A stretch of 64,000 nt of DNA, from contig NZ_JABBNC010000004.1 in assembly GCF_012933445.1 (NCBI RefSeq), forward strand, positions 124,001 through 188,000, written 5' to 3'. Below, in pieces: positions 1 to 64,000 of the stretch. The DNA is from Actinoplanes sp. TBRC 11911 (GTDB lineage: Bacteria > Actinomycetota > Actinomycetes > Mycobacteriales > Micromonosporaceae). The notes below the pieces were generated by a model, which had not been told where the DNA came from, did no database searches, and saw nothing but the letters and a program-made list of their open reading frames with translations. The translations under genes were made by a program, and so were the position numbers. Position 1 is the first letter of the stretch. Each line of letters opens with the position of its first letter.

Positions 1-1512
1 CTGTTCGCACTGCTCATCGCCACCGTGGCGGTGGCCGGGTACGCCAGCGCGGCGGTCGACGTCGCGGCCCAGGGCCGGGGCGTCGAGTCCCAATTGGGCA
101 TCGGCGCCGACCGGGTGCTCGACATCCGCCCGGTGCATCGGACCACGCTGCTGCGAGCGGTCCGCGCGGTGGACCCGGACGGGCGGTACGCGATGGCGGT
201 GTCCCGGCTGCCCAACAGCACCGCGAACGAACCGCTCGGCCTGGCCGTCGACTCGTCCCGGCTGGCCGCGGTGGCGACCTGGCCGTCCGGCGGGCCCACC
301 GCGGCGACGGTGGCCCGGCGGCTGCATCCCGGGCAACCGCCGGCCCCGATTCAGCTCGACGGGCAGGACATCACGATCGACGCCGCGGTGAGCGGGATCG
401 CCTTCGGCAAGGAGCTCAGCCTGGCCGTCGCGGTGTCCTCGCTGACCGGACTGGGGGACACCGTGGCCGGCCTCGGCGTGCTGCGCGACGGCACCGACCG
501 GTACAGCATCCGGGTACCGATCTGCCGGGAAGGCTGCCGCCTCAACGGGATCCAGCTGTCCGGCGCCATCACCGCGGTCGGCTTCACCGGCCGCGTCGTG
601 ATCAACGACATCGGCACGACGAGCCCGACCCGGATGGTGCCGGCGGCGCGGCTCAGCGACCTGTCCGGCTGGCGGATGCCGCGCTACGGCCGGCTCTCCG
701 CGGCCGGCGGCGGGCTGCGCATCGACGTGGACGGGCCGGGCGGCCTGGCCGGCGGCGCGTGGGTGCAGCCGGTCGACACACCGTTCCCGATGCCCGTCGC
801 GTACGCCGGTACCCCGCCCGTGGACGGCACGGTGACCGGCATCGACGGCAACCGGCTCCCGGTGCGCGATGTGGCCGAGGTCTCCGCCGTGCCCCGGCTC
901 GGCGTGCACGCCACCCTGGTCGACCTGGACTACGCGGACCGGCTCGGCGTCGACGGCATGCCCGCGCTGCAGCCGCAGGTGTGGCTGAACGACCGGGCTC
1001 CCGCCGACGTGCTGGAGCGGCTGGCCGCCCAGGGCCTCACCGTCACCGCGGACACCCGGTCGGCGCAGCTGCGACGCCAGCTCGACGAACAAGGACCGGC
1101 CCTGGCGCTCTGGTTCTACGTGCTGGCCGGCGGCCTGTCCGTGCTGCTGGGCGCCGGCGCGCTGGTGCTGGCGGCCGCCGTCGACCGGTCCCGCCGGGTG
1201 GAAGACCTGTCGGCGTTGCGCGCGCAGGGCATGAGCCGTCCCGCCGTGGGCCGGGCGACCTTGTGGACCTACCCGGTGCTGGTCGCGATCGCCGCGGTCG
1301 TGGGTGCGGTGACCGCCGCGGCGACCTGGGCGCTGACCGGCTGGGCACTGCCGCTCGCGGGTCTGCATCCGCCGAGCCTGCCGCTGCCGTCGTGGCCGCA
1401 CCTGGTGGTGGTCCCGCTGGCCACGCTCACCGTGCTGGCGCTGCTGGCGGTGGTGGCGGCGCTGACCGGACGCGACCTGCGCGGCCGCATCGACCGCCGG
1501 GACGCCGCGTAG
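1..1512 (+). CDS. ABC transporter FtsX/MacB-type permease, C-terminal part
   Basis: The frame is open at the left edge, so the N-terminal half is missing. The visible part starts in the end of a membrane helix, continues with a large extracytoplasmic domain of about 330 residues, and ends with three hydrophobic segments (roughly window residues 370-400, 425-455 and 465-490). This is the usual layout of the second half of an FtsX/MacB-like permease. The stop is 49 bases upstream of an ATP-binding subunit gene on the same strand, so the two probably form one exporter or efflux system. The substrate cannot be read from sequence. Confidence 0.8.
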   Translation: MFALLIATVAVAGYASAAVDVAAQGRGVESQLGIGADRVLDIRPVHRTTLLRAVRAVDPDGRYAMAVSRLPNSTANEPLGLAVDSSRLAAVATWPSGGPTAATVARRLHPGQPPAPIQLDGQDITIDAAVSGIAFGKELSLAVAVSSLTGLGDTVAGLGVLRDGTDRYSIRVPICREGCRLNGIQLSGAITAVGFTGRVVINDIGTTSPTRMVPAARLSDLSGWRMPRYGRLSAAGGGLRIDVDGPGGLAGGAWVQPVDTPFPMPVAYAGTPPVDGTVTGIDGNRLPVRDVAEVSAVPRLGVHATLVDLDYADRLGVDGMPALQPQVWLNDRAPADVLERLAAQGLTVTADTRSAQLRRQLDEQGPALALWFYVLAGGLSVLLGAGALVLAAAVDRSRRVEDLSALRAQGMSRPAVGRATLWTYPVLVAIAAVVGAVTAAATWALTGWALPLAGLHPPSLPLPSWPHLVVVPLATLTVLALLAVVAALTGRDLRGRIDRRDAA

Positions 1513-1561
1513 TTGCACCGGTCCGGCAGGATCATCGTTATCGATCGAAGGAGACAACGGG

Positions 1562-2215
1562 GTGAAGACACTTACCGTCGAGGCGGCCGACATCGCGTGG
1601 GGAAACGACGCGCCCGTGCTGCGAGGCGTCACCGTGGACGCGCGTCCCGGCGAGATCCTCGCGATCACCGGCACGTCCGGCGCCGGCAAGACCACGCTGC
1701 TGAGCGCGATGGCCGGCCTGCTCGCGCCGGTCGCGGGCAAGGTGCTCGTGGACGGTGAGCCACTCGCCGACCGCGACCACGCGGTGTCGCTGAACGTCGT
1801 GCTGATCCCGCAGGACAACGGCCTGGCCGCGATCCTGACGGCGGCCGAGAACATCTCGGTGGCGGTCATCGCCACCGGCGGCACGCCCGCCGAGGCCCGC
1901 CGCCGCACCGCCGAGGCGCTCGACCCGCTGGGCCTGTCCGGGCAGGCCAATCAGCTGATCGAGGAGCTCTCCGGCGGTCAGCAGCAGCGCACCGCGATCG
2001 CGCGCGGGCTGGCCCTGCGCGGCGACGTCCTGCTGGCCGACGAGATCACCAGCGAGCTGGACGCCGCCAACCGGCAGAAGGTGCTGGAGCTGCTGCGCTC
2101 CGAGGCCACCCGCGGCGCCGCCGTCGTGTTCGCGACCCACGACCCGGAGGCCGCGGCGGCGTGCGACCGGGAGCTGCACCTGGCCGAGGGCGAAGCGGTC
2201 TGGGCCCGCCGGTAG
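1562..2215 (+). CDS. ABC transporter ATP-binding protein
   Basis: A 217-residue stand-alone nucleotide-binding domain. It shows Walker A (GTSGAGKT), the ABC signature LSGGQQQR, Walker B (VLLADE, with E as the catalytic base) and an H-loop (ATHD). The GTG start is preceded by an AGGAG ribosome-binding site about 10 bases upstream. It follows the FtsX-like permease with a short gap and presumably powers it, in the LolD/MacB style. The Walker B is followed by ITSELD rather than the common PTSALD, a mild variation. Confidence 0.9.
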   Translation: MKTLTVEAADIAWGNDAPVLRGVTVDARPGEILAITGTSGAGKTTLLSAMAGLLAPVAGKVLVDGEPLADRDHAVSLNVVLIPQDNGLAAILTAAENISVAVIATGGTPAEARRRTAEALDPLGLSGQANQLIEELSGGQQQRTAIARGLALRGDVLLADEITSELDAANRQKVLELLRSEATRGAAVVFATHDPEAAAACDRELHLAEGEAVWARR

Positions 2216-2221
2216 CGGCCG

Positions 2222-3067
2222 TCAGGCGGCCGTCGTCTCGGTGCCGCCCGGCACCAGGGTGACCTCGCCGTCGATGTGCTGCACCGTGAAGAGCGTGCCG
2301 GGCGGGTAGCTGCCCAGCACCTCCGGCGGCAACTGGACGGTGCCGTCGCCGGCCACCACCGCGAAGTCCTGGCCGTCGCGGCCCTCGGCGCCCACCCGGC
2401 CGTCGCGGATGGTCACCGCCCGGCCCAGCCGGGCGCCGACCTCGTTGTCGTGCGTGACGACGACGATGGTGGTCTGGCGCTCGGCGTTGACCGTCTCCAT
2501 CGCGGCGAGAACCTCGTCGCGGCCCGCGGTGTCCAGCCGCGACGTCGGCTCGTCGACCAGCAGCAGGCCGGGGCCGGTGGCGATGCCGACCGCGAGGGCC
2601 GCGCGCTGCCGGCCGCCCGGGGTCAGGTCGGCCAGCCGCTGCCGGCCCTGACCGGGGAGCCCGACCAGGTCGAGGATGCGGTCGGGGTCGTCCAGCTTGA
2701 TGCCGCGCGTGTGCGACGCGCGGCGCTGCGCCAGCCAGATGTTGCGGTGCAGCGACGCGTACGGGAGAAGGTTTCGCGCCGCGCCCTGCAGCACCACACC
2801 GATCTCGGTGCCCCGCAGCCGGGAGATCTCCGAGTCGGAGAGCTTGCCCATGTCGTACGTGCCGATGTTGATCCGCCCGGCGGACGGCCGCATCAGACCG
2901 GCCAGCAGAGCGATCAGCGTGGACTTGCCGGACCCGGACGGGCCGACCAGCGCGATCGTCTCGCCCGGCGCGATGGAGAGATCGACGCCGGCCAGCGCGA
3001 CCACGTCGCCGGCCTCGGCGCGATAGATGTGCACCACTCGGCGGCAAGCCACGGCAAGTCCGTTCAT
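2222..3067 (-). CDS. ABC transporter ATP-binding protein with C-terminal extension
   Basis: A 281-residue ATPase, convergent with the preceding ATPase gene and only six bases from it. It has Walker A GPSGSGKST, Walker B LLLVDEPTSRLD and H-loop VTHD. The signature is degenerate: LTPGGRQR replaces LSGGQ. About 60 residues follow the core, reading as a small beta-rich domain (VQLPPEVLGSYPPG region). No permease lies beside it on this strand, so its partner is unknown. The gene starts just left of the divergently oriented PRPP-synthetase-like gene, and the two share a roughly 70-bp promoter region. Confidence 0.85.
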   Translation of the reverse strand: MNGLAVACRRVVHIYRAEAGDVVALAGVDLSIAPGETIALVGPSGSGKSTLIALLAGLMRPSAGRINIGTYDMGKLSDSEISRLRGTEIGVVLQGAARNLLPYASLHRNIWLAQRRASHTRGIKLDDPDRILDLVGLPGQGRQRLADLTPGGRQRAALAVGIATGPGLLLVDEPTSRLDTAGRDEVLAAMETVNAERQTTIVVVTHDNEVGARLGRAVTIRDGRVGAEGRDGQDFAVVAGDGTVQLPPEVLGSYPPGTLFTVQHIDGEVTLVPGGTETTAA

Positions 3068-3138
3068 GGCCTTACGCTAGCGAAGATCCGCACCCGCTAC
3101 GACCCCGCTTCGATAACGTCCCGAGCTAGCCTTTTACA

Positions 3139-4086
3139 GTGGCTGCCGTGCGCGATATCGCCGTTTTCTCCGGTTCTGCCCATCCTGAGCTGGCCGCCGA
3201 GATCTGCCTGCATCTCGGCGTTCCGTTGCTGCCCACCAAGACGTCCCGATTCGCGAACGACTGCATCGAGGTGCAGCTCCAAGGCAACTGCCGGGAACGC
3301 GATGTTTTCCTGATCCAGCCGCTGGTCCCGCCCGTACAGGAGAATTTGGTCGAGCTTTTGTTCATGCTCGACGCGGCGCGTGGCGCGTCCGCCGGGCGAA
3401 TCACCGTGGTGCTGCCGCATTACGCGTACGCGAGAAGCGACAAGAAAGACGCCCCGCGCATTTCCATCGGCGGGCGGCTGGTGGCCGATCTGCTGTCCAC
3501 CGCCGGGGCGAACCGGGTGCTCGCGATGACGCTGCATTCGCCGCAGGTGCACGGATTCTTCAGTGTCCCGGTCGACCATCTGCACGCGCTGCGCGAGCTG
3601 GCCCACCACTTCCGCGGCTACGACCTGAGCAACACCGTCGTGGTGTCCCCCGACCTGGGTAATGCGAAAGAGGCGGCGGCGTTCGCGCGGATGCTCGACA
3701 TCGACGTGGCGGCCGGCGCGAAGCAGCGTTTCGCCGACGACAAGGTCGTGATCAGCTCGGTGATCGGCGACGTGACCGACCGCGACGTCATCATCCTGGA
3801 CGACGAGATCGCCAAGGGCAGTACGGTCTTCGAATTGCTGGCCCGCCTGCGCGAGCGAAATGTGCGCAGCGTCCGGGTGGCGTGCACGCACGGCCTTTTC
3901 GCGGCGGACGCGTTGCAACGGCTGTCCGCCGAGAAGGAGATCGAGGAAATCGTCTGCACGAATACGGTGCCGATCCCGCCGCGGAATCGCACCGACAAGC
4001 TGACGGTTCTGTCGGTGGGGCCGGCGCTGGCCGAGGCGATGCGCCGGATCCACAACGGCGAGTCAGTGAGCGCGCTGTTCACCTGA
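3139..4086 (+). CDS. Ribose-phosphate pyrophosphokinase (PRPP synthetase) paralogue
   Basis: This 315-residue cytoplasmic protein matches the two-lobed PRPP synthetase fold, which makes PRPP from ribose 5-phosphate and ATP. It has the GFFSVPVDHL segment, VVSPDLGNAKEA (flexible-loop region) and DDEIAKGSTV, the PRPP-binding loop. The ATP-binding loop reads YARSDKKDAPRISIGGRL, unlike the YARQDKK...EPISA form of housekeeping Prs, and the usual LDLHA reads MTLHS. It is therefore probably a divergent paralogue rather than the main Prs. A -10-like TAGCCT lies six bases before the GTG start, so the mRNA may be leaderless. Confidence 0.82.
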   Translation: MAAVRDIAVFSGSAHPELAAEICLHLGVPLLPTKTSRFANDCIEVQLQGNCRERDVFLIQPLVPPVQENLVELLFMLDAARGASAGRITVVLPHYAYARSDKKDAPRISIGGRLVADLLSTAGANRVLAMTLHSPQVHGFFSVPVDHLHALRELAHHFRGYDLSNTVVVSPDLGNAKEAAAFARMLDIDVAAGAKQRFADDKVVISSVIGDVTDRDVIILDDEIAKGSTVFELLARLRERNVRSVRVACTHGLFAADALQRLSAEKEIEEIVCTNTVPIPPRNRTDKLTVLSVGPALAEAMRRIHNGESVSALFT

Positions 4087-4092
4087 GCTCGC

Positions 4093-4677
4093 TCACGCGG
4101 TTTTCCGTTCGTCATCCGCATCCTGGCCGTACAGGAACGGGGTGACCAGCCGGCGTACTTCCCGGGCGATCTGCTCCGCCCGGGATTCGGCCGCCTCGAT
4201 TGCCGCGAGGTCGGCGTTGAGGTAGCCGATCGCCACCTCGGCGTTCCAGGCGACGAGACCGCCGTCGACCGATTCCTCGTCCCGGACGGCGTGCAGCACC
4301 TGCAACTCGTGCATTCGTGCCTGCCGCTGGATCCCGCAGATCCGGTGGATCTCGGCCGGTCCGCGCAGCGCCGTGGCCATGACTTTGAGCTGGAAGTCGT
4401 CGCGGTATCCCGCGGCGCGGACCGTCGGCTCGTCGAGCCAGCGGGACAGCTCCGCGCGGCCCGCCTCGGTGATGGCGTGGGTGGTGACGTCCGGATGACC
4501 TTCCGGCACGGCGGTGATCAGGCCGTTCTTCATCAGCGGCTTGAGGATCGCGTACACGTGACTGCGGGAGGCGCCGCTCCAGTCGCGGCCCAGCGCGGCC
4601 TCGACCGCTCCGCGCAGGCTCCACGCGTAGCAGTCACCCTCGGCGAGAAGCGCGAGCAGTCCGTGCGCGTATGGCAT
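4093..4677 (-). CDS. PadR family transcriptional regulator
   Basis: A 194-residue protein. The N-terminal 85 residues form a PadR winged helix (HGLLALL, SHVYAILKPLMKNGLI, TTHAITEAGRAEL), followed by a helical C-terminal dimerisation region rich in E/R/A. PadR proteins repress nearby transporter or stress genes. This gene is divergent from the ABC ATP-binding gene 38 bases away, the likely target. A TAGGAT -10-like element sits six bases upstream of the ATG, suggesting a leaderless transcript. It is convergent with the PRPP-synthetase paralogue, with a six-base gap. Confidence 0.9.
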   Translation of the reverse strand: MPYAHGLLALLAEGDCYAWSLRGAVEAALGRDWSGASRSHVYAILKPLMKNGLITAVPEGHPDVTTHAITEAGRAELSRWLDEPTVRAAGYRDDFQLKVMATALRGPAEIHRICGIQRQARMHELQVLHAVRDEESVDGGLVAWNAEVAIGYLNADLAAIEAAESRAEQIAREVRRLVTPFLYGQDADDERKTA

Positions 4678-4715
4678 TCGACCATCCTACGAACAGGTGA
4701 AAAACGCTGGGTCGG

Positions 4716-5528
4716 ATGGTCCCGCCGGTGTGCGGCATCATGGTGGGCATGCTTCGGCTACGGGGGAAGCCGGGCCCGGGCGACGACGGCTCCCTGTCGC
4801 CGGCCTCGGGCTCGGAAGCAGTCATCAGGTTCGTCCACGTCAGCCACCGACCGCTCCACGACATCACTTTGGCCGTTCACCCGGGTGAGGCGGTCGCCAT
4901 CACCGGGCCCGCCGATTCCGGCAAGACCGCCCTGCTTCGTCTGGCCTCCGCGCAGGACCGCCCGGATGCGGGCAGCGTGGTCATCGACGGTGTGCGCACC
5001 GAGTCGGTGCCCGGTCACCGGGCCACCCGGCTACGGCGTCGCATCGGGGTCGTCTCCGCCGGCTCTGTCCTGATGAGCGCGCTCACCGTGGTCGACAACG
5101 TCGTGTTCCCGCTGCTGCACCAGCGAGTGAGCTTCGACCCCTACGAGCGGGCGCTCCGCCTTCTCGACGCGGTCGGCATGGCCGATGCGGTCCGGGTGCG
5201 GGCGTCGCGGCTGTCCGGCTCGCAGCGGATGCGGGTGGTGCTGGCGCGGGCACTGGCGAACCAGCCGCGCCTGGTGGTCGCCGACGAACCCGTCGCCGGC
5301 TTGGATCGGCGGGCCGCGACCGAGATTCTCGACCTCCTGAAGCGCCTGACCACGGCGAACGGCACGGCGTTACTGCTGGCTACCGCCGACGAGGCGACGG
5401 CTGCGCGGGCGCCGCGGGTGGTGCGCCTGCGGGCCGGTGTCGTCGTCGCCGACGTCCGTGCCGACGTGGGGCCGGCGGCCCGGGCGGCCGCCAGGCAATG
5501 GATCGAACGGCCGGCGCCCGTGATCTGA
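4716..5528 (+). CDS. ABC transporter ATP-binding protein
   Basis: A 270-residue nucleotide-binding domain with Walker A GPADSGKTALL, signature LSGSQRMRV (Q retained, second G replaced by S) and Walker B LVVADEPVAGLD. The aromatic and H-loop regions are weak: LLLATADE replaces the usual TH(D/E), so the switch histidine appears absent. In-frame ATGs at 4740 and 4749 are alternative starts, and the first 30 residues are unconserved-looking. It is divergent from PadR and precedes a membrane protein gene, giving a PadR-regulated ABC cassette layout. Confidence 0.8.
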   Translation: MVPPVCGIMVGMLRLRGKPGPGDDGSLSPASGSEAVIRFVHVSHRPLHDITLAVHPGEAVAITGPADSGKTALLRLASAQDRPDAGSVVIDGVRTESVPGHRATRLRRRIGVVSAGSVLMSALTVVDNVVFPLLHQRVSFDPYERALRLLDAVGMADAVRVRASRLSGSQRMRVVLARALANQPRLVVADEPVAGLDRRAATEILDLLKRLTTANGTALLLATADEATAARAPRVVRLRAGVVVADVRADVGPAARAAARQWIERPAPVI

Positions 5529-5656
5529 GGCGTTGCAAACGCATGAGCGGCACATGGCGAGGACGGGAAGACCTCGCCCGATGGTTGCCCCGGCGATCCG
5601 GGGAGTGCGAGCCTTCGGCATAGCCATTTCTGCCGGGCGCATGGGGGCGACGACCG

Positions 5657-6472
5657 ATGGCCTTTCCCGCGGCGTTGATGTGGCTGACCTGGCAACGGTT
5701 GCGTGCGCATCCATGGCGGTCCGTGACGCTCGTGCTGGTGATAATGACGTCCACTACCGCCTCGCGCGGCCATCCCGTCCTGCTGCTCCTCTGCGGACTG
5801 GCTATCGCCCACGCGACGCTCGCCTCTACCGCGACGCTGGCCCCGGAGCTGCGACAGCAGGCTTCGCTGGGACTGCTGCCCGGTGAGATCCTGAGCTATC
5901 TGCTGACCGAGGTGAGCCTGCTGACGCTCAGCGCCGGTGTGCTCGGCACGGTTCTCGCCGGTCTGACCACCGGTGTCTCGTCAGACCTGGTGCCGGAGGC
6001 GCCGACGGCCCTGGCGGTCGGCCTGGCGGCGGCTCTGGTCCCGGCGTGGCGGGCCAGTGCGCGAGCACACTCGGACCGGTCGCCACGTGGCTCCACGATG
6101 TCGTTTCCGCATGCTCGTGGCCGGCTGCGCGCGGCGATCGTGCAGCTGTCCGGGATCCCGGGCCGCACCCTGCTCTGCCTGGCGGCGGTGGCGATCGGCG
6201 GCTGGGAACTGGTCCTTCTTCTTGGCACGCACCAGTCGCCGGGCGACACCGCGGCGACCGGGCTGGCCGTGCTGCTGGCCGCGTTCGTGGTGGCCGACGC
6301 CGGCTGGTCATCCGTGCGCGACCGCGGCCCCGAGCTGGCCGACCTGCGGATCCAGGGCCTGCTGGGCATCCAGGTGGCCGGCCTGGTGATGCGCGAACTG
6401 GCCGTCGTGGTGTGCCTCGGAACGGCTCTGGGTGGAACCGCCGGTCTAACGGTGGTGGCGTTCGCCTCCTAG
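5657..6472 (+). CDS. FtsX-like membrane protein, probable partner permease
   Basis: A 271-residue integral membrane protein with about six hydrophobic segments. It repeats a permease-like arrangement (LASTATLAPELRQQASLG...GEILSYLLTEVSLLTLSAG) typical of the C-terminal FtsX core, and again near the end (GPELADLRIQGL...VMRELAVVVCLG). It looks like a compact two-lobed FtsX permease without a large extracytoplasmic domain. It lies 128 bases after the ABC ATPase and probably forms a transporter with it. The substrate is unknown. A second ATG at residue 8 is possible. Confidence 0.6.
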   Translation: MAFPAALMWLTWQRLRAHPWRSVTLVLVIMTSTTASRGHPVLLLLCGLAIAHATLASTATLAPELRQQASLGLLPGEILSYLLTEVSLLTLSAGVLGTVLAGLTTGVSSDLVPEAPTALAVGLAAALVPAWRASARAHSDRSPRGSTMSFPHARGRLRAAIVQLSGIPGRTLLCLAAVAIGGWELVLLLGTHQSPGDTAATGLAVLLAAFVVADAGWSSVRDRGPELADLRIQGLLGIQVAGLVMRELAVVVCLGTALGGTAGLTVVAFAS

Positions 6473-6486
6473 GCATCCCACTGGAT

Positions 6487-6519
6487 GTTCACTTGCGGTT
6501 CCAATCAAGTTGCGGACTC
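6487..6519 (+). promoter_or_regulatory. Candidate PHO box (11-bp direct repeats)
   Basis: Three successive 11-base units begin with GTT: GTTCACTTGCG at 6487, GTTCCAATCAA at 6498 and GTTGCGGACTC at 6509. The first matches the actinobacterial PhoP direct-repeat consensus (GTTCACC-like) well; the others are degenerate. The site lies 15 bases after the previous stop and 30 bases before the first gene of the pst block, where a phosphate-responsive activator would bind. The assignment is inferred. Confidence 0.5.
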
Positions 6520-6550
6520 GGTTGTTAAGGCCCCACTAAGGTTCCTGGAC

Positions 6551-7021
6551 GTGAGTCAGCATAGGGACTCCGTCCTTTCCAGACAGTCGACCGGAGTCAG
6601 ATTCCTGGTCCACCTGCTGCCTTCCTCGTCGGCGCCGAGCTGGCTGGGGTGGCCGGTCGCGGCCACGGTGCCGGAAACCTCCACGGACTGGTTCGGCTGG
6701 CGGCTGATGACCGGGAACAACCGTGAGCTGGCGCGCAGCGCGTTCCGGTTCCCGGCCGCCGACCTGTGCCGCCAAGCCGTCCGGGACGTGCGCAGCGGCA
6801 GCACCAGGATCGCGACCGACGTGGTCAACGACCGGTTGACCGGGCGGTTCAGCTGGCGCGGGGCGCTGGACGGGGTGGTCGTCGCGGCGGGCCGGCGTTA
6901 CCAGCAGGAGCAGGGCGCCCGGCACGCGGCCAGGAGGTTCGTCGGAGCGGTGGCCGGAGCCGAGGTTGTCGATGCGGTCCGCGGCCTGCCCGACTGGCAC
7001 GTGCCGGTGAGTGCGCGATGA
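6551..7021 (+). CDS. Small conserved protein, upstream member of pst-flanking paralogue pair
   Basis: A 156-residue soluble protein I cannot assign to a named family. The central pattern W-x-L-x3-NNRELARS, a conserved Cys, RFSWRGALDGVVVAAGRRY and AEVVDAVRG recurs in the minus-strand gene at the far end of the pst block (20115-20501), so the two are paralogues. The repeating residue pattern loosely recalls the YegP/DUF1508 fold. The GTG at 6551 is chosen because it follows the PHO-box-like repeats and a TAAGG site, and earlier frame overlaps that control region. Its TGA overlaps the ATG of pstC (ATGA), indicating translational coupling. Confidence 0.6.
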   Translation: MSQHRDSVLSRQSTGVRFLVHLLPSSSAPSWLGWPVAATVPETSTDWFGWRLMTGNNRELARSAFRFPAADLCRQAVRDVRSGSTRIATDVVNDRLTGRFSWRGALDGVVVAAGRRYQQEQGARHAARRFVGAVAGAEVVDAVRGLPDWHVPVSAR

Positions 7022-8034
7022 GCGACGTCTTAGTGGAGGCCCCGGAGCGGCAGGGCCCGCAGCCGCGGGTGCGCCTGAAGGCGAACCTCGAGTGGCCGGA
7101 CCGCGTCTTCCGAGGTGTCGCCCGCGGTGGGGGTCTGCTTGTCCTGCTCATCATGGCGCTGGTCGGTACGTTCCTGACCTATCGTGCGCTGCAAGCGTTG
7201 CGACAGGCCGGCTTCAGCTTCGTCACCACCCAGGACTGGAACCCGGACGGCGGTGGCTTCGGCATCGCGGCGGTCATGGTCGGCACGGTCCTGATCGCGA
7301 TCGTGGCGATCGTGGTGGCCACCGCTTTGGCCGTCGGTGTCGCGCTTTACATCTCGGAGATGGCACCACCCGGCGTACGACGTCTGATGGTTGCCCTGGT
7401 GGACCTGATGGCCGCGGTTCCCAGCGTGGTTTACGGGCTGTGGGGGGCGTATTTCCTGCAGTGGCGGGTGCTCGGCCTCTCCCGGTGGATCTCCGACTGG
7501 TTCGGATGGATTCCGCTTTTCAAGGTGAGCGGAGTCCAACGGCACGACCCGCTGACACCGGAAACCCTTTACACGTCGAGCACGTTCATCGCGGGGCTCG
7601 TCGTGGCGCTCATGGTGGCGCCGATCGCCTGCTCGGTGATGCGCGAGGCCTTCAGCCAGGCGCCGCCCGGCGAGCGCGAGGGCGCCTACGCGCTGGGTGC
7701 GACGCGCTGGGGCATGATCCGGAGTGTCGTGCTGCCGTTCGGCCGCGGCGCGCTCATCGGCGGCATCATGCTCGGCCTGGGCCGGGCGCTGGGCGAGACG
7801 ATCGCGGTCGTCCTGATCATTTCGCCGGTCTTCAAGATCCAGCCGCACATCTTCGAGAACGGGACCTCCAGCGTCTCCAGCCTCATCGCGCTGCACTACG
7901 GCGAGTCGAGCCCGTTCGCGCTCAGTGCGCTGATGGCCGCGGGACTGGCCTTGTTCGCGCTGACGCTGCTGGTGAACTTCGCCGCGGCGTCCATCGTGGC
8001 CAGGTCGCGTTCCGGCGCGGTAAGCGAGGCGTGA
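7018..8034 (+). CDS. pstC: Phosphate ABC transporter permease PstC
   Basis: A 338-residue inner-membrane subunit with about six membrane segments. The coupling-loop EAA motif reads EGAYALGATRWGMIRSVVLP, characteristic of PstC, followed by the GRALGETIAVVLI signature. The family forms the channel with PstA and is driven by PstB. The gene is translationally coupled to the small upstream gene and is followed four bases later by pstA. The extended periplasmic loop between helices 3 and 4 (WRVLGLSRWISDWFGWIP...) matches long actinobacterial PstC proteins. Confidence 0.95.
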   Translation: MSDVLVEAPERQGPQPRVRLKANLEWPDRVFRGVARGGGLLVLLIMALVGTFLTYRALQALRQAGFSFVTTQDWNPDGGGFGIAAVMVGTVLIAIVAIVVATALAVGVALYISEMAPPGVRRLMVALVDLMAAVPSVVYGLWGAYFLQWRVLGLSRWISDWFGWIPLFKVSGVQRHDPLTPETLYTSSTFIAGLVVALMVAPIACSVMREAFSQAPPGEREGAYALGATRWGMIRSVVLPFGRGALIGGIMLGLGRALGETIAVVLIISPVFKIQPHIFENGTSSVSSLIALHYGESSPFALSALMAAGLALFALTLLVNFAAASIVARSRSGAVSEA

Positions 8035-8038
8035 ACCG

Positions 8039-9253
8039 ATGACCGTGCTCGACCAGAAAACTGAACCGCGGACCTCGATTCCCGAGCGGGGTAGATCGAG
8101 CGCCACGCAGACCCGCCGGAAGCTGGGCGGATTTCGCAAGAGCGATGTCTTCGCGCTGGTCGGCGGCCTGGCTGCCGCGTCCGCCACCACCGGTCTGCTC
8201 TGGCTTCAGATAGGTCCGTTCACCGGGGCGCTGGGCTACGTGATAGTGAGCTGGTTCATCTTCGTCGGCACTTATGCGTTGCTGGTGTCCTTCGACGAGA
8301 ACCGGCCGACCATGTGGGACCGGATCGCCACGGTGATTGTGCACTCGCTGGCGCTGGTGCTGTTCGCCGTCCTGGTCTTCGTGATCGTCTACACGTTCGT
8401 CCGAGGTGCGACCGCCCTGCGGCATCTCAACTTTTTCACGCAGGACATGCACGATGCGGGGCCACTCGACCCGCTCACCGTGGGCGGTATCAAACACGCC
8501 ATCATCGGCACGCTGATCGAGCTGGGCATCGCACTGGCCGTGTCGGTGCCGCTGGGCCTGCTCGGCGGGGTGTTCCTGCATGAGATCCCGGGGCGCTTCC
8601 CCCGATTCGTGCGGACCGTGGTGGAGGCGATGACAGCGCTGCCCGACCTGCTGGCCGGCCTGTTCATTTTCGCGACCCTCATCTTGATCTTCGGGATGGA
8701 GAAGTCTGGTCTCGCAGCGGCGCTTGCCCTGTCGGTCACCATCTTGCCGATCATCATCCGCGCGTCGGACGTCGTGCTGAGGCTCGTTCCGGGCAACTTG
8801 ACCGAGGCGTCGTACGCGCTCGGTGCCGGACATTGGCGCACGGTCCGCTATGTGGTGCTGCCGACGGCCCGGTCCGGGCTCGCCACGGCGGTGATCCTCG
8901 GTGCCGCCCGGGCGATCGGCGAGACCAGTCCGGTGCTGATCACCGCTGGAGCGACCGCGCAGGTGAACGCCGATCCGGTGCACGGTCCGATGATGAGCCT
9001 GCCGCTGCTGTCCTACACGCTCGTGCAGAACTCTCAGGACAACATGGTGGCCCGCGGTTTCGGCACCGCCACCACCTTGTTGGTCCTGGTCCTGGTGTTG
9101 TTCGCGATCGCCCGCGTCATCGGTGGGCGCGGGCCGGGCCAGCTCAGCAGACGCCAGCAGCGTCGTCGTGCCGCGGCGTCCCGGCGCGACTTGAACCGGT
9201 TCGCCGGCCAAACGACTGCCCCGACAGGCGAGGCACAGGGAGAATTCTCATGA
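8039..9253 (+). CDS. pstA: Phosphate ABC transporter permease PstA
   Basis: A 404-residue membrane protein. The EAA loop is EASYALGAGHWRTVRYVVLP and is followed by ARAIGETSPVLI, the diagnostic PstA signature. It has about eight hydrophobic segments, with an N-terminal extension of 35 polar residues and a basic, polar C-terminal tail (SRRQQRRRAAASRRDL) that are longer than in E. coli PstA. It pairs with PstC. The stop overlaps the ATG of the pstS-like gene (ATGA), so stoichiometry is probably coordinated. Confidence 0.95.
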   Translation: MTVLDQKTEPRTSIPERGRSSATQTRRKLGGFRKSDVFALVGGLAAASATTGLLWLQIGPFTGALGYVIVSWFIFVGTYALLVSFDENRPTMWDRIATVIVHSLALVLFAVLVFVIVYTFVRGATALRHLNFFTQDMHDAGPLDPLTVGGIKHAIIGTLIELGIALAVSVPLGLLGGVFLHEIPGRFPRFVRTVVEAMTALPDLLAGLFIFATLILIFGMEKSGLAAALALSVTILPIIIRASDVVLRLVPGNLTEASYALGAGHWRTVRYVVLPTARSGLATAVILGAARAIGETSPVLITAGATAQVNADPVHGPMMSLPLLSYTLVQNSQDNMVARGFGTATTLLVLVLVLFAIARVIGGRGPGQLSRRQQRRRAAASRRDLNRFAGQTTAPTGEAQGEFS

Positions 9254-10980
9254 TCAACCCGTCTCGACGTGGCTTGTTGCGTCGCTGGCTCACGATGGCT
9301 TGCGCCGTGCTGCTGGCCGCCGGGGTGGGCCTCGCCATCCGGCCGCCGGGAGCGGCGGCGGCCGGTTACGTGACGATCAACGGCGCCGGGTCGACCTGGT
9401 CGCAGAACGCGATCGACACCTGGCGGCGTAACGTCGCGCAGTTTGGCATGAACGTCAATTACACCGGCCTGGGTTCGTCCGACGGCCGGAACCAGTTCCG
9501 GGTCGGCACGGTCGACTGGGCCGCCTCCGACATCGCGTACGGGGTCAAGGACGGCAACAACGAAGATCCGCCGCCGACCGCCCAGCATCCATTTGTCTAC
9601 GTGCCGGTCACCGCCGGTGGCACGACGTTCATGTACAACCTGAAGATCGGTACCCGGCAGGTGACGAATCTGCGATTGTCGGGTGCCACCATCACGAAGA
9701 TCTTCACCGGTGTGATCAAGATGTGGAACGACCCGGCCATCGCCGCCGACAATCCACAATTGCGTCTCCCCGGGATCAAAATCGTTCCGGTCGTACGGTC
9801 CGACGGCTCCGGCGCCACCGCCCAGTTAACTCAGTGGATGGTCGCTACCCAGGGTTCCCTGTGGAATGACTACTGCGCGGCTGCCCACCGCACGCCGTGC
9901 ACCCAGACCTCGGTGTACCCGATCGTGCCCGGCCGCGGCATGGTGGCCCAGTTGGGCGACGCCAACGTCGCGGGCTACGTGAAGCAGAAGGATGCCGTCG
10001 GCACTATCGGCTATGTCCAGTACTCGTATGCCAAGAACGCCGGGTTCCCGGTCGCGAAGATGCTCAACAAGGCCGGTTACTACACCGAGCCGACCGCGGG
10101 TCACGTCGCCGTGTCGCTGCTCAAGGCGCGGATCAACAACAACGCAAACGATCCGAACGTGTACCTGACGCAGGACCTGTCCCAGGTGTACGTCAACCCG
10201 GACAAGCGTACCTACCCGCTCTCCGGCTACTCGTACATGATCATGCCGACCTCGACCAATGCGCCGATCACCAAGGCCAAGGGGCTGACGCTGGCGGACT
10301 TCGGCAAGTACGCCCTTTGCCAGGGACAGGCGCAGGTCAACTCGCTCGGCTACTCGGCGTTACCCATCAACCTCGTGGAGGCCGGGTTCGCCCAGCTCAA
10401 GAAGATTCCTGGCGCGAACATCGGCAACATCAGCGTCCAGTCCTGTCACAACCCCACGTTCACCACGAACGGCACCAACCTGTTGGTCACCCAGGACCCC
10501 AATCCGCCCGCTTGCGACAAGCAAGGGCCGACCCAGTGCACGACCGGCACCGGGGGGTCAAAAGACCAGGACACCCCCGCCACCAACGGGTCGAACGGGA
10601 CCAAAGCGCCCGGCAACGGGTCCGGCACACCGGGAGGCGGGAAGACGCCCGGTAGCAACGACCCGAACAACCCCGATTCGACGAAAGCCGCTACCCAGGA
10701 CGGTGGCAACGGTGCGACCGGGCAGCAGACCGCATGTGATGCGGATAGCGGCGACTGTGCCGCGGCCGGCAGCGGTGGTGGTGGCGCCGGCCAGTCCGAC
10801 GTGTTCGCCGACCCGGTGTCCGCGGAGGCCGGTCTTGGCGACGGATTCCGCGTCGCTCTCATGGTGCTGGCCGGCGCATTGCTGGTCGCGCTGACGCTAG
10901 GGCCGCCCTTGATCGCGCTGGGCGGCATGCGACGCCGGCGGCGGTCGGATCGATTCACGAACCCCGGAGGGCACGCATGA
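9250..10980 (+). CDS. pstS: PstS-like phosphate-binding protein with C-terminal membrane anchor
   Basis: A 576-residue exported protein. A twin-arginine-containing signal segment (about 1-37, LLRRWLTMACAVLLAAG) precedes a periplasmic-binding domain with the PstS signatures INGAGSTWSQNAIDTWR, DWAASDI and VVRSDGSGATAQLT. The usual GSGTS phosphate loop here reads GSGAT. A Gly/Asn/Thr-rich linker (about residues 430-520) leads to one membrane helix (VALMVLAGALLVALTLGPPLIAL) and an MRRRRRSDR tail. There is no lipobox Cys, so it is held in the membrane by its C-terminus rather than a lipid. Substrate identity (phosphate) is from family and context. Confidence 0.9.
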   Translation: MINPSRRGLLRRWLTMACAVLLAAGVGLAIRPPGAAAAGYVTINGAGSTWSQNAIDTWRRNVAQFGMNVNYTGLGSSDGRNQFRVGTVDWAASDIAYGVKDGNNEDPPPTAQHPFVYVPVTAGGTTFMYNLKIGTRQVTNLRLSGATITKIFTGVIKMWNDPAIAADNPQLRLPGIKIVPVVRSDGSGATAQLTQWMVATQGSLWNDYCAAAHRTPCTQTSVYPIVPGRGMVAQLGDANVAGYVKQKDAVGTIGYVQYSYAKNAGFPVAKMLNKAGYYTEPTAGHVAVSLLKARINNNANDPNVYLTQDLSQVYVNPDKRTYPLSGYSYMIMPTSTNAPITKAKGLTLADFGKYALCQGQAQVNSLGYSALPINLVEAGFAQLKKIPGANIGNISVQSCHNPTFTTNGTNLLVTQDPNPPACDKQGPTQCTTGTGGSKDQDTPATNGSNGTKAPGNGSGTPGGGKTPGSNDPNNPDSTKAATQDGGNGATGQQTACDADSGDCAAAGSGGGGAGQSDVFADPVSAEAGLGDGFRVALMVLAGALLVALTLGPPLIALGGMRRRRRSDRFTNPGGHA

Positions 10981-13622
10981 CCCCGTTGCGACGGGCCGTC
11001 GCGGCCGTTGCCGCGCTCGTGGTCGCGGGCACGCTGACGGTGGTGGACCCGTTCGCCGCGACCCGGCCCGCAAGCGCCGCGATCGACCCGATCAGCGGGT
11101 TCGGAACCACCGACTCCGCGGTGACCGTTCACTGGGCGGACGGCCTCACCGGCACCGACAACAAGACGATTGTGACTCCGCGCCAGCCGAAGGGCTCGTC
11201 CGGGGCTTTCCTCGACGACTTGTGGGACGGCTTCGGGAATCTGAGCCTGACCGTCGGTCAGACCTCCGGCCTGACTCACCAATCTGTGCAGGTCAGCTGG
11301 TCCGGCGCGACGCCGACACCACCGGGCAACATCAGTGGTGACTACCTGCAGATGATGCAGTGTTACGGAGACTCGGAGAAGGGACCCGACCCAGAGAACT
11401 GTCAATGGGGCAGCTTCAACGCGGTGAGTCTTCCCGATGCAGCCAGTAGCGGTGTCAAGGTTGACGACAGTCGTACCGGAGTGCTCTGTGGTGACAACCC
11501 GGCATCGCCCAGCGGCTGCGACCCGGCTGAAAAAGATCACCCGGAACATGTGCCGCCGGCGGTGCTGAACCAGAGCGGCATCTATTCGGTGCCTTTCATC
11601 CCGGTCGATACGACGGATAAGATCTACCTTCGCGACGCCGACTCTCTGCACCCTGACCTTCCGTCGCTGAGTGAATATTTCAACGCCCAATCCACCAACG
11701 AGATCCCGGCCGGGATCACCTCCGCGGACGGTACCGGAGAAGAACATTTCGAGGTTCAGACGAATCGCGAAGCCGGCGGATTGGGCTGTGGCGCTCCCAA
11801 CGCCGCGGCCGGCAATTCCCCGCGAAGCTGCTGGCTGGTGGTCGTCCCGCGCGGCAACGTGCACCCGAACAACCAACCGCAGCGTCTGGGTAACCAATCG
11901 GCCCTCGGCTCCACCGCTTGGGCGCAGCGTCTGCAGGTCCGACTGAACTTCGTGCCCACCAACGACACCTGCTCGCAGGAAAGTGCCGTGCGGCCCATGG
12001 TCGGGACCGAGTTGGTCGCCGGTCTGATCCAGTCGTGGCAACCAGCGCTCTGCCAGAACGGAGGCTCGGTCTACAGCTTCGCCGCCACCGCGGACGACAC
12101 GAATGCGACGGAGCTCGGCAGCGATGCTGCGGGCGCGGCCGGGATGGCGTTCACCACCGGCGCCATCACGTTTCCCGATGGGGGGCCGGCGGTGTTGTAC
12201 ACGCCGGTAGCGATAACGGGATTGACGTTCGCCTTCCGTATCGACACCCAATCCGAGAACGCCGTTCAGCAGATACGGCAGGTCAAAGTCAATCCAGAGT
12301 TGGTAGCGAAGTCGTTGACGCAATCCTACAAGGGCGATCTTCCCGGCGGCGCGATTTCGGCGAACTCGACGTATTTCGAACAGCCGGACTGGATGAAGAC
12401 GGTGTATGTCAACATCACCGCGGACCCGAAATGGCACGACCTCAACCCCGACATCGCGCGCCCCGGCCTCAGCTACACGACGGCTCCGATGACCACGGCG
12501 GACGAGTCGGCAGTCAACCAATCGGTATGGGCCTGGGTGCAGTCCGACCAGGGCACGCGGGACTGGCTCGGCGGTAAACCCGACGCGACCGGAATGGTGG
12601 TCAACTCGGATCTGCAGGACCTCGACCTGGATCAGCCCCCACCGGCCACCGGTTACCCGCGCGACAGCAAGATCTGCACGCGCAGCAAAGACCCCTCGGC
12701 GCCGCACAGCGAAAATCCTGCGGCCGACCCGTGCATCAACTCGGTCGACTACATTCCGTTTGCGAGCAACCTCGATGACGTTGGGCTTCACATCCAGCGC
12801 GCCCTCACCGCCGGCACGCCCGGTACCTGGGATCCGGCGGCTCTGTCGCCGAGCGGCGACGCCGGTTATTGGGCGAAGGCACAGGCGGCCCCGGTCGGCC
12901 AGCGCTTCGCCTGGGGGATCACCGACGCAGCGGTGAGCGCCAAGTACGGCTTGCCGACCGCGGATCTGTGCACTGCGGACGGCAACTGCGTGGCCCCTTC
13001 GGCGGCCAGCCTCGGAGCAGCCGTGGCGCAGGCGCGGCCCGACAGTCACAAGCTCATGCAGGTCGATCCCGCCAACCTCGGGCCAGACGCGTACCCGCTC
13101 ACCCGGGTCGTCTACGCCGCGGTTCGTCTCAATCAGGATCCGGCCGCTCTGCGTGACTCCGCCGCGCTGTTGGACTACGCGGCGGACAAAGGGCAGGTTT
13201 CGGGCGTCGAGGTAGGCCAGCTTCCGCCCGGTTATCTACCCTTGCCGGCCGGACTTCGCGCCGCGACGAAGGCCGGGGCAACCGTCTTGCGCATGCTTGC
13301 CGACGGCAAGCCCGTCCCGTCCGAGCCGGGCGTGATTCAGCCGTCGACGCCGTCGCACCCGTCTTCCACCGTGACGTCGCCGAGTCACGCTGCCACCGGC
13401 GTTCCTGATCCGGGGAAACCGCCGACTACCGGCCCGGTCCCGACGGGGGCCACGATCAGCCAGCCACCGGCCGGGCTCGCCGCCTCCACCGGCTCCACCG
13501 CGAACGACACCCTCGGCCTCATCCGCTGGGTCCTGGTCGGAGCGTTGATCGCCAGCGGGGCCGGCAGTCTCGGCGGCCTTTTGCTGCGATTCATGCGCCG
13601 ACGACGGACAGTCGACGGGTAA
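10977..13622 (+). CDS. Large membrane-anchored PstS-like surface protein
   Basis: An 881-residue exported protein, coupled to pstS by an ATGA overlap. A signal peptide (about 1-36) is followed by a novel N-terminal region containing several Cys pairs. From about residue 370 the sequence becomes periplasmic-binding-protein-like (AGAAGMAFTTGAITFPDGG...VAITGLTFAF; NPELVAKSLTQSYKGDLP), and near residue 700 it shows the PstS C-terminal pattern (YPLTRVVYAAV...LLDYAADKGQ...LPPGYLPLPAGL). A Pro/Thr-rich linker leads to one helix (WVLVGALIASGAGSLGGLLL) and an RRRR tail. It is far larger than normal PstS. The ligand is unknown. Confidence 0.75.
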   Translation: MTPLRRAVAAVAALVVAGTLTVVDPFAATRPASAAIDPISGFGTTDSAVTVHWADGLTGTDNKTIVTPRQPKGSSGAFLDDLWDGFGNLSLTVGQTSGLTHQSVQVSWSGATPTPPGNISGDYLQMMQCYGDSEKGPDPENCQWGSFNAVSLPDAASSGVKVDDSRTGVLCGDNPASPSGCDPAEKDHPEHVPPAVLNQSGIYSVPFIPVDTTDKIYLRDADSLHPDLPSLSEYFNAQSTNEIPAGITSADGTGEEHFEVQTNREAGGLGCGAPNAAAGNSPRSCWLVVVPRGNVHPNNQPQRLGNQSALGSTAWAQRLQVRLNFVPTNDTCSQESAVRPMVGTELVAGLIQSWQPALCQNGGSVYSFAATADDTNATELGSDAAGAAGMAFTTGAITFPDGGPAVLYTPVAITGLTFAFRIDTQSENAVQQIRQVKVNPELVAKSLTQSYKGDLPGGAISANSTYFEQPDWMKTVYVNITADPKWHDLNPDIARPGLSYTTAPMTTADESAVNQSVWAWVQSDQGTRDWLGGKPDATGMVVNSDLQDLDLDQPPPATGYPRDSKICTRSKDPSAPHSENPAADPCINSVDYIPFASNLDDVGLHIQRALTAGTPGTWDPAALSPSGDAGYWAKAQAAPVGQRFAWGITDAAVSAKYGLPTADLCTADGNCVAPSAASLGAAVAQARPDSHKLMQVDPANLGPDAYPLTRVVYAAVRLNQDPAALRDSAALLDYAADKGQVSGVEVGQLPPGYLPLPAGLRAATKAGATVLRMLADGKPVPSEPGVIQPSTPSHPSSTVTSPSHAATGVPDPGKPPTTGPVPTGATISQPPAGLAASTGSTANDTLGLIRWVLVGALIASGAGSLGGLLLRFMRRRRTVDG

Positions 13623-13763
13623 TGAACCGATTGCCGCATTTGGATACCAATTCCAATTCTCCATTCGTCACCTCCCATTAATGTTGGCGTGCATTCGGAA
13701 TCCCCTGATGGACCACAAAAGCAGGTTCCGTTCGTCGCTGACCGTGAGCAAGTATTTTCTCAG

Positions 13764-13782
13764 CCCGATTAAACAGATCGGG
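13764..13782 (+). promoter_or_regulatory. Hairpin just upstream of second pstS-like gene
   Basis: A perfect six-base stem CCCGAT/ATCGGG with a seven-base loop lies 26 bases before the ATG of the next gene, close to its GAAAGGGG ribosome-binding site. The 186-base gap before that gene is visibly AT-richer than its surroundings and probably holds an internal promoter. A role in translation or processing is only inferred. Confidence 0.3.
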
Positions 13783-13808
13783 CAAGGGACCCTGAAAGGG
13801 GTTAAGAA

Positions 13809-15008
13809 ATGAAGCTGAAAGGCTTCCTTGTCGCTGCGGCCGGCAGCGCCGTGATCGCGAGCGCCGTCCTCGGCGCCACCGGTCCCGCGTTCGCCGACCC
13901 GGCGGCTCCCACGACGATCGCCGGCGCCGGTTCGGACACCACTCAGGACGTGATGGACGCGATGGCGAAGGCCCTCGCGCCGGCGACGATCGGATCGTGG
14001 AACGCGATCACGGGCGGCACCACGGTCCATGACCCGATCACCCCGAAGAGCACGACCGCTTGTACGGGCGTGTCCCGGCCGAACGGCTCGGGCGAGGGCG
14101 TGACCGCGCTGCGCCGGTCGCTGAGCAACACCGCGGGCTACCCGGCCAGCACCACCGCCACCTACGCGGCCGGCGCCGGGGCCACGGTTCCCGCGCTGGG
14201 CTCGCTGTGCTTCGACTTCGCGCGTTCGTCCAGCGGCCCGGGCGCCAACGCCAGCTCGTCCGGTCTGCTGCAGTACGTGCCGTTCGGTCTGGACGGCGTT
14301 ACCACGGCGACGGGCCCGGCCACGGGCAGCAACGCCACCCTGATCAAGGGCGCTTTCACCCTGGCCCAGCTCAAGGGGATGTACGCCAACGGCACGGCTG
14401 CCAAGGCGACCGACGGCGTCACGTACGACCCGAACCCGGCCGACGGCAACCAGGGCACCACGATCCACCTGCTGATCCCGCAGGCCGGCTCGGGTACCCG
14501 TAGCTTCTTCTCGACCGCCCTGGGCTTCAACGGCACCACCCCGCCGGCGTGGGTGTCCGACACCTACACGCCGACCGCCGGTGGCGCCACGGCGTCCGTG
14601 CAGGAGCACGACGGCACCGCCGTCAGCCTGGACCACAGCGCGATCATGCCGTTCTCGACCGCGCAGTGGATTGCTCAGGCGACCGGCCACGGCGACCGTC
14701 GCCACGGCGCGATCCTGCAGAAGATCGACGGCGTGGCGCCGACCGCCGCGGGTGTGCTCAACCAGAGCTTCCCGAGCGACCTGCTCCGCGAGGTCTACAA
14801 CGTGATCCCGTTCTCGGCCACCACGGCGACGGGCACGCCGCTCTACAACACCTTCGTCAACCAGACGCCCTCGAACCCGCTGCGTATGTGCGCCCGCACG
14901 GCCGTCATCCAGACGTACGGGTTCGGCCTGCTGAACAACGCGCCGAAGGGCCACACCTGCGGCCAGATCGCCCCTGAGCTGCGCGCCTTCAGCTCGGCTC
15001 AGTGGTAA
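13809..15008 (+). CDS. PstS-like periplasmic substrate-binding protein
   Basis: A 399-residue secreted protein with a clear signal peptide (about 1-29, cleavage near PAFADPA). It carries the PstS-superfamily signatures TIAGAGSDTTQDVMDAM, FDFARSSSGPG and IPQAGSGTRSFF (ligand loop GSGTR). Unlike the two upstream binding proteins it has neither a membrane anchor nor a lipobox, so it may be freely secreted or held by partners. A strong ribosome-binding site (GAAAGGGG) precedes the ATG. It is the third binding-protein homologue in the cluster. Confidence 0.85.
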   Translation: MKLKGFLVAAAGSAVIASAVLGATGPAFADPAAPTTIAGAGSDTTQDVMDAMAKALAPATIGSWNAITGGTTVHDPITPKSTTACTGVSRPNGSGEGVTALRRSLSNTAGYPASTTATYAAGAGATVPALGSLCFDFARSSSGPGANASSSGLLQYVPFGLDGVTTATGPATGSNATLIKGAFTLAQLKGMYANGTAAKATDGVTYDPNPADGNQGTTIHLLIPQAGSGTRSFFSTALGFNGTTPPAWVSDTYTPTAGGATASVQEHDGTAVSLDHSAIMPFSTAQWIAQATGHGDRRHGAILQKIDGVAPTAAGVLNQSFPSDLLREVYNVIPFSATTATGTPLYNTFVNQTPSNPLRMCARTAVIQTYGFGLLNNAPKGHTCGQIAPELRAFSSAQW

Positions 15009-15115
15009 TGCACCACCGCCTGACCGGTAACTGAACGACCCCGGGCGCCCGACCGGAAACACACCGCCGGCCGGGCACCCGGTGCCACCACCCGAATCAA
15101 GACAGAAGGCAGACG

Positions 15116-16387
15116 ATGAACGCACATGACACTGTCCGTCGGGCCGCAATGCTGGCCGTGGGGGTGCTGGCCGGGACGACCTTGTTCGCCACGGCAGCGC
15201 AGGCCGCGCCAGTCAGTGGCCCCGGCGGGCTGACCATCACCCCGGCCGCCGGATCGACGACCGCCAACCCGATCGGCAGCAGCTTCGCGAGCGCGAACGC
15301 ATGCCCGGAGGACTTCCGCGCGTTGGCTCAGGTCTCGCTCCTCAGCGACAGCGGGGCGTTCGTCCCGCTGACCAACAGCGTCTTCGACGTGGCCGACACC
15401 AAGCTGAGCGGTCCGCTCGGCGTGGGGGACAGCCTCGCCACTGCCATGGCGAACTACGTTGACGGCGCGCTGCCGTCCGGCGACTACGAGTTCGCGCTGC
15501 TGTGCTACAACGGCGACTTCGACTTCCGCGTCGGCGCCAGTGCCCCCGTGCACGTCAACCTCGAGGACAAGACCTGGAACGTCGTCGAGGGTGGCGGTGA
15601 GACCGGAGCGGTCGCCACCACCACGACGCTGACCGCCGACCCGACCAACGCCAAGGCCGGCGACGACGTGACGCTGACCGCGACGGTGGGCGGCGAGGGC
15701 GCCGCCGGTTCGGTCGAGTACTTCGACGGCGGCAACTCGCTGGGCACCGTGGCCGTGTCCGGCGGGACCGCCACCAAGACGGTGGACACGCTGTCGGCGG
15801 GCGACCACTCGCTGACCGCGAAGTTCGAGCCGACCGACCCCGACGCGTTCAAGGAGTCCACCTCGGACGCCGTGACCGTCAAGGTCACCGCCGAGGACGG
15901 CAGCTCGACCGGTGGTCAGCAGATCAACGTGACGGTTCCGAGTATCGGCGGCGGCAACGGATCCCTCACCATGGAGGTCGGCAGCGACCCGGTGACGCTG
16001 GACCAGGTGGCCGAGGGTCAGCTGTCCTTCAAGGGCGACCTGAGCGAGATCACGGTGACCGACGAGCGCGACCAGCTCGCCGGCTGGCACGTGGACGGCA
16101 CGACGAGCGACTTCACCGGCGACAACGGCACCATCGCGGCCAAGCAGCTGGGCTGGGCGCCGAAGGTGGTCGAGCAGAACGAGAAGGCGGACGTGGTCAA
16201 GGGCGCCGACGTGACGCCCGCCGCTCCGGGCCTGGCGAATGCCGCCACGCTGGCCTCGGCGGCCGCCGGAAAGGGTGCCGGATCGGCCACCCTGGGCGGA
16301 ACGCTGGACCTGGAGGTTCCCGCGGAAGCGGCGGCGGGTTCCTACTCCGCCGACCTGACCGTGACCCTCATGGGTAGCCCCAGCTAG
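15116..16387 (+). CDS. Secreted WxL-like protein with Ig-like domain
   Basis: A 423-residue exported protein with a signal peptide to about residue 31. A roughly 110-residue N-terminal domain with two Cys follows, then a Big_3-like Ig repeat (about 165-260: TTTLTADPTNAKAGDDVTLTATV...GDHSLTAKFEP). The C-terminal domain of about 150 residues resembles the Firmicutes WxL surface domain: a proximal GWHVDGTTSDFTG segment and a final GSYSADLTVTL. In Firmicutes this domain binds peptidoglycan non-covalently and pairs with DUF916 proteins; the next gene here is DUF916-like. The functional analogy is inferred. Confidence 0.75.
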   Translation: MNAHDTVRRAAMLAVGVLAGTTLFATAAQAAPVSGPGGLTITPAAGSTTANPIGSSFASANACPEDFRALAQVSLLSDSGAFVPLTNSVFDVADTKLSGPLGVGDSLATAMANYVDGALPSGDYEFALLCYNGDFDFRVGASAPVHVNLEDKTWNVVEGGGETGAVATTTTLTADPTNAKAGDDVTLTATVGGEGAAGSVEYFDGGNSLGTVAVSGGTATKTVDTLSAGDHSLTAKFEPTDPDAFKESTSDAVTVKVTAEDGSSTGGQQINVTVPSIGGGNGSLTMEVGSDPVTLDQVAEGQLSFKGDLSEITVTDERDQLAGWHVDGTTSDFTGDNGTIAAKQLGWAPKVVEQNEKADVVKGADVTPAAPGLANAATLASAAAGKGAGSATLGGTLDLEVPAEAAAGSYSADLTVTLMGSPS

Positions 16388-16389
16388 TA

Positions 16390-16438
16390 GCCGAAGGCGG
16401 GGCAGGTGCGTCTCGCGCCTGCCCCGCCTCGGCCGTTT
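16390..16438 (+). terminator. GC-rich hairpin inside the pst/surface operon
   Basis: Arms at 16390-16409 and 16415-16433 form a stem of about 19 pairs with one bulged A and a G-T pair, with a loop of about five bases, followed by CGTTT. It begins right after the stop of the WxL-like gene. It could terminate partially, or protect the 3' end of the upstream mRNA so that the surface protein is made in excess over downstream genes. Confidence 0.65.
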
Positions 16439-16476
16439 CATGAGACCCGATCCGGTATGAGGGGAAAGAACCTTCG

Positions 16477-17688
16477 ATGACCAGTCGTGCGCGGGCCCAC
16501 CGTGTCTGGCACCTGATGGCGGCCGTCGCCGTCGTCGTGACCAGCGCGGCTGCCGCCACACCCGCGATCGGGGCGCCCTCCGTGGCTCCGACCCCGACGC
16601 CATCCCCGTCGGCCGGTAAGAGCCCGGCTTCGAAATCCTCGCCGGTGCGATGGTCGGTGGCGCCGGCAAATGCCACCACAGTGGACGGCCGCAACCAATA
16701 CTCGTACGAGAACGTGCGTCCCGGCGCGACGGTGCACGACTATGTCAGCATCACCAACCTCGGCGCCGCGCCGGTCACCTTCCGGGTGTACGCCGCGGAC
16801 GGGGTCACCACGGCGGACGGCAAGATTTCCGTGGCCACCGCTGCCGTCAAACCGACCGACCTCGGCGTCTGGACCAAGCTCGCGCACGGCAGTGTGAAGG
16901 TGCCGGCCCGGAGCCAGGTGATCGAGCCCTTCACCATCAACGTGCCGGCTAATGCCACGCCCGGGGACCACGCCGGCGGGCTGATCGCCTCGGTCACCGA
17001 AAAGGCCGCCGAAGGCCAGGTCAGCCGAGAAAGCCGGTTCGCGGTCGCCGCCTACGTCCGCATCGTCGGCGCGCTGACCCCGGCGCTCGGCATCGAGTCG
17101 GTCTCGGCCAGCTATAAGGGGACCGCCAATCCGTTCGGTGCCGGCGGTGCCACCGTCGCCTACACGGTGCATAACACCGGCAACGTGCGACTGTCGGCCG
17201 CCCAGGCCGTGTCCGTCACCGGTCCGTTCGGCACCGAGGAAACGGTCCGGCCGGACGCGCTGGCGGTGGTGCTGCCCGGCGACTCGGTGCGCGTCACCGC
17301 TCACCTGTCCGGGATCCAGCCCGTCGGCCCGCTGAAGGCACACGTGACGGTCACTCCGGGACCCGCGTCGCACGCGCCCAAGATGTCCGCGGCGCTCACC
17401 CCGGTCGCGCAGACCGTCGGCCTGTGGGCGACACCGTGGCCGCAGATCGTGCTGTTGCTGATCCTCATCGTGATCGCGCTCGGCGTGTGGTGGTGGATTC
17501 GGATCAGCCGTCGTCGCATGCGCGCCAAGCTGGCCGCCGCCGAGGACCGCGGGCGCCAGGCGGGTGCCCTAGCGGAACTCCTCGAGCCGGCACCGGTCCG
17601 CGACGGCGATCCCTCGGACGGCCCCGAACTCGTCGACTCCCACCATGCCGGCGATGCGACGTCGCTCGCCGCACCCGACCCCGATTGA
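16477..17688 (+). CDS. DUF916 (WxL-interacting) membrane protein
   Basis: A 403-residue protein with an N-terminal signal, a Pro/Ser/Thr spacer and two beta-sandwich domains. The first matches DUF916 (about 55-190: RWSVAPAN...YENVRPGATVHDYVSITNLG...VPANATPGDHAGGLIASV). The second (about 200-320) is DUF3324-like. A single helix near 335-355 (QIVLLLILIVIALGVWWWI) is followed by RISRRRMRAKL and an acidic cytoplasmic tail. In Firmicutes such proteins bridge WxL proteins and the wall. The DUF916-after-WxL gene order is retained here. Confidence 0.82.
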   Translation: MTSRARAHRVWHLMAAVAVVVTSAAAATPAIGAPSVAPTPTPSPSAGKSPASKSSPVRWSVAPANATTVDGRNQYSYENVRPGATVHDYVSITNLGAAPVTFRVYAADGVTTADGKISVATAAVKPTDLGVWTKLAHGSVKVPARSQVIEPFTINVPANATPGDHAGGLIASVTEKAAEGQVSRESRFAVAAYVRIVGALTPALGIESVSASYKGTANPFGAGGATVAYTVHNTGNVRLSAAQAVSVTGPFGTEETVRPDALAVVLPGDSVRVTAHLSGIQPVGPLKAHVTVTPGPASHAPKMSAALTPVAQTVGLWATPWPQIVLLLILIVIALGVWWWIRISRRRMRAKLAAAEDRGRQAGALAELLEPAPVRDGDPSDGPELVDSHHAGDATSLAAPDPD

Positions 17689-17694
17689 GGAGCC

Positions 17695-18336
17695 ATGCCC
17701 TACCGACGTATGACCAGTGCCGGCGCGTGGCTGGCCCTCACCGTCGCCGGCTTGTTCGGCCCGGCGTCGAGCGCATGGGCGGACGACGGCCCATCGGTCT
17801 CGGTCACGGTGCCGGAGCACACCACGCCGCCGGCTCAGCCGGTCACCCTCACGTGCGCCGGCGCCGACGGCAAGGCCCTGGGTGCCAACCCCACCCTGCA
17901 CCCGCGTGACCAGCTTTCGTGTACGGGTACCGGGTTCGCCGCCGGTGAACCGGTGAACGCCACTCTCGCTCCCGCGCGCTCGTTGGGTACGGTCACCGCC
18001 GGCCAGGACGGCGAGTCGCAACTGGACGTCTCGCTGCCGGCCGATCTCGGAGCGGGCAGCCAGACTCTGCGGTTCACCGGTAACACGTCGCGGCGTACGG
18101 CGAGCTTCGCGTTCACCGTCACCATCGTCGTCTCGGTGCCGGTGGGCGGTGGCACCGCGGCGCCCGGCGACGGCTCGGACAATTCCGGTGGTCACGGGCT
18201 CGGCTCGCTCCCGCGTACCGGTCTGAACATCATGGGGATCGGCCTGGCCGGGGCGGTCCTGATCGGGGGCGGTGTGGTGCTGCGCCGGCTGGGCCGCCGG
18301 CGAAAGATCGCCGGACCCGGCGGTGATCGCGGATGA
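17695..18336 (+). CDS. LPXTG-type (LPRTG) cell-wall-anchored protein
   Basis: A 213-residue secreted protein with a signal peptide (about 1-27, ending SAWADDG), a single beta-rich domain with a Cys pair (TLTCAGAD...QLSCTGTG), and a classical cell-wall sorting signal: LPRTG, then a hydrophobic helix, then RRLGRRRK. It begins six bases after the DUF916 gene with a GAGGAG site, and its TGA overlaps the next ATG. The adjacent sortase-like protein lacks a catalytic Cys, so wall attachment would need a sortase encoded elsewhere. Confidence 0.8.
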   Translation: MPYRRMTSAGAWLALTVAGLFGPASSAWADDGPSVSVTVPEHTTPPAQPVTLTCAGADGKALGANPTLHPRDQLSCTGTGFAAGEPVNATLAPARSLGTVTAGQDGESQLDVSLPADLGAGSQTLRFTGNTSRRTASFAFTVTIVVSVPVGGGTAAPGDGSDNSGGHGLGSLPRTGLNIMGIGLAGAVLIGGGVVLRRLGRRRKIAGPGGDRG

Positions 18337-19292
18337 CCGCCGTCGTCGAAGGCCGCCGTCCGGCGGCGCCCCCGCCCGTGCGCCCGACGGCGCCCGCGCC
18401 GCCGTCCGGCCGTCCCAGCGGCGGCTCCCGGCAATCGTTGCCGTCACCGTGGCAGGTGGCGTCGACCGCCATGCTTCTGTTGTCGGCGACGTTTTTCGTG
18501 TTCGTCGCGTACACCGGAGCCATCTCCTCGCTGCACCATTCGCGGGCTCAGCTGACCGCGTACGCCAACTTCCGCAAGACCCTGGCGGAGGCCACCGCGC
18601 CGGTCGCGGCCACCCGCCCGGACGACCCGAAGCGGCTGCTCGACCCCGGGACCGCGGTGACGTTGTTGTCCATCCCGCGGATCGGACTCCGCGAGGTCGT
18701 CTTCGAGGGCACCACCGGGTCGATCCTGCGGGACGGACCGGGCCACCTCCGCACGACGCCGCTACCGGGCCAGTCCGGCACCTCGGTGGTGATGGGCCGG
18801 GCCAGCACGTACGGTGGGCCGTTCGGCAAACTCTCCAGGCTGAACCCGGGTGACACGGTCACGGTCACCACCGGCCAGGGCGTCTCGACGTACCGGGTGC
18901 GAGGCGTGCGGCGCGGCGGCGATCCGCTCCCGCCGCCGCTCGCCGCGGGCGGCGGACGGTTGACCCTGACCACCGCCGACGGCTCGCCCTTCCTGCCCGC
19001 CGGCGTGCTTCGCGTCGACGCGGACCTGGTCTCCGCGGCGATGCCGACGCCGGCGAACCCCCTTACCCGGCACGACCTGTCGTCGGCCGAGCTGGCGATG
19101 GGCACCGACCAGTTCGCGTGGATGCAGCTCGTCCTGTGGGGCCAGGCGCTGGTGCTCGCCGCCGTCCTGATCGCCTGGACCCGGCTGCACTGGGGCCGCT
19201 GGCAGGTGTGGACGGTGTCGGTTCCGGTGCTGAGTTTCCTCAGCGTGGCGACTGCCGACCAGATCGCCCGCCTGTTGCCGAACCTGATGTGA
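18333..19292 (+). CDS. Sortase-fold protein lacking catalytic Cys and His (pseudo-sortase)
   Basis: A 319-residue membrane protein. A Pro-rich cytoplasmic N-terminus leads to a helix (about 46-68), then a sortase beta-barrel (LLSIPRIGLREVVFEGT; LPGQSGTSVVMGRASTYGGPFGKLSRLNPGD; RLTLTTADGSPF). Two C-terminal helices follow (about 255-275 and 285-310). In active sortases the two core motifs carry a His (GHR) and a Cys (TLxTC). Here they read MGRA (Arg at 156) and TLTTA (Ala at 215), and the whole protein contains no cysteine. It probably acts as a scaffold or chaperone for the surface proteins rather than a transpeptidase. Confidence 0.8.
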   Translation: MTAVVEGRRPAAPPPVRPTAPAPPSGRPSGGSRQSLPSPWQVASTAMLLLSATFFVFVAYTGAISSLHHSRAQLTAYANFRKTLAEATAPVAATRPDDPKRLLDPGTAVTLLSIPRIGLREVVFEGTTGSILRDGPGHLRTTPLPGQSGTSVVMGRASTYGGPFGKLSRLNPGDTVTVTTGQGVSTYRVRGVRRGGDPLPPPLAAGGGRLTLTTADGSPFLPAGVLRVDADLVSAAMPTPANPLTRHDLSSAELAMGTDQFAWMQLVLWGQALVLAAVLIAWTRLHWGRWQVWTVSVPVLSFLSVATADQIARLLPNLM

Positions 19293-19303
19293 GGAATGTC
19301 GAA

Positions 19304-20134
19304 GTGAACGATTACAAGGACACGCTCGAGTGGGCTCCGGCCGTCGACCCCTCCGGGCATCTGGCCGGGCTGGACGCGCGCGAGATCAGCGCCTGGTTCG
19401 GTGACCACCAGGTGCTCGACCGTGTGTCATTGCACATGCGTGCCGGTCAGGTCACCGCGCTCATCGGGCCTTCCGGCTGCGGGAAGTCCACCTTCCTGCG
19501 GATCCTGAACCGGATGCACGAGCTCGTCCCGGGGGCCAGCCTGGCTGGGGAAGTCCTGCTGGACGCCGAGGACATCTACGATTCCTCGCGGCGGCTCACC
19601 GAGGCACGCAGGCAGATCGGCATGGTTTTCCAGAAGCCGAACCCGTTCCCCGCCATGTCGATCTACGACAACGTCGTCGCGGGCCTCAAGCTCACCGGCC
19701 TCAAGGTGCGCCGTGGCGCCAAGGACATGCTGGTGGAGGAGTGCCTGACCAAGGCCGGGTTGTGGCGTGAGGTCCGCGACCGGCTTCGCCAACCGGGCGG
19801 CGCCCTCTCCGGCGGCCAGCAGCAGCGGCTCTGCATCGCCCGTTCGCTCGCCATTCGCCCGCGAGTGCTGCTCATGGACGAGCCGTGCTCGGCACTCGAC
19901 CCGACATCGACCCGTGTCATCGAGGAGACCATCGCCGAGCTCGTCTCGGAGGTGACGATCGTCATCGTCACACACAACATGCAGCAGGCGGCGCGAGTCT
20001 CGAACGAGTGTGCTTTCTTTCTGGCCGAGCGCGGTCAGCCCGGTTCCATCGTGGAGCACGGCCCGACCGATGCCATGTTCGACGACCCGCAGGATCCACG
20101 CACCGCCGATTACGTCAACGGTCGCTTCGGCTGA
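19304..20134 (+). CDS. pstB: Phosphate ABC transporter ATP-binding protein PstB
   Basis: A 276-residue ATPase with Walker A GPSGCGKST, the PstB-specific VFQKPNPFPAMSIYDNV, signature ALSGGQQQRLCIARSLAI, Walker B VLLMDEPCSALDPTST and H-loop VTHNMQQA. It ends with the typical PstB pattern GPTDAMFDDPQDPRTADYVNGRFG. The GTG at 19304 is favoured by a GAGGA site eight bases upstream. It is separated from pstC-pstA by the whole surface module, about 10 kb away, instead of following pstA directly. No phoU gene follows. Confidence 0.95.
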   Translation: MNDYKDTLEWAPAVDPSGHLAGLDAREISAWFGDHQVLDRVSLHMRAGQVTALIGPSGCGKSTFLRILNRMHELVPGASLAGEVLLDAEDIYDSSRRLTEARRQIGMVFQKPNPFPAMSIYDNVVAGLKLTGLKVRRGAKDMLVEECLTKAGLWREVRDRLRQPGGALSGGQQQRLCIARSLAIRPRVLLMDEPCSALDPTSTRVIEETIAELVSEVTIVIVTHNMQQAARVSNECAFFLAERGQPGSIVEHGPTDAMFDDPQDPRTADYVNGRFG

Positions 20135-20501
20135 GCGGGCGGCCGGCGTCGCCGACACGACGAACGCCCTCGACGATTTCGGCTTCCTCCAACGCCAGGA
20201 GGAAACGCGAAAGGTTGTACTCGCACTCGCGTACTCGCAAATAAGTCCGGCACGCGGTGGCCAAGGGTACGTCGTCGAGGGCGACACGCCAGGCCCAGCG
20301 GCCGTCCCGGTCGCTGGCGAAAAGGTGCGGCTTGAGCTCGGCCCGGTTTTGCTTGACCCGTAACGCGGCCGTCCGGCAATCCGAGTAGTTGTCACTGAGC
20401 GCGACGTCCTGGCCGAGCCGGCGATTGTTCGACGAGACCAGGAACCAGCGCATCCGGCCGCCCTGTAGGTTGTCGACGACGAGAAACCGGGAGCGCAACA
20501 C
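20115..20501 (-). CDS. Small conserved protein, downstream member of pst-flanking paralogue pair
   Basis: A 128-residue protein converging on pstB with a 20-base overlap. Its core (RWFLVSSNNRRLGQ, conserved Cys, RDGRWAWRVALDDVPLATACRTY, AEIVEGVRRVG) aligns with the protein encoded at 6551-7021, so paralogues stand at both ends of the pst/surface block. I do not recognise the family; the NNRxL-type repeat pattern recalls YegP-like proteins. An ATG at residue 17 is an alternative start. On its strand a GTTCACGCATC element lies about 140 bases upstream (20637-20647), possibly a weak PHO site. Confidence 0.6.
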   Translation of the reverse strand: MLRSRFLVVDNLQGGRMRWFLVSSNNRRLGQDVALSDNYSDCRTAALRVKQNRAELKPHLFASDRDGRWAWRVALDDVPLATACRTYLRVRECEYNLSRFLLALEEAEIVEGVRRVGDAGRPLSRSDR

Positions 20502-21296
20502 CGGTGTGAGTCCTCCGTGATTGGCGTGGGTAGGGGTGGTGCACGCCGCCGCGGGAGGCGTGCCGTCACGTCCCGTCCCGGTAGCATCGGTAAGACTCTG
20601 CGTGCGCAGTGGACTGAATGACAGCTGAACGCGGACGATGCGTGAACAACTTCCTTACGCTCGGTCGATGTCTGACATATGGGTCGCCATTGTGGCCGGC
20701 TGCGGTTCCGTGGCCTGTGTGGGCGGCGTTTCCGCACCGGCACCATGCGCCCCGGGGCCCGGCTGCCGCCGTCTTCCTCGCCGGCCGGGCGCCAGATCAT
20801 GCCGGGCGGATGTCTCGGCGGCCCCTGCGGTCGAGATCGCCCAGCACACGATCGGCTGCGCCCGTTGCTCTCGACGGCTGGGCCGCGCCGTGCTGCACGT
20901 CCTCGCGCATCGGCCGCTCACCGCCGAACTCTTGGCCTCCGCACGTGGCGGTGCGGCGTGGTGGTGGTCAACGCCTGCTCAGCGTGCGGTGGTGTGAGGG
21001 TCTCGGGGAGTTGGGACTTGGTGTGCGGTGGTGTGAGGGCCGGCGCCTCGGAAGTTGGGGCTCCAACATGCGGCGGTGTTGGGGGCCGGGGCCCGGCCGC
21101 CGCCGTCCTCGGTGGCCGGGCTCCGGAGTGTGCTGGACGGGAAGTTTCGGCGCCCCCGCGGCCGAAACCGTTTCCCGCCCTGCGCGAGTGTGCCGGGAAC
21201 GAGGTGGGCGCCTCGTCCCCGGCCGAACGTGCATTACCGCCGGAATCACACTGCTTGGCGAGGGGTGCCTCCTTTCGCCGCTGGGTCAAGTCTGAG
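20502..21296. other. Gene-poor decayed region with imperfect direct duplications
   Basis: I see no credible gene in these 795 bases. A segment near 20735-20830 recurs imperfectly near 21065-21160 (shared GGGGCCCGGC.GCCGCCGTC core). A 17-base word GTGCGGTGGTGTGAGGG occurs at 20984-21000 and again at 21023-21039. The open frames here are GC-skew artefacts with low-complexity Arg/Ala/Pro translations. The region abuts an orphan CebR-type operator and a broken CBM2 sequence, consistent with a degraded locus. Confidence 0.5.
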
Positions 21297-21310
21297 TGGG
21301 AGCGCTCCCA
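21297..21310. promoter_or_regulatory. Perfect CebR/CelR-type operator
   Basis: TGGGAGCGCTCCCA is the 14-base palindrome known as the binding site of the LacI-family cellulose-utilisation regulator CebR/CelR in actinomycetes. No intact cellulase or sugar-transport gene starts on either side. The nearest coding trace is a broken cellulose-binding domain 59 bases away on the minus strand, so the operator looks orphaned. Confidence 0.75.
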
Positions 21311-21368
21311 TTTCAGACTCTAACTCTCCAGAGAGGATTGCGGAATGGGTCAGGTGGTTGCGGCGCAG

Positions 21369-21708
21369 TCAATCGTGGGGGGTGACCGGGCTGCCGGACG
21401 CCAGGAAGCCGAAGTTTGTGCTCGTGCCGGCCGCCCAAAGTGCCGTTATATGCGGCATTTGTCGCCGTAATCTGACTGCCGCTCGCGTTCACCGTCGCGA
21501 TCCAGGCCTGCTGCACGGTCACGGCGCCCGGATAGGTCAGCGTGACCGTCCAGCCGCGGATCGGCGCGGAGCAAGCGGTGACGGTCACTCCACCTTGGTA
21601 GCCGCCTCGCCAAGAACTGCTTACCGTGTACGCCGCGGAGCACGTCCCAGAAGCAGGCGGCGTCGTCGTCGTGGGAGGTGGCGTCGACTCCCCGGCCCCG
21701 CCCCCACT
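21369..21708 (-). pseudogene. Remnant of CBM2 cellulose-binding domain, frameshifted
   Basis: On the minus strand a Pro/Thr linker (STPPPTTTTPPAS) is followed by a CBM family 2 sequence: CSAAYTVSSSWRGGYQGGVTV, RGWTVTLTYPGAVTVQQAW, NAAYNGTLG. The frame then shifts by one base and continues as AAGTSTNFGFLASGSPVTPHD and a stop, the expected end of a CBM2. The upstream catalytic domain is absent, replaced by unrelated repeats. It is therefore the 3' scar of a secreted glycoside hydrolase gene, possibly part of the regulon implied by the nearby CebR operator. Confidence 0.75.
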
Positions 21709-21876
21709 GACGGGATGTCGTGAGTTTTGATGTTCCGGTTGTTGAATGCGGCCGGACGGACACGGCCGGTGGATAACCACGAGAAGTTGTCGTACCCGGA
21801 TGCTTAACTCGACCCCACCCAGTGACACGGGTGGGCGCCGGCGGCGGACCTGCCATACGTGGAGGTGCGGCGCCGC

Positions 21877-21990
21877 GCGCAGACGTTCGGCGGCACGCGT
21901 ACACCTTGGCGGCACGCGCAGACGTTCGGCGGCACGCGTACACCTTGGCGGCACGCGTAGACCTTTGGCGCCACGCGTAGACCTTTGGCC
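21877..21990. repeat. 39-bp tandem repeat
   Basis: Two near-perfect 39-base units (21877-21915 and 21916-21954) are followed by two truncated variant units ending near 21990. Each unit is itself built from two related halves of about 19-20 bases ending in GGCGGCACGC. The array ends 38 bases before the metallophosphoesterase start and contains no gene. Confidence 0.75.
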
Positions 21991-22027
21991 GTCGCGGCCC
22001 TGGCGGCGCCCCGCATAACGTCGTCGC

Positions 22028-22789
22028 ATGCTTCTCCTCGCCCATGCCAGTGACATCCACATCGATTCCGACGAGCGCAGTGCCGAGCGCGCGGGCCGCG
22101 TGGTGCGTTATCTCGCGCGGCTGCCGACCCCGCCGGACGCGCTGCTGGTCACCGGCGACCTCGCCGACCATGGCGAGCCCGCCGAATATGAGGTGGTCCG
22201 CGCCCTGTTCGACGAGCTGCCGTTCCCGGTGCTGTTCTGTCCGGGCAACCATGACGTGCGCGAGCCGTACCGCAAGGCGCTGCTGCGCGACGATTCCGGT
22301 GCGGTGGGGCCGGTCGATCGGGCGTACGAAATCGGCGGGGTCTTGATCTTGATGGTCGATTCCAGCATCCCCGGGCGCCACGACGGGTTGCTCTCCGACG
22401 ACACATTGGCCTGGCTTGACGTACGCCTCGCCGCCCGCCCCGGGATGCCCGCGCTGATCGCCTTTCACCATCCGCCGGTCGTGCTCGGCATGCCGTTCGT
22501 CGACGGGATCCGCCAGTTCGAGGAGCAGCGGCTCGCCGCCCTGGTCGAGCGACATCCGCAGATCGTGGCGCTGCTGTGCGGCCACGCCCACACGCCGGCC
22601 GCGACCACCTTCGCCGGGCGGCCGCTGATCGTCGCGCCAGGGGTGGTGTCGACGTCGATGCTGCCGTTCGAGACCGACGCGATCGTCGACCCGAGCCTGC
22701 CGCCGATGATCGCGTTCCATCTGATCGAAACGCCCGCGGCCGGAGCGGAGGGGGCCCGTCTCACCAGCCACTTTCGTGTCATGGCATGA
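22028..22789 (+). CDS. Metallophosphoesterase (CpdA/Icc-like phosphodiesterase)
   Basis: A 253-residue cytoplasmic enzyme with all five calcineurin-type metal motifs in order: ASDIHID (D-x-H), VTGDLADHG (GDxxD), CPGNHDVRE (GNHD), FHHPP and CGHAHT (GHxH). This arrangement is typical of class III cyclic nucleotide phosphodiesterases such as CpdA and Rv0805, with a di-metal centre. Substrate specificity is inferred from the family only. The stop is 62 bases before a hybrid sensor kinase on the same strand, so the two could share a transcript. Confidence 0.9.
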   Translation: MLLLAHASDIHIDSDERSAERAGRVVRYLARLPTPPDALLVTGDLADHGEPAEYEVVRALFDELPFPVLFCPGNHDVREPYRKALLRDDSGAVGPVDRAYEIGGVLILMVDSSIPGRHDGLLSDDTLAWLDVRLAARPGMPALIAFHHPPVVLGMPFVDGIRQFEEQRLAALVERHPQIVALLCGHAHTPAATTFAGRPLIVAPGVVSTSMLPFETDAIVDPSLPPMIAFHLIETPAAGAEGARLTSHFRVMA

Positions 22790-22851
22790 ACCTTGGTTGC
22801 AAACCTGGCGAACTGGCCTCCCGCACCCCACGAGACGCGGATCATGTGCGC

Positions 22852-24873
22852 ATGGGTGTCATGGCTTACCCCCTCCGGTACGCGCTAGCCGACCTTGCCC
22901 TGGCGCTCAGCCGGGTCTCCAACGATCCGGCCGAGGTCCGCTCCACCGCGGCCCGTGCGGCGGCCGACATGATCGGGGACGGGGCCGGCGTCCAGCTGCT
23001 GAACGACGACGGACGGTACGACGCGATCACCTACCACCACATCGACGACGAGCGGTCGGCGTCGCTCGGCCGGGTGCTGGACCACGCCGGCCAGCTGCCC
23101 GACGACGACTTCTCGACCACCCTCGCGGCGAGCCGGCGGCCCATCGTGCTCGCCGGGGACGGCGTCGAGCCACTGGCCGGCGACGAGCACCAGATCCACG
23201 CGGCGGTGCTGTGCCCGGTGATCGTCGACAACACGTACGCGGGCTATCTGGTCCTGACCCGCGAGACGCCCGGCTCGCTCTACTCGACCGCCGAGGTGGA
23301 ACTGGCCCGCGACATCGCGGGGGAGCTGGCGCTGGCGTCCTCGAGTGCCCGCGCGCTGGAGCGGCTGCGGGCCAGCGAGGAGCGCTACCGCCGGGTGCTG
23401 GAGACCATCCCCGAGGGGGTGCTGCAGATCGACTCGGACGGCGTCATCACGTACGCGAACGAGCCGATCGGTGTCGTGCTGGGCATGCCGCGGTCGCAGC
23501 TCGTCGGGGTGTCGCTGCGCGGCTTCCTGGACAACATGGGGCAGAAGGAACTGGCCCGCCGCATCACCGAGTGCGAGGCCGGCAGGTCGACGGTCGGTGC
23601 CACCCGGCTGATGCGCGCCGACGGTTCGCAGCGCAGCGTCCGGATGAGCATGATGCCGCTGAGCGACGATCATGGCTCGTTCAACGGCGTGGTCTGCATG
23701 GTCACCGACACCACCGACCACATCGACGCGCGCGGGCTCAAGCGCCAGCTCGACCACCTGCGCCGGCTGGACAGCCTGGGCCAGCTCATCGGCGGCATCT
23801 CGCACGACTTCAACAACCTGCTCACCGTCATCGGCGGCTCGGCCGACATGATCGCGTCGAACGCCGACGAAAGCTCGCCGGAGCACCGGCTGGCCGCCGA
23901 CATCCTGGAGGCGGTCGGCACCGGACGCACGCTCACCCACCAGCTGCTGGCGTTCGGCCGCAGCGACGGCAACCGCCCCGAGATCATCCCCATCCCCGAC
24001 CTGCTCACCGACGTGCAGTCGCTGTTCAGCCGTACGCTCGGCGAGCACATCGGCCTCGACCTGGCGTTCGGGCCGGACGTGTGGCCGATCCGCGCCGAGC
24101 GCGGCCCGCTGGAACAGGCCCTGGTCAACCTCGCCGCCAACGCCCGCGACGCGATGCTGCACGGCGGCATGCTCCGGGTCGCCGCGATGAACGAGGTGGT
24201 CGAGCAGAACAAGGCGGCCGCGGGAGCCCCGGCCGGCCGCCTGGTGCACATGGTCATCACCGACACCGGCATCGGCATGACCGAGGAGGTCCGGCAGCGG
24301 GCGCTCGAGCCGTTCTTCACCACCCGGCCGACCGCCGCGGGCCTGGGCCTGGCGACCACGGCCGGCATCGTGCAGGGCATCGGCGGCTACATCGAGCTGG
24401 AGTCCCAGCCACGGATGGGCACGACCGTCCACCTGTACCTGCCGGCCGCCGAGCAGCGCACCAGCCCCGCCGAGGCCCGCCAGCACACCACCGCCGTCAT
24501 CGGCCGCGTGCTGATCGTCGAGGACCAGCCCGAGGTCGCCCAGCTGGTGCAGCGCCTGATCGAGCCGGCCGGCTACGCGATCACGGTCGCCACCGACGCC
24601 TTGACCGCGGTCACCCAGGTCGCGGCCGGCGCCCACCCCGACCTCCTGATCACCGACGTGGTGATGCCCGCGATGACCGGCCCCGAGCTGGCGAACGCCC
24701 TCCGCACCCACCACCCGGACCTACCGGTCCTCTACATGTCGGGCTATACGGCGGCGTCGCTGGGCCCGCAGCTGCACCTGGACGACAACAGCATGCTGAT
24801 CGAAAAGCCGTTCACCCGCTCAACCTTGCTGGGCGCGATCCGCACGCTGTGCGGCCCCCAGCCCACCGACTGA
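22852..24873 (+). CDS. Hybrid sensor histidine kinase/response regulator (GAF-PAS-HisKA-HATPase-REC)
   Basis: A 673-residue soluble protein. Domains are GAF (about 20-165), PAS (about 175-295), HisKA with the phospho-acceptor in GGISHDFNNLL (His318), HATPase with N-box ALVNLAANARDAM and G-boxes DTGIGM and GLGLATT, and a C-terminal receiver (about 550-670) with LLITDVVMP (Asp602) and a C-terminal Lys in EKPF. No membrane helix is visible, so it senses an intracellular cue. In-frame GTG (22846) and ATG (22861) are alternative starts. No separate response regulator lies nearby. Confidence 0.92.
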   Translation: MGVMAYPLRYALADLALALSRVSNDPAEVRSTAARAAADMIGDGAGVQLLNDDGRYDAITYHHIDDERSASLGRVLDHAGQLPDDDFSTTLAASRRPIVLAGDGVEPLAGDEHQIHAAVLCPVIVDNTYAGYLVLTRETPGSLYSTAEVELARDIAGELALASSSARALERLRASEERYRRVLETIPEGVLQIDSDGVITYANEPIGVVLGMPRSQLVGVSLRGFLDNMGQKELARRITECEAGRSTVGATRLMRADGSQRSVRMSMMPLSDDHGSFNGVVCMVTDTTDHIDARGLKRQLDHLRRLDSLGQLIGGISHDFNNLLTVIGGSADMIASNADESSPEHRLAADILEAVGTGRTLTHQLLAFGRSDGNRPEIIPIPDLLTDVQSLFSRTLGEHIGLDLAFGPDVWPIRAERGPLEQALVNLAANARDAMLHGGMLRVAAMNEVVEQNKAAAGAPAGRLVHMVITDTGIGMTEEVRQRALEPFFTTRPTAAGLGLATTAGIVQGIGGYIELESQPRMGTTVHLYLPAAEQRTSPAEARQHTTAVIGRVLIVEDQPEVAQLVQRLIEPAGYAITVATDALTAVTQVAAGAHPDLLITDVVMPAMTGPELANALRTHHPDLPVLYMSGYTAASLGPQLHLDDNSMLIEKPFTRSTLLGAIRTLCGPQPTD

Positions 24874-24901
24874 CCTGGCTCGCCACGGCGGCTACGCGGC
24901 G

Positions 24902-24990
24902 TTCCTGCCCAACCGGTGCGGTGTTCCCCGCCCAACCGGTGCGTTGTTCCCGCCGAACCCGTGCGGTGTTCCCGCCTAACCTGCGCGGCG
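24902..24990. repeat. 22-24 bp tandem repeat after the sensor kinase
   Basis: Four degenerate copies of a unit containing CCCAACCGGTGCGGTGTTCC lie 30 bases after the kinase stop. They diverge by single substitutions (CGTTG, CGAACCCG, CTAACCTG). No coding meaning is apparent. Confidence 0.7.
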
Positions 24991-25325
24991 GCCACCGCTG
25001 AGCCATGGCCGAAATTTCCGACATGCCTCAGGCGAATTCGCATTCAGCGCCAGACGTCCTTAGCGATCGCCGTTTGCCCCTCGATTCGCATATCGGAAAT
25101 ATCCGGCGGACAAGGCTAGAACCCGGGAGCGGCTCAGCGCCTTCCCGGCCGGCAGCTCGGTGTCGAGCGTGTGCCACACCCGCGCCCGGACTAAGTCATA
25201 ACCGCGAGTGGTGAGGCGATAACCGATGGCGGCCGCCGAGGTCGTCATGGTCGCGCGGCGACCCGCCTGCGACCCGGGCGGTCCAATATGTGGACACCGC
25301 AGCCACATCATGGATTTTTGCGAAT

Positions 25326-25367
25326 CTTGGAAACTTGCGCCCACATATGAGCCATAACTTACCAAGG
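25326..25367. repeat. Dispersed intergenic stem-loop repeat, copy 1
   Basis: A 42-base element beginning CTTGG and ending CCAAGG, with the internal word ACTTGCGCCCACAT. By eye it matches the element at 42020-42061 in 36 of 42 positions, and the flanks (25284-25372 against 41976-42068) also show recognisable similarity. The terminal CTTGG/CCAAG bases can pair in both copies. Confidence 0.65.
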
Positions 25368-25760
25368 TTCACATTCAGCCGTGAAAGCGTGCCGGGCGAA
25401 AGCCGCACCAAGTGACAAAACCACCCTCCATAATGGATGAAGGTCCCATATCGCGGACACTGGGTCCACGACGTGGTCACCTGTCTCAGCAGGTGGTCGT
25501 CCGTCCCGCGGAATGGAAGCACCGCCCTCGCGTGCCGCCCGCCACGATTCACGAGTCGCGCGGCGACCCGCGCGCCGCGCCACGACGCTGAGTGGATCTT
25601 GCCAATACCGGAAATATCGGATATGTGAGGGTGGCGGCAGAGCTGCGTTCCCCGTCGACCGCGCGCCTTAGGACTTGCTCGTCTCGGGCGGCCCGCCTGG
25701 GTACCCGCAATCGATATCGGTCACCTTGCGCCATGGCAACCCGCGGTACCGGGGCCTCGC

Positions 25761-25939
25761 GTGCCGGGGTGCCGGGGTGCCGGGGTGCCGGGGTGCCGGG
25801 GTGCCGGGTGCCGGGGTGCCGGGTGCCGGGTGCCGGGTGCCGGGTGCCGGGTGCCGGGTGCCGGGTGCCGGGTGCCGGGTGCCGGGTGCCGGGTGCCGGG
25901 TGCCGCGTGCCGCGTGCCGCGTGCCGCGTGCCGCGTGCT
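25761..25939. repeat. Heptanucleotide/octanucleotide microsatellite
   Basis: About 180 bases consist of five 8-base units (GTGCCGGG), then a long run of 7-base units (GTGCCGG) with an occasional 8-base unit, then about five GTGCCGC units. The ordered change of unit from one end to the other is typical of replication slippage with local spread of variants. It encodes nothing credible. Confidence 0.9.
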
Positions 25940-26083
25940 GATCAGCGAACGAAGCGCGGTGCGATCCGGTAACGGGACGGCCGCGACTCCTACCAAAGGT
26001 GCGAACTCGGGCGCCAGGGCTTGCCAGTCGATCCGGACAAACAGCAAGATTCCGGGGCACTGCCGACACCGGAGGGAGCACCT

Positions 26084-28024
26084 GTGACTCAGGATCGCAC
26101 GAGGGATCGTTCGAGCAGCGGAGCACGCGCCGAGTCGCACGGAGCACGCGACGGCGCAGGCGCCGAGTCGCACAGAGCGGGCGCCGAGTCGCACGGAGCA
26201 GGCACCAAGTCGCACGGGGCGCACTCCGAGCCGCGCGGGGCGCACTCCGAGCCGCGCGGGGCGCACTCCGAGGCGTACGGGGCGCACTCCGGGTCGCACG
26301 CGGCGCACTCCGAGTCGCACGCGGCGCACTCCGGGTCGCACGGCGCGTCGACCATGGACCTGAGCGGGCGCTGCGTCGGCAACTCCTACATTCTCGTGCA
26401 ACCCATCGGACAAGGCGCCACCGGGACCGTATGGCGCGGCGTGGACCGCTCCAGCGGTGACCCGGTCGCCGTGAAGCTGCTGCACGAGAGCCTGCTGCGC
26501 CAGCCCCGCCTGGTCACCCGCTTCGTGCAGGAACGAACCATCCTGCTGATGCTCCGCCACCGCAACGTCGTCCGGGTGCGCGACCTGTTCAGCGTCGGCG
26601 AAACGCTCGGCCTCGTCATGGACCTGGTGTCCGGCGGCAGCCTGCGCGATCACCTGCGCGAGCACCACACGGTCGCGGCCGGCGAGGCGGCCCGGCTGGC
26701 CGCGCAGGTCGCCGCCGCGCTCGCCGAGGCGCACGAGCTCGGCATCGTGCACCGCGACCTCAAGCCGGACAACATCCTGCTCAAGACCGACAAGCAGGGC
26801 CGCCTGGACACCCGGCTCACCGACTTCGGCATCGCCCGCATCCTCAACACGCCGAGCATGACCACGCCCAACGCGGTCGTCGGCACCCCGCACTACATGG
26901 CCCCGGAGGCGTTCCACGGGGTCACCGCCAGCCCGGCCACCGACGTGTACGCGCTCGGCGTCCTGCTTTACGAACTCGTGTGCGGCCACCCGCCGTACCG
27001 CAGCGACTCGATCCCCGACCTGATGCGCCAGCACATGGACGGCGGCCCGGAACGGCGAGCAGGCATTCCCGACGGCCTCTGGGACGTGATCATGTCGTGC
27101 ATGGCGCAGAAGCCGCGCCTGCGTCCGACCGCCGCCGAGCTGGTAGCCGATCTCTCCGACCTGTCGCGCCGCTTCGAGCGGGTGGTGGCGCTGCCCAGGC
27201 CAGAGGCGCCGGCGTCCGCGGAGCCGGCCGACGACGCCGTCGACAAACCGCCGATGTCCGTCATCCCCGCCCCGCGCCGCCCAGGAAAGCGCAACCAGGC
27301 ACCGAGCTGGCGCTGGGCTCGTCCGGGTGCGAGCGTCGCCTTGATCGCCGGCGCCATGGTCGCCTCCGCCGTAGCCACGATCGCCTGGAACTTCGGCCGC
27401 GCGAACGGCGAGCCGCCCGCCGAACCGCATGTGCTCGCCGCCCCGACGGCCAAGCAGCCGCACCCGGCAAGCGGCGTCTCGCAAGCCGCTGCACAGGCCG
27501 CGCGGCGCGACAAGAATCAACCCCAGGCAACCCGGCCGTCCCAGCAGCAACTGCCGCCTCGTCCGGCCGTTGTGGTCACGGTTCCTGCTCCCCCCGTACG
27601 CGGGAACGCCGCACCCGGCAAACAAAGCGCGACCAGATCGCCGCAGCCGGAGGCGAAGCCGTACGGCCCGTGGCAATGCCAGCAGCGATACGCGTTCGAT
27701 TTCGCCAGCAAGACGCCGTTCGCGGTGTCGCCGTGCTCGATGGTCGGCCGCGACATCCAGTACAAGGGCTCGCTCGCCGGACCGGGCGGCGGCACCGGCT
27801 CGATCACGATGAGCCTCCAGGACGCCGGCAGCGGACGCACCGTAGCCGGCCCGAGAACGTGCGGTGGCCTGACCTTCGGCGGCGACGTCGCCACCCGCAC
27901 CTGCGGCTCCTTCGCGGCCACGCCGGCCCACGGCCACGACTACCTCGTCGTGCTTTCGTACCGGTATGAGCGCAACGGGCGTACGGTCGCCAGCACCGCG
28001 AAGGGATCGACGTTCCGCTGGTGA
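26084..28024 (+). CDS. Transmembrane Ser/Thr protein kinase (Hanks type)
   Basis: A 646-residue kinase. The GTG is supported by GGAGGG seven bases upstream. Residues 1-90 are a His/Ser/Gly-rich repeat tail, followed by the kinase domain (about 95-365) with GQGATGTVW, VAVK (Lys131), HRDLKPDN (catalytic Asp225), DFG (Asp247) and MAPEAF. A Pro/Ala juxtamembrane stretch leads to one helix (about 416-438) and an extracytoplasmic region ending in a small domain with four Cys (WQCQQRY...PCSM...RTCGG...RTCGS). All catalytic residues are present. The external Cys domain may sense a wall signal, which is inferred. Confidence 0.92.
   Translation: MTQDRTRDRSSSGARAESHGARDGAGAESHRAGAESHGAGTKSHGAHSEPRGAHSEPRGAHSEAYGAHSGSHAAHSESHAAHSGSHGASTMDLSGRCVGNSYILVQPIGQGATGTVWRGVDRSSGDPVAVKLLHESLLRQPRLVTRFVQERTILLMLRHRNVVRVRDLFSVGETLGLVMDLVSGGSLRDHLREHHTVAAGEAARLAAQVAAALAEAHELGIVHRDLKPDNILLKTDKQGRLDTRLTDFGIARILNTPSMTTPNAVVGTPHYMAPEAFHGVTASPATDVYALGVLLYELVCGHPPYRSDSIPDLMRQHMDGGPERRAGIPDGLWDVIMSCMAQKPRLRPTAAELVADLSDLSRRFERVVALPRPEAPASAEPADDAVDKPPMSVIPAPRRPGKRNQAPSWRWARPGASVALIAGAMVASAVATIAWNFGRANGEPPAEPHVLAAPTAKQPHPASGVSQAAAQAARRDKNQPQATRPSQQQLPPRPAVVVTVPAPPVRGNAAPGKQSATRSPQPEAKPYGPWQCQQRYAFDFASKTPFAVSPCSMVGRDIQYKGSLAGPGGGTGSITMSLQDAGSGRTVAGPRTCGGLTFGGDVATRTCGSFAATPAHGHDYLVVLSYRYERNGRTVASTAKGSTFRW
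26216..26341 (+). repeat. 21-bp coding repeat in kinase N-terminus
   Basis: Six consecutive 21-base units encode GAHSEPR/GAHSGSH-type heptapeptides (His and Ser at fixed positions). Looser versions extend upstream. It expands the N-terminal tail of the kinase in frame, so length polymorphism among strains would leave the kinase intact. Confidence 0.85.
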
Positions 28025-28132
28025 AATTAGTTCGAGGGTTTGAGCGTTTGCCGCTATCGTGACGCGCATGTTCGCACCCGGTCTGAAGCTGCCCCTCGCG
28101 GCGGCTCCCGTGTGCGCAGAGTCGCGAGTCTG

Positions 28133-28168
28133 ACCCTTCCCCTGAAGCAGCAGAACCCGGGGAAGGGT
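28133..28168 (+). promoter_or_regulatory. Perfect 10-bp hairpin in leader of EF-Tu paralogue
   Basis: ACCCTTCCCC and GGGGAAGGGT pair perfectly around a 16-base loop, 90 bases upstream of the EF-Tu-like start and without a T-run after it. A TTCGAG/TATCGT promoter candidate at 28031-28060 would place the hairpin in a leader of about 195 bases. It could be an attenuator or RNA-stability element, or the terminator of the kinase gene. Confidence 0.5.
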
Positions 28169-28257
28169 GTCTGCCAGGTTCTGGCGCGCGTCTCGCCGGC
28201 GACGAGCCGTGCGCAATCCCCGCTACCGCCTTACATCCAGTAAGGATTTGATCAACC

Positions 28258-29451
28258 ATGGCGAAGAGCCAGTTCGTGCGGACCAAGCCGCACGTCAACA
28301 TCGGCACGATGGGTCACGTCGACCACGGCAAGACGACCCTGACCGCCGCCATCACGAAGGTCCTCGCCGACCGCGACCCGGCCTCCAACCGGTACGTCGC
28401 GTTCGAGGGCATCGACAAGGCCCCGGAGGAGGCCGCCCGCGGCATCACCATCACCATCGCGCACGTCGAGTACGAGACGCCGAGCCGGCACTACGCGCAC
28501 GTCGACATGCCCGGCCACGCCGACTACGTGAAGAACATGATCACGGGGGCGGCGCAGGTGGACGGGGCGATCCTGGTCGTCTCCGCGCAGGACGGCGCGA
28601 TGCCGCAGACCCGCGAGCACGTGCTGCTCGCCCAGCGGGTCGGCGTCCCGTACCTGGTGGTGGCCTTGAACAAGAGCGACGCGGTGGACGACCCGGAGCT
28701 GCTCGACCTGGTCGAGCTCGAGGTGCGTGAGCTGCTCAGCGAGTACGGCTTCCCGGGCGACGAGGTGCCGGTCGTACGCGTGAGCGCGCTCAAGGCGCTG
28801 GAGGGCGACCCGCGTTGGGTGTCGTCCGTCGTGGAGCTGCTCGACGCGGTCGACTCGTACGTGCCGATCCCGCCGCGCGACGTCGACCTGCCGTTCCTCA
28901 TGCCGATCGAGAACACGCTCACGATCAGCGGCCGGGGCACGGTGGTGACCGGCAAGGTCACGCGCGGCACGCTGCGCGTCGGCGAGCCGGTCGAGGTCGT
29001 CGGCCTCGGCGACACGGTGACGACGGTGGCCACCGGCTTGGAGATGTTCGGCAAGTCGCTGGACTCGGCCGAGGCCGGCGACCAGGCGGCGATCCTGCTC
29101 CGCGGCATCAAGCGCGAGCAGGTCCAGCGCGGCCAGGTGGTCGCGGTCCCGGGTTCGGTGACGGCCCACCGCGTCTTCGAGGCCCGCATGTACGCCTTGA
29201 CGAAGGAGGAGGGTGGCCGGCACACGCCGTTCGAGCGGAACTACCGTCCGCAGTTCTACTTCCACACCACGGACGTGGACGGCGGCCTCGACCTGGGCGA
29301 CCGTGACCTGGTCATGCCGGGCGACTCGCTGGACCGCGTGGTGGTGACGCTGGGCAAGCCGGTGGCGCTCGAGGTCGGCTTGGGCTTCGCGGTCCGCGAG
29401 GGCAACCGCACGGTCGCGGCCGGCACCGTCACCGCGCTGCTGGACGAGTAG
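28258..29451 (+). CDS. tuf: Elongation factor Tu paralogue (Tuf3-like)
   Basis: A full-length 397-residue EF-Tu with GHVDHGKT (19-26), [12 protein letters not shown] (switch I), DMPGH, NKSD and intact domains II/III ([31 protein letters not shown]). It differs from housekeeping EF-Tu at many usually invariant places: [11 protein letters not shown] for [19 protein letters not shown] for NKADMVDD, and domain [49 protein letters not shown]. It stands alone, without fusA or ribosomal-protein genes. This matches the divergent tuf3 genes of Streptomyces, linked in the literature to stress or stringent conditions. An AAGGA site precedes the ATG. Confidence 0.93.
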
Positions 29452-29523
29452 CGAACCGCGCCGGCGTCCGCAAGGGCGCCAGCGCGGGTGACAGAGCGTC
29501 GTCGAGTCTGTACTGTCGGTCAC

Positions 29524-29709
29524 ATGCCCGAGACTCGCAGTGTCGACAGTGATTGGCGGAGCAGCGAATATTGCTCCGTCGCGGTCAAGCGCAACGGCCC
29601 GGACGAGGTCCTGCTCCGCGACAACCAGCGGCCCGCGACCGTGCTGCGCCTGACGACCGCCGAGTGGTCAGCTTTCCGCGACCGCGTCACGAGCGGCGAG
29701 TTCGACTAG
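29524..29709 (+). CDS. DUF397 domain protein
   Basis: A 61-residue protein with the DUF397 pattern: WRSSEYCSVAVKRN...VLLRDNQRPATVLRLTTAEWSAFRDRVTSGEFD. DUF397 proteins are small partners or antitoxin-like companions of Scr1/DUF5753 XRE regulators in actinomycetes. The ATG follows a TACTGT -10-like element by seven bases, so the transcript may be leaderless. The matching regulator type occurs 2 kb downstream with its own DUF397 gene. Confidence 0.85.
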   Translation: MPETRSVDSDWRSSEYCSVAVKRNGPDEVLLRDNQRPATVLRLTTAEWSAFRDRVTSGEFD

Positions 29710-29720
29710 TTTCTTCGAGT

Positions 29721-30518
29721 GTGACGGCCGGCAGTGCTCAGTGGATAGCGGCGGTCCGGGCCCGCGAGTCGGACTGCCCCGACCGCCTCTTTTCCGACCC
29801 GTTCGCCCACGACTTGGCGGGCCCGCTCGGCTTCGAGCGGATGGCCGCGTCCGAGCGAGCGACCGGCGGCGAAAACCAGTTCCTTCCCGTACGCGTCCGC
29901 TGGTTCGACGACGTGACCATGGCGGCGGTGTCCGATGGGGTACGGCAGGTCGTGCTGCTCGGCGCCGGAATGGACACCCGGGCATACCGGCTGGAGCTGC
30001 CGTCCGACCTGGACTGGTACGAGCTCGACCGCCCCGAGGTGCTGGCCGGCAAAACGATCGCCGCGCCACCACTATGCCGCCGCCACGCGGTCGGTGCCGA
30101 CCTGTCCGCGAACTGGGCGGGTTCGCTGCTCGCCGCCGGCTTCCGTCGGGACACCCCGACGCTGTGGCTGGCCGAGGGCCTCTTCTTCTACCTCACCGAA
30201 GCCATGATCGTGGCCATGCTGCGCGAGGCGGCCGTGCTGTCGGGCCCGGGCAGCCGGGTGGCCGCCGACGTGATGTCCGCGACCGGCCTGGACACACCGG
30301 CGATGCGGCCGTACCGGGCGTGGTGCGAGCGCAACGGCATGCCACCACCGTTCGGGTCGGACGATCCGGTGGGGCTGTTGTCGGACGGTGGATGGCGGGC
30401 CGACCGGGTCACCGCTCCGGGCGCGCCGGACGCCAACTACGGTCGCCTCCCCGAGAGCCCCGACGGGGTGGTGCCTGGCCGGGTCCATCTGGTGATCGGC
30501 ATGGCTCAGCCTGACTGA
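29721..30518 (+). CDS. SAM-dependent O-methyltransferase (leucine carboxyl methyltransferase/PPM1 family)
   Basis: A 265-residue enzyme matching the TcmP/LCMT family: SAQWIAAVRARESDCPDRLFSDPFAHDLAG at the N-terminus, VVLLGAGMDTRAYRL (SAM-binding motif I), WYELDRPEVLAGK and WLAEGLFFYLTEA. Such enzymes methylate polyketide or related carboxyl or hydroxyl groups; the substrate here is unknown. The GTG at 29721 lies 11 bases after the DUF397 stop with no clear ribosome-binding site. Confidence 0.85.
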   Translation: MTAGSAQWIAAVRARESDCPDRLFSDPFAHDLAGPLGFERMAASERATGGENQFLPVRVRWFDDVTMAAVSDGVRQVVLLGAGMDTRAYRLELPSDLDWYELDRPEVLAGKTIAAPPLCRRHAVGADLSANWAGSLLAAGFRRDTPTLWLAEGLFFYLTEAMIVAMLREAAVLSGPGSRVAADVMSATGLDTPAMRPYRAWCERNGMPPPFGSDDPVGLLSDGGWRADRVTAPGAPDANYGRLPESPDGVVPGRVHLVIGMAQPD

Positions 30519-30862
30519 GCCTCTCGAGGCTCTGGCGCGAGGGTTGGTTGGGCTTCGCGGTCCGCGCGGGCAGTCGCGCGTAGCCGACAACGCGGTTATG
30601 GCATCTGCATCGCTGCTGTCTGCGCTACGTCAGGCAGCTACCCGGCTGTCACCACGTCAGCGCAGGTCACCGCTGCGGCCAGCGAAGTTCTGCAGACGTT
30701 CAGCATGCCTTCGCGCCCATTATGCGAAATAAGGTGTGCCCGGCTATCAGCTACACCGCAGATAGACACTACCGATCAAGTTTGAGCCGGACACATACTG
30801 GAATCAACGGAGAGGTATACCAGCAGCCCTTCTCCCGCAATCCCCTGAAGGCGGTGGGAACT
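30519..30862. other. Intergenic region without recognised gene
   Basis: About 340 bases, somewhat less GC-rich than the surroundings. It starts with a short CCTCTCGAGG palindrome after the methyltransferase. No convincing promoter pair or RNA gene is visible. A possible in-frame upstream extension of the next gene (from 30722) lacks a ribosome-binding site. Confidence 0.4.
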
Positions 30863-31273
30863 GTGCCAGTTTTCTATCGTGGCCGGCGAGCTTTGATCAC
30901 ACACCGCGTCTTCGAGACGGTGCGGCTCGATCGGGTGCAATTCCCCATCAAGGACTTGGCCGACGTCCACATTGTCCGATTTGATCCTGCACAAGAGCCG
31001 GCACGTCGGATCCTAGGGTTATCCGCTCTATGCGCAGCCTTTGTCGTTGTGCCGATCGTCGGCCCCACTTCGAAAACCGTGGCCGCCCTGGCGATCGTCG
31101 CCCTTCTGGCCGGATCGGCGACGAACCTGCGCCGACGATCGCGAGCGCGATGGGAACTGGTCGCCAACTGTCAGGGCCAGCCGGTCTCACTGTTCGAGTC
31201 CGACGACCAAACCGAGTTCGATCAGGTTTCCCGCGGTCTGCGACGAGCGCTCGATCAGCACCGGGAGCGCTAG
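30863..31273 (+). CDS. DUF6232-like small membrane protein
   Basis: A 136-residue protein resembling DUF6232: an N-terminal beta region (VFYRGRRALITHRVFETVRLDRVQFPIKDLADVHIVRFDP), two hydrophobic helices (about 57-95), then a cytoplasmic beta region (RWELVANCQGQPVSLFESDDQTEFDQVSRGLRRAL). Actinomycete homologues are of unknown function. The start is uncertain: GTG at 30854 or 30863, or ATG at 30722. Context (Scr1 regulator, DUF397) suggests a variable accessory region. Confidence 0.65.
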   Translation: MPVFYRGRRALITHRVFETVRLDRVQFPIKDLADVHIVRFDPAQEPARRILGLSALCAAFVVVPIVGPTSKTVAALAIVALLAGSATNLRRRSRARWELVANCQGQPVSLFESDDQTEFDQVSRGLRRALDQHRER

Positions 31274-31278
31274 TCGGC

Positions 31279-31311
31279 GTGGGACCACGTCCCAGGTGGG
31301 ACAGGTCCCAC
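31279..31311. terminator. Nested inverted repeat between convergent genes
   Basis: GTGGGACC at 31279 pairs with GGTCCCAC at 31304, and an inner palindrome GTCCCAGGTGGGAC (31289-31302) offers a competing fold. The element lies between a plus-strand and a minus-strand gene that converge here, as expected for a bidirectional terminator. There is no T-tract. Confidence 0.6.
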
Positions 31312-31323
31312 GCCATGGTGTTG

Positions 31324-31527
31324 CTACCAGCCTTTCCAATTGCCCCGTTCAATATCATCCATAAATTCCGACCACGTGGCGCGCGTGAAGCTGAGGAACC
31401 GCCGGCTCGTATCCCTGGAGCCTCGCATCAGGACACGATCACCGTCTTCAGCGACCTCGACGCAGTACCCGTCGGCGCAGAACGTGCTTCGCCGCCAAAT
31501 CCTGGTGTCGTCGGTTGCTTCCGTCAT
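31324..31527 (-). CDS. DUF397 domain protein, partner of Scr1-type regulator
   Basis: A 67-residue protein with the standard DUF397 pattern: WRRSTFCADGYCVEVAEDGDRVLMRGSRD...LSFTRATWSEFMDDIERGNW. It lies 42 bases downstream of the XRE/DUF5753 regulator on the same strand, the usual regulator-DUF397 pairing of actinomycetes, where the small protein is thought to antagonise the regulator. It is a paralogue of the DUF397 protein at 29524. Confidence 0.9.
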   Translation of the reverse strand: MTEATDDTRIWRRSTFCADGYCVEVAEDGDRVLMRGSRDTSRRFLSFTRATWSEFMDDIERGNWKGW

Positions 31528-31569
31528 TGGTCTTCAACCTCCCCATAGTTTCGGATCCGCAGCAGCTTG

Positions 31570-32511
31570 CTATGGCCGCAGCGGCGGATTGTTTTCGACA
31601 ATCGCCGATGGGCGATCCAGTCGCGCCCGGAGATCTGCTGCCTTCGCTCTGATTAGCCGCAGCGAAGCGTCTTCGGGAAGCGAGAGCTTCCAGAGCTCCT
31701 CGAACGCGTTCCGGTAGGAACGGATTTTTTCCGGGTCATGATCGATGTGATCAGCGGTGAACAGCTCGCGATAAAGCACGGCACCGTCGGCATCGTCGTC
31801 ACCGAGGTTCATGACGACGAAGGTGCCCGACATGCGGATGGCTGCGCCTTGGCTCTGCTCGAGAGGGATGATTCGAATGAACACCTTCGGGCGGGTAGCC
31901 ACCTCGGCGAGGTGTTCCAGCTGCTCGGCGGCGAGGCGAGTCCCGCCGAAGATCCTGAGGATGACACTCTCATCGAGTACCAGGTAGTACTCGGGTGCAT
32001 CCGGGCGCTCGATGAGATCGGCGCGGCGACGCATCCGAACCTCGAAACGGACCCTGCGCTCGTCCTCGTTGAGGATGGTGCCGCGCTCGCCGAGGATGTG
32101 GTCGGCCATGGCGGGCGTCTGCAGCACACCGGGGATCAGGATGGGCTGGTAGACGCGGATTTTCGTCGCCACGGCCTCGAACTGTAGGAGGCGTCGAAGC
32201 CCGACGGTGAGATACCTGCGGTACTCCGCGCTGGTGGTCCAGCGTTCACGTCGCGCGAGCCGCGCGTCCTTCACCAGCGTGGCAACAAGATCGAGATCCG
32301 TGACGCCGTACAGCTCGACGGTGGCTCGCAGGTCCGTTTCGGACACGGCCACTTCGCCGGTTTCCATCCGCTGCACCTTGGACAACGACCAGCCGAGCCG
32401 CTGGGCGAGATCGGTCTGGGTGAGGTCGGCCTCGCCGCGAGCTTGCCGCAGCCAGCGGCGCACTCGCTGTCGCGCCACGGCCGGTGTGTCGCCGCCGAGC
32501 GAACTCGTCAT
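31570..32511 (-). CDS. Scr1-type XRE regulator (HTH + DUF5753)
   Basis: A 313-residue protein. An XRE helix-turn-helix occupies about residues 12-70 (RVRRWLRQARGEADLTQTDLAQRLGWSLSKVQRMETGEVAVSETDL), followed by DUF5753 (about 110-290) with VYQPILIPGVLQTPAMADHILG, EYYLVLDESVILR and PKVFIRIIPLEQS. These regulators are abundant in actinomycetes and control development or secondary metabolism. Its gene is followed by a DUF397 partner. An eight-base-arm palindrome lies 66 bases upstream of the ATG and may be its operator. Confidence 0.92.
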   Translation of the reverse strand: MTSSLGGDTPAVARQRVRRWLRQARGEADLTQTDLAQRLGWSLSKVQRMETGEVAVSETDLRATVELYGVTDLDLVATLVKDARLARRERWTTSAEYRRYLTVGLRRLLQFEAVATKIRVYQPILIPGVLQTPAMADHILGERGTILNEDERRVRFEVRMRRRADLIERPDAPEYYLVLDESVILRIFGGTRLAAEQLEHLAEVATRPKVFIRIIPLEQSQGAAIRMSGTFVVMNLGDDDADGAVLYRELFTADHIDHDPEKIRSYRNAFEELWKLSLPEDASLRLIRAKAADLRARLDRPSAIVENNPPLRP

Positions 32512-32576
32512 GGCCCCACTTCCGTCGATCTAATCGCCGGCAAGTCAATGAGGGAGAATCCATAACAGCTACACTG

Positions 32577-32598
32577 CTGGCTGCAACATAGCAGCCAG
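32577..32598. promoter_or_regulatory. Palindrome upstream of Scr1-type regulator
   Basis: CTGGCTGC and GCAGCCAG flank a six-base AACATA spacer, a perfect inverted repeat. It sits in the 292-base gap between the regulator and the PCD-VOC gene, both on the minus strand, 66 bases from the regulator start. Autoregulation is a guess from position. The rest of this gap shows nothing recognisable. Confidence 0.45.
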
Positions 32599-32803
32599 TT
32601 CGGGATATGTCATCGTTGATCTGCGCCGCGAACCAGTCGCGCGTGCGCTTTGTGCAGACACGCACATCCTCTTGCCCCTCGACCGCCGCGATCAGGTCAA
32701 GCGCGCTCGTGACGCCCGGTGGTCGAATGTGTACTCCCGGTCATGATTTCGGCCGGGGAGCGAGGGAGTCCCGCGGGGAGACTTCGACGATCCGCGCGGC
32801 TGA

Positions 32804-33442
32804 TCAGCCTCGCTCCTGCCACGTGCAGATGCACATTCGGTTGCCCTCGGCGTCGGCCAGGACCCAGAACGCCGGGGCGTTGGCGTCGCTCACGACGGTG
32901 CCGCCGGCCGCCACCGCCGCGTCGATGCGGGGCTGCACCTGGGCGGGGTCCAGCCACAGGTCGAAGTGCCAGCGCTGGCGGGGCTCCTCGTCGCCGGAGT
33001 GCTGGAACCAGACCGTGGGGAGCACGCCGCGCGGGTCCCTCACCTCGTCGCCGGCCAGCGACGTGCCGAGCACCGCGGCCCAGAAGCCGTCGATGCCGGG
33101 CTGGTGGGGAGTGTCCAGGCCGATCTCGAGCTGGGCGGTCTCCTCGCGCGCGGTGCTCAGGCCCGCGGCGGCGGCCAGCGCGTCGATCCACCGTGCCAGC
33201 CGTACGTCGCGGGCGGTGACCCCGCCGGTGTCGTGGCTGGTCAGCCTGATCGCGACGGTGGTGTAGCGCAGGTCCACGTCCGGGTGGTGGTCCATCTCCT
33301 CGGCGGCCGCGCCGATCGCGTTGACCAGGGCCAAGCCGGTCGCGAAGTCCGGTGTGGTGATGCGGGTGCGGAGGCTGTCGATGAGGTACGCCCAGCCGTC
33401 CAGCTTCTCCGCGGCGATCTGTTGCCCGGTGAGCTTCGTCAT
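32804..33442 (-). CDS. Pterin-4a-carbinolamine dehydratase-like domain fused to VOC domain
   Basis: A 212-residue fusion. Residues 1-95 match PCD/DCoH: the active-site block EEMDHHPDVDLRYTTVAIRLTSHDTGGVTARDVRLARWID has the His-His-Pro and the later His and Asp. Residues 105-212 are a glyoxalase/VOC-like domain (ETAQLEIGLDTPHQPGIDGFWAAVLG, WHFDLWLDPAQVQPRIDAAVAAGGTVV, FWVLADAEGNRMCICTW). PCD dehydrates the hydroxypterin produced by aromatic hydroxylases; the VOC partner reaction is unknown. The ATG start is chosen because it opens the PCD domain. Confidence 0.85.
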   Translation of the reverse strand: MTKLTGQQIAAEKLDGWAYLIDSLRTRITTPDFATGLALVNAIGAAAEEMDHHPDVDLRYTTVAIRLTSHDTGGVTARDVRLARWIDALAAAAGLSTAREETAQLEIGLDTPHQPGIDGFWAAVLGTSLAGDEVRDPRGVLPTVWFQHSGDEEPRQRWHFDLWLDPAQVQPRIDAAVAAGGTVVSDANAPAFWVLADAEGNRMCICTWQERG

Positions 33443-33498
33443 CTCGCCATGCTGTCGCAACCGGGGCGATTTCTGCAGCCCTAGACTTGTTTTACGTG

Positions 33499-34080
33499 AT
33501 GTTGCCAGTACCGGACGGACCATTCGACGCGTACCTGTTCGACTGCGACGGGACGATCACCGACTCGATGCCGCTTCACTACCTCGCGTGGCAGGGGGCG
33601 TTCGCCGAGTACGGCGCGGTCTTCACCGAGGACCGCTTCTACGAGTGGGGTGGCCGCCCGGCCGCGGACATCATCGTGGACCTGAACGCCGAGCAGGGGC
33701 TCGCGATGCCGGTCGACGCGGTGACCGAGCGCCACGGACGGCTGTTCCTCGAGACGCTACCCAGGGTGACGGCGATCCCGAGTGTGCTGGAGCACGTGCA
33801 CGAGGCGTACGGGAAAATGCCGTTGGCCGTGGTCTCGGGGAGCACGCGCGAGATCGTCGCGGGGTCGCTGGACGCGCTGGGGATCCTCGATCGGTTCGAC
33901 GTGCTGGTGTGCGCGGGCGACTACGTGAACCCGAAGCCCGACCCGGAATGTTTCCTGGTGGCGGCCGCGAAGCTGGGTGTGGAGCCGGCGCGGTGCCTCG
34001 TGTTCGAAGACAGTGACCTGGGCATCCGGGGAGCGCTGGACGCCGGGATGGCGGCCGTTAAGGTGCCGTCCCCCAGGTAA
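33499..34080 (+). CDS. HAD-superfamily hydrolase (beta-phosphoglucomutase-like)
   Basis: A 193-residue HAD enzyme with motif I FDCDGTITDS (nucleophile Asp15, acid Asp17), cap residues 20-85, motif II VVSGST, and motifs III/IV KPDPECFLVAAAKLGVEPARCLVFEDSDLGIRGALDAGM. This is the subfamily of phosphoglycolate phosphatases and beta-phosphoglucomutases; the exact substrate is unknown. A TAGACT -10-like element ends 8-11 bases before GTG 33496/ATG 33499 with no ribosome-binding site, so a leaderless mRNA is likely. The 3' end overlaps a strong hairpin. Confidence 0.88.
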   Translation: MLPVPDGPFDAYLFDCDGTITDSMPLHYLAWQGAFAEYGAVFTEDRFYEWGGRPAADIIVDLNAEQGLAMPVDAVTERHGRLFLETLPRVTAIPSVLEHVHEAYGKMPLAVVSGSTREIVAGSLDALGILDRFDVLVCAGDYVNPKPDPECFLVAAAKLGVEPARCLVFEDSDLGIRGALDAGMAAVKVPSPR

Positions 34081-34092
34081 CCGGGGGACGGC
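34065..34092. terminator. Bidirectional terminator hairpin
   Basis: GCCGTCCCCC (34065-34074) pairs with GGGGGACGGC (34083-34092) around an eight-base loop. The left arm is inside the last codons of the HAD gene and the right arm lies 8 bases beyond the xylanase stop, so it serves both converging genes. Confidence 0.75.
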
Positions 34093-34100
34093 CCCGAAAG

Positions 34101-35039
34101 TCAGCCGGCGCAGGAAACGGTCGGCCAGGTCGTGCTGCCGTTCTTCTGGATCGTCACACCCCAGTTGTTGCCGCTGCCGTTCGGCTTGGCGGTCAGCACC
34201 TGGGCGCTCGGATAGCTGGCGTTGATGTTCCAGGTGGACATGATCTTCTCGGGCGCCGGGACGTTCATCGTCACGGTCCACGCGCTGGAGCCGGTCACCG
34301 CCACGTTCAGGTTGTAGCGATCGCTCCAGCTCAGCCCGGCCGACAAGGTCGCCGAACACGAGGAGGAGCCACCACCGCCGCCGGATGTCGAACCCAGCGT
34401 GATGTTCGAGTTGCCACTGCTCTGGTAACCCTCGGTCGCCATGATCTGGTAGTCGTGACTGCCCAGGCTCATCCCGGCCCGAGCCCACGCGTCAAAATGG
34501 TTACCGACCGTAATAGTGCCGCCGGTCTTCTTCTGCTGCCGGACACTCCAGTATTGGTTGAACGTCCGCACCCCGTCGATCGAGGGCGCGTTCACCCGGG
34601 TGGTCTGGTAGATGTCGTAGGTGCCGCCGTCGCTGGTCACCGTGCCCTTGAACGTGCCGGTCGGGCGGTAAGTGCCCCAGTTGTCGACGATGTAGTACTC
34701 GACCAGCGGGTTACGCGTCCACCCGTACAGGGCCAGATAGGCATTGCCGGACGGGTTGAAGCTGCCGGAATAGGTGACCGTGCGCCGGCCGCCGGGCATC
34801 CAGCCCTTGCCGGCCACGAAGTTGCCGGTGTTGCTCCACGACGTGCTGTAGTTGCCGCCGGCGCCGAGTTCCATCGACACCGTGCCCTGGCTGTCGGTCC
34901 AGAACGAGTAGAAGTAGCCGTTGTTCGTGCCGGTCTGATTGGTGGTCACCGCGGCCTGTGCGGCGGCCGCAGGGAGTAGGGCCGCGACGATCGCCAGGAC
35001 GACGGCGGCGCCGAGGCGCTTGACGGGGACATGGTTCAT
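34101..35039 (-). CDS. Secreted GH11 endo-1,4-beta-xylanase with CBM2
   Basis: A 312-residue exported enzyme with a signal peptide to about residue 30. The GH11 jelly-roll (31-215) has both catalytic glutamates: PLVEYYIVD (Glu114, nucleophile) and [10 protein letters not shown] (Glu203, acid/base). A Gly/Ser linker leads to a CBM2 domain (228-312) with a terminal Cys pair. It hydrolyses xylan outside the cell. A strong AAGGAGG site precedes the ATG. A TTGACA/AATACT promoter and an XlnR/BxlR-like palindrome lie upstream, suggesting xylo-oligosaccharide control. Confidence 0.95.
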
Positions 35040-35116
35040 CAGCGCTTTCCTCCTTGTGTGAAGGACTGCGGGGGACGAATGAACGCATCGATGGGGATCG
35101 ACCCGTTGGTGGCGTC

Positions 35117-35156
35117 AGTATTGGACGGGTCAGTTCGCCATGTCAACAACTTTCGG
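35117..35156 (-). promoter_or_regulatory. Promoter of xylanase gene with operator half-site
   Basis: On the minus strand TTGACA (35146-35141) and AATACT (35122-35117) are separated by 18 bases. Immediately upstream is CCGAAAGTT, half of the palindrome seen at 35233. The predicted transcript has a leader of about 70 bases before the xylanase ATG. The half-site abutting the -35 is placed for repression. Confidence 0.55.
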
Positions 35157-35232
35157 ACATCTATCGGTAATTTCAAGGCATATGTAAAGGCCGGAAGGTG
35201 AGAACGGTGGCGACATGACAAGATCCAGAGTG

Positions 35233-35245
35233 CCGAAACTTTCGG
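35233..35245. promoter_or_regulatory. XlnR/BxlR-like palindromic operator
   Basis: CCGAAACTTTCGG is a perfect inverted repeat of the CGAA-N3-TTCG type described for actinomycete xylan-utilisation repressors. It lies about 90 bases upstream of the xylanase -35 and 83 bases from the plus-strand PLDc_N gene, so it could serve either. Confidence 0.5.
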
Positions 35246-35327
35246 AGATCTTCCGGATATTAATCGCTACCGATTTGCACCTTTTTCGGGACCACGCGAG
35301 CAAGCCGCTTTTGGCAGGATCTCCGCC

Positions 35328-35732
35328 ATGCTTCGCGTCTACTCGCTGTTCGTGCTCATCGACCTCGCGCTGCTGGTCATCGCCCTGATCGACTGCCTGT
35401 CCGCCGAGGAGCACACGATCCGGGCCCTGCCACGGGTGGCCTGGGTCTTCCTCATCCTGTTGTTCTCGCCGATCGGCGCGATCGCGTGGTTCGTCGCCGG
35501 CCGTCCGGCCCCGCCGGTACGCCTGAGCAACGGCACGGTGTGGCGCCCGGGCAGCGGCTTCCCGGAGAACGAGCGCCCCCGCCCGCGGGCCGCCCCCGAC
35601 GACGACCCCGAGTTCCTCAAGAGCCTGGCCGCGTCCCTCGCCGAGGACGAGTCGATGATGAAGAAGTGGGAAACCGATCTGCGTCGCCGCGAGGAGGAGC
35701 TCCGCCGCAAGCAGGGCGAGCCGGAGGCCTGA
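35328..35732 (+). CDS. PLDc_N-domain small membrane protein
   Basis: A 134-residue protein with two membrane helices (about 3-24 and 40-62) and the PLD-nuclease N-terminal domain signature RVAWVFLILLFSPIGAIAWFVAGRP. A polar cytoplasmic tail follows, with a predicted coiled coil (FLKSLAASLAEDESMMKKWETDLRRREEELRRK). This domain is common as a stand-alone actinomycete membrane protein of unknown function. No strong ribosome-binding site is visible. Confidence 0.85.
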   Translation: MLRVYSLFVLIDLALLVIALIDCLSAEEHTIRALPRVAWVFLILLFSPIGAIAWFVAGRPAPPVRLSNGTVWRPGSGFPENERPRPRAAPDDDPEFLKSLAASLAEDESMMKKWETDLRRREEELRRKQGEPEA

Positions 35733-35782
35733 GGGTCCGGCACGCTCCGGCGGCGTCCGCGCGCTTCGCGTTCTTCCCGTCG

Positions 35783-36697
35783 ATGGGCGAGTACGCCGCC
35801 TACGACGACGCGGTCTACGACGCCTTCGACACGCCGGACGCCCGCCATCGCGCCTACCGCGACGCCATCGCGCAAGCCGCTCCCGGCCGGATCGTGCTCG
35901 ACATCGGCACCGGCCGGGACGCGTTGTGGGCGATCGAGGCGGCGAAGGCGGGCGCCCGGCACGTGTACGCGATCGAGGCGCACCCGGATTTCGCCCGGGC
36001 GGCCGTCGCGGCGGTGCAGAAAGCCGGGCTGCGCGATCAGGTCACGGTCCTGCCGGGTCTTTCCACCGAGCAGACCCTTCCCGTACGCGTCGAGGTCTGT
36101 GTCTCGGAGATCATCGGCAACGTGGCATCGGCCGAAGGGATGATCCCGGTCCTGAACGACGCTCGCGCCCGTCTGTGCACACCGGACTGCACGTGGATCC
36201 CGTTCCGTGCGCAGACCTGGGCGGCGGCGGTCGACCTTGCCCGGCCGGTGCTCGCGACCGAGGCGCTGCCGTATCTCGACGCGGTCTTCGCCGCGGCCGG
36301 CGGGCCGTTCGATCTGCGTCTGTGCCTCGCCGGCCCGGTTCACGAGCTGCTGGTCTCCGAGCCGGCGCTGGTGGAGTCGCTGGTCTTCGACTCCCGTCGA
36401 CCGCCACCGCCGCCGTCCGAGAAAGTCACGGTCGACCTCGGCAATCGCGGAACCGGACTCTTGCTCTGGACCCGGGTGGCCGTCACCTCGGCCGGCCGCG
36501 AGATCGACACGTTGAGCGGCGACAGCCGCGGCTGGGCGCCGATCTACGTACCGGCGTCAGCGTCGACCGTGGAGTTCGCCCGGCGGACCAGCGACGACCT
36601 GATCCACCCGGACTACGAGATCAACACGCTGATGAGCCCGCACCACGGCGGAGCGTTTCGCGGAACCGAGCTGCATCGGTGGCTGTTCCCGGCCTAG
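35783..36697 (+). CDS. PRMT-like class I SAM-dependent methyltransferase
   Basis: A 304-residue protein with the protein-arginine-methyltransferase-like order: MGEYAAYDDAVYDAF, VLDIGTGRDALW (motif I), HVYAIEAHPDFARAA, and VSEIIGNVASAEG in place of the double-E hairpin (SExMG...E). A C-terminal beta-barrel region follows (VTVDLGNRGTGLLLWTRV). The same frame stays open upstream (RFAFFPS before the ATG looks family-like), so the true start may lie slightly upstream, overlapping the PLDc_N gene. Substrates are unknown. The stop overlaps the converging HD gene by four bases. Confidence 0.8.
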   Translation: MGEYAAYDDAVYDAFDTPDARHRAYRDAIAQAAPGRIVLDIGTGRDALWAIEAAKAGARHVYAIEAHPDFARAAVAAVQKAGLRDQVTVLPGLSTEQTLPVRVEVCVSEIIGNVASAEGMIPVLNDARARLCTPDCTWIPFRAQTWAAAVDLARPVLATEALPYLDAVFAAAGGPFDLRLCLAGPVHELLVSEPALVESLVFDSRRPPPPPSEKVTVDLGNRGTGLLLWTRVAVTSAGREIDTLSGDSRGWAPIYVPASASTVEFARRTSDDLIHPDYEINTLMSPHHGGAFRGTELHRWLFPA

Positions 36698-37323
36698 CGC
36701 TGCCAGGGTGCGGCGAGCATGCCGGCGACCAGGTCGGACCGTTCGTAGCCGGGCAGGAAGTGCTCGAGAACGTCGGACCACACCGTTCCCCGTACGGTCG
36801 CCGGGCGGTTCCGGAGTCCGTCGATCATCAGGCGGAAGAACTCGTTCGGGAAGTCGCCGCGCGGGTGGGCCTCGACGATCTCCCGGATCCGCTCGCCGTC
36901 CAGCCGGTCCAGGCCCAGGCCGTACATCTCGGTGAGCACGCCCAGGTGCAGCGCGGCCGCTTCCGGGCCCATCCGGACCGCGATGCCCGGCGTCGTGTGC
37001 ATCGCGACCGCCGTCCACACGGTTTCACTCTCCGCGGCGGAGAAGCCGCGCGCCTGCAGGAAGTCGCGCGCGTGGTCGGCGCCGTCGAGCTCGAAGCGCT
37101 GCTCGGCGTCGGAGAAGGGGGTCAGCAGGCCGGCGTCGTGGAACATGGCCGCCAGGTAGAGCAGTTCGGGATCCGGTTTGAGGTCGAGCCGCTGCGCCTG
37201 TAACTCGCTGAACAGGAAGATCCGGCGGGAGTGGTGGTAGATGAGCGGGTCGGTCACCAGGGCGCTCGCCTCGGTGGCCGCCGCCGTGTCCGGAACCTCG
37301 ATACCCGCGATGAACTGTGCCAT
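36694..37323 (-). CDS. HD-domain phosphohydrolase
   Basis: A 209-residue cytoplasmic protein with HD-type metal ligands: YHHSRR near residue 30, FHDAGL near 61 (the HD pair), DGADHARDFL near 80 and AVAMHTT near 107. The family matches cyanamide hydratase-like and other small HD proteins, so the reaction is not predictable. It starts near an ATG with weak GGGGCAC spacing and is convergent with the PRMT-like gene, overlapping by four bases. Confidence 0.82.
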   Translation of the reverse strand: MAQFIAGIEVPDTAAATEASALVTDPLIYHHSRRIFLFSELQAQRLDLKPDPELLYLAAMFHDAGLLTPFSDAEQRFELDGADHARDFLQARGFSAAESETVWTAVAMHTTPGIAVRMGPEAAALHLGVLTEMYGLGLDRLDGERIREIVEAHPRGDFPNEFFRLMIDGLRNRPATVRGTVWSDVLEHFLPGYERSDLVAGMLAAPWQR

Positions 37324-37494
37324 GATCCGTGCCCCTCGATGCGACGAAAGTGTTCACCTTCGATGCTGACGAGACCGGGCGCGCGCGTCCGCCTCGATAC
37401 AGCCAGGAACCACTCGGATCCGGACGGTGACTTCCACCTCTTTCCGGGCACTGACCTGCATCGATGACCCGTCGCCACGGCCGACCCGTTGCAG

Positions 37495-37517
37495 GTTAGT
37501 TAAAGGCCTTAATAAAC
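37495..37517. promoter_or_regulatory. ROK-like inverted repeat upstream of GH30 gene
   Basis: GTTAGTTAAAG is followed directly by GCCTTAATAAAC, whose complement begins GTTTATTAAGG, so two GTTWRTTAARG half-sites face each other. This resembles operators of ROK-family sugar regulators. It is a sharp AT-rich island 31 bases before the GTG of the glycosidase. Confidence 0.45.
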
Positions 37518-37547
37518 TCCCGTTGATCTATCTCTTCGGGAGGTCTG

Positions 37548-39773
37548 GTGAAGCGATCGATAACCGCGGCGCTCGCTGTCGCATCGACGGCGATGACGCT
37601 GCTCGCAGCCGCGCAACCCGCGTCCGCCGGTGGACACGGCGGCCACAGCACACCGAACGGGCACGGCGCACTCGTGACCGGCACCTACTCGACGGGCGCC
37701 TCGGCCGCGTGGAAACCCCTGCCCTCCACCCGCGTCGGCGACGGCCGGAACGCGACCACGGACGCCACCGTCGTCGTCGACCCGTCGCAGCAACGTCAGC
37801 CGTACAGCGGCATCGGGTTTTCGATCGACGAGACCAGCGTCGCCAACCTGTGGAAGCTGACCCCGGCCGAACGCGAGAAGGCCATCCGCCTGCTGGCCGA
37901 CCCGAACAGCGGCGCCGGCTTCGACCGGTTCCGGCTCACCATCGGCAGCCCGGACCTCATCGAACACCTACCCTTCTGGTCCTACGACGACCTCCCGGCC
38001 GGGGTGAGCGACGACTTCGCCCTGACTCACTTCTCCATCCAGCGCGACATCGACCTGCACATGGTCGACACGGTCAAGCTGATCCAGAAGTACAACCCGA
38101 AGGCGACCTTCTTCGCCTCCGCCTGGAGCGCGCCGGCCTGGATGAAGACGAACAACCAGTTCACCGGCGAGGTCGCGCTCAAGCCGGGTAGTAGTACCGA
38201 CTACTACCAGGTGGGCAAGCTTCGCGACGACTGCATCGACGTGTTCGCCAGGTACTACGTCAAGTACCTCCAGGCGTACGGGAAACAAGGCATCAAAGTC
38301 GACGCGCTGACGCTGCTCAACGAGCCCGGGATGGATGTGGTCTATCCGGCCATGGACATCAGCATCGACCAGCAGCAGAAACTCGCGGTCGCGATCAAGC
38401 GGGAGGTGCGCAAGGCGCATCTGGACACGCAGCTCTACGTGCACGACTTCAACTTCTGGGACTGGCGCGACCCGAACAGCACGGCGACCAAGAACTACTA
38501 CCGGATCATGAACGACCCGGCCACTCGCCAGGCGGCCGACTCGATCGCGTTCCATCCGTACTGGGGCGACCCGAGCGTGATGCGCGACGCGTACGAGGAG
38601 TTCGGCAAGCCGGTGCAGATGACCGAGACCAGCGACCTCGGCGCCTCCACCGTGCTGAACTACTTCCGGCTGGACGCGAGCTCGTACATCCTGTGGGCGC
38701 AGACGACCGACCAGAACGGCGGGACGCTGCACTGGACGGACAAACGCGACAACAATGTGGACTGGGACGAGATCGGCCGCACCACGCACTGGACCGATCG
38801 CCTGGTCACGGTCGACACCAACACCAAGACCTTTGCCGTACGCGATGAGCTGTACCCGCTCGGGCAGTTCGCTCGCTACCTTTCACCGTCGGACGTGCGG
38901 GTCGAGTCGAGCGGCACCACGAACGGGATCAGCAACGTGGTCTACCACGACGGCGACCGGTTCACCGCGATCCTGGCCAACGACAACGCGGTGGCGTCCT
39001 CGGTTCGGGTGGTGCTGGGCGGCTCGTCGTTCGTGGTGTCCGTGCCCGCGGGTGCGTACGCCACGTACCGGTGGCAGGCCTCGGCGCCCTCGGCGCACGG
39101 CAACCACGCGCCCGTCCTGCGCGACGTACCGGCCGTGACCGCGGATCAATACGGGACCACCCGGGTACGCCTCGCCGCCGTCGACCGGGATCGCGACCGG
39201 CTCGCCTTCTACGCCGACGACCTGCCCGGCGGGGTGTCGCTCGACTCGTCGACCGGCGTGGTGACCTTGTCGCCGACCGCCGCGGGTTCGCAGGATCTGA
39301 CCTTCTACGTGACCGACGGGGCCGCGCGTGACTCGGTGACGGTGCACGTGACGGTGGTCCCGCACGGCGCGCCGATCGGCACTCGGGTCGAGGCCGAGGC
39401 GTACGCGGCGCAGCATGGCTGGACCGACGGCGGCGCCAACTTCGTCGAGAGCAACGGAGCGGCCAGCGGCGGCAGGGACGTCGGCTGGACCGCGTCCGGG
39501 AACTGGCTCGCCTACCGGGTGGACGTGGCCCAGGCCGGCACGTACGACCTGGAGCTGCGTGTGGCGAACGGGACCGGCGCGCCGGCTCCGGGCGCGATCT
39601 CGTTCCGGGACGCGGCGGGCGCGACGCTGGCCACCGTGTCGGTGCCGGACACCGGCGGGTGGGGCTCGTACCAGTCGGTGCACGTCCCGGTGTCGCTGGC
39701 CGCCGGCGACCAGCAGGTGACGGTGTTCTGCGAGACCGGCGGGTTCAACATCGACTACGTGCGGCTGAGCTGA
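37548..39773 (+). CDS. Secreted GH30 glycosidase with Ig-like domain and CBM6
   Basis: A 741-residue exported enzyme with a signal peptide to about 27 and a GH30 barrel (about 75-430) with acid/base LLNEPGMD (Glu259) and nucleophile QMTETSDLG (Glu360). A beta side-domain runs to about 510. A putative-Ig/He_PIG-like domain (about 520-605: LPGGVSLDSSTGVVTLSPTAAG) and a CBM6 (about 608-741: VEAEAYAAQHGW...GNWLAYRVDV...NIDYVRLS) follow. GH30 members act on glucosylceramide-type, beta-1,6-glucan or xylan substrates. A GGGAGG site precedes the GTG. Confidence 0.92.
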   Translation: MKRSITAALAVASTAMTLLAAAQPASAGGHGGHSTPNGHGALVTGTYSTGASAAWKPLPSTRVGDGRNATTDATVVVDPSQQRQPYSGIGFSIDETSVANLWKLTPAEREKAIRLLADPNSGAGFDRFRLTIGSPDLIEHLPFWSYDDLPAGVSDDFALTHFSIQRDIDLHMVDTVKLIQKYNPKATFFASAWSAPAWMKTNNQFTGEVALKPGSSTDYYQVGKLRDDCIDVFARYYVKYLQAYGKQGIKVDALTLLNEPGMDVVYPAMDISIDQQQKLAVAIKREVRKAHLDTQLYVHDFNFWDWRDPNSTATKNYYRIMNDPATRQAADSIAFHPYWGDPSVMRDAYEEFGKPVQMTETSDLGASTVLNYFRLDASSYILWAQTTDQNGGTLHWTDKRDNNVDWDEIGRTTHWTDRLVTVDTNTKTFAVRDELYPLGQFARYLSPSDVRVESSGTTNGISNVVYHDGDRFTAILANDNAVASSVRVVLGGSSFVVSVPAGAYATYRWQASAPSAHGNHAPVLRDVPAVTADQYGTTRVRLAAVDRDRDRLAFYADDLPGGVSLDSSTGVVTLSPTAAGSQDLTFYVTDGAARDSVTVHVTVVPHGAPIGTRVEAEAYAAQHGWTDGGANFVESNGAASGGRDVGWTASGNWLAYRVDVAQAGTYDLELRVANGTGAPAPGAISFRDAAGATLATVSVPDTGGWGSYQSVHVPVSLAAGDQQVTVFCETGGFNIDYVRLS

Positions 39774-39777
39774 GGCG

Positions 39778-39814
39778 GTGGGGGCCGTGCCGCCGTTCGC
39801 GACGTGGCCCCCAC
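39778..39814 (+). terminator. Terminator hairpin after GH30 gene
   Basis: GTGGGGGCC (39778-39786) pairs with GGCCCCCAC (39806-39814) around a 19-base loop, starting five bases after the GH30 stop. No T-run follows. It lies just before the 27-bp repeat array at the end of the converging esterase gene. Confidence 0.65.
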
Positions 39815-39818
39815 GCTG

Positions 39819-39980
39819 CTATGCCGGGTTGGTCGCCTCCACCAGCTATGCCGGGTTGGTCGCCTCCACCAGCTATGCCGGGTTCGTTGCCTCCACCAGC
39901 TATGCCGGGTTCGTTGCCTCCACCAGCTATGCCGGGTTCGTTGCCTCCACCAGCTATGCCGGGTTCGTTGCCTCCACCAG
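39819..39980. repeat. 27-bp tandem repeat copying the 3' end of the esterase gene
   Basis: Six consecutive 27-base units. Read on the minus strand each encodes LVEATNPA followed by TAG. The unit at 39954-39980 is the real C-terminus and stop of the SGNH esterase; the other five lie downstream of that stop. The two most distal units share two base changes (GGTCGCC for CGTTGCC). The array has clearly grown by duplicating the end of the gene. Confidence 0.95.
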
Positions 39981-40760
39981 TGCGGGGAGGTAGCCGAACG
40001 TGTAGCCGGACTGGTTGGGGTGGAAGGAGTTCTGCGGCGGGAGCACCGTCAGACCGTTCAGGTACGGGGTGGCGGCGCAGATGCCGTGGCCGGCGAACTC
40101 GTCCCGGACGTCCGAGAAGAGGAAGCCCGCCGCGGCCGCGTGCTCGCGGATCAGATTGTCCAGCACGTCCGCGCCGCCGTTCAGCGCGCGCCGCTTGGTC
40201 AGGCTCATGCCGGCCAGACCGCAGGACGCCGACGACGTGTCGAACAACAGCGGATAGCCGAGCACGACCACCGTCGCGTTGCGGGCCTTCGCGCGGATCG
40301 CCTGATATGTGGCGTCCAATTTGGCCGGTAACGTGGCTTCGATGTCGGCGCGGGCCTGAGCAACCTTGGCGGCGCACGCTTCATTGCTCGAAACCTGGCA
40401 GCTCAGCACGGTCGGCGCGAACCCCGCGTCGTTGCCGCCGATCGTCAACGAGATCAGATCGGCCCCGCTGCTGAGGAATGGGACCTGCAGATTGCGGACG
40501 TCGCCGGTGACCGCGCCGCCGCACGTCAGGTTGGTGAACGATCTGGGTCTGGTCGCATTCGCGAACTGGCCGGGGTAGCCGTTCGGGCTCTGGAAACACA
40601 GGCCGCGCTGGCCGGGCGCGCCCACACCGGACGAGTACGAATCGCCGAGCGCGACATAGTCGACGTCGGCCGACGCCGCGGTGGCGGGACCCGCCGCGAC
40701 GCCCAGGCAGAGCACTGTGGTGGTGACGAGACAGCCGAGGAGCGTGAGACGCCTGCTCAT
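39954..40760 (-). CDS. Secreted SGNH/GDSL esterase-lipase
   Basis: A 268-residue exported hydrolase with a signal peptide to about 30. SGNH blocks are GDSYSSG (Ser41), a Gly in CGGAVTGD, GGNDAGF (Asn oxyanion residue) and FHPNQSGY (His247). Six Cys suggest three disulfides, as in Streptomyces SGNH lipases. It probably hydrolyses extracellular esters. A LacI-type palindrome lies upstream of the ATG. Its last nine codons, including the stop, are repeated five times in the downstream DNA. Confidence 0.92.
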   Translation of the reverse strand: MSRRLTLLGCLVTTTVLCLGVAAGPATAASADVDYVALGDSYSSGVGAPGQRGLCFQSPNGYPGQFANATRPRSFTNLTCGGAVTGDVRNLQVPFLSSGADLISLTIGGNDAGFAPTVLSCQVSSNEACAAKVAQARADIEATLPAKLDATYQAIRAKARNATVVVLGYPLLFDTSSASCGLAGMSLTKRRALNGGADVLDNLIREHAAAAGFLFSDVRDEFAGHGICAATPYLNGLTVLPPQNSFHPNQSGYTFGYLPALVEATNPA

Positions 40761-40793
40761 CGAAGTGGCCTCCGGTCCGTGGGGGAGAGGAAG

Positions 40794-40807
40794 CCGAAGC
40801 GCTTCGG
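40794..40807. promoter_or_regulatory. LacI-type palindrome upstream of SGNH esterase
   Basis: CCGAAGCGCTTCGG is a perfect 14-base palindrome with the AGCGCT centre typical of LacI-family operators. It lies 33 bases upstream of the esterase ATG, within the expected promoter or early leader. The regulator is unknown. Confidence 0.5.
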
Positions 40808-40967
40808 ATTACCGGCAACGTAAGCCAACCGGGCGAAAAAGTAACGACCTGACTTTCCGGTTACGCCGTAGTAACATCCGTCGATGTGACCTGCATCTAT
40901 GACAGGCGGTCATCGTTCTGTGTACGCTGCATCACTTCTCTCATCGGTGGCTCAGCCGCTCTTCAGC

Positions 40968-41390
40968 ATGCCCACAGAACACGGGGCTAACGTCGTGCAG
41001 ATGGAAGAAGAACGGGCACGACGGGTCGTCGAGACGCTGCGCGGGCGCAACGTCTTCGCCCACGTGAAATTGCCGCACGCCGGCATCACCCAGTACGGGA
41101 TCCGGGTGGTCCTGCCCGACGGCCGCGAAGCCATCTGGGACAACGACGGCACCGCGGGCCTCGAGGCACAAATCATGCGTAACGGGATCCTGGTCGGCTT
41201 CGTCGCCTCGATCCCGGGCTCGGAGAATTTCGGCGACGGCCAGATCGTCGAGGCGATCGCCACGGCCGACTACGACCGCCCGGTCGGCGGCAGCACGCGC
41301 CCGGCGGCCCCGCGTTCTGCGCCGGCCCCGGCACCGGCCCGGCCGTCGATCAGCTTGGCGCAGCGGTTGCGCGGGGGGTTCCGCAGCTAG
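40968..41390 (+). CDS. Conserved hypothetical protein
   Basis: A 140-residue soluble protein. The conserved-looking core is MEEERARRVVETLRGRNVFAHVKLPHAGITQYGIRVVLPDGREAIWDNDGTAGLEAQIMRNGILVGFVASIPGS, a compact alpha/beta domain, followed by a Pro/Ala tail ending LAQRLRGGFRS. I do not recognise the family. The ATG at 41001 is an equally plausible start and neither start has a clear ribosome-binding site. Downstream is a long repeat-filled gap. Confidence 0.6.
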   Translation: MPTEHGANVVQMEEERARRVVETLRGRNVFAHVKLPHAGITQYGIRVVLPDGREAIWDNDGTAGLEAQIMRNGILVGFVASIPGSENFGDGQIVEAIATADYDRPVGGSTRPAAPRSAPAPAPARPSISLAQRLRGGFRS

Positions 41391-41430
41391 GTTGTGCTTG
41401 GGTTGATGCTGATGGTGCGGGGCCGCCGCT

Positions 41431-41490
41431 GGTGGTGCAGGGGCGTCGCTGGTGGTGCAGGGGCGTCGCTGGTGGTGCAGGGGCGTCGCT
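41431..41490. repeat. 20-bp tandem repeat
   Basis: Three exact, contiguous copies of GGTGGTGCAGGGGCGTCGCT, with degenerate partial copies on both sides (GGTGCGGGGCCGCCGCT before, GGTGATGCC after). It lies 40 bases after the stop of the hypothetical gene and encodes nothing recognisable. Confidence 0.85.
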
Positions 41491-41700
41491 GGTGATGCCG
41501 TGTCGCGGCTGGTTGGTGCCGGGGCGCCGCGAATAGCGAACAGGGCCGCGGCTGGCTCGGCGCACCATGCCGGCGCGCCGCCGGGTGGTGTCCGGTCAGC
41601 GCTAGAGACGTTTCCGGGTCGGGGTCCGAATACGCGTTGTTCCCAAGACGGGCCGCGGCAGAAGACGGGCTGCGGCGGATCTCGATGCCGTACGGGTCGA

Positions 41701-41823
41701 GCAACCGGCAACCGGCAACCGGCAACCGGTTGCTGGCAACCCGCAACCGGCTGCCGGCAACCGCAATAGTTCTGCAAGCTCGCAGCCAGCAGCCAGCAGC
41801 CAGCAGCCAGCAGCCAGCAGCCG
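41701..41823. repeat. Heptanucleotide arrays (GCAACCG and GCAGCCA)
   Basis: Four exact GCAACCG units (41701-41728) are followed by degenerate relatives. Then five exact GCAGCCA units plus a GCAGCCG variant occupy 41782-41823. The two unit types differ by two bases. The seven-base period matches that of the unrelated GTGCCGG array at 25761. Confidence 0.85.
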
Positions 41824-42019
41824 ACGATCGACATCGTTCTGCAACTCGCAGCCAGCGACCGGCATCCGCCAGCGAGATGCCCGACGCGCCGGATATGTCT
41901 GCAGGGCACTGCGGGTCGGTATCGATCAGGCCGGCGGCGAGCAGGCAGCGGACGCGCGTGCCCCGTCCATCCATCCCACTATGTGGCGATCTCGACCACA
42001 TCCTGGATCTGGTCGAGAC

Positions 42020-42061
42020 CTTGGATACTTGCGCCCACATGCGAGCCCTAACTCTCCAAGG
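42020..42061. repeat. Dispersed intergenic stem-loop repeat, copy 2
   Basis: A 42-base element with the same ends (CTTGG...CCAAGG) and the same ACTTGCGCCCACAT word as the copy at 25326-25367. In this copy the pairing arms extend to CCTTGGA/TCCAAGG (42019-42025 and 42055-42061). Confidence 0.65.
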
Positions 42062-42562
42062 TCTACAAAACGGCAGAGAACGCGGCCGATCAAACGGGGA
42101 CGAAAGCGGAGAAAAGATACTCCACTGTGGACGTCATTCTCGGGATGTGGACGCGCTGCCACCATGTGGTCGCGAATCCCGTACAACGGACGCGGATCCC
42201 ACATAGTGGCATTGCAGTGCGGCGGTGGGAGCCAACAGGGCCTCCATGGCGCTTCCCGTCGGGTCGACCGTGTGACACGACCCGCCCGGCGAAGCGCGGC
42301 AACGCTCACCGCGCCTTGCGATCCCGGTCGCCGCTACGGAACGACCTCGCCTGCCAGCGCCAGAGCCATCCCGCCCAGACGACGCGAGCAGCAAGCTCGA
42401 CACGACCAGCGGGCGTGGCAGCACCTCGATCGGCGCCGAGACCTCTGACGCGAAAGGTCTCTGAGCACGTGGTCAAAGGTTCCGCCCGTAAGTGCACCGC
42501 TAACCGCAGTTCAGTCCGCGGGGTGGCCGTCGAGTTACGGGAAAGACCTCTGAGCAGGGCGC

Positions 42563-45500
42563 TTAGTTGGAGTCCGGCGTGATCAGCTCGATGACGCGCT
42601 CGAGGGCGATCGGCCAGAGCTCCGGCGTGAGGTTCGCCAGCAGCGTCTCGGCGACCGTGTGTGCGACGAGATTGATCGCCTCTCGCGTGGCCGGATCGAG
42701 CGGGATTTCGGGCTCCGGCTCGGGCTCCGCGACTGCCGGAGTCGGCTCGGCCGCGATTGCGGAGGCCAGCTCTCCTGCGAGTGCCGCGGCCGAATCTCCT
42801 GCGGGTGCCGCGGCCGAATCTCCTGCGAGTGTCGCGGCCGAATCTCCTGCGGCAGCGGCGGGGGCAAGCTCTATCGCGGTTGCCGCAGTCGGTTGTACGG
42901 CGGAAGGCTCGGGCAGCTTTGCTGCGGGTGCCGGAGCGGGCACCATCGCGACAGCCTGAGTTAGCTCTGCCGCGGCTGCCGGAGCCGGTGGCTCGGCGGC
43001 AGCTGGGGCCGGTTCTACCACGTCCATATCGCGGACCGCCGCGAGCACCGCCCCGTCCCGCGCGTCAGCCGCCTGCGGCTCGGCTGCAACCCCGTCCACG
43101 CTGGGCGCGCCTGGGCCGGGGCGTCCCGCGGGGGTGGCGGGCTGATCTTCGGCGGGAGCGTTCGAGGCGGCGGAGTCTTCGGCGAGGATGTGCGAAACAG
43201 ACGAATCGACTGTGCGGGCGCCCGCGACAAGCTGATCGGCGGTGCGGGCGCTTGCAGTGGACGGGTCAGGGGTGCGGGCGCTCGTAGCGGACAGATCAGC
43301 CCCGAAGGCTTCTGCAGCGGACGGATCAGCCGCGAAGGCTTCTGCAGCGGACGGATCAGCCGCGAAGGCTCTGGTGGACAAATCCGCTTTTAGTGCGCCA
43401 GGGGGGAGCGAACTGCCGTCAGCTCCGATAAATCCGTCCAAAGTGGGCTTTGTCGGAGCGGGTAGGGAAGAGTCCGGTCTTGATCTGCGCACGATGGGCA
43501 TCACCGACGTAGGTGCGGCCCAAGCGGGCGCCGTGCGGGCCTCGGAGTCGACCATCGGGCCGCCCGAATCCGGTGCCGCATAGACAATCGGCGCATCCGG
43601 TGCTTGATCAGGTGTCGGAGCCGGCGTGGACACGGGCGCGGTGGCGGGCGCGGAAGGTTGAGCTATGTCGGTGGAGGCCACGAACGCCTCCGGCAGCGGA
43701 AAAGCCGTTGGGGCTGCGGCTGGGGCGACCTCGCGCGCTCCCGGCGGCGCAGACGCCGGAATGATCTCGGACGGCGGCGGCGCGGACACAGGGGCGTCTT
43801 CGGGCGCCGAAACCGGAGCGACAGGCGCCTCCGAATCCGGGACGACGGGCGCCGCCGAGACCGGCGCGGCAGCACCCGCAGACACAGGTGCTGCGGCAGG
43901 TGCGGAAACCGGTGCTGCGGCGGGTGCAGAAACAGGCGCGGCGGCGGGTGCGGAAACCGGTGCTGCGGCGGGTGCGGAAACGGGTGCTGCGGCGGGTGCG
44001 GAAACGGGTGCTGCGGCGGGTGCGGAAACGGGTGCTGCGGCGGGTGCGGAAACCGGTGCTGCGGCGGGTGCAGAAACAGGCGCGGCGGCGGGCGCGGAAA
44101 CCGGTGCTGCGGCGGGCACGGAAACGGGCGCGGCGGCGGGTGCAGACACCGGTGCCGCGGCGGCCGAGGATACGGGTGCTGCGACCGGGCCCGAAACGGG
44201 CGCCACCGCATGCGCGGACACCGGCTCCACCCCCGGCGCCGACACCGGCTCCACCGACAGCGGCGTCACGAAATCTGCCGGCAGATCCTCGGCCGCGCCG
44301 ATCAAGTGCATATATCCGGTTGCCCGCGTCAGCGCCATATACAGCAGCCGATGCCCCCGCGGATCCTCGTCCACGATGAAGCCGGGCTCCACCACGATCG
44401 CCGCCTCGAACTCCAAGCCCTTCGCCTGGTGCGGGGTCAGCAGCACGATTCCCGGGCCGGACGACTCCCCGGACGGCGGGCGCCACGGCAGGTCCTCGTC
44501 CTCCAGCCACTCGATGATCTCGTCCTGGCAGCGCGGCGAGCAGATGATGCCGACCGTGCGAGCAGCCCCCACGTGGTCCATCGCGGCGGCGACCACGGCG
44601 CCTGCCCGGTCCGCGGGCTCGACCGCGACGATCGCGGGGTCGGCGGGGCCGAAGCGTACGGTCGTCGGGGCCTGGACGCTCGGCGCCGCGGTCGGCAGCA
44701 GCTCCGCGGCCAGGTCGAAGATCTGCTGCGGCACCCGGTATCCGTAGCGCAGCTCGCGGTGCACGTGCGGCATCAGCGACGGCATCTGGGCGAGCAGGTC
44801 GTGCCAGTCGTCGCGCGCCCACAGGCCGGTCGACTGCGCCATGTCCCCGACGACGGTCATCGACCCGTTCGCGGAGCGCCGCGCCACCACCCGCGCCTGC
44901 ATCGGCGACAGGTCCTGGCATTGAAAGACGACCACATGCGCGTACGCCGGTGGGCCGCCGTTCAGCAAATGCTCCGCCTCGTCGAGCAGGGGCAGGTCGG
45001 CGTCGCTCCACACCTCGTCGGCCAGGTCCTCGGGCGGGAGGCGGTGCAGGGCCGACACCTCACGCTCGGTGAACTCGTCCCCGGCGGCGGCGGTCAGCCA
45101 CTCCGGGGAGGCGTACAGGTCGCGGAGGAAGTTTGGTGGTTCGAAGGAGGGCCAGAGCAGGTCGGCCAGCTTGTCCGCGGCCTCCAGGACCAGCCGGGGG
45201 TCCTCGCTGGCGGCGGCCAGGACCGCGCGCAGGATGCGGCGGCGGTCGCCGAGTGTCGCCTCGCTTGCCTGGGCCGTCGCGATCATGGTGCGCAACATGA
45301 CCGGGTCGATCCGGACCGCGCGGCCACGCACGCTGATCTCGGACGGCAGGCCGCCGGGCAGCCCGGACTTGCGGACCTCCAGCGCGCGGCTCAGCAGCCG
45401 GGCCATCCGGGCCTCGCCCTTGAGACGGGTCGCGTACGGGGCTTCGTCGCGTCCCGCGGGCACCGCCGGCATCAGCTCGTCGACGGCTCGGTGCTCGACG

Positions 45501-45847
45501 CCTTCGTGACCCCAGGCGTCCAGCACGTCGCGGGTGTAGCGGGCGAACGCGGCCGACGGCCCGGCGACCAGCACCTTCCCCGAGTCGAGCCCGACCTCGT
45601 CGATCAGCCACGAGACGCGCTGCAACCCGGTCATGGTCTTGCCGGTGCCCGGGCCACCTTCGATGACCAGGAGCGCCTCGAAGGGCGTACGGACTAGTTC
45701 GTCCTGATCCGCCTGGATCTCGGCGGCCAGGTCGGGATCGTCGTTCTCGACGGCGACGAGAAGCTCGTCGGAGACGATGAACTCGTCGTCGGCGGCGGAT
45801 GGACGCACGGAAGCATCCGGTGCCCCGGCCCGCGGCTCGATGGTCAC
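42563..45847 (-). CDS. HelR/UvrD-like superfamily 1 helicase with Ala-Pro repeat tail and degenerate Walker B
   Basis: A 1094-residue protein. The GTG is supported by GGAGG five bases upstream. Residues 1-510 resemble HelD/HelR-type SF1 helicases, which in actinomycetes act on RNA polymerase: Walker A EGGPGTGKT (64-71), VVGDMAQST, GYRVPQQIFDLA, VLLTPHQAKGLEFEAAIVVEP and YMALTRATGYMHL. The DEAQ box is replaced by FQCQ (308-311), losing the Mg-binding Asp and catalytic Glu. About 560-655 are 8-residue SAPAAAPV repeats, then about 440 residues of low-complexity Ala/Pro/Glu sequence. The N-terminal arm of typical HelD is largely missing. Confidence 0.85.
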   Translation of the reverse strand: MTIEPRAGAPDASVRPSAADDEFIVSDELLVAVENDDPDLAAEIQADQDELVRTPFEALLVIEGGPGTGKTMTGLQRVSWLIDEVGLDSGKVLVAGPSAAFARYTRDVLDAWGHEGVEHRAVDELMPAVPAGRDEAPYATRLKGEARMARLLSRALEVRKSGLPGGLPSEISVRGRAVRIDPVMLRTMIATAQASEATLGDRRRILRAVLAAASEDPRLVLEAADKLADLLWPSFEPPNFLRDLYASPEWLTAAAGDEFTEREVSALHRLPPEDLADEVWSDADLPLLDEAEHLLNGGPPAYAHVVVFQCQDLSPMQARVVARRSANGSMTVVGDMAQSTGLWARDDWHDLLAQMPSLMPHVHRELRYGYRVPQQIFDLAAELLPTAAPSVQAPTTVRFGPADPAIVAVEPADRAGAVVAAAMDHVGAARTVGIICSPRCQDEIIEWLEDEDLPWRPPSGESSGPGIVLLTPHQAKGLEFEAAIVVEPGFIVDEDPRGHRLLYMALTRATGYMHLIGAAEDLPADFVTPLSVEPVSAPGVEPVSAHAVAPVSGPVAAPVSSAAAAPVSAPAAAPVSVPAAAPVSAPAAAPVSAPAAAPVSAPAAAPVSAPAAAPVSAPAAAPVSAPAAAPVSAPAAAPVSAPAAAPVSAPAAAPVSAGAAAPVSAAPVVPDSEAPVAPVSAPEDAPVSAPPPSEIIPASAPPGAREVAPAAAPTAFPLPEAFVASTDIAQPSAPATAPVSTPAPTPDQAPDAPIVYAAPDSGGPMVDSEARTAPAWAAPTSVMPIVRRSRPDSSLPAPTKPTLDGFIGADGSSLPPGALKADLSTRAFAADPSAAEAFAADPSAAEAFGADLSATSARTPDPSTASARTADQLVAGARTVDSSVSHILAEDSAASNAPAEDQPATPAGRPGPGAPSVDGVAAEPQAADARDGAVLAAVRDMDVVEPAPAAAEPPAPAAAAELTQAVAMVPAPAPAAKLPEPSAVQPTAATAIELAPAAAAGDSAATLAGDSAAAPAGDSAAALAGELASAIAAEPTPAVAEPEPEPEIPLDPATREAINLVAHTVAETLLANLTPELWPIALERVIELITPDSN
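43881..44168 (-). repeat. 24-bp coding repeat (SAPAAAPV) in helicase gene
   Basis: Twelve contiguous 24-base units, each encoding an 8-residue SAPAAAPV-type step, with mutations limited to a few positions. Variant forms shade into the sequence on both sides. The period of three codon multiples keeps the frame, so unit number could vary without breaking the gene. Confidence 0.9.
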
Positions 45848-45873
45848 CGGATCCTCCGGATCGTCGGGCTCGG

Positions 45874-46137
45874 TCAAGAGCCCGACATGGGCAGTTCCAG
45901 GCGGACGGTGCCGCGCATGTCGAGGAACACGCGGTCGTCGGCCCGGACCAGGCGGATGACCACGTCGGTGCACTCCGGACAGCGGCCCACCGAGGCGGGC
46001 GCGTGGCCGAACAGTTGCAGGGTGGCGACCGCGTCGGCGTGGCCGCAGCCGGCGCAGACGAAGCGGGCCGCTGTCACGTCCACCGCGAAGATCTCGGCGA
46101 GGTCGCCGGCAAGCGCGTTGCCGTCCAGTACGTTCAC
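45874..46137 (-). CDS. DUF6510 zinc-ribbon protein
   Basis: An 87-residue protein with two CxxC knuckles, FVCAGCGHAD and GRCPECTDV, forming a zinc ribbon typical of DUF6510. The GTG start shares its first base with the TAG of the flavin reductase gene, so the two are translationally coupled. DUF6510 genes commonly follow this reductase in actinomycetes. The function is unknown; a metal or cofactor role beside the redox pair is inferred. Confidence 0.8.
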   Translation of the reverse strand: MNVLDGNALAGDLAEIFAVDVTAARFVCAGCGHADAVATLQLFGHAPASVGRCPECTDVVIRLVRADDRVFLDMRGTVRLELPMSGS

Positions 46138-46886
46138 TACTTGCCTCCGAATCGTTCCGTACGGATGCGGCGTGGATCGTGACCGAGCGCGACGAGGATG
46201 TCGGCCGCGGTCTCGACGAACGACGTCGGACCGCAGACGAAGGTGTCCGCCGCGAAATCCGGCGGCCAACCATAAGTGTTCAGCGTCGCCACGTCGATGC
46301 GCTTCGGCGGGTCGGGCCAGCCTTGCGGGGTTTTGCGCGTGTAGACGTAGCGCACGTCGAGGCCGCCGTCGTCGCGTACCCGGCGGCGGAGCTCGTCGGC
46401 GTAACAAATGTCCTCGGGTGTGCGGACCGAGTAGATCAGCCGGAACGGCTGCATGGTTTTGGCCAGCGACCGTTGCCGGATCATCGCCATCAGCGGCACC
46501 ACGCCGGAGCCGCCGCCGATCAGCAGTACCGGGTCGGTCTGTGCCGGCCGCCACACGAACCAGCCGCCGACCGGGCCGCGCAGCTCGATCTGGTCGCCGG
46601 GCTCGACGACGTCGACCAGGTACGGCGAGACCTCACCGTCGTCGAGTTTCTGGACGGTGAGCTCGACCGTGCCGCCGTCGGTCCAGGCCGACCCGATCGA
46701 GTAGCTGCGTTGTGCCTGGTAGCCGTCCGGCGCGGTTAACCGGACGTCGATGTGCTGACCGGCGGCGTGACCGGGCCAGTCCGGGATGTCGAAGACCAGC
46801 GTCCGGATGGTCGGGGTCTCCTGACGGACCTCGCGGACCGTACCGATCCGCCAGTTCAGTCGCCTTGATACCGCTGTTCGCGCCAT
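46137..46886 (-). CDS. FAD-dependent ferredoxin/flavodoxin reductase-type oxidoreductase
   Basis: A 249-residue FNR-family reductase with the FAD motif RSYSIGS, phosphate-binding GDQIELRGPVGG, NAD(P) motif LIGGGSGVVPLMAM and C-terminal FVCGPTSFVETAADIL plus RIRTERFG. It lacks the 2Fe-2S domain of longer relatives. Its start overlaps the molybdopterin enzyme gene by 31 bases, so it probably shuttles electrons between NAD(P)H and that enzyme. Confidence 0.9.
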   Translation of the reverse strand: MARTAVSRRLNWRIGTVREVRQETPTIRTLVFDIPDWPGHAAGQHIDVRLTAPDGYQAQRSYSIGSAWTDGGTVELTVQKLDDGEVSPYLVDVVEPGDQIELRGPVGGWFVWRPAQTDPVLLIGGGSGVVPLMAMIRQRSLAKTMQPFRLIYSVRTPEDICYADELRRRVRDDGGLDVRYVYTRKTPQGWPDPPKRIDVATLNTYGWPPDFAADTFVCGPTSFVETAADILVALGHDPRRIRTERFGGK

Positions 46887-47455
46887 GGGTCTCCGTACAT
46901 GTGGTAGCCGGCCGCCTCCCAGAAGCCGGGCTCATCGTCGTGCATCATCTGCAGGCCGTTGACCCATTTCGCGGACTTCCAGAAGTACAGGTGGGGGATA
47001 AGCATGCGCGCCGGGCCGCCGTGCTCGGGATCCAGGTCCTCGCCGTCGAACTTGAACGCGATCCACGCTTTGCCGTCGAGCAGGTCCTCGAGGGGGACGT
47101 TGGTGGTGTAGCCGCCGAAGCTGTGCACCATGGTGTAGTCGGCGGCGGTCTCGACGTCTTCGAAGAGGGTGTCGAGGGAGACGCCGCGCCAGGACGTGCC
47201 AAGTTTCGACCACTTGGTGACACAGTGAATGTCGGTGCTGATGTCCTCGGTCTTCAACGAGGTGAATTCTTGCCAGTTCCAGCTCTTCTGCGCACCGGTC
47301 TCGGTGGTCAGGGTGAACCGCCAGCGGTCGAGCGGGATCCGCGGTGTGGGCCCGGCGGAGAGCACCGGGAAGTCGTAGGTCAGGTATTGGCCCGGTGGTA
47401 GGCCTGGCACGGACTCGCGGCGCCGGCCCCCGAAGCCTCGGGAAATTATGCCCAT
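46856..47455 (-). CDS. Sulfite oxidase-like molybdopterin oxidoreductase
   Basis: A 199-residue protein matching the YedY/sulfite-oxidase catalytic fold: the molybdenum-ligating Cys in DIHCVTKWSKLG (Cys78), SFGGYTTNVPLEDLL, and HGGPARMLIPHLYFWKSAKWV. There is no Tat signal, so unlike YedY it is cytoplasmic. It heads a tight operon with the flavin reductase and DUF6510 genes. The substrate is unknown (sulfite or an S/N-oxide is possible by family). Confidence 0.9.
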   Translation of the reverse strand: MGIISRGFGGRRRESVPGLPPGQYLTYDFPVLSAGPTPRIPLDRWRFTLTTETGAQKSWNWQEFTSLKTEDISTDIHCVTKWSKLGTSWRGVSLDTLFEDVETAADYTMVHSFGGYTTNVPLEDLLDGKAWIAFKFDGEDLDPEHGGPARMLIPHLYFWKSAKWVNGLQMMHDDEPGFWEAAGYHMYGDPWREQRYQGD

Positions 47456-47477
47456 GGTTGTCGAGTAAACCCCACGG

Positions 47478-48296
47478 CTATTTCCGCGACCACACCCCAC
47501 CGATCTTTTCCGCTTCGCGTTCTGCCTGCTGACGGCCCGCTTCGGCGGCTGATGCCCGGAACGCCGGATCCAGTGGGTTACGACCCATCCGGGTGAGAGC
47601 AAGATCATTAGGGGCCACCACCGCGTACGGGACATGGAGGCTCTCGGCCTGCATACCGGGCCGGCGATTGATGCCGGTCACCGGGGCCAGCACGACCAGC
47701 AGCTCGCATCCGCGCGCCAGATCGGCGTTGGCGACCGAGCGGGTGCCGCCGTCCACGTACGCCACGCCGTCGATCGTGTGCGGCGGCCAGACCAGCGGGA
47801 CCGCGCAACTGGCGGCGACCGCGTCGATCAGCGAGACGCCGCTGGTGCTGTCGAAGACTTTCAGGCGGCCCGTCTCGGCCTCGACAGCGGTGATGAGTAA
47901 TGGTGTTTCCGGCCACTCGTCGCGACCGATGCGCTCGGCGATCACCCGGCGGCGTTCCTCGGGCGGCACGGTTTTCGCCCGCAACGCTTGCCGGCCCAGC
48001 CAGGCGGTCCCGTTCGGCAGGAACGCCGACAGGGCGTACCGGAGCACGAAGCTCGTGCCCATCGCGGCCTGTGCCGGTCCGGCGGGCCTGGTCAGCTGTG
48101 CCTCATAAAGATCTTTCAGCGGTACGCCACCAAGCAGTTGAGCACCCACGACGGAACCGGCCGAGGTGCCCACCAGCAGGTCGGTGTCCGCCAGGTGGAC
48201 GCCGTGCTCGGCCAGCCCGAGCAGCATGCCGATCTCCCAGGCCACGCCGGTTATGCCACCTGCGCCCAGAACGATTGCCTTGCCACGATCGGTCAT
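47478..48296 (-). CDS. Patatin-like phospholipase
   Basis: A 272-residue enzyme with the patatin Ser-Asp dyad: GAGGITG (oxyanion Gly-rich loop), GTSAGS (Ser45) and VDGGTRS (Asp182). No signal peptide or membrane helix is visible, so it acts in the cytoplasm or peripherally at the membrane on acyl lipids. It ends 22 bases before the molybdopterin enzyme gene on the same strand and could be the first gene of that operon. Confidence 0.9.
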   Translation of the reverse strand: MTDRGKAIVLGAGGITGVAWEIGMLLGLAEHGVHLADTDLLVGTSAGSVVGAQLLGGVPLKDLYEAQLTRPAGPAQAAMGTSFVLRYALSAFLPNGTAWLGRQALRAKTVPPEERRRVIAERIGRDEWPETPLLITAVEAETGRLKVFDSTSGVSLIDAVAASCAVPLVWPPHTIDGVAYVDGGTRSVANADLARGCELLVVLAPVTGINRRPGMQAESLHVPYAVVAPNDLALTRMGRNPLDPAFRASAAEAGRQQAEREAEKIGGVWSRK

Positions 48297-48331
48297 AGAG
48301 CGATCTGAACACGCCGTTGTTCGCGCGACAA

Positions 48332-49834
48332 CTACCCGGCGCGCACGGTGAAGGTGACCACCGGCGAGGTGGCCTGCGCGGACGTGCCGGTCGCCAGGAC
48401 GACCAGCTTGACCTGGGTACGGCCGGTGATCTTGCGGGCGAAGCTGACCTTGCCGGACGCGTCGGTGGTCTCGGCGGTCGTGGTGGTGCCGGCCGCGGTC
48501 GTGACGGACAGCCGCACCGCCCGGCGCGCCCACGCCTTGCCGGACAGGCTGACGGTGTAGCCGACGGTGCTCTTCGTGCCGGAGACGACGGTCGTCGCGG
48601 ACGCCGCCGACTTGATCACCGGGGTTGCCGGGCCCGCGGCCTTGAGGGCGGCGAGCGCGTCGATCCGGCCGTACCCGTAGTCGCTGTCCTTGCCCTTCGC
48701 GCCCAGGTCGGTGGCCGAGGTCTCCAGCGCGCTCTCCACCTGGTCCGGGGTGAGCCTCGGGTACTTCGCGCGAATCAGCGCCGCGACCGCCGCCACGTGC
48801 GGGGAGGCCATCGAGGTGCCGCTGTAGGTGGCGTAGGAGCCGTTGGCCGCCGGGACCGTGCTCAGGATGCCCGCGCCCGGCGCCGCCACGTCCACGTAGC
48901 CGCCCCGGTTGGAGAAGCTGGTCACCGTGTCCGACGAGTCGGTGGCCGCCACGGCGATCACACCGTCGGTGGCGGCCGGGTAGCTGACCGGGCTGCCCTT
49001 CGTGCGTTCGTTGCCCGCCGCGGCGACAACGACAACACCCTTGCTGCGCGCGTACGCCACGGCGTTGGTCACCGCGGTGATCTCGTCCTTCGAGCCGAGC
49101 GACATGTTGATCACGTCGGCGCCGTGGTCCGCCGCGTAGACGATCCCGTTCGCGGCGTCCGACATGAAGCCCTCGCCTTTGGCGTCGACGACCCGGACCG
49201 GGAGGATCGTGGCGTCCGGGGCGATCGCGCTGATGCCCACGTTGTTGCCGGTCACCGCGGCGATCGTGCCGGCCACGTGGGTGCCGTGGCCGTTCGGGTC
49301 GGTGTTCGCGCCGTCGGTCCCGGTGAGCTCGTCGTAGCCGGTGAGCACGTGCCCGGCGAGATCCGGGTGACCGCCGTCGACGCCGCTGTCCAGCACGGCG
49401 ACCGTGACACCGGCGCCGGTCGAGGTGGGCCAGGCGCCGGCGACGTGCAGCTTGGCGAAGTCCCATTGGCGGCCACGGTCCGGGTCGGTGCCGGTCGGTA
49501 CGTCGCTGATCGTGAGCAGCGAGTCGAGCTCGACACCGACGGCGTTGCGGGCGTTCTGGCCCTGCGTGACGAAATTGGTGGCGGTCGCACGGTCGGTAGC
49601 GGTCCGGGCGGTGACGACCGGGCGACCCGTGTGGTCCAGGGCGGTGCTGACCACCCGGACCGGGCGGGTCGGGGAGACGTGCGGCGGGAGCAGTTCGTCG
49701 GGGGCGATGCCGAGCCCGTACGAGATCGGCAGCCAGTCGGCGGTCTCGGCCGCCGGGAGCGCGATCGCGGCCGCACCGGCGACGGCGCTGATCACGAGAG
49801 CACTGGTGGCGAATCGGCGCAGCGGCATCCGCAT
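48332..49834 (-). CDS. Secreted subtilisin-like serine protease (S8)
   Basis: A 500-residue exported protease with a signal peptide (to about 29), propeptide (about 30-130) and S8 domain with the triad Asp149 (VAVLDSGVD), His183 (NGHGTHVAG) and Ser341 (SGTSMASPHVA). A C-terminal Ig-like domain (about 395-500: SAASATTVVSGTKSTVGYTVSLSGKA) is probably for substrate or surface binding. It is a close tandem paralogue of the next protease gene, 73 bases upstream on the same strand. Confidence 0.93.
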   Translation of the reverse strand: MRMPLRRFATSALVISAVAGAAAIALPAAETADWLPISYGLGIAPDELLPPHVSPTRPVRVVSTALDHTGRPVVTARTATDRATATNFVTQGQNARNAVGVELDSLLTISDVPTGTDPDRGRQWDFAKLHVAGAWPTSTGAGVTVAVLDSGVDGGHPDLAGHVLTGYDELTGTDGANTDPNGHGTHVAGTIAAVTGNNVGISAIAPDATILPVRVVDAKGEGFMSDAANGIVYAADHGADVINMSLGSKDEITAVTNAVAYARSKGVVVVAAAGNERTKGSPVSYPAATDGVIAVAATDSSDTVTSFSNRGGYVDVAAPGAGILSTVPAANGSYATYSGTSMASPHVAAVAALIRAKYPRLTPDQVESALETSATDLGAKGKDSDYGYGRIDALAALKAAGPATPVIKSAASATTVVSGTKSTVGYTVSLSGKAWARRAVRLSVTTAAGTTTTAETTDASGKVSFARKITGRTQVKLVVLATGTSAQATSPVVTFTVRAG

Positions 49835-49907
49835 GTCTGTCCCTACCTCGGAGTCTGGGGTCGAGCAGAACGGTCGGTTGCCGCCGCGCCGGGTTGAGCG
49901 TTTCGTC

Positions 49908-51773
49908 CTACAGGCGGACGGATTTGCTGGTTGCGGCTCGGTAGCCCGGGCCGTCCGCCACGACGACCCGGTAGGTGGTGCCGGTCGGGAGGCCGGTGAG
50001 GCGTACGGAAAGGGCTGCTTTGTAGGTGTAAATCGTTTCCCAGGTGCCGTTTTTGTCCCGTTGGAGCTCGACCGTCTGGGCCTGCGGGTCGCGGATGGCG
50101 ACCAGGAGCTGGCCCGGGGCGGTGTTGACGAGGCGCACGTCGACCGGTGGGCGGTTGTCGGTTGGCGCTTGGGCCGGCGGTGCTTGCGTCGGCGGGGCTT
50201 GGGTTGGCGGTGCTTGGGTTGGCGGTGCCTGGGTCGCCGGGGCTTGCGTCGCTGGTGCTTTCGGCTCGGCCGGGGGGTTTGTCTCCTTTGTTACGGCCGG
50301 GACGATCGGTGCCGGCGGGGCCAGGGACGTCAGAGCGGCGGAGGCGTCGACCAGGCCGGCACCGAAGTCGTCGTCCCGGCCGGCCGGACCCAGGTCGACG
50401 GCCGAGCTCTTCAGGGCGCTCTCGATCTGGTCGGGGCTCAGCGCCGGGTACGCCGAGCGGACCAGCGCCGCGACCGCCGCGACGTGCGGAGCCGCCATCG
50501 AGGTGCCGCTCATCCGGGCGTAGAGGTTGCCCGGGCGGGTGCTCACGATGTTCACGCCGGGCGCGGCCACGTCGACGTACGAGCCGCGGTTCGAGAACGT
50601 GGCCACACCGTCCGCCGAGTCGGTGGCGGCCACCGCGATCACGCCGTCGCTCGCCGCCGGGTAGCTGATCGGGCTGCCCTGGCCCCGGGCGTTGCCCGCG
50701 GCCGCGACGACCACGACGTTCTTGGCATGCGCGTAGGCGACCGCGTTCGTCATCGCGTCGGTCGGCGTGGTGGAGCTCAACGACAGGTTGATGACGTCCG
50801 CGCCGTGATCCGCGGCGTAGACGACACCGGCCGCCGCGGTCGACGTGTAGCCGCGGCCGTCCGCGCCCAGGACGCGTACCGGAAGGATTTTGGCGTTCGG
50901 CGCGACACCGCTGACGCCGACGTTGTTGCCCGCGACGGCCGCGATGGTGCCGGCGACGTGGGTGCCGTGCCCGTTGGGGTCGACGGCCGCCCCTTCGGTC
51001 CCGGTGATGAAGTCACCGCCCGGCAGCACCTGCCCGGCCAGATCGGGGTGGGTGGAGTCGACCCCGGTGTCCACGACGGCCACCGTCACACCGGCGCCGG
51101 TGGACCGGGTCCAGGCTTGGGGCGCGCTCATCCGCGCCAGGTCCCACTGCTGGGCCCGCAGCGGGTCGTCCCCGGCAGGCGCGTCCGCGACCCGGACGGG
51201 TGTGTCGAGCTCCACGCCGACCGCTTGCGGGGCGCGCTGGGCCGCGGTGATGAGGTCGGCGGCGCTGGTGGTGTCGGTCGCCGTGCGGGCGGTGATGACC
51301 GGCGCGCCGTTGCCGGCCAGGGTGGTGCTCACGACGCGCACGGGACGGGTGCGGGAGACGGTGTCCGGCAGCAGGCTGGCCGGGCTGGCCGCAAGCCCCC
51401 GTGAAACGGGCCGCCAGCGCACGGGCGTCACCGAGCCGTCCTGCCTCACAGGACCAGCGCCCGCGGTCGAGTCGGTCGCCGTGGTGGCGCGCAGCGCGCG
51501 CCCGCCGGCTCCGTCCGCACGCGCGGACCCGACCCCGCCGTCCCCCTCGGCCCATGCGCCCTGTGCCTGCGCGCCGACTTCATCACCCGCGCCGTCCACA
51601 CCGAGCGAGTCGCCATCCGCCGGATTTTTCGGATTTATGGCTGTGAAAGACGTGCTCGCCTGCGCCAGGCTGGTCGGCGTGGTGCCGGCTGCGCCCAGCT
51701 GGGGCAGCGTGAGTGCCGCGACGCCGGCCATTGCCGCGGCGCCTGCTCCGAAAAGCCGGAACGTGTTCTTCAT
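49908..51773 (-). CDS. Secreted subtilisin-like serine protease (S8), larger paralogue
   Basis: A 621-residue exported protease with a signal peptide (to about 29), a long propeptide containing a Gly/Ala/Asp-rich insertion (50-105), and an S8 domain with Asp235 (VAVVDTGVD), His269 (NGHGTHVAG) and Ser425 (SGTSMAAPHVA). A linker of PPTQA pentapeptide repeats (about 515-540) and a C-terminal FN3-like domain (VDVRLVNTAPGQLLVAIRDPQAQTVELQRDKNG) follow. It shares the same propeptide-catalytic order as the smaller protease downstream, so the pair arose by tandem duplication. Confidence 0.93.
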   Translation of the reverse strand: MKNTFRLFGAGAAAMAGVAALTLPQLGAAGTTPTSLAQASTSFTAINPKNPADGDSLGVDGAGDEVGAQAQGAWAEGDGGVGSARADGAGGRALRATTATDSTAGAGPVRQDGSVTPVRWRPVSRGLAASPASLLPDTVSRTRPVRVVSTTLAGNGAPVITARTATDTTSAADLITAAQRAPQAVGVELDTPVRVADAPAGDDPLRAQQWDLARMSAPQAWTRSTGAGVTVAVVDTGVDSTHPDLAGQVLPGGDFITGTEGAAVDPNGHGTHVAGTIAAVAGNNVGVSGVAPNAKILPVRVLGADGRGYTSTAAAGVVYAADHGADVINLSLSSTTPTDAMTNAVAYAHAKNVVVVAAAGNARGQGSPISYPAASDGVIAVAATDSADGVATFSNRGSYVDVAAPGVNIVSTRPGNLYARMSGTSMAAPHVAAVAALVRSAYPALSPDQIESALKSSAVDLGPAGRDDDFGAGLVDASAALTSLAPPAPIVPAVTKETNPPAEPKAPATQAPATQAPPTQAPPTQAPPTQAPPAQAPTDNRPPVDVRLVNTAPGQLLVAIRDPQAQTVELQRDKNGTWETIYTYKAALSVRLTGLPTGTTYRVVVADGPGYRAATSKSVRL

Positions 51774-52051
51774 TGCGTGCCTCCCTCGGTCGGCCTGACG
51801 CTTCGGCGGGCCTCGGGAGGTATTGGGGGTCGGGCGGTAGCGGCCCGGTGGCGTCTCGGTTGGGCAGCGCGATGGGAGACGGGCGTGGTGTCTCGAGCAG
51901 CCACCGCCGGCGCGGTTCGCCGCAGCGCGCCTCAGTCGGCCGGCGGGGTCGCGTTCATGGCCGGGCGCGGCCCTCCTCCGCCGTTTTGCGGCGGTATGTC
52001 CGCTCAGCTGGAATCATGGGGCCGGAGACCGGAAACGAGGGAATTTCGCCG

Positions 52052-52771
52052 ATGAGCATGGCCGACGAGGGTGTCTACGTGTCGCGGCGGCGCCGCGTGC
52101 AGCGCCGCAAGAAGGCGCTGGTGGCGGTTGTCGGGATGGCCGCGGTCCTGGGCGGTGCCGGCTACGGGGTGACCGCCTGGAAGGCCGCCCGGGAGTCTCC
52201 GATCATGAGCGACCTCGGCGCCCTGGCGCCCACCGCCACCCCGTCCAGCGAGTCGCCTTCTCCGTCACCGGCCGCCCGCTCGGCGAAGCCCGCCCCGGCG
52301 CCGCGGTGGACCGGGGCGCGGCTGGTGGGCGTACCGCAGAAGGCTCGTCCCTCGCCGACCCCGACGCCGGCCGGACGGGCCGATGATGCGGTCGCGGCCG
52401 CTCAGGTCAGCCGGCTTTTGCAGGCGCGCCGTCCGGCCGGAACGCTGGTGGCGGCGAGCGAGGCGATCACGGTGGCGACCGAGGCGGGCCCGGACGGCAC
52501 CACGATCCGGATCGTGGCGGCGCGCTACGACCTGACCGCGCGCGGCGACATGCTCTGGGCCGCCGACAACGGGCAGGCCTTCGCCGACGTGCGCTGCACC
52601 CAGAACCTGGTGATCGACGCCAAGGCGCAGGTCCGCCCCGGGATGATGCTGTGCTGGCGCGCCTCGGCCGGGCGCAGCGTGGTGGCGGTCGCGACCAGTG
52701 TGTACGGACGCCCGCCGGCCGCCTCGATCTCGGGGGCCATCGACCGAGCGTGGCGGCGCCTCAGTCAGTAG
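52052..52771 (+). CDS. Membrane-anchored exported protein, family A (copy 1)
   Basis: A 239-residue protein of unknown function. A cytoplasmic RRRRVQRRKK stretch and a helix (about 24-43) precede a Ser/Pro/Thr spacer and a C-terminal extracytoplasmic domain (about 110-239). That domain contains VRCTQNLVIDAKAQVRPGMMLCWRASAGRSVVAVATSVYGRPPAASISGAIDRAW. The two-Cys RP..(L/M)CWR...SV..VA...G.P pattern recurs in the protein encoded at 57340-58110. An ACGAGGG site precedes the ATG. Its 3' end overlaps the converging TIG-protein gene by seven bases. Confidence 0.65.
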   Translation: MSMADEGVYVSRRRRVQRRKKALVAVVGMAAVLGGAGYGVTAWKAARESPIMSDLGALAPTATPSSESPSPSPAARSAKPAPAPRWTGARLVGVPQKARPSPTPTPAGRADDAVAAAQVSRLLQARRPAGTLVAASEAITVATEAGPDGTTIRIVAARYDLTARGDMLWAADNGQAFADVRCTQNLVIDAKAQVRPGMMLCWRASAGRSVVAVATSVYGRPPAASISGAIDRAWRRLSQ

Positions 52772-54036
52772 GGACCGACGGTGAAGGTGGAGCCGCTACT
52801 CACAATGGTCGGTCCGGCCGCGTCGCCCGCGTCGAGCGCACCGTTGGCGACCACGGTGATCGTGTACGTGCCCTCCGGCACCGGCCCCGCCGTGGAGGTG
52901 CTGTCGGCGGGATTGAGCCGGTCGCCGAGCAGGTCGAGGGTGCAGATGAGCTCGGTGTTGCTCACCACCAAGACCTTTTTGCATTCCTGTACGCCACGGT
53001 TGCTGGCCGCCACGTACGCGTCGCCGACCAGGAAGATGTGCGCTGTCGCGTCGGTCGCGGCGGCCGACGCCTTGAAGGTCAGAGCGGCGAAGCCGACGCC
53101 CTTGACGTCGACGTCGACGATCGTCCCGGACGGCGCGGTGGCCGGCATGACCGTGATGCCGTTGCTGTACGAGAAGTAGATCGGGGCGTCCAGCGTCTCG
53201 GCGACCTCGTCCGGTGGCTGACCGTTGTTGTCCGGGTCGAGACTGGTGACCGGGCCACCCGGCGTGTTCACGCTGAGCGCGAGATTCGAGCCCGCCGCCC
53301 GAGCCGACGTGGTGGCGGTGAAGCTGTTGCCGTTCGCGGCGACCTTGATGTTGGTCAGGCCGGCGCCGCCGATCGATGCCGTGGTCGCGTTCGCCGTGGC
53401 CGAGAAGCCGGCCCCGGTGACGGTGATCGACTGCCCACCGGACGCCGGGCTGCTGGCCGGGATGATCGCCGTGATCTTCGGGCGCAGCGAAAGCGTGTAG
53501 GCGGCCGTCGCGAGCAACGTGCCGGCGGTGGTCGACGGGCCGTCGTAAACGCAGATGTTCCATTTCGCCGTGGTCTGTGTCCCCGCGAGAACCAAGCCCG
53601 AATCGTTTACCGTGCTGGGCTCGTCGTCGACGGTTGCCGGATAGGAACTCGACGGTATGCGGAACGCAATCTTCGTCCCGGAGATGCGCTTCACGTCCTC
53701 GGGATTGACCGTCAGTACGCCGGCCGTGGTCGCCGGTCCGGTCGCGGCGATTTGCGTGACGTTTTTCGCCATGGCGGCACATGCCGTGGATCCGGTGCCG
53801 ACGTACTGGATCTGAACGGTGGGATTGCTGCCCGCCGGGAAAGGACTGGGATTTGCCGTCGTTGCGGCGACCGTTCCGGTGAGGGTATTTCCGCCGCCGC
53901 TGGGCCCGGTGGTGCTGCTCAAAGTCATCACTGAGGCGGCTGCGTGAGCCGGGGCGGTAGTGCCGGTGAGCAGCAGTGAGGTGAGAGCGACTGTGGTGAG
54001 ACCCGTCCGGAGGAGTCCGCGTCGGGACGTGGTCAT
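52765..54036 (-). CDS. Secreted IPT/TIG-domain surface protein, family B (short copy)
   Basis: A 423-residue exported protein with a signal peptide to about 33 (LLLTGTTAPAHAAA) and beta-sandwich domains throughout. A central IPT/TIG repeat (about 190-265: PKITAIIPASSPASGGQSITVTGAGFSATANATTASIGG) is followed by a cysteine-containing domain (VGFAALTFKAS...ECKKVLVVSNTELICTLDLL) and a terminal GPVPEGTYTITVVANGALDAG. The last two blocks are shared with the protein at 54346. No wall anchor is visible. An AAGGAG site precedes the ATG. Confidence 0.75.
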   Translation of the reverse strand: MTTSRRGLLRTGLTTVALTSLLLTGTTAPAHAAASVMTLSSTTGPSGGGNTLTGTVAATTANPSPFPAGSNPTVQIQYVGTGSTACAAMAKNVTQIAATGPATTAGVLTVNPEDVKRISGTKIAFRIPSSSYPATVDDEPSTVNDSGLVLAGTQTTAKWNICVYDGPSTTAGTLLATAAYTLSLRPKITAIIPASSPASGGQSITVTGAGFSATANATTASIGGAGLTNIKVAANGNSFTATTSARAAGSNLALSVNTPGGPVTSLDPDNNGQPPDEVAETLDAPIYFSYSNGITVMPATAPSGTIVDVDVKGVGFAALTFKASAAATDATAHIFLVGDAYVAASNRGVQECKKVLVVSNTELICTLDLLGDRLNPADSTSTAGPVPEGTYTITVVANGALDAGDAAGPTIVSSGSTFTVGPY

Positions 54037-54345
54037 AAGCGCTCCTTCAGGGCTGTCTCTTTCGCCAGCGAGCGTATCCGCGCGGATTGCGGGAAAGGGG
54101 AGAATCGAAATTTCGACGGTCCGCCGAGTGGCCCGGTACCACATTCTCTTGGGCCCGGCGGAGGTTTCGCCTAATGCGCCCCGGCAGTTTCGTGACAGCT
54201 TTTCACTTAAGTTCGTCACTCTGGGCAATTGGGCTCATGCGCGGCGTTACGCTCCCTGCGAGACGGCCGGGCACGCGAGCTTTCCGATGCAGCCGGCCTA
54301 CACATCCAGCGACGCGGTCCCGTTGGACCCGTAGGAGGACCTCGC
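54037..54345. other. Divergent promoter region between the two TIG-protein genes
   Basis: The 309 bases between the two divergent family-B starts must hold both promoters. It contains a locally AT-richer centre (about 54100-54250). I see no strong palindrome or clear -35/-10 pair. A GTAGGAGGA ribosome-binding site occurs at the right end. Confidence 0.4.
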
Positions 54346-57276
54346 ATGCGAAAGTCTCTTTCCAGAGCTCGATCTCGCGCGCTCTGCGCCGGGATCGCAA
54401 CGGGTGCGATAGCACTCGCATTGCTCGTCGCACCGCAGGCGGCTTTCGCCGCCCTCACCGCGCCACCGACGCTGGCGCCGGCCGCCGGCCCGATCGGTAC
54501 CACGGTGGTCGCCACGCGGGCCGGTAGCGACACGTTCCCGACCACCAACGGCGTCATGATCTCGACGTTGCAGGCTTGCCCGACGTACAGCACGTCGGCG
54601 ACGACGACGTCGGTGCCGATCGCGAACCCGGTCAAGGGCAACACCGACACCACCCTGACCTTCGCGATTCCGAGCTCCACAGTGCTGACCACGGGCACTG
54701 CCGGGGCGCCGAAGGCACACATCATCTGCTTCTACGCCGACGTCACGGCCGGTACCACCGCTACCAGCAGCACGATGACCACCTTCACCATCACGCCGAC
54801 CGTGACACTCGGTACGGCGAGCGGTGTCAGCGGCGGCGGCAACAGCATCAACATCACGGCGACCCAGCCGATCTTCGCGACGGTGCCGGGTGTTCTCTTC
54901 TCGTCCGGTGCGGCGTCCTGTCCGACCGCCTACCCGAACCCCAACAGCCCGGCGCCCTACATCCCGGCGACATCCGTGGCGAAGACGGGAACCGCCAGCA
55001 CCGGGCTTTCGGTGACGGTGCCGTCCGGGGTCGTGGGTAATGTGCCGCCGGGGGCCGGCGCGACACCGACCTCGGCGCCGTACAGCGTCTGCTTCTACAC
55101 GGCCAACACGAATGCGGCCGCGCAGATCGCTACCTCGACGACCTCCTACGGAGCCGTTCTTCCCGGTTCGACGCCGGCCACCCTTTCCGGACCGGTCGTC
55201 GGCACCACCGGAACGACGGTCACCTTCAGCACCAACGCGCTGATCAACGCCGCGTCGCCGGGTGTCGCCTTCACCACGGCGAACAGCTGCCCCGGTACCT
55301 ATCCCAACGCCGGCGGCGGCGTTGTCCAGGCCGCGGCGGGTGCCGCGCGCAAGGTCGCGAACAACCGGCTCGCGGTGACGGTGCCCAACCTGACCAACAC
55401 CGGCACCTACCTCATGTGTGTCTACAACGCCGCGGCGGCGAACAGCGGGATTGTGGGCGCCGTGACCTACACGGCCGTCGTCGTGCCGCGTGCGACCGCC
55501 ATCAACCCGCGCACCGGGTCGACGCTCGGCGGTAACACGATCACCGTCATCGGCACCGACCTCCCGACCACGGCCGGCGCGATCACCGCCACCATCGGCG
55601 GTGAGCCGCTGACGAACATCACGCCGCTCAGCGACACCGCGTTCACGGCCACCACGCCGGCGCACGCGGCCGGCAAGGACCTGCCGCTGATCCTGACGAC
55701 GAGCGCCGGTGTCCGGATCCTTCCGGCGGCCTTCACCTACACCAACGCCATCACGGTCACGCCGAACACCTCCTCGAACACGACCACGAACTTCGACGTG
55801 TCGGTCGGGGGCGTGGGGTTCCTGTCGTCCAGCTTCGACGGCAGCCTGCCGGGATCGCACGTCTACCTCGTCAACGGCGTTTACAACGCGGCACCGAGCG
55901 CCTACAACGCGAACCGGAAGCAGCGCGGGCCGGTGGCCGAGTGCACGTCGGTGCTGGTGCTCAGCGACAACGAGCTGATCTGCGGGATGCGGCTCAACAG
56001 CCGGCTCACCGAGGTCGGCGGCACCGTTGACCCGGCGTCCTACATCAGCCTCGCGGCGAGCGACGTCACGACCTACTCCAGCAGCAAGCTGATCACCTCG
56101 CCCGGCGGGAACTTCTCGGTTGCCGACATCGGACAACCCATCACCGACCTCGCCAGTGCCACCGCCAAGATCACGCTGGGTACGACGATCGCCGCGGTCC
56201 TGTCGCCCACCACGGCGCTCATGAGCGCCAACGCGGCTTCCGCGGGCACCGCGATCGCCACGGCGATCGGTGGTGTTCCGGTAGCGGTAACGAACCCGGG
56301 TAGCAACGGCGCTGTGCTCACGACCGCCAGCGGGCTCTTCGGAACCGGAGACGCCAACAAGACGATCGTGGGTCCGGGTATCGCTGCGAACACGGTTCTT
56401 CTCGACCCGGTGACGACCGCCACGACGGCGACGGTCACGGCGGCCGCCCTGACCGGTACCGGTGACCGGGCCGTCCTGCTTGGCGACGCCGTACCCGGCG
56501 TGGTGACCACGAATGGCAGCATCAACGTCACGGCGCCCGACTCTTCGTTCGGTAGCGGCGACGTCGGCCGGCACATCGTCGGCACCGGCATCCAGCCGGG
56601 CACGACGATCGTTTCGATCGCCGCGGCCGGCGCCGGTGCGACACTGTCGACCCCGGCCACCGCCGGTGGCACCGTCCTCGCCACGATCGGCGGCGGTGCT
56701 GCCCCGCAGGTCGCCCCGACCGTCGGCACGACCAACAACACAACCGGCATCACCGCTCCCGCTCTGTCGTTGACACTGCGGGATGTCGGGCGAGGCATCT
56801 CCGCACCGACCAACATCGTGGGCAGGACGGTTGCCGCCGTGACCACGGGTGGCACCGTCGGCACGTTGTCCGGTAACGCGGCCGCTACCGGAAGCGTCAC
56901 CGCGACCATCGCCGGGGGTATGATCGGCGGCACGGCCATCGCAAGCGTCACGAAGACGGATGGTTCGACGAGCCTCACCGCGGCGGCCAGCACCTTCACC
57001 GTCTCGGACATCGGCAAGTCGATCACCGGTCCGGGAATTCCGCCGGGAACGACCGTCACGGCCGTCCCGTTCAACGGTGGCGGGGCGACGATCTCGCAGC
57101 CGGCTACCGGCAGCGGTGCGGTCACGGTTTACACCTACACCGGCATCCCGGTGCCTGAGGGCGCGTACAACGTGGTCTTCGTGTCCAACGGAAAGCTGGA
57201 CGCCGCGGCCACCGATGCGGACTACAGCCAGAGCGCTGTTTCCAGCGCCTCCACGTTCACCGTGGCGGCCTTCTGA
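54346..57276 (+). CDS. Large secreted IPT/TIG-domain surface protein, family B (long copy)
   Basis: A 976-residue exported protein with a signal peptide to about 36. Several Ig-like domains follow, then a TIG repeat (about 380-465: PRATAINPRTGSTLGGNTITVIGTDL). The Cys block VGFLSSSFDGS...ECTSVLVLSDNELICGMRL matches the short copy. About 370 residues of five tandem 65-75-residue repeats come next, with the motif (F/L)x(V/S)xDxGxxI.GPGI.PGT.(I/V). Finally IPVPEGAYNVVFVSNGKLDAA again matches the short copy. The repeats are inserted precisely between the two shared blocks. A GTAGGAGGA site precedes the ATG and a strong terminator follows. Confidence 0.78.
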   Translation: MRKSLSRARSRALCAGIATGAIALALLVAPQAAFAALTAPPTLAPAAGPIGTTVVATRAGSDTFPTTNGVMISTLQACPTYSTSATTTSVPIANPVKGNTDTTLTFAIPSSTVLTTGTAGAPKAHIICFYADVTAGTTATSSTMTTFTITPTVTLGTASGVSGGGNSINITATQPIFATVPGVLFSSGAASCPTAYPNPNSPAPYIPATSVAKTGTASTGLSVTVPSGVVGNVPPGAGATPTSAPYSVCFYTANTNAAAQIATSTTSYGAVLPGSTPATLSGPVVGTTGTTVTFSTNALINAASPGVAFTTANSCPGTYPNAGGGVVQAAAGAARKVANNRLAVTVPNLTNTGTYLMCVYNAAAANSGIVGAVTYTAVVVPRATAINPRTGSTLGGNTITVIGTDLPTTAGAITATIGGEPLTNITPLSDTAFTATTPAHAAGKDLPLILTTSAGVRILPAAFTYTNAITVTPNTSSNTTTNFDVSVGGVGFLSSSFDGSLPGSHVYLVNGVYNAAPSAYNANRKQRGPVAECTSVLVLSDNELICGMRLNSRLTEVGGTVDPASYISLAASDVTTYSSSKLITSPGGNFSVADIGQPITDLASATAKITLGTTIAAVLSPTTALMSANAASAGTAIATAIGGVPVAVTNPGSNGAVLTTASGLFGTGDANKTIVGPGIAANTVLLDPVTTATTATVTAAALTGTGDRAVLLGDAVPGVVTTNGSINVTAPDSSFGSGDVGRHIVGTGIQPGTTIVSIAAAGAGATLSTPATAGGTVLATIGGGAAPQVAPTVGTTNNTTGITAPALSLTLRDVGRGISAPTNIVGRTVAAVTTGGTVGTLSGNAAATGSVTATIAGGMIGGTAIASVTKTDGSTSLTAAASTFTVSDIGKSITGPGIPPGTTVTAVPFNGGGATISQPATGSGAVTVYTYTGIPVPEGAYNVVFVSNGKLDAAATDADYSQSAVSSASTFTVAAF

Positions 57277-57288
57277 TCGGAGTTGGAT

Positions 57289-57322
57289 AAAGCGGCCCGG
57301 AGCGAATGCTCCGGGCCGCTTT
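57289..57322. terminator. Strong bidirectional terminator
   Basis: A perfect 15-pair stem, AAAGCGGCCCGGAGC and GCTCCGGGCCGCTTT, with a GAAT loop. It has AAA on one side and TTT on the other, so it can terminate both the large TIG gene and the converging family-A gene. Confidence 0.92.
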
Positions 57323-57339
57323 GCTGTCCACGCGTCTGT

Positions 57340-58110
57340 TCAGCCAAGTTCCGTCCACTTCTTCGTGATGGCGGCGAGGCTGGCCTGCTGCGAGGGATGT
57401 CCGTCGACGGCCACCGCCACGGTGTAGACACTCTTCTTGGCGGTCGTGCGCCAGCAGATCAGAAGATTCGGCCTGGTCACCGGCTTCGCCTCGTTGGCGA
57501 GCCGGAACTGCTGGGAACACCGTGCCGCACCGACCGGCGTCCCCTTGTTCGCGACCCACGCCAGTTCCCGCTGACCGCTGAGATCACCGTGCGCGGCCAC
57601 CACCCGCAATGTCGACTTGGTCTTGCGCAGATCGCCGGTGTTGACGACCGAGATGTCGGCATCCGCGACGGTCGCCGCCTTCGGCGCCATCATCTGCCGC
57701 TGGACTTGGAAACCGTCGGCCGCCGCCTTCTTCCGGGCGGCGACCACCTCTTTCCGTACGTCTTCGCTGGTCCGGGGTGTTGCCGCGGTGGCAAGCGGTG
57801 AAGCCGGTGATTTGCTCGTCGGAGTGGAACCAGCGGTGTGTGCCGGTGGCTGGCCTGCCGCATCCGGTGCCTGGCCGGCCGCGTCCGGCGACTCGGTGGT
57901 CGACGCCGGAACGTGCGCGGCGGATGGGACGTCCGCCGAGTTCCGGTGCTGAGTCGCCATGAGGATGCCGCCGGCGCCGAGGACGGCCGCCATGCCGGTG
58001 GCGCCGATGACCGCCTGCCTGCGACGCCGGCTCCGGTGGGCCGCACTCGCGCCGGTGGGATCGGCGTCGGGCGTCGCGGTGGCGGGGTTGTCGGGTTCAG
58101 GGTTGGTCAT
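57340..58110 (-). CDS. Membrane-anchored exported protein, family A (copy 2)
   Basis: A 256-residue paralogue of the protein at 52052. It has a cytoplasmic segment ending RSRRRRQ, a helix (about 36-55), a long Ser/Pro/Ala spacer, then the same domain: ARCSQQFRLANEAKPVTRPNLLICWRTTAKKSVYTVAVAVDGHPSQQASLAAITKKW. Unlike copy 1 it has an added helical segment (about 140-175). An AAGGA site six bases before the ATG decides the start over a nearby TTG. It converges on the long TIG-protein gene, as copy 1 converges on the short one. Confidence 0.65.
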   Translation of the reverse strand: MTNPEPDNPATATPDADPTGASAAHRSRRRRQAVIGATGMAAVLGAGGILMATQHRNSADVPSAAHVPASTTESPDAAGQAPDAAGQPPAHTAGSTPTSKSPASPLATAATPRTSEDVRKEVVAARKKAAADGFQVQRQMMAPKAATVADADISVVNTGDLRKTKSTLRVVAAHGDLSGQRELAWVANKGTPVGAARCSQQFRLANEAKPVTRPNLLICWRTTAKKSVYTVAVAVDGHPSQQASLAAITKKWTELG

Positions 58111-58306
58111 TGTCAATCCTTCGCGGTTTCGACGATCGGGTCGCCCGCGTGGGGCGGACCCCGAACGACCATGGTTTCAAACCGGCGGACAAAATCGGGC
58201 AAAACGCGGCATCGCTCAGACTTCTGCCAGGTGGGACGGGCTGAGCGCGGCTCGCCCCGGGCAGAACCGGGGATGCGCAATTCGATTTGGCCGAAATGGG
58301 TAATGG

Positions 58307-58325
58307 TTAGGAATGCCTTACCTAA
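58307..58325. promoter_or_regulatory. Candidate IdeR/DmdR iron box
   Basis: TTAGGAATGCCTTACCTAA agrees with the 19-base IdeR/DmdR1 consensus TTAGGTTAGGCTAACCTAA at 14 positions by my count, with both outer arms perfect. It sits about 90 bases before the DUF1540 gene in an otherwise gene-free 304-base stretch. Iron control is inferred. Confidence 0.55.
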
Positions 58326-58414
58326 AAACATTTGTCGCGGCTTGATGAGGCGTCGCGGGGAAAATGGTTTATGGTCGAGTGAGACTTGTGTTCGATGTCT
58401 TAGGAGGCCTGGCT

Positions 58415-58702
58415 ATGACGCAGATGGTGGAAATGCCGCGCGTGCAGACCTGCACGGTGACCGCGTGTGGCTACAACCACGGCGGCTGTACGGCGTTCGC
58501 GATCACTATCGGCAGCAACAGCTCCGAGTGCGACACCTTTGTCGACAGCGGGTCGGGTGGGACGGGGCAGGCATTGGCGCAGGTGGGGGCCTGCAAGCGC
58601 GCCGACTGCATGCACAACACCGACCTCGAGTGCCACGCCACGGCCATCGTGGTCGGTCCCTCCGCGGACAAGGCGGACTGCCTCACCTACGAGCCTCGGT
58701 AG
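58415..58702 (+). CDS. DUF1540 protein (two Cys-rich repeats)
   Basis: A 95-residue cytoplasmic protein with two DUF1540 units: TCTVTACGYNHGGCTAFAITIG and ACKRADCMHNTDLECHATAIVVG, each with four Cys-type metal-binding positions (C-x4-C-x5-C and C-x4-C-x7-C). DUF1540 is thought to bind a metal. A strong AGGAGG site precedes the ATG. The gene is monocistronic, between an iron-box-like sequence and a strong terminator. Confidence 0.88.
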   Translation: MTQMVEMPRVQTCTVTACGYNHGGCTAFAITIGSNSSECDTFVDSGSGGTGQALAQVGACKRADCMHNTDLECHATAIVVGPSADKADCLTYEPR

Positions 58703-58721
58703 GCTCGCGCCTCGCCATTCC

Positions 58722-58757
58722 GCGCCCGTCATCCATAGCGATGACGGGCGCTTTTTT
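58722..58757 (+). terminator. Rho-independent terminator
   Basis: A perfect 12-pair stem (GCGCCCGTCATC and GATGACGGGCGC) with a six-base loop, followed by six T. It is the clearest intrinsic terminator in the window and ends the DUF1540 transcript. Confidence 0.95.
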
Positions 58758-58762
58758 GTGCA

Positions 58763-58781
58763 TTAGGTATGCCTAGCCATC
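58763..58781. promoter_or_regulatory. Second, weaker iron-box-like sequence
   Basis: TTAGGTATGCCTAGCCATC matches the iron-box consensus at 12 of 19 positions and contains the palindrome TAGGTATGCCTA. It starts six bases after the terminator T-run, so it would belong to the downstream membrane-protein/multicopper-oxidase operon, about 225 bases from its first ATG. Confidence 0.4.
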
Positions 58782-58988
58782 ACCATTGGCGTTCGGTGTG
58801 CCTTTCTTTTGGTGCAGGCGACCGATGTTGACGAGTGGTGGATCTTCCGGCGGATCCGGGTGCGTGGGTCGGCCGGGTGTCGTGATCACACGGATGAAAT
58901 TCGTCGGACATGTGACCGTCTCGGTGATTGCATCGTCACAGTCCGTGGGTGAAGCCTGAGGTGGTTGACCGTTGGAGGGGGAAACGTC

Positions 58989-59426
58989 ATGCGTGCTACC
59001 TATCGCGCACTCGCCGGACTGATCGCGCTGGGCGTCGTGGTGCAGGCCGCGCTGATCGCCGCTGCCTGGTTCACGGTTCTCCATAACGCCGACAACGGGT
59101 CGGTGTTCGACAAGAACACCGGGTACAACTGGGCTCAGATCGGGCACAGCGTGGTCGGGCTGATGCTGATTCCGCTGTTCTCGATCATCCTGCTCATCGT
59201 GTCGTTCTTCGTGCGCGTGCCCGGCGGGGTGAAGTGGGCTCTCATCACGTTCGGTGTGGTGGTCCTGCAGATCCTGTTCGCGATCTTCGGGTTCGGCGCG
59301 CCGATCGTGGGGCTGCTGCACGGCCTCAACGCGTTCGCGGTCGCCGGGGTGGCCTCGGTGGCCATGCGTAAGGCGCGCCTCGCCGAGCAACCGGCGCCGG
59401 CGACGCAACCCGCGCCCATCGCCTGA
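58989..59426 (+). CDS. Four-helix membrane protein (DUF6220-like), partner of multicopper oxidase
   Basis: A 145-residue membrane protein with four hydrophobic segments (about 8-32, 50-75, 80-100 and 105-130). It carries a conserved-looking His and Asn (IGHSVVGLMLIPLF; LLHGLNAFAVAG) of the kind that bind haem or metal in small quinol/haem proteins. A GGAGGGGG site precedes the ATG. The stop is two bases before the GTG of the multicopper oxidase, so co-translation and joint function are likely. Confidence 0.75.
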   Translation: MRATYRALAGLIALGVVVQAALIAAAWFTVLHNADNGSVFDKNTGYNWAQIGHSVVGLMLIPLFSIILLIVSFFVRVPGGVKWALITFGVVVLQILFAIFGFGAPIVGLLHGLNAFAVAGVASVAMRKARLAEQPAPATQPAPIA

Positions 59427-59428
59427 CC

Positions 59429-60925
59429 GTGCGCACGTCGGTCCGGGTCGCGATCGGGGTGGCCGCGACGCTCGCCGTGCTGGGTCCGCTCGGATACTTC
59501 TGGGTGGGGAGCCTCGTGCCGTCCCCCTACGACATGTCCGCGATGGGGACCGAGGATTTCGGAGGCGGGCCCGCGGTGCACTCGCACGGCGGCACCATCA
59601 GCGTGGCGTCGCTGACCGGGCCGACCACGGGCAAGCCGGCGGTCGACGTCACGCTCACCGCACGAAAGCAGGGCGACCGGTATCTGGTCAACGGAACGTC
59701 ACCGGGGCCGGAACTACACGCGGTGAAGGGGCAGCTGGTCCAGGTCACGCTGGTGAACGACAACATCAACGACGGGATCACGCTGCACTGGCACGGAGTC
59801 GACGTTCCGAACGCGGAGGACGGGGTCGCGGGGCTGACACAGAACGCGGTCAAGCCGGGGCAGCGGCACGTGTACCGGTTTGTGGCCCAGCACGCGGGGA
59901 CGTATTGGTACCACTCGCATCAGGTGTCGCACGAGCAGGTGCGGGGCGGGTTGTTCGGCGCTCTGGTCATAACCGACAAATCCGAAAAATCCGGGAATGG
60001 CGCGGCGGGGTCGAAGGGCGGGCAACCGGGAGCGCCACGGCAGACGGCGCCTAGCGGGCCTGCCGGGGCGCCGGCCGCCGCCGCAACTGACCAGGTCGTC
60101 GCCGTGCACACCTACGACGGTCGCCGGACGATCAACGGCGCCAACGGGGTCTCGACGATGCAAGCGGCCCCGGGTGCCACGATCCGGGCGCGGATCATCA
60201 ACACCGACGCCGGGCCGATCCGGGTCTGGGTCTCGGGTACCCCGTTCAAGCTGCTGGCCATCGACGGCCGCGACCTCCACGATCCGGGCGACATTTCCGA
60301 TAAATCAGTCCTGCTCACGGCGGGCGGGCGCGCCGACCTCCAGCTCAAAGCCCCGGCGCGCATCGACGTTGGTGCGGGTGTCGCGCTGGCGATCGGCGGC
60401 GCGGCCACGGCGGCCAACCCCGAACCACGCGACACCCTCGACCCGCTGACCTACGGGACGCCGGCCGAGATCGGATTCGACCCCACGCACCCCACCAGGA
60501 CCTTCGACTACCGGATCGGCCGCCGGATCGGGTTCCTGGACGGCAAGCCGGGATTCTGGTGGACGATCAACGGACACGAGTTCCCGGACGTGCCGATGTT
60601 CATGGTCCGGACCGGGGACGTGGTCCGGATGACGATCGCCAACTCCAGCGGCGAGGTCCACCCCATGCACCTGCACGGCCACCACGCCGTCGTGCTCAGC
60701 CGCAACGGCGCGCCGGCGACCGGCAGCCCCTGGTGGATCGATTCCCTGGATGTGGGCGACGGCGAAACGTACGAGATCGCCTTCATCGCCGACAACCCGG
60801 GCATCTGGGCCGATCACTGCCACAACCTCAAGCACGCGGCCGACGGCCTGGTCGCCCATCTCGCGTACGCCGGTGTCAGCACCCCGTACCGGGTCGGCGG
60901 CGACAGCGACAACCACCCGGAGTAA
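59429..60925 (+). CDS. Membrane-anchored multicopper oxidase (laccase-type)
   Basis: A 498-residue three-domain cupredoxin protein with an N-terminal helix (about 7-27). All four copper-ligand blocks are present: HWHG (His120, His122), WYHSH (His162, His164), HPMHLHGHH (His411, His414, His416) and HCHNLKH (His463, Cys464, His465). The type-1 axial position is Leu (HAADGL), as in high-potential enzymes. It may oxidise metal ions or phenolic compounds outside the membrane. It is co-transcribed with the four-helix protein, and its stop abuts the converging ATPase gene with no gap. Confidence 0.92.
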   Translation: MRTSVRVAIGVAATLAVLGPLGYFWVGSLVPSPYDMSAMGTEDFGGGPAVHSHGGTISVASLTGPTTGKPAVDVTLTARKQGDRYLVNGTSPGPELHAVKGQLVQVTLVNDNINDGITLHWHGVDVPNAEDGVAGLTQNAVKPGQRHVYRFVAQHAGTYWYHSHQVSHEQVRGGLFGALVITDKSEKSGNGAAGSKGGQPGAPRQTAPSGPAGAPAAAATDQVVAVHTYDGRRTINGANGVSTMQAAPGATIRARIINTDAGPIRVWVSGTPFKLLAIDGRDLHDPGDISDKSVLLTAGGRADLQLKAPARIDVGAGVALAIGGAATAANPEPRDTLDPLTYGTPAEIGFDPTHPTRTFDYRIGRRIGFLDGKPGFWWTINGHEFPDVPMFMVRTGDVVRMTIANSSGEVHPMHLHGHHAVVLSRNGAPATGSPWWIDSLDVGDGETYEIAFIADNPGIWADHCHNLKHAADGLVAHLAYAGVSTPYRVGGDSDNHPE

Positions 60926-62071
60926 TCACAGGTACATCCCGGTCGACGGGGTCGTGCCCGGCACCGTCACCGGCTGTGCTCCGGTCCGCAACGCGTACAA
61001 CTCGGCAAGCGTCGCCCCGTCCGGCCCGACCCCGCGAGCCGTGCCGAGCCAGGCGGTCGCCTCGGCGTACGGCAAACGCCCCACCTCGATGCTGGCCAGG
61101 CAGCGCCCGGGCCGGACCACCGCGGGGTGAAGGGACGAAAGGTCCTCGTTCGTGGTGATCGCGATGAGCGCGTTGCGGCCCTGGCCGAGCAGCCCGTCGG
61201 TGAGGTTGAGCAGGCGCGACAACGACTGGCCCGCGCTCGCCTTGGCCTCGCCGCTGATCAGCTCGTCGCAGTCCTCCAGCATCAGCAGACGCCACTTCGG
61301 CTCGTCCTCGTCGCCGCTGCCGAGGGCGACGCTCATCAGGTACGCCGGATCGCTGAACAGGCGCTCCGGATCCAGCACGCAGTCGACCTGGCACCACGTG
61401 CGCCACTGCTGGGCGAGCGCGCGCAACGCCGTCGTCTTGCCGGTGCCCGGTTCGCCGTGCAGCAGCAGGAGCCGGCCGTTGACCACCGACCCGTCCAGCC
61501 TCATCAGCCGCTCCAGCGTGTCGCCGACCGGCCGCGAGTAGTTCGCGCGGATCTTCTCCCACGGGGCGCCGTCGATCTCGCGCTCCACGCGGCGCGGGCC
61601 GTGCGGGCCGAAGTGCCAGAACCCGATCGGCACGCTGTCGGCCGCCGGCGCCGGCTCCTCGACCGCGCCGGCGATGGCCTTGTCCAGCACGGACTCGGCG
61701 AGCTCGGCCGTGACGGCGGTGACCGTGACCCGGGCGCGGCGGCTCTGCTTCCACCGGGTGACGTGCAGGGTCCAGCCGTCGCCCACGGCGAGCCGGCCCT
61801 GCCCGTCCTCCTCCACGGCGTCCCGCACGACGCGCGCGTCTTCTGTGGTCAGCGGCGCGTCGGCGCGGACATTCTCCAGATATTTCGTACGCCCGTAGGG
61901 CTCCCGCCCGGTGACGAAGGCGTCGAGGGCGAGCAGGTCGACCACGTCCACCAGCCGGTCGCCGTCGTCGACGGACCCGGACAGCGGCAGCGCGCTGGGC
62001 ACCAGCGGGGCAACCGCCTGATCCGCGGGACGGCTGCCGAGCCGGTCGACGGACTGGTGAGGGGCACGCAT
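60926..62071 (-). CDS. AAA ATPase with DUF5925 N-terminal domain
   Basis: A 381-residue cytoplasmic protein. Residues 1-185 form the DUF5925 region (DVVDLLALDAFVTGREPYGRTKYLENVR). The AAA core follows with Walker A HGEPGTGKTTALRAL, Walker B LLMLEDCDEL, sensor 1 ALIAITTNED and an arginine region VVRPGRCLASIEV. This domain pair is common in actinomycetes, with no defined function; remodelling of a protein complex is the generic AAA role. Confidence 0.9.
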   Translation of the reverse strand: MRAPHQSVDRLGSRPADQAVAPLVPSALPLSGSVDDGDRLVDVVDLLALDAFVTGREPYGRTKYLENVRADAPLTTEDARVVRDAVEEDGQGRLAVGDGWTLHVTRWKQSRRARVTVTAVTAELAESVLDKAIAGAVEEPAPAADSVPIGFWHFGPHGPRRVEREIDGAPWEKIRANYSRPVGDTLERLMRLDGSVVNGRLLLLHGEPGTGKTTALRALAQQWRTWCQVDCVLDPERLFSDPAYLMSVALGSGDEDEPKWRLLMLEDCDELISGEAKASAGQSLSRLLNLTDGLLGQGRNALIAITTNEDLSSLHPAVVRPGRCLASIEVGRLPYAEATAWLGTARGVGPDGATLAELYALRTGAQPVTVPGTTPSTGMYL

Positions 62072-62121
62072 ACTTCCATGATCGACCTTCGATGCCCCCG
62101 GGGCACCCGATTTTCGTCAGC

Positions 62122-62556
62122 TCAGTGGCGGGACAGCACGAAGACGGGGATCACGCGTTCGGTCTTGAGCTGGTAGTCGGCGTAGTCGGGGTACGCCTCG
62201 AGGGCCCGCTTCCACCAGAGCTCGCGCTCGTCGCCCTCGGTCTCGCGGGCGACGTAGTCGTGCTTCTCGGTGCCGTCCTGCAGCTCGACGTGCGGTTCGC
62301 TGCGTACGTTGTAGACCCAGACCGGGTTCTTCGGCGCGCCGCCCAGCGAGCCGACGACCGCGTACTCGCCGTCGTGCTCGACCCGCATGAGCGGCGTCTT
62401 GCGTAACTTGCCGGTCTTCGCACCACGCGTGGTCAGCAAGATGATCGGCATACCGCGCATCGTGCTGCCCGCGGTGCCGCCGGACTGCTCGAACTCCTCG
62501 GCCTGCTTACGAGCCCAGTCGGAGGTACTGGGGGCATACTCTCCCTGAAGTGGCAT
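62122..62556 (-). CDS. F420-dependent nitroreductase family (Ddn-like)
   Basis: A 144-residue protein of the deazaflavin-dependent nitroreductase family: [48 protein letters not shown]...[18 protein letters not shown]. The K-T-G-K-x-R-x-T-P-L block binds F420 phosphate in Ddn. F420 is used by actinomycetes, fitting the host. It is likely a membrane-associated quinone or nitro reductase, by family. An upstream in-frame TTG is rejected in favour of the ATG. Confidence 0.92.
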
Positions 62557-62635
62557 GCCCAAGAGACTAACCAGATACTTCTCACTTCAAGCAACTACCC
62601 CGTCCGTACGCCGTACCGGAGCCCTCCGCGGCTTC

Positions 62636-63397
62636 TCAGCGGACGCCCACCACCGCCGCGTCGGTGCCGCCCCGCCACAGGACGCCGGCCTCGGTGAAGC
62701 CGGCCACCCGCAGCGCGTCCAGGTGCCAGATCGCGGGCGGGGTCCACTCGGTGCTGTGGTGATCCAGCGGGTAGATGCGGTTCCGCTCGACCACCTTCTC
62801 CGCCAGGAAGTCGTCCGCCGCGACCAGCTTCCACCAGTCCGTCCACGACGTGGCGGCGCCCGCTGCGTACCGGGCGTCGCGGCGCCCACGGGCGTACGAC
62901 CGCAAACGCTCGGACAGCCCCGGCAGCGACTCCTCCGGCATGTGATCGGCGTTCGCGAAGATGCCGCCCGGGCGCAGCACCTCACGGATCTCCCCGTAGA
63001 GCGTCGCCACCCGCTCGGCCGGCAGCCAGTGCAGCGCCGTCGCGGTCAGCACCGCGTCGAAGCCGTCCTCGCTCAGCTTGGACCGCCACGCCGGGTCGCT
63101 CAGATCGGCGTCCACGATCGTGCCGCGCTCGCGCAGTGACGCCGTGGCGATCGCCAGCAGCACCGGGTCCTGGTCGAGCACCGTCACCCGCGCCCCCGGG
63201 AAGCGGGCCAGAGTGCGCAACGCGATGCTCCCGGTGCCGCCGGCCAGGTCGAGCAGCCGGGGCGGCGCTCCGTCGGTCACCGCGGCGACGGCGTTCAGCA
63301 TCGCGCCGAACCGCTCCTCGCGGTCCGGCATGAAGGCCAGCTGCTGCCGGTCCCAGCTCTCCTGGTAGATGTCCGCGTTCGTCAGGTAAGCACTCAT
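62636..63397 (-). CDS. Class I SAM-dependent methyltransferase
   Basis: A 253-residue methyltransferase with motif I LLDLAGGTGSIALRTL, acidic loop VTVLDQDP, VDADLSD, and motif IV-like FDAVLTATALHWLP followed by LRPGGIFANADHM. Its order matches the Methyltransf_25/12 group (trans-aconitate methyltransferase-like small-molecule enzymes). The substrate is unknown. It stands alone between the Ddn-like gene and a VWA gene on the same strand. Confidence 0.88.
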   Translation of the reverse strand: MSAYLTNADIYQESWDRQQLAFMPDREERFGAMLNAVAAVTDGAPPRLLDLAGGTGSIALRTLARFPGARVTVLDQDPVLLAIATASLRERGTIVDADLSDPAWRSKLSEDGFDAVLTATALHWLPAERVATLYGEIREVLRPGGIFANADHMPEESLPGLSERLRSYARGRRDARYAAGAATSWTDWWKLVAADDFLAEKVVERNRIYPLDHHSTEWTPPAIWHLDALRVAGFTEAGVLWRGGTDAAVVGVR

Positions 63398-63427
63398 GTG
63401 CTTAACGCTAGTTACACCTCCGATGCG

Positions 63428-64000
63428 TCACAACCCATCGCGGCCCTCGGCGAAGGCCCGCAGATCCCGGCGCTCGATCGCCGCGGCCATGACCTCGGGA
63501 AACGCGTCCGGCGTGCACGCGAACGCGGGAACACCCAGGGCCGCGAGCGCCGCCGCGTTGTCGTGGTCGTACGCCGGCGCGCCCTCATCGGACAACGCCA
63601 GCAACACCACGACCTGCACCCCGGCCGCCGTCATCTCGGCGACCCGGCGCAGCATCTGCTCCCGTACGCCACCCTCGTACAGATCGGAGATCAGCACGAA
63701 GATGCTGTCCCGCGGCCGCGAGATGAGCTGCTGGCCGTACGCGATCGCCCGGTTGATGTCGGTCCCGCCGCCGAGCTGCGTCCCGAACAGCACCTCCACC
63801 GGATCGCTGAGCTGCTCGGTCAGATCCACCACCGCGGTGTCGAACACGACCAGCGACGTGCGCAGCGACCGCATCGACGCGAGCACCGAGGCGAACACTC
63901 CGGAGAACACGACCGACGCCGCCATCGAGCCGGACTGGTCCACGCACAGCACCACATCGCGCTGCACCGACGTGGTCCGCCGCCCGTACCCGATCAGCCG
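63428..64000 (-). CDS. VWA-domain protein, C-terminal part
   Basis: The frame is open at the right edge, so the N-terminus lies outside the window. The visible 190 residues form a complete von Willebrand A domain: MIDAS motif VDQSGSMAAS (DxSxS), Thr in GGGTDINRAI, and SDLYEGG (MIDAS Asp). A short basic tail follows. Such VWA proteins pair with MoxR-type AAA ATPases or with a longer SWIM/VWA operon; the partner is presumably beyond the edge. Confidence 0.9.
   Translation of the reverse strand, partial: RLIGYGRRTTSVQRDVVLCVDQSGSMAASVVFSGVFASVLASMRSLRTSLVVFDTAVVDLTEQLSDPVEVLFGTQLGGGTDINRAIAYGQQLISRPRDSIFVLISDLYEGGVREQMLRRVAEMTAAGVQVVVLLALSDEGAPAYDHDNAAALAALGVPAFACTPDAFPEVMAAAIERRDLRAFAEGRDGL

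Follow-up and report, generated by a model that had tools for sequence, protein, structure and literature searches.

The protein treated here is related to the class E sortases. For SrtE1 of Streptomyces, the available part of the structural description assigns contacts with the sorting signal to the β6/β7 loop and Tyr229 (PMC5148588). Clusters of the csc/WxL type are described in Firmicutes in the accessible portions of the reports on them (PMC1534035, PMC10599100). In the literature searched, as far as the text portions available extend, neither a pseudosortase nor a sortase-like gene within a pst locus was found to be described. In Actinomycetota, members of a catalytically dead, class E-related sortase family are regularly encoded in a Pst-like ABC importer locus. 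Both the pseudoenzyme assignment and the tie to this locus are strongly supported.

The window, i.e., the whole stretch of DNA analyzed, comprises 64,000 nucleotides from Actinoplanes sp. TBRC 11911 and contains the following genes and codons of interest (the codons are placed from the start of the open reading frame):

7018..8034, + strand: pstC permease (TIGR02138, 243.3 bits; cut-off, 196.45)
8039..9253, + strand: pstA permease (TIGR00974, 206.9 bits; cut-off, 193.45)
9250..10980, + strand: PstS-like binding protein, pstS1 (best match TIGR00975, 186.5 bits; cut-off, 205)
10977..13622, + strand: big881, an 881-aa PstS-fold protein and the constant partner
13809..15008, + strand: SBP2, a PBP_like_2 protein (PF12849, 4.6e-11)
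15116..16387, + strand: WxL-like protein with a Big_3_5 Ig domain (WxL, 21.3 bits; cut-off, 25)
16477..17688, + strand: WxLIP/DUF916 protein with a hydrophobic C-terminal stretch (33.6 bits; cut-off, 27.3)
17695..18336, + strand: LPRTG sorting-signal protein, 213 aa (LPXTG model, 14.7 bits; cut-off, 15.9)
18333..19292, + strand: pseudosortase, 319 aa, open reading frame with an ATG start
18798..18800, + strand: Arg156 codon, catalytic His position
18975..18977, + strand: Ala215 codon, catalytic Cys position
19005..19007, + strand: Val225 codon, catalytic Arg position
19304..20134, + strand: pstB-like ATPase with a GTG start (TIGR00972, 335.5 bits; cut-off, 343.2)

The start of the PstS-like gene overlaps the pstA stop (ATGA), and its product ends in a hydrophobic stretch. 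The pseudosortase ATG and the LPRTG stop codon overlap in ATGA (18333-18336), and the pstB GTG at 19304 lies 11 bases past the pseudosortase stop. The LPRTG protein carries its motif followed by a hydrophobic stretch and a basic tail; together with the WxL-like and DUF916/WxLIP proteins it makes up a csc-like trio at 15116-18336 within the actinobacterial Pst-like operon. Another PstB, encoded elsewhere in the genome, scores above its cut-off (373.7 bits), so the Pst-like locus is probably an additional system. The window also holds tandem arrays at 25761-25938, 26151-26347, 21868-21989, and 24896-24988, with units of 7 bp (∼25 copies), 21 bp, 20/39 bp, and 22 bp.

An initial annotation had assigned the product of the gene at 18333-19292 to the sortase fold, and profile and structure comparisons bear this out. 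The Pfam Sortase model PF04203 matches with an E value of 9.7e-16 and 58.1 bits (cut-off, 26.6), covering only the first two-thirds of the profile (positions 1-83 of 125). The AlphaFold2 model, built with a 47-row ortholog alignment, has a mean pLDDT of 86 and superimposes on Streptomyces sortase E1 (5cuw) with a Z score of 18.1 and an rmsd of 2.0 Å over 129 residues. Sortases head the PDB fold listing (Foldseek, VIA-align), e.g., 3re9 at a Z score of 18.8, but sortases of several classes fall within ∼1 Z unit, so the fold search does not fix the class. The best NCBIfam match is the class E sortase model, which matches all 47 members of the ortholog alignment, with the window protein at 77.8 bits staying below the cut-off of 160. 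As Pfam Sortase likewise matches 47/47 members, automatic annotation is likely to call these pseudosortases sortases. The modeled protein is divided as follows:

residues 39-85: N-terminal helix, with the membrane part at ∼42-64 judged by eye
residues 105-235: dead sortase barrel, with strands from 108 to 232 in the model
residues 262-287 and 289-313: C-terminal helices of the AlphaFold2 model
C-terminal tail: LLPNLM

A sortase β-barrel is confidently present in the predicted structure. Model and sequence together predict three membrane helices for the family, one N-terminal and two C-terminal. The N terminus is basic, as is the loop connecting the last two helices, which suggests that barrel and tail lie on the outside.

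The catalytic residues are missing from this barrel. As proposed initially, the Cys and His sites are occupied by Ala215 and Arg156; in addition, the catalytic Arg is replaced by Val225. A first alignment, like a gapless count from SrtE1 numbering, pointed to Asp216 as the Cys position, an assignment dropped once intact sortases with short loops had been added. The alignment with 34 intact sortases reveals one extra family residue (column 218), which makes Ala215 the better assignment; neither residue is a cysteine. In the model, the turn past the former Cys is tight, between strands 208-218 and 221-232, compared with a strand ending at 321 and the next beginning at 328 in the accessible description of SrtE1 (PMC5148588). 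The window protein contains zero Cys in its 319 residues, as had been stated, which rules out a catalytic Cys/His pair relocated to another part of the chain. Total absence of Cys is no family trait, since 62/102 homologues are Cys-free throughout. Among the 42 family cysteines listed by position, the membrane helices account for 36 and insert columns for 5; a single one, at column 151, belongs to the barrel.

Across 102 distinct homologues, the His column after β4 contains Arg in 99 and Lys in 3, and the Cys column at the end of β7 contains Ala in 76, Ser in 19, Gly in 3, Thr in 3, and Val in 1. None of these family rows has a Cys at columns 213-217. His is thus lost in 102/102, and the initial question of whether homologues also lack the catalytic Cys is answered for 102/102 as well. 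The Arg of β8 is lost in 101/102 and kept only in L140, which has Ser at the Cys site. The 19 serines and the combination of Ser and Arg in L140 are what would be expected of a sortase with an unusual nucleophile, but with Ala in 76 of the 102 proteins, His lost from all, and Arg lost from 101, such an activity is scarcely conceivable.

The LPN tail motif served to pick 107 family rows, and seven more were added by eye (L101-L104, L134, L139, and L140); 106 Cys-less rows were used, 102 once identical ends were removed. Omitted were L006 (the window itself), L008-L011 (already represented by other records), L012, which shows the same residues, and three fragments (L133, L135, and L136). The 34 intact rows were drawn from the intact matches, with L170 added, and were taken as having Cys by regular expression or by eye; the presence of Cys in 34/34 is therefore by construction, and these rows also show His and Arg at the corresponding columns. 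L022, L025, L028, L031, L032, L034, L036, L146, and L153 are among the intact rows omitted, as are L150 and L161 (wrong frame). A tree of 78 of the 140 rows, chosen by the authors (44 Cys-less and 34 intact) and spanning 137 columns with the root not inferred, places a single branch with a support of 100/97 between the Cys-less and the intact sequences. The catalytic state needs one change on this tree, and L140 is the Cys-less row attaching nearest to the intact rows. By itself, the 137-column tree cannot separate gain from loss. The barrel evolves with dN/dS values of 0.05 to 0.43 in 14/14 pairs (Nei-Gojobori), which indicates purifying selection. Random or recent loss of the catalytic residues is ruled out by the loss in 102/102, the single-branch grouping, and this selection. 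The non-enzymatic role put forward initially is thus well supported.

Orthologues from named genomes cover 46 loci in Phytohabitans (70 to 77% identity), Actinoplanes, Dactylosporangium, Plantactinospora, Jiangella, Streptomyces, Kineosporia, Nocardioides, Galbitalea, and others. Matches at 1e-20 occur in 27/200 genomes of the order; at 1e-15, 51/197 genomes of the class and 47/198 of the phylum have matches, both counts including true sortases, and many true-sortase matches in the class and phylum searches end near residue 190. In two records of Actinoplanes liguriensis, L010 and L054, VYKRQ takes the place of the pseudosortase N terminus close to masked or gapped sequence, probably an assembly artifact. 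The match L113 (G329:C10:108-1034) is interrupted by one internal TGA, possibly through decay or sequencing error.

While fold residues are retained, the Cys-less family has typical residues of its own. These are Arg156 (99 of 102), Arg209 (95), Arg193 (93), Pro222 (92), Asp229 (91), Arg140 (88), and Gly217 (87); Pro316 of the C-terminal LLPN tail is present in 102/102. The segment from β6 to just past the Cys site spans 24 to 32 residues in the family, with 30 as the usual length, and is rich in Pro and Gly, compared with 31 to 82 residues in the intact rows. A rough, author-written pattern for the intact-type loop is found in 2/102 family members versus 22/34 intact sortases. Column 139, the site of the β3/β4 loop Tyr, is Leu139 in the window protein, Arg in 67 and Leu in 16 of the 102 family members, and Tyr in 22/34 intact rows. 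The loop that touches the sorting signal in sortase E1 has been swapped for another conserved loop in the pseudosortases. Given that the His site is occupied by Arg or Lys in 102/102, and given the further conserved arginines and the Pst-like setting, the barrel could be thought to bind a putative small anion (phosphate, polyphosphate, or wall or lipid phosphate) through the Arg cluster and to pass it, or a signal, to the importer. Position 227, however, is not constant (Arg in 58 and Tyr in 24 of 102), and Arg209 may pair with Asp229, so that the conservation of these two residues may in part be structural only; the anion-binding role is judged quite improbable.

The surroundings of the gene were compared in 33 well-flanked loci from named genomes, for which upstream and downstream sequence of ≥8.5 kb and ≥4 kb, respectively, was available. 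The genes for big881 and pstB are present in all 33, SBP2 in 32, pstS1 in 29, WxL in 23, pstA in 21, DUF916 in 20, pstC in 12, and a homologue of the LPRTG protein in 3. The profiles were built from these same loci, so the counts are not independent; pstC and pstA are frequently located outside the sequence covered. In L080, big881 is encoded on the opposite strand. The divergent members L169, L171, L172, and L173 are likewise found in Pst-like loci, and in L171 the upstream gene scores about equally as pstS1 and big881. The suggestion that the gene always sits beside pstB is confirmed for the well-flanked loci (33/33) but not beyond them: pstB is further off in L174, L176, L178, and L181 and belongs to a divergent unit in L169, L172, and L173. 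An intact homologue at a Pst-like locus, which would have made the window copy simply a mutated one, does not occur among the homologues examined.

The constant partner, which the initial annotation did not name, is big881. None of the 28 members scanned (28/28) has a Pfam match, while a big881 profile finds solved PstS proteins with an E value of 1.9e-9. In a model with a pLDDT of 78, residues 334-775 align with PstS-1 of M. tuberculosis with a Z score of 29.1 and an rmsd of 3.2 over 316 residues; beyond the PstS fold, the model shows an N-terminal β region of ∼290 residues, a linker of low confidence, and a helix at the C terminus. big881 is accordingly predicted to be a large, membrane-tethered PstS-fold protein. 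Among 60 relatives, it occurs in exactly the 10 genomes with a full-length pseudosortase, defined there as a best match of 8e-36 or better. Among 197 genomes of the class, with the definition of 1e-20 or better and a match reaching past residue 215, 23 have both genes, 7 the pseudosortase only, 2 big881 only, and 165 neither; owing to the relatedness of these genomes, the Fisher value of 9e-22 cannot be read as a clean probability. Pseudosortase genomes were picked by E value because weaker matches are mostly true sortases; G281, G291, and G364 have partial matches. On closer inspection, big881 adjoins the pseudosortase in G326, G333, G259, and G362, the contigs of G297 and G299 end inside the locus, and that of G248 is 3.5 kb long. 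Co-conservation with secreted and tethered proteins would also suit a chaperone that helps the binding proteins of the operon fold or mature rather than being a stable subunit, a role regarded as very unlikely.

A closer link to the sorting-signal protein had been proposed as well, with the gene described as fixed directly after an LPRTG substrate gene. The order holds in the window, including the ATGA overlap, but "fixed" is too strong. By script, an upstream same-strand sorting-signal gene is found within 8.5 kb in 15/33 loci, and in 16/33 with L037, which the script missed because the frame is cut at the edge and which was added from a looser pattern scan (hits in 20/46 loci, some false). 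In 10 of the 15 loci, the motif lies ≤320 bases from the start of the match. The corresponding counts are 2/33 downstream and 1/33 and 0/33 antisense, and L041 has two sorting-signal genes downstream. Under the strict rule, 17/33 loci have no upstream sorting-signal gene, of which L047 has one by the looser scan. Matches to the LPRTG protein, nearly all weak, occur in 17/60 relatives, among them only 3 of the 10 that carry the pseudosortase, the genome of the window included; with homologues in 3/33 loci and no co-distribution, the LPRTG protein is ruled out as the constant partner. The start/stop overlap and the excess upstream (15/33, or 16 with L037, versus 2/33 downstream) speak for a pseudosortase that holds or presents the LPxTG/LAxTG signal of its neighbor before the true class E sortase of the genome cuts. 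The genome has one such enzyme (169.5 bits for the domain alone; cut-off, 160), along with four class F sortases, of which three domains score above the cut-off of 166 and one at 144.9. Since sorting-signal genes, where present, are mostly directly upstream, the signal-holding role gains in those loci. Against it stand the 17/33 loci without such a gene, the uneven distribution of the LPRTG protein, and the loss of the loop and Tyr to which the available text on sortase E1 ascribes signal contacts (PMC5148588). Since these contact elements are replaced, holding LPXTG proteins, as first suggested, is unlikely to be the core job of the family.

The reading preferred here is that of a noncatalytic, membrane-anchored docking subunit of the predicted importer, which co-conservation and topology place at about even chances. 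It is favored because the catalytic columns are replaced, the split falls on one branch, selection is purifying, and the rebuilt pocket is conserved, as well as by the presence of big881 and pstB in 33/33 loci, the co-occurrence of big881, its match to PstS-1, and the PstC and PstA scores. The neighborhood fits an assembly or wall-anchoring role for the binding proteins equally well. As a docking subunit, the protein would have lost its catalytic residues once, and its outward-facing barrel would hold the extracytoplasmic binding proteins of the importer, above all big881, near the PstCA permease. The rebuilt, Arg-rich pocket and the Pro/Gly-rich β6/β7 loop would form the binding face. About half of the loci additionally encode an LPxTG-type protein, in many cases along with WxL/WxLIP proteins, perhaps tying the system to the wall. 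The fuller scenario, in which the disarming of a sortase happened once, early in the history of Actinomycetota, and gave rise to a dedicated structural subunit of a multireceptor ABC importer, a subunit whose sortase fold binds a PstS-type receptor instead of a sorting signal, with an optional wall link, is put at somewhat below even. If dead sortases are conserved as partners of an importer, the sortase barrel would prove capable of serving as a binding module, and attention would turn to a Pst-like uptake system whose very large, tethered receptor has no Pfam family. The conserved, disarmed form in Pst-type gene clusters suggests the reuse of an old enzyme as a structural part.

Compared with class E sortases (Streptomyces SrtE1 and Actinoplanes SrtE), the pseudosortase shares the fold and the N-terminal helix but lacks the catalytic Cys, His, and Arg, has the sorting-signal loop and Tyr replaced, and features a C-terminal membrane hairpin with the LLPN tail and a Pst-like locus. 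The intact class E-type sortases L143, L147, L156, L159, and L170 have a hairpin and an LLP- or ALP-type tail like the pseudosortase; unlike it, they keep the catalytic residues and, over the 20 kb inspected, have ccm-like neighbors and no match to big881, PstC, PstA, or PstS. No big881, PstC, PstA, or PstS match was found within 20 kb of the hairpin-bearing intact sortases L165-L168 and L170, where only a weak pstB match, to the neighboring ATPase, is seen. In L165 and L166, this ATPase scores above cut-off as CcmA; the four genes that follow it in L166 best match CcmB, CcmC, CcmE, and CcmF, all under their cut-offs, and the ccm-like neighborhood of L167, L168, and L170 was read by eye. These sortases (∼7000-16000 in L165-L168 and L170) are divergent to cytochrome c maturation genes. 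For the remaining intact sortases, the neighborhood covers ∼1.5 kb on each side.

SipA, a pseudo-signal peptidase of some pilus loci, may offer an analogy to the pseudosortase. With the Pst phosphate importer, the window locus shares PstC and PstA above cut-off and PstB and a PstS-like protein just under it, and it adds the tethered 881-aa PstS-fold protein, SBP2, and the pseudosortase. As in the csc/WxL clusters of Firmicutes, so far as the available parts of their descriptions show, a DUF916 protein with a C-terminal helix, a WxL-type protein, and an LPxTG-type protein adjoin one another. The csc LPxTG proteins measure 90 to 140 aa in those parts, compared with 213 aa for the LPRTG protein of the window. 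Unlike the csc clusters, the trio of the window is embedded in an actinobacterial Pst-like operon, and its WxL match lies below the cut-off.
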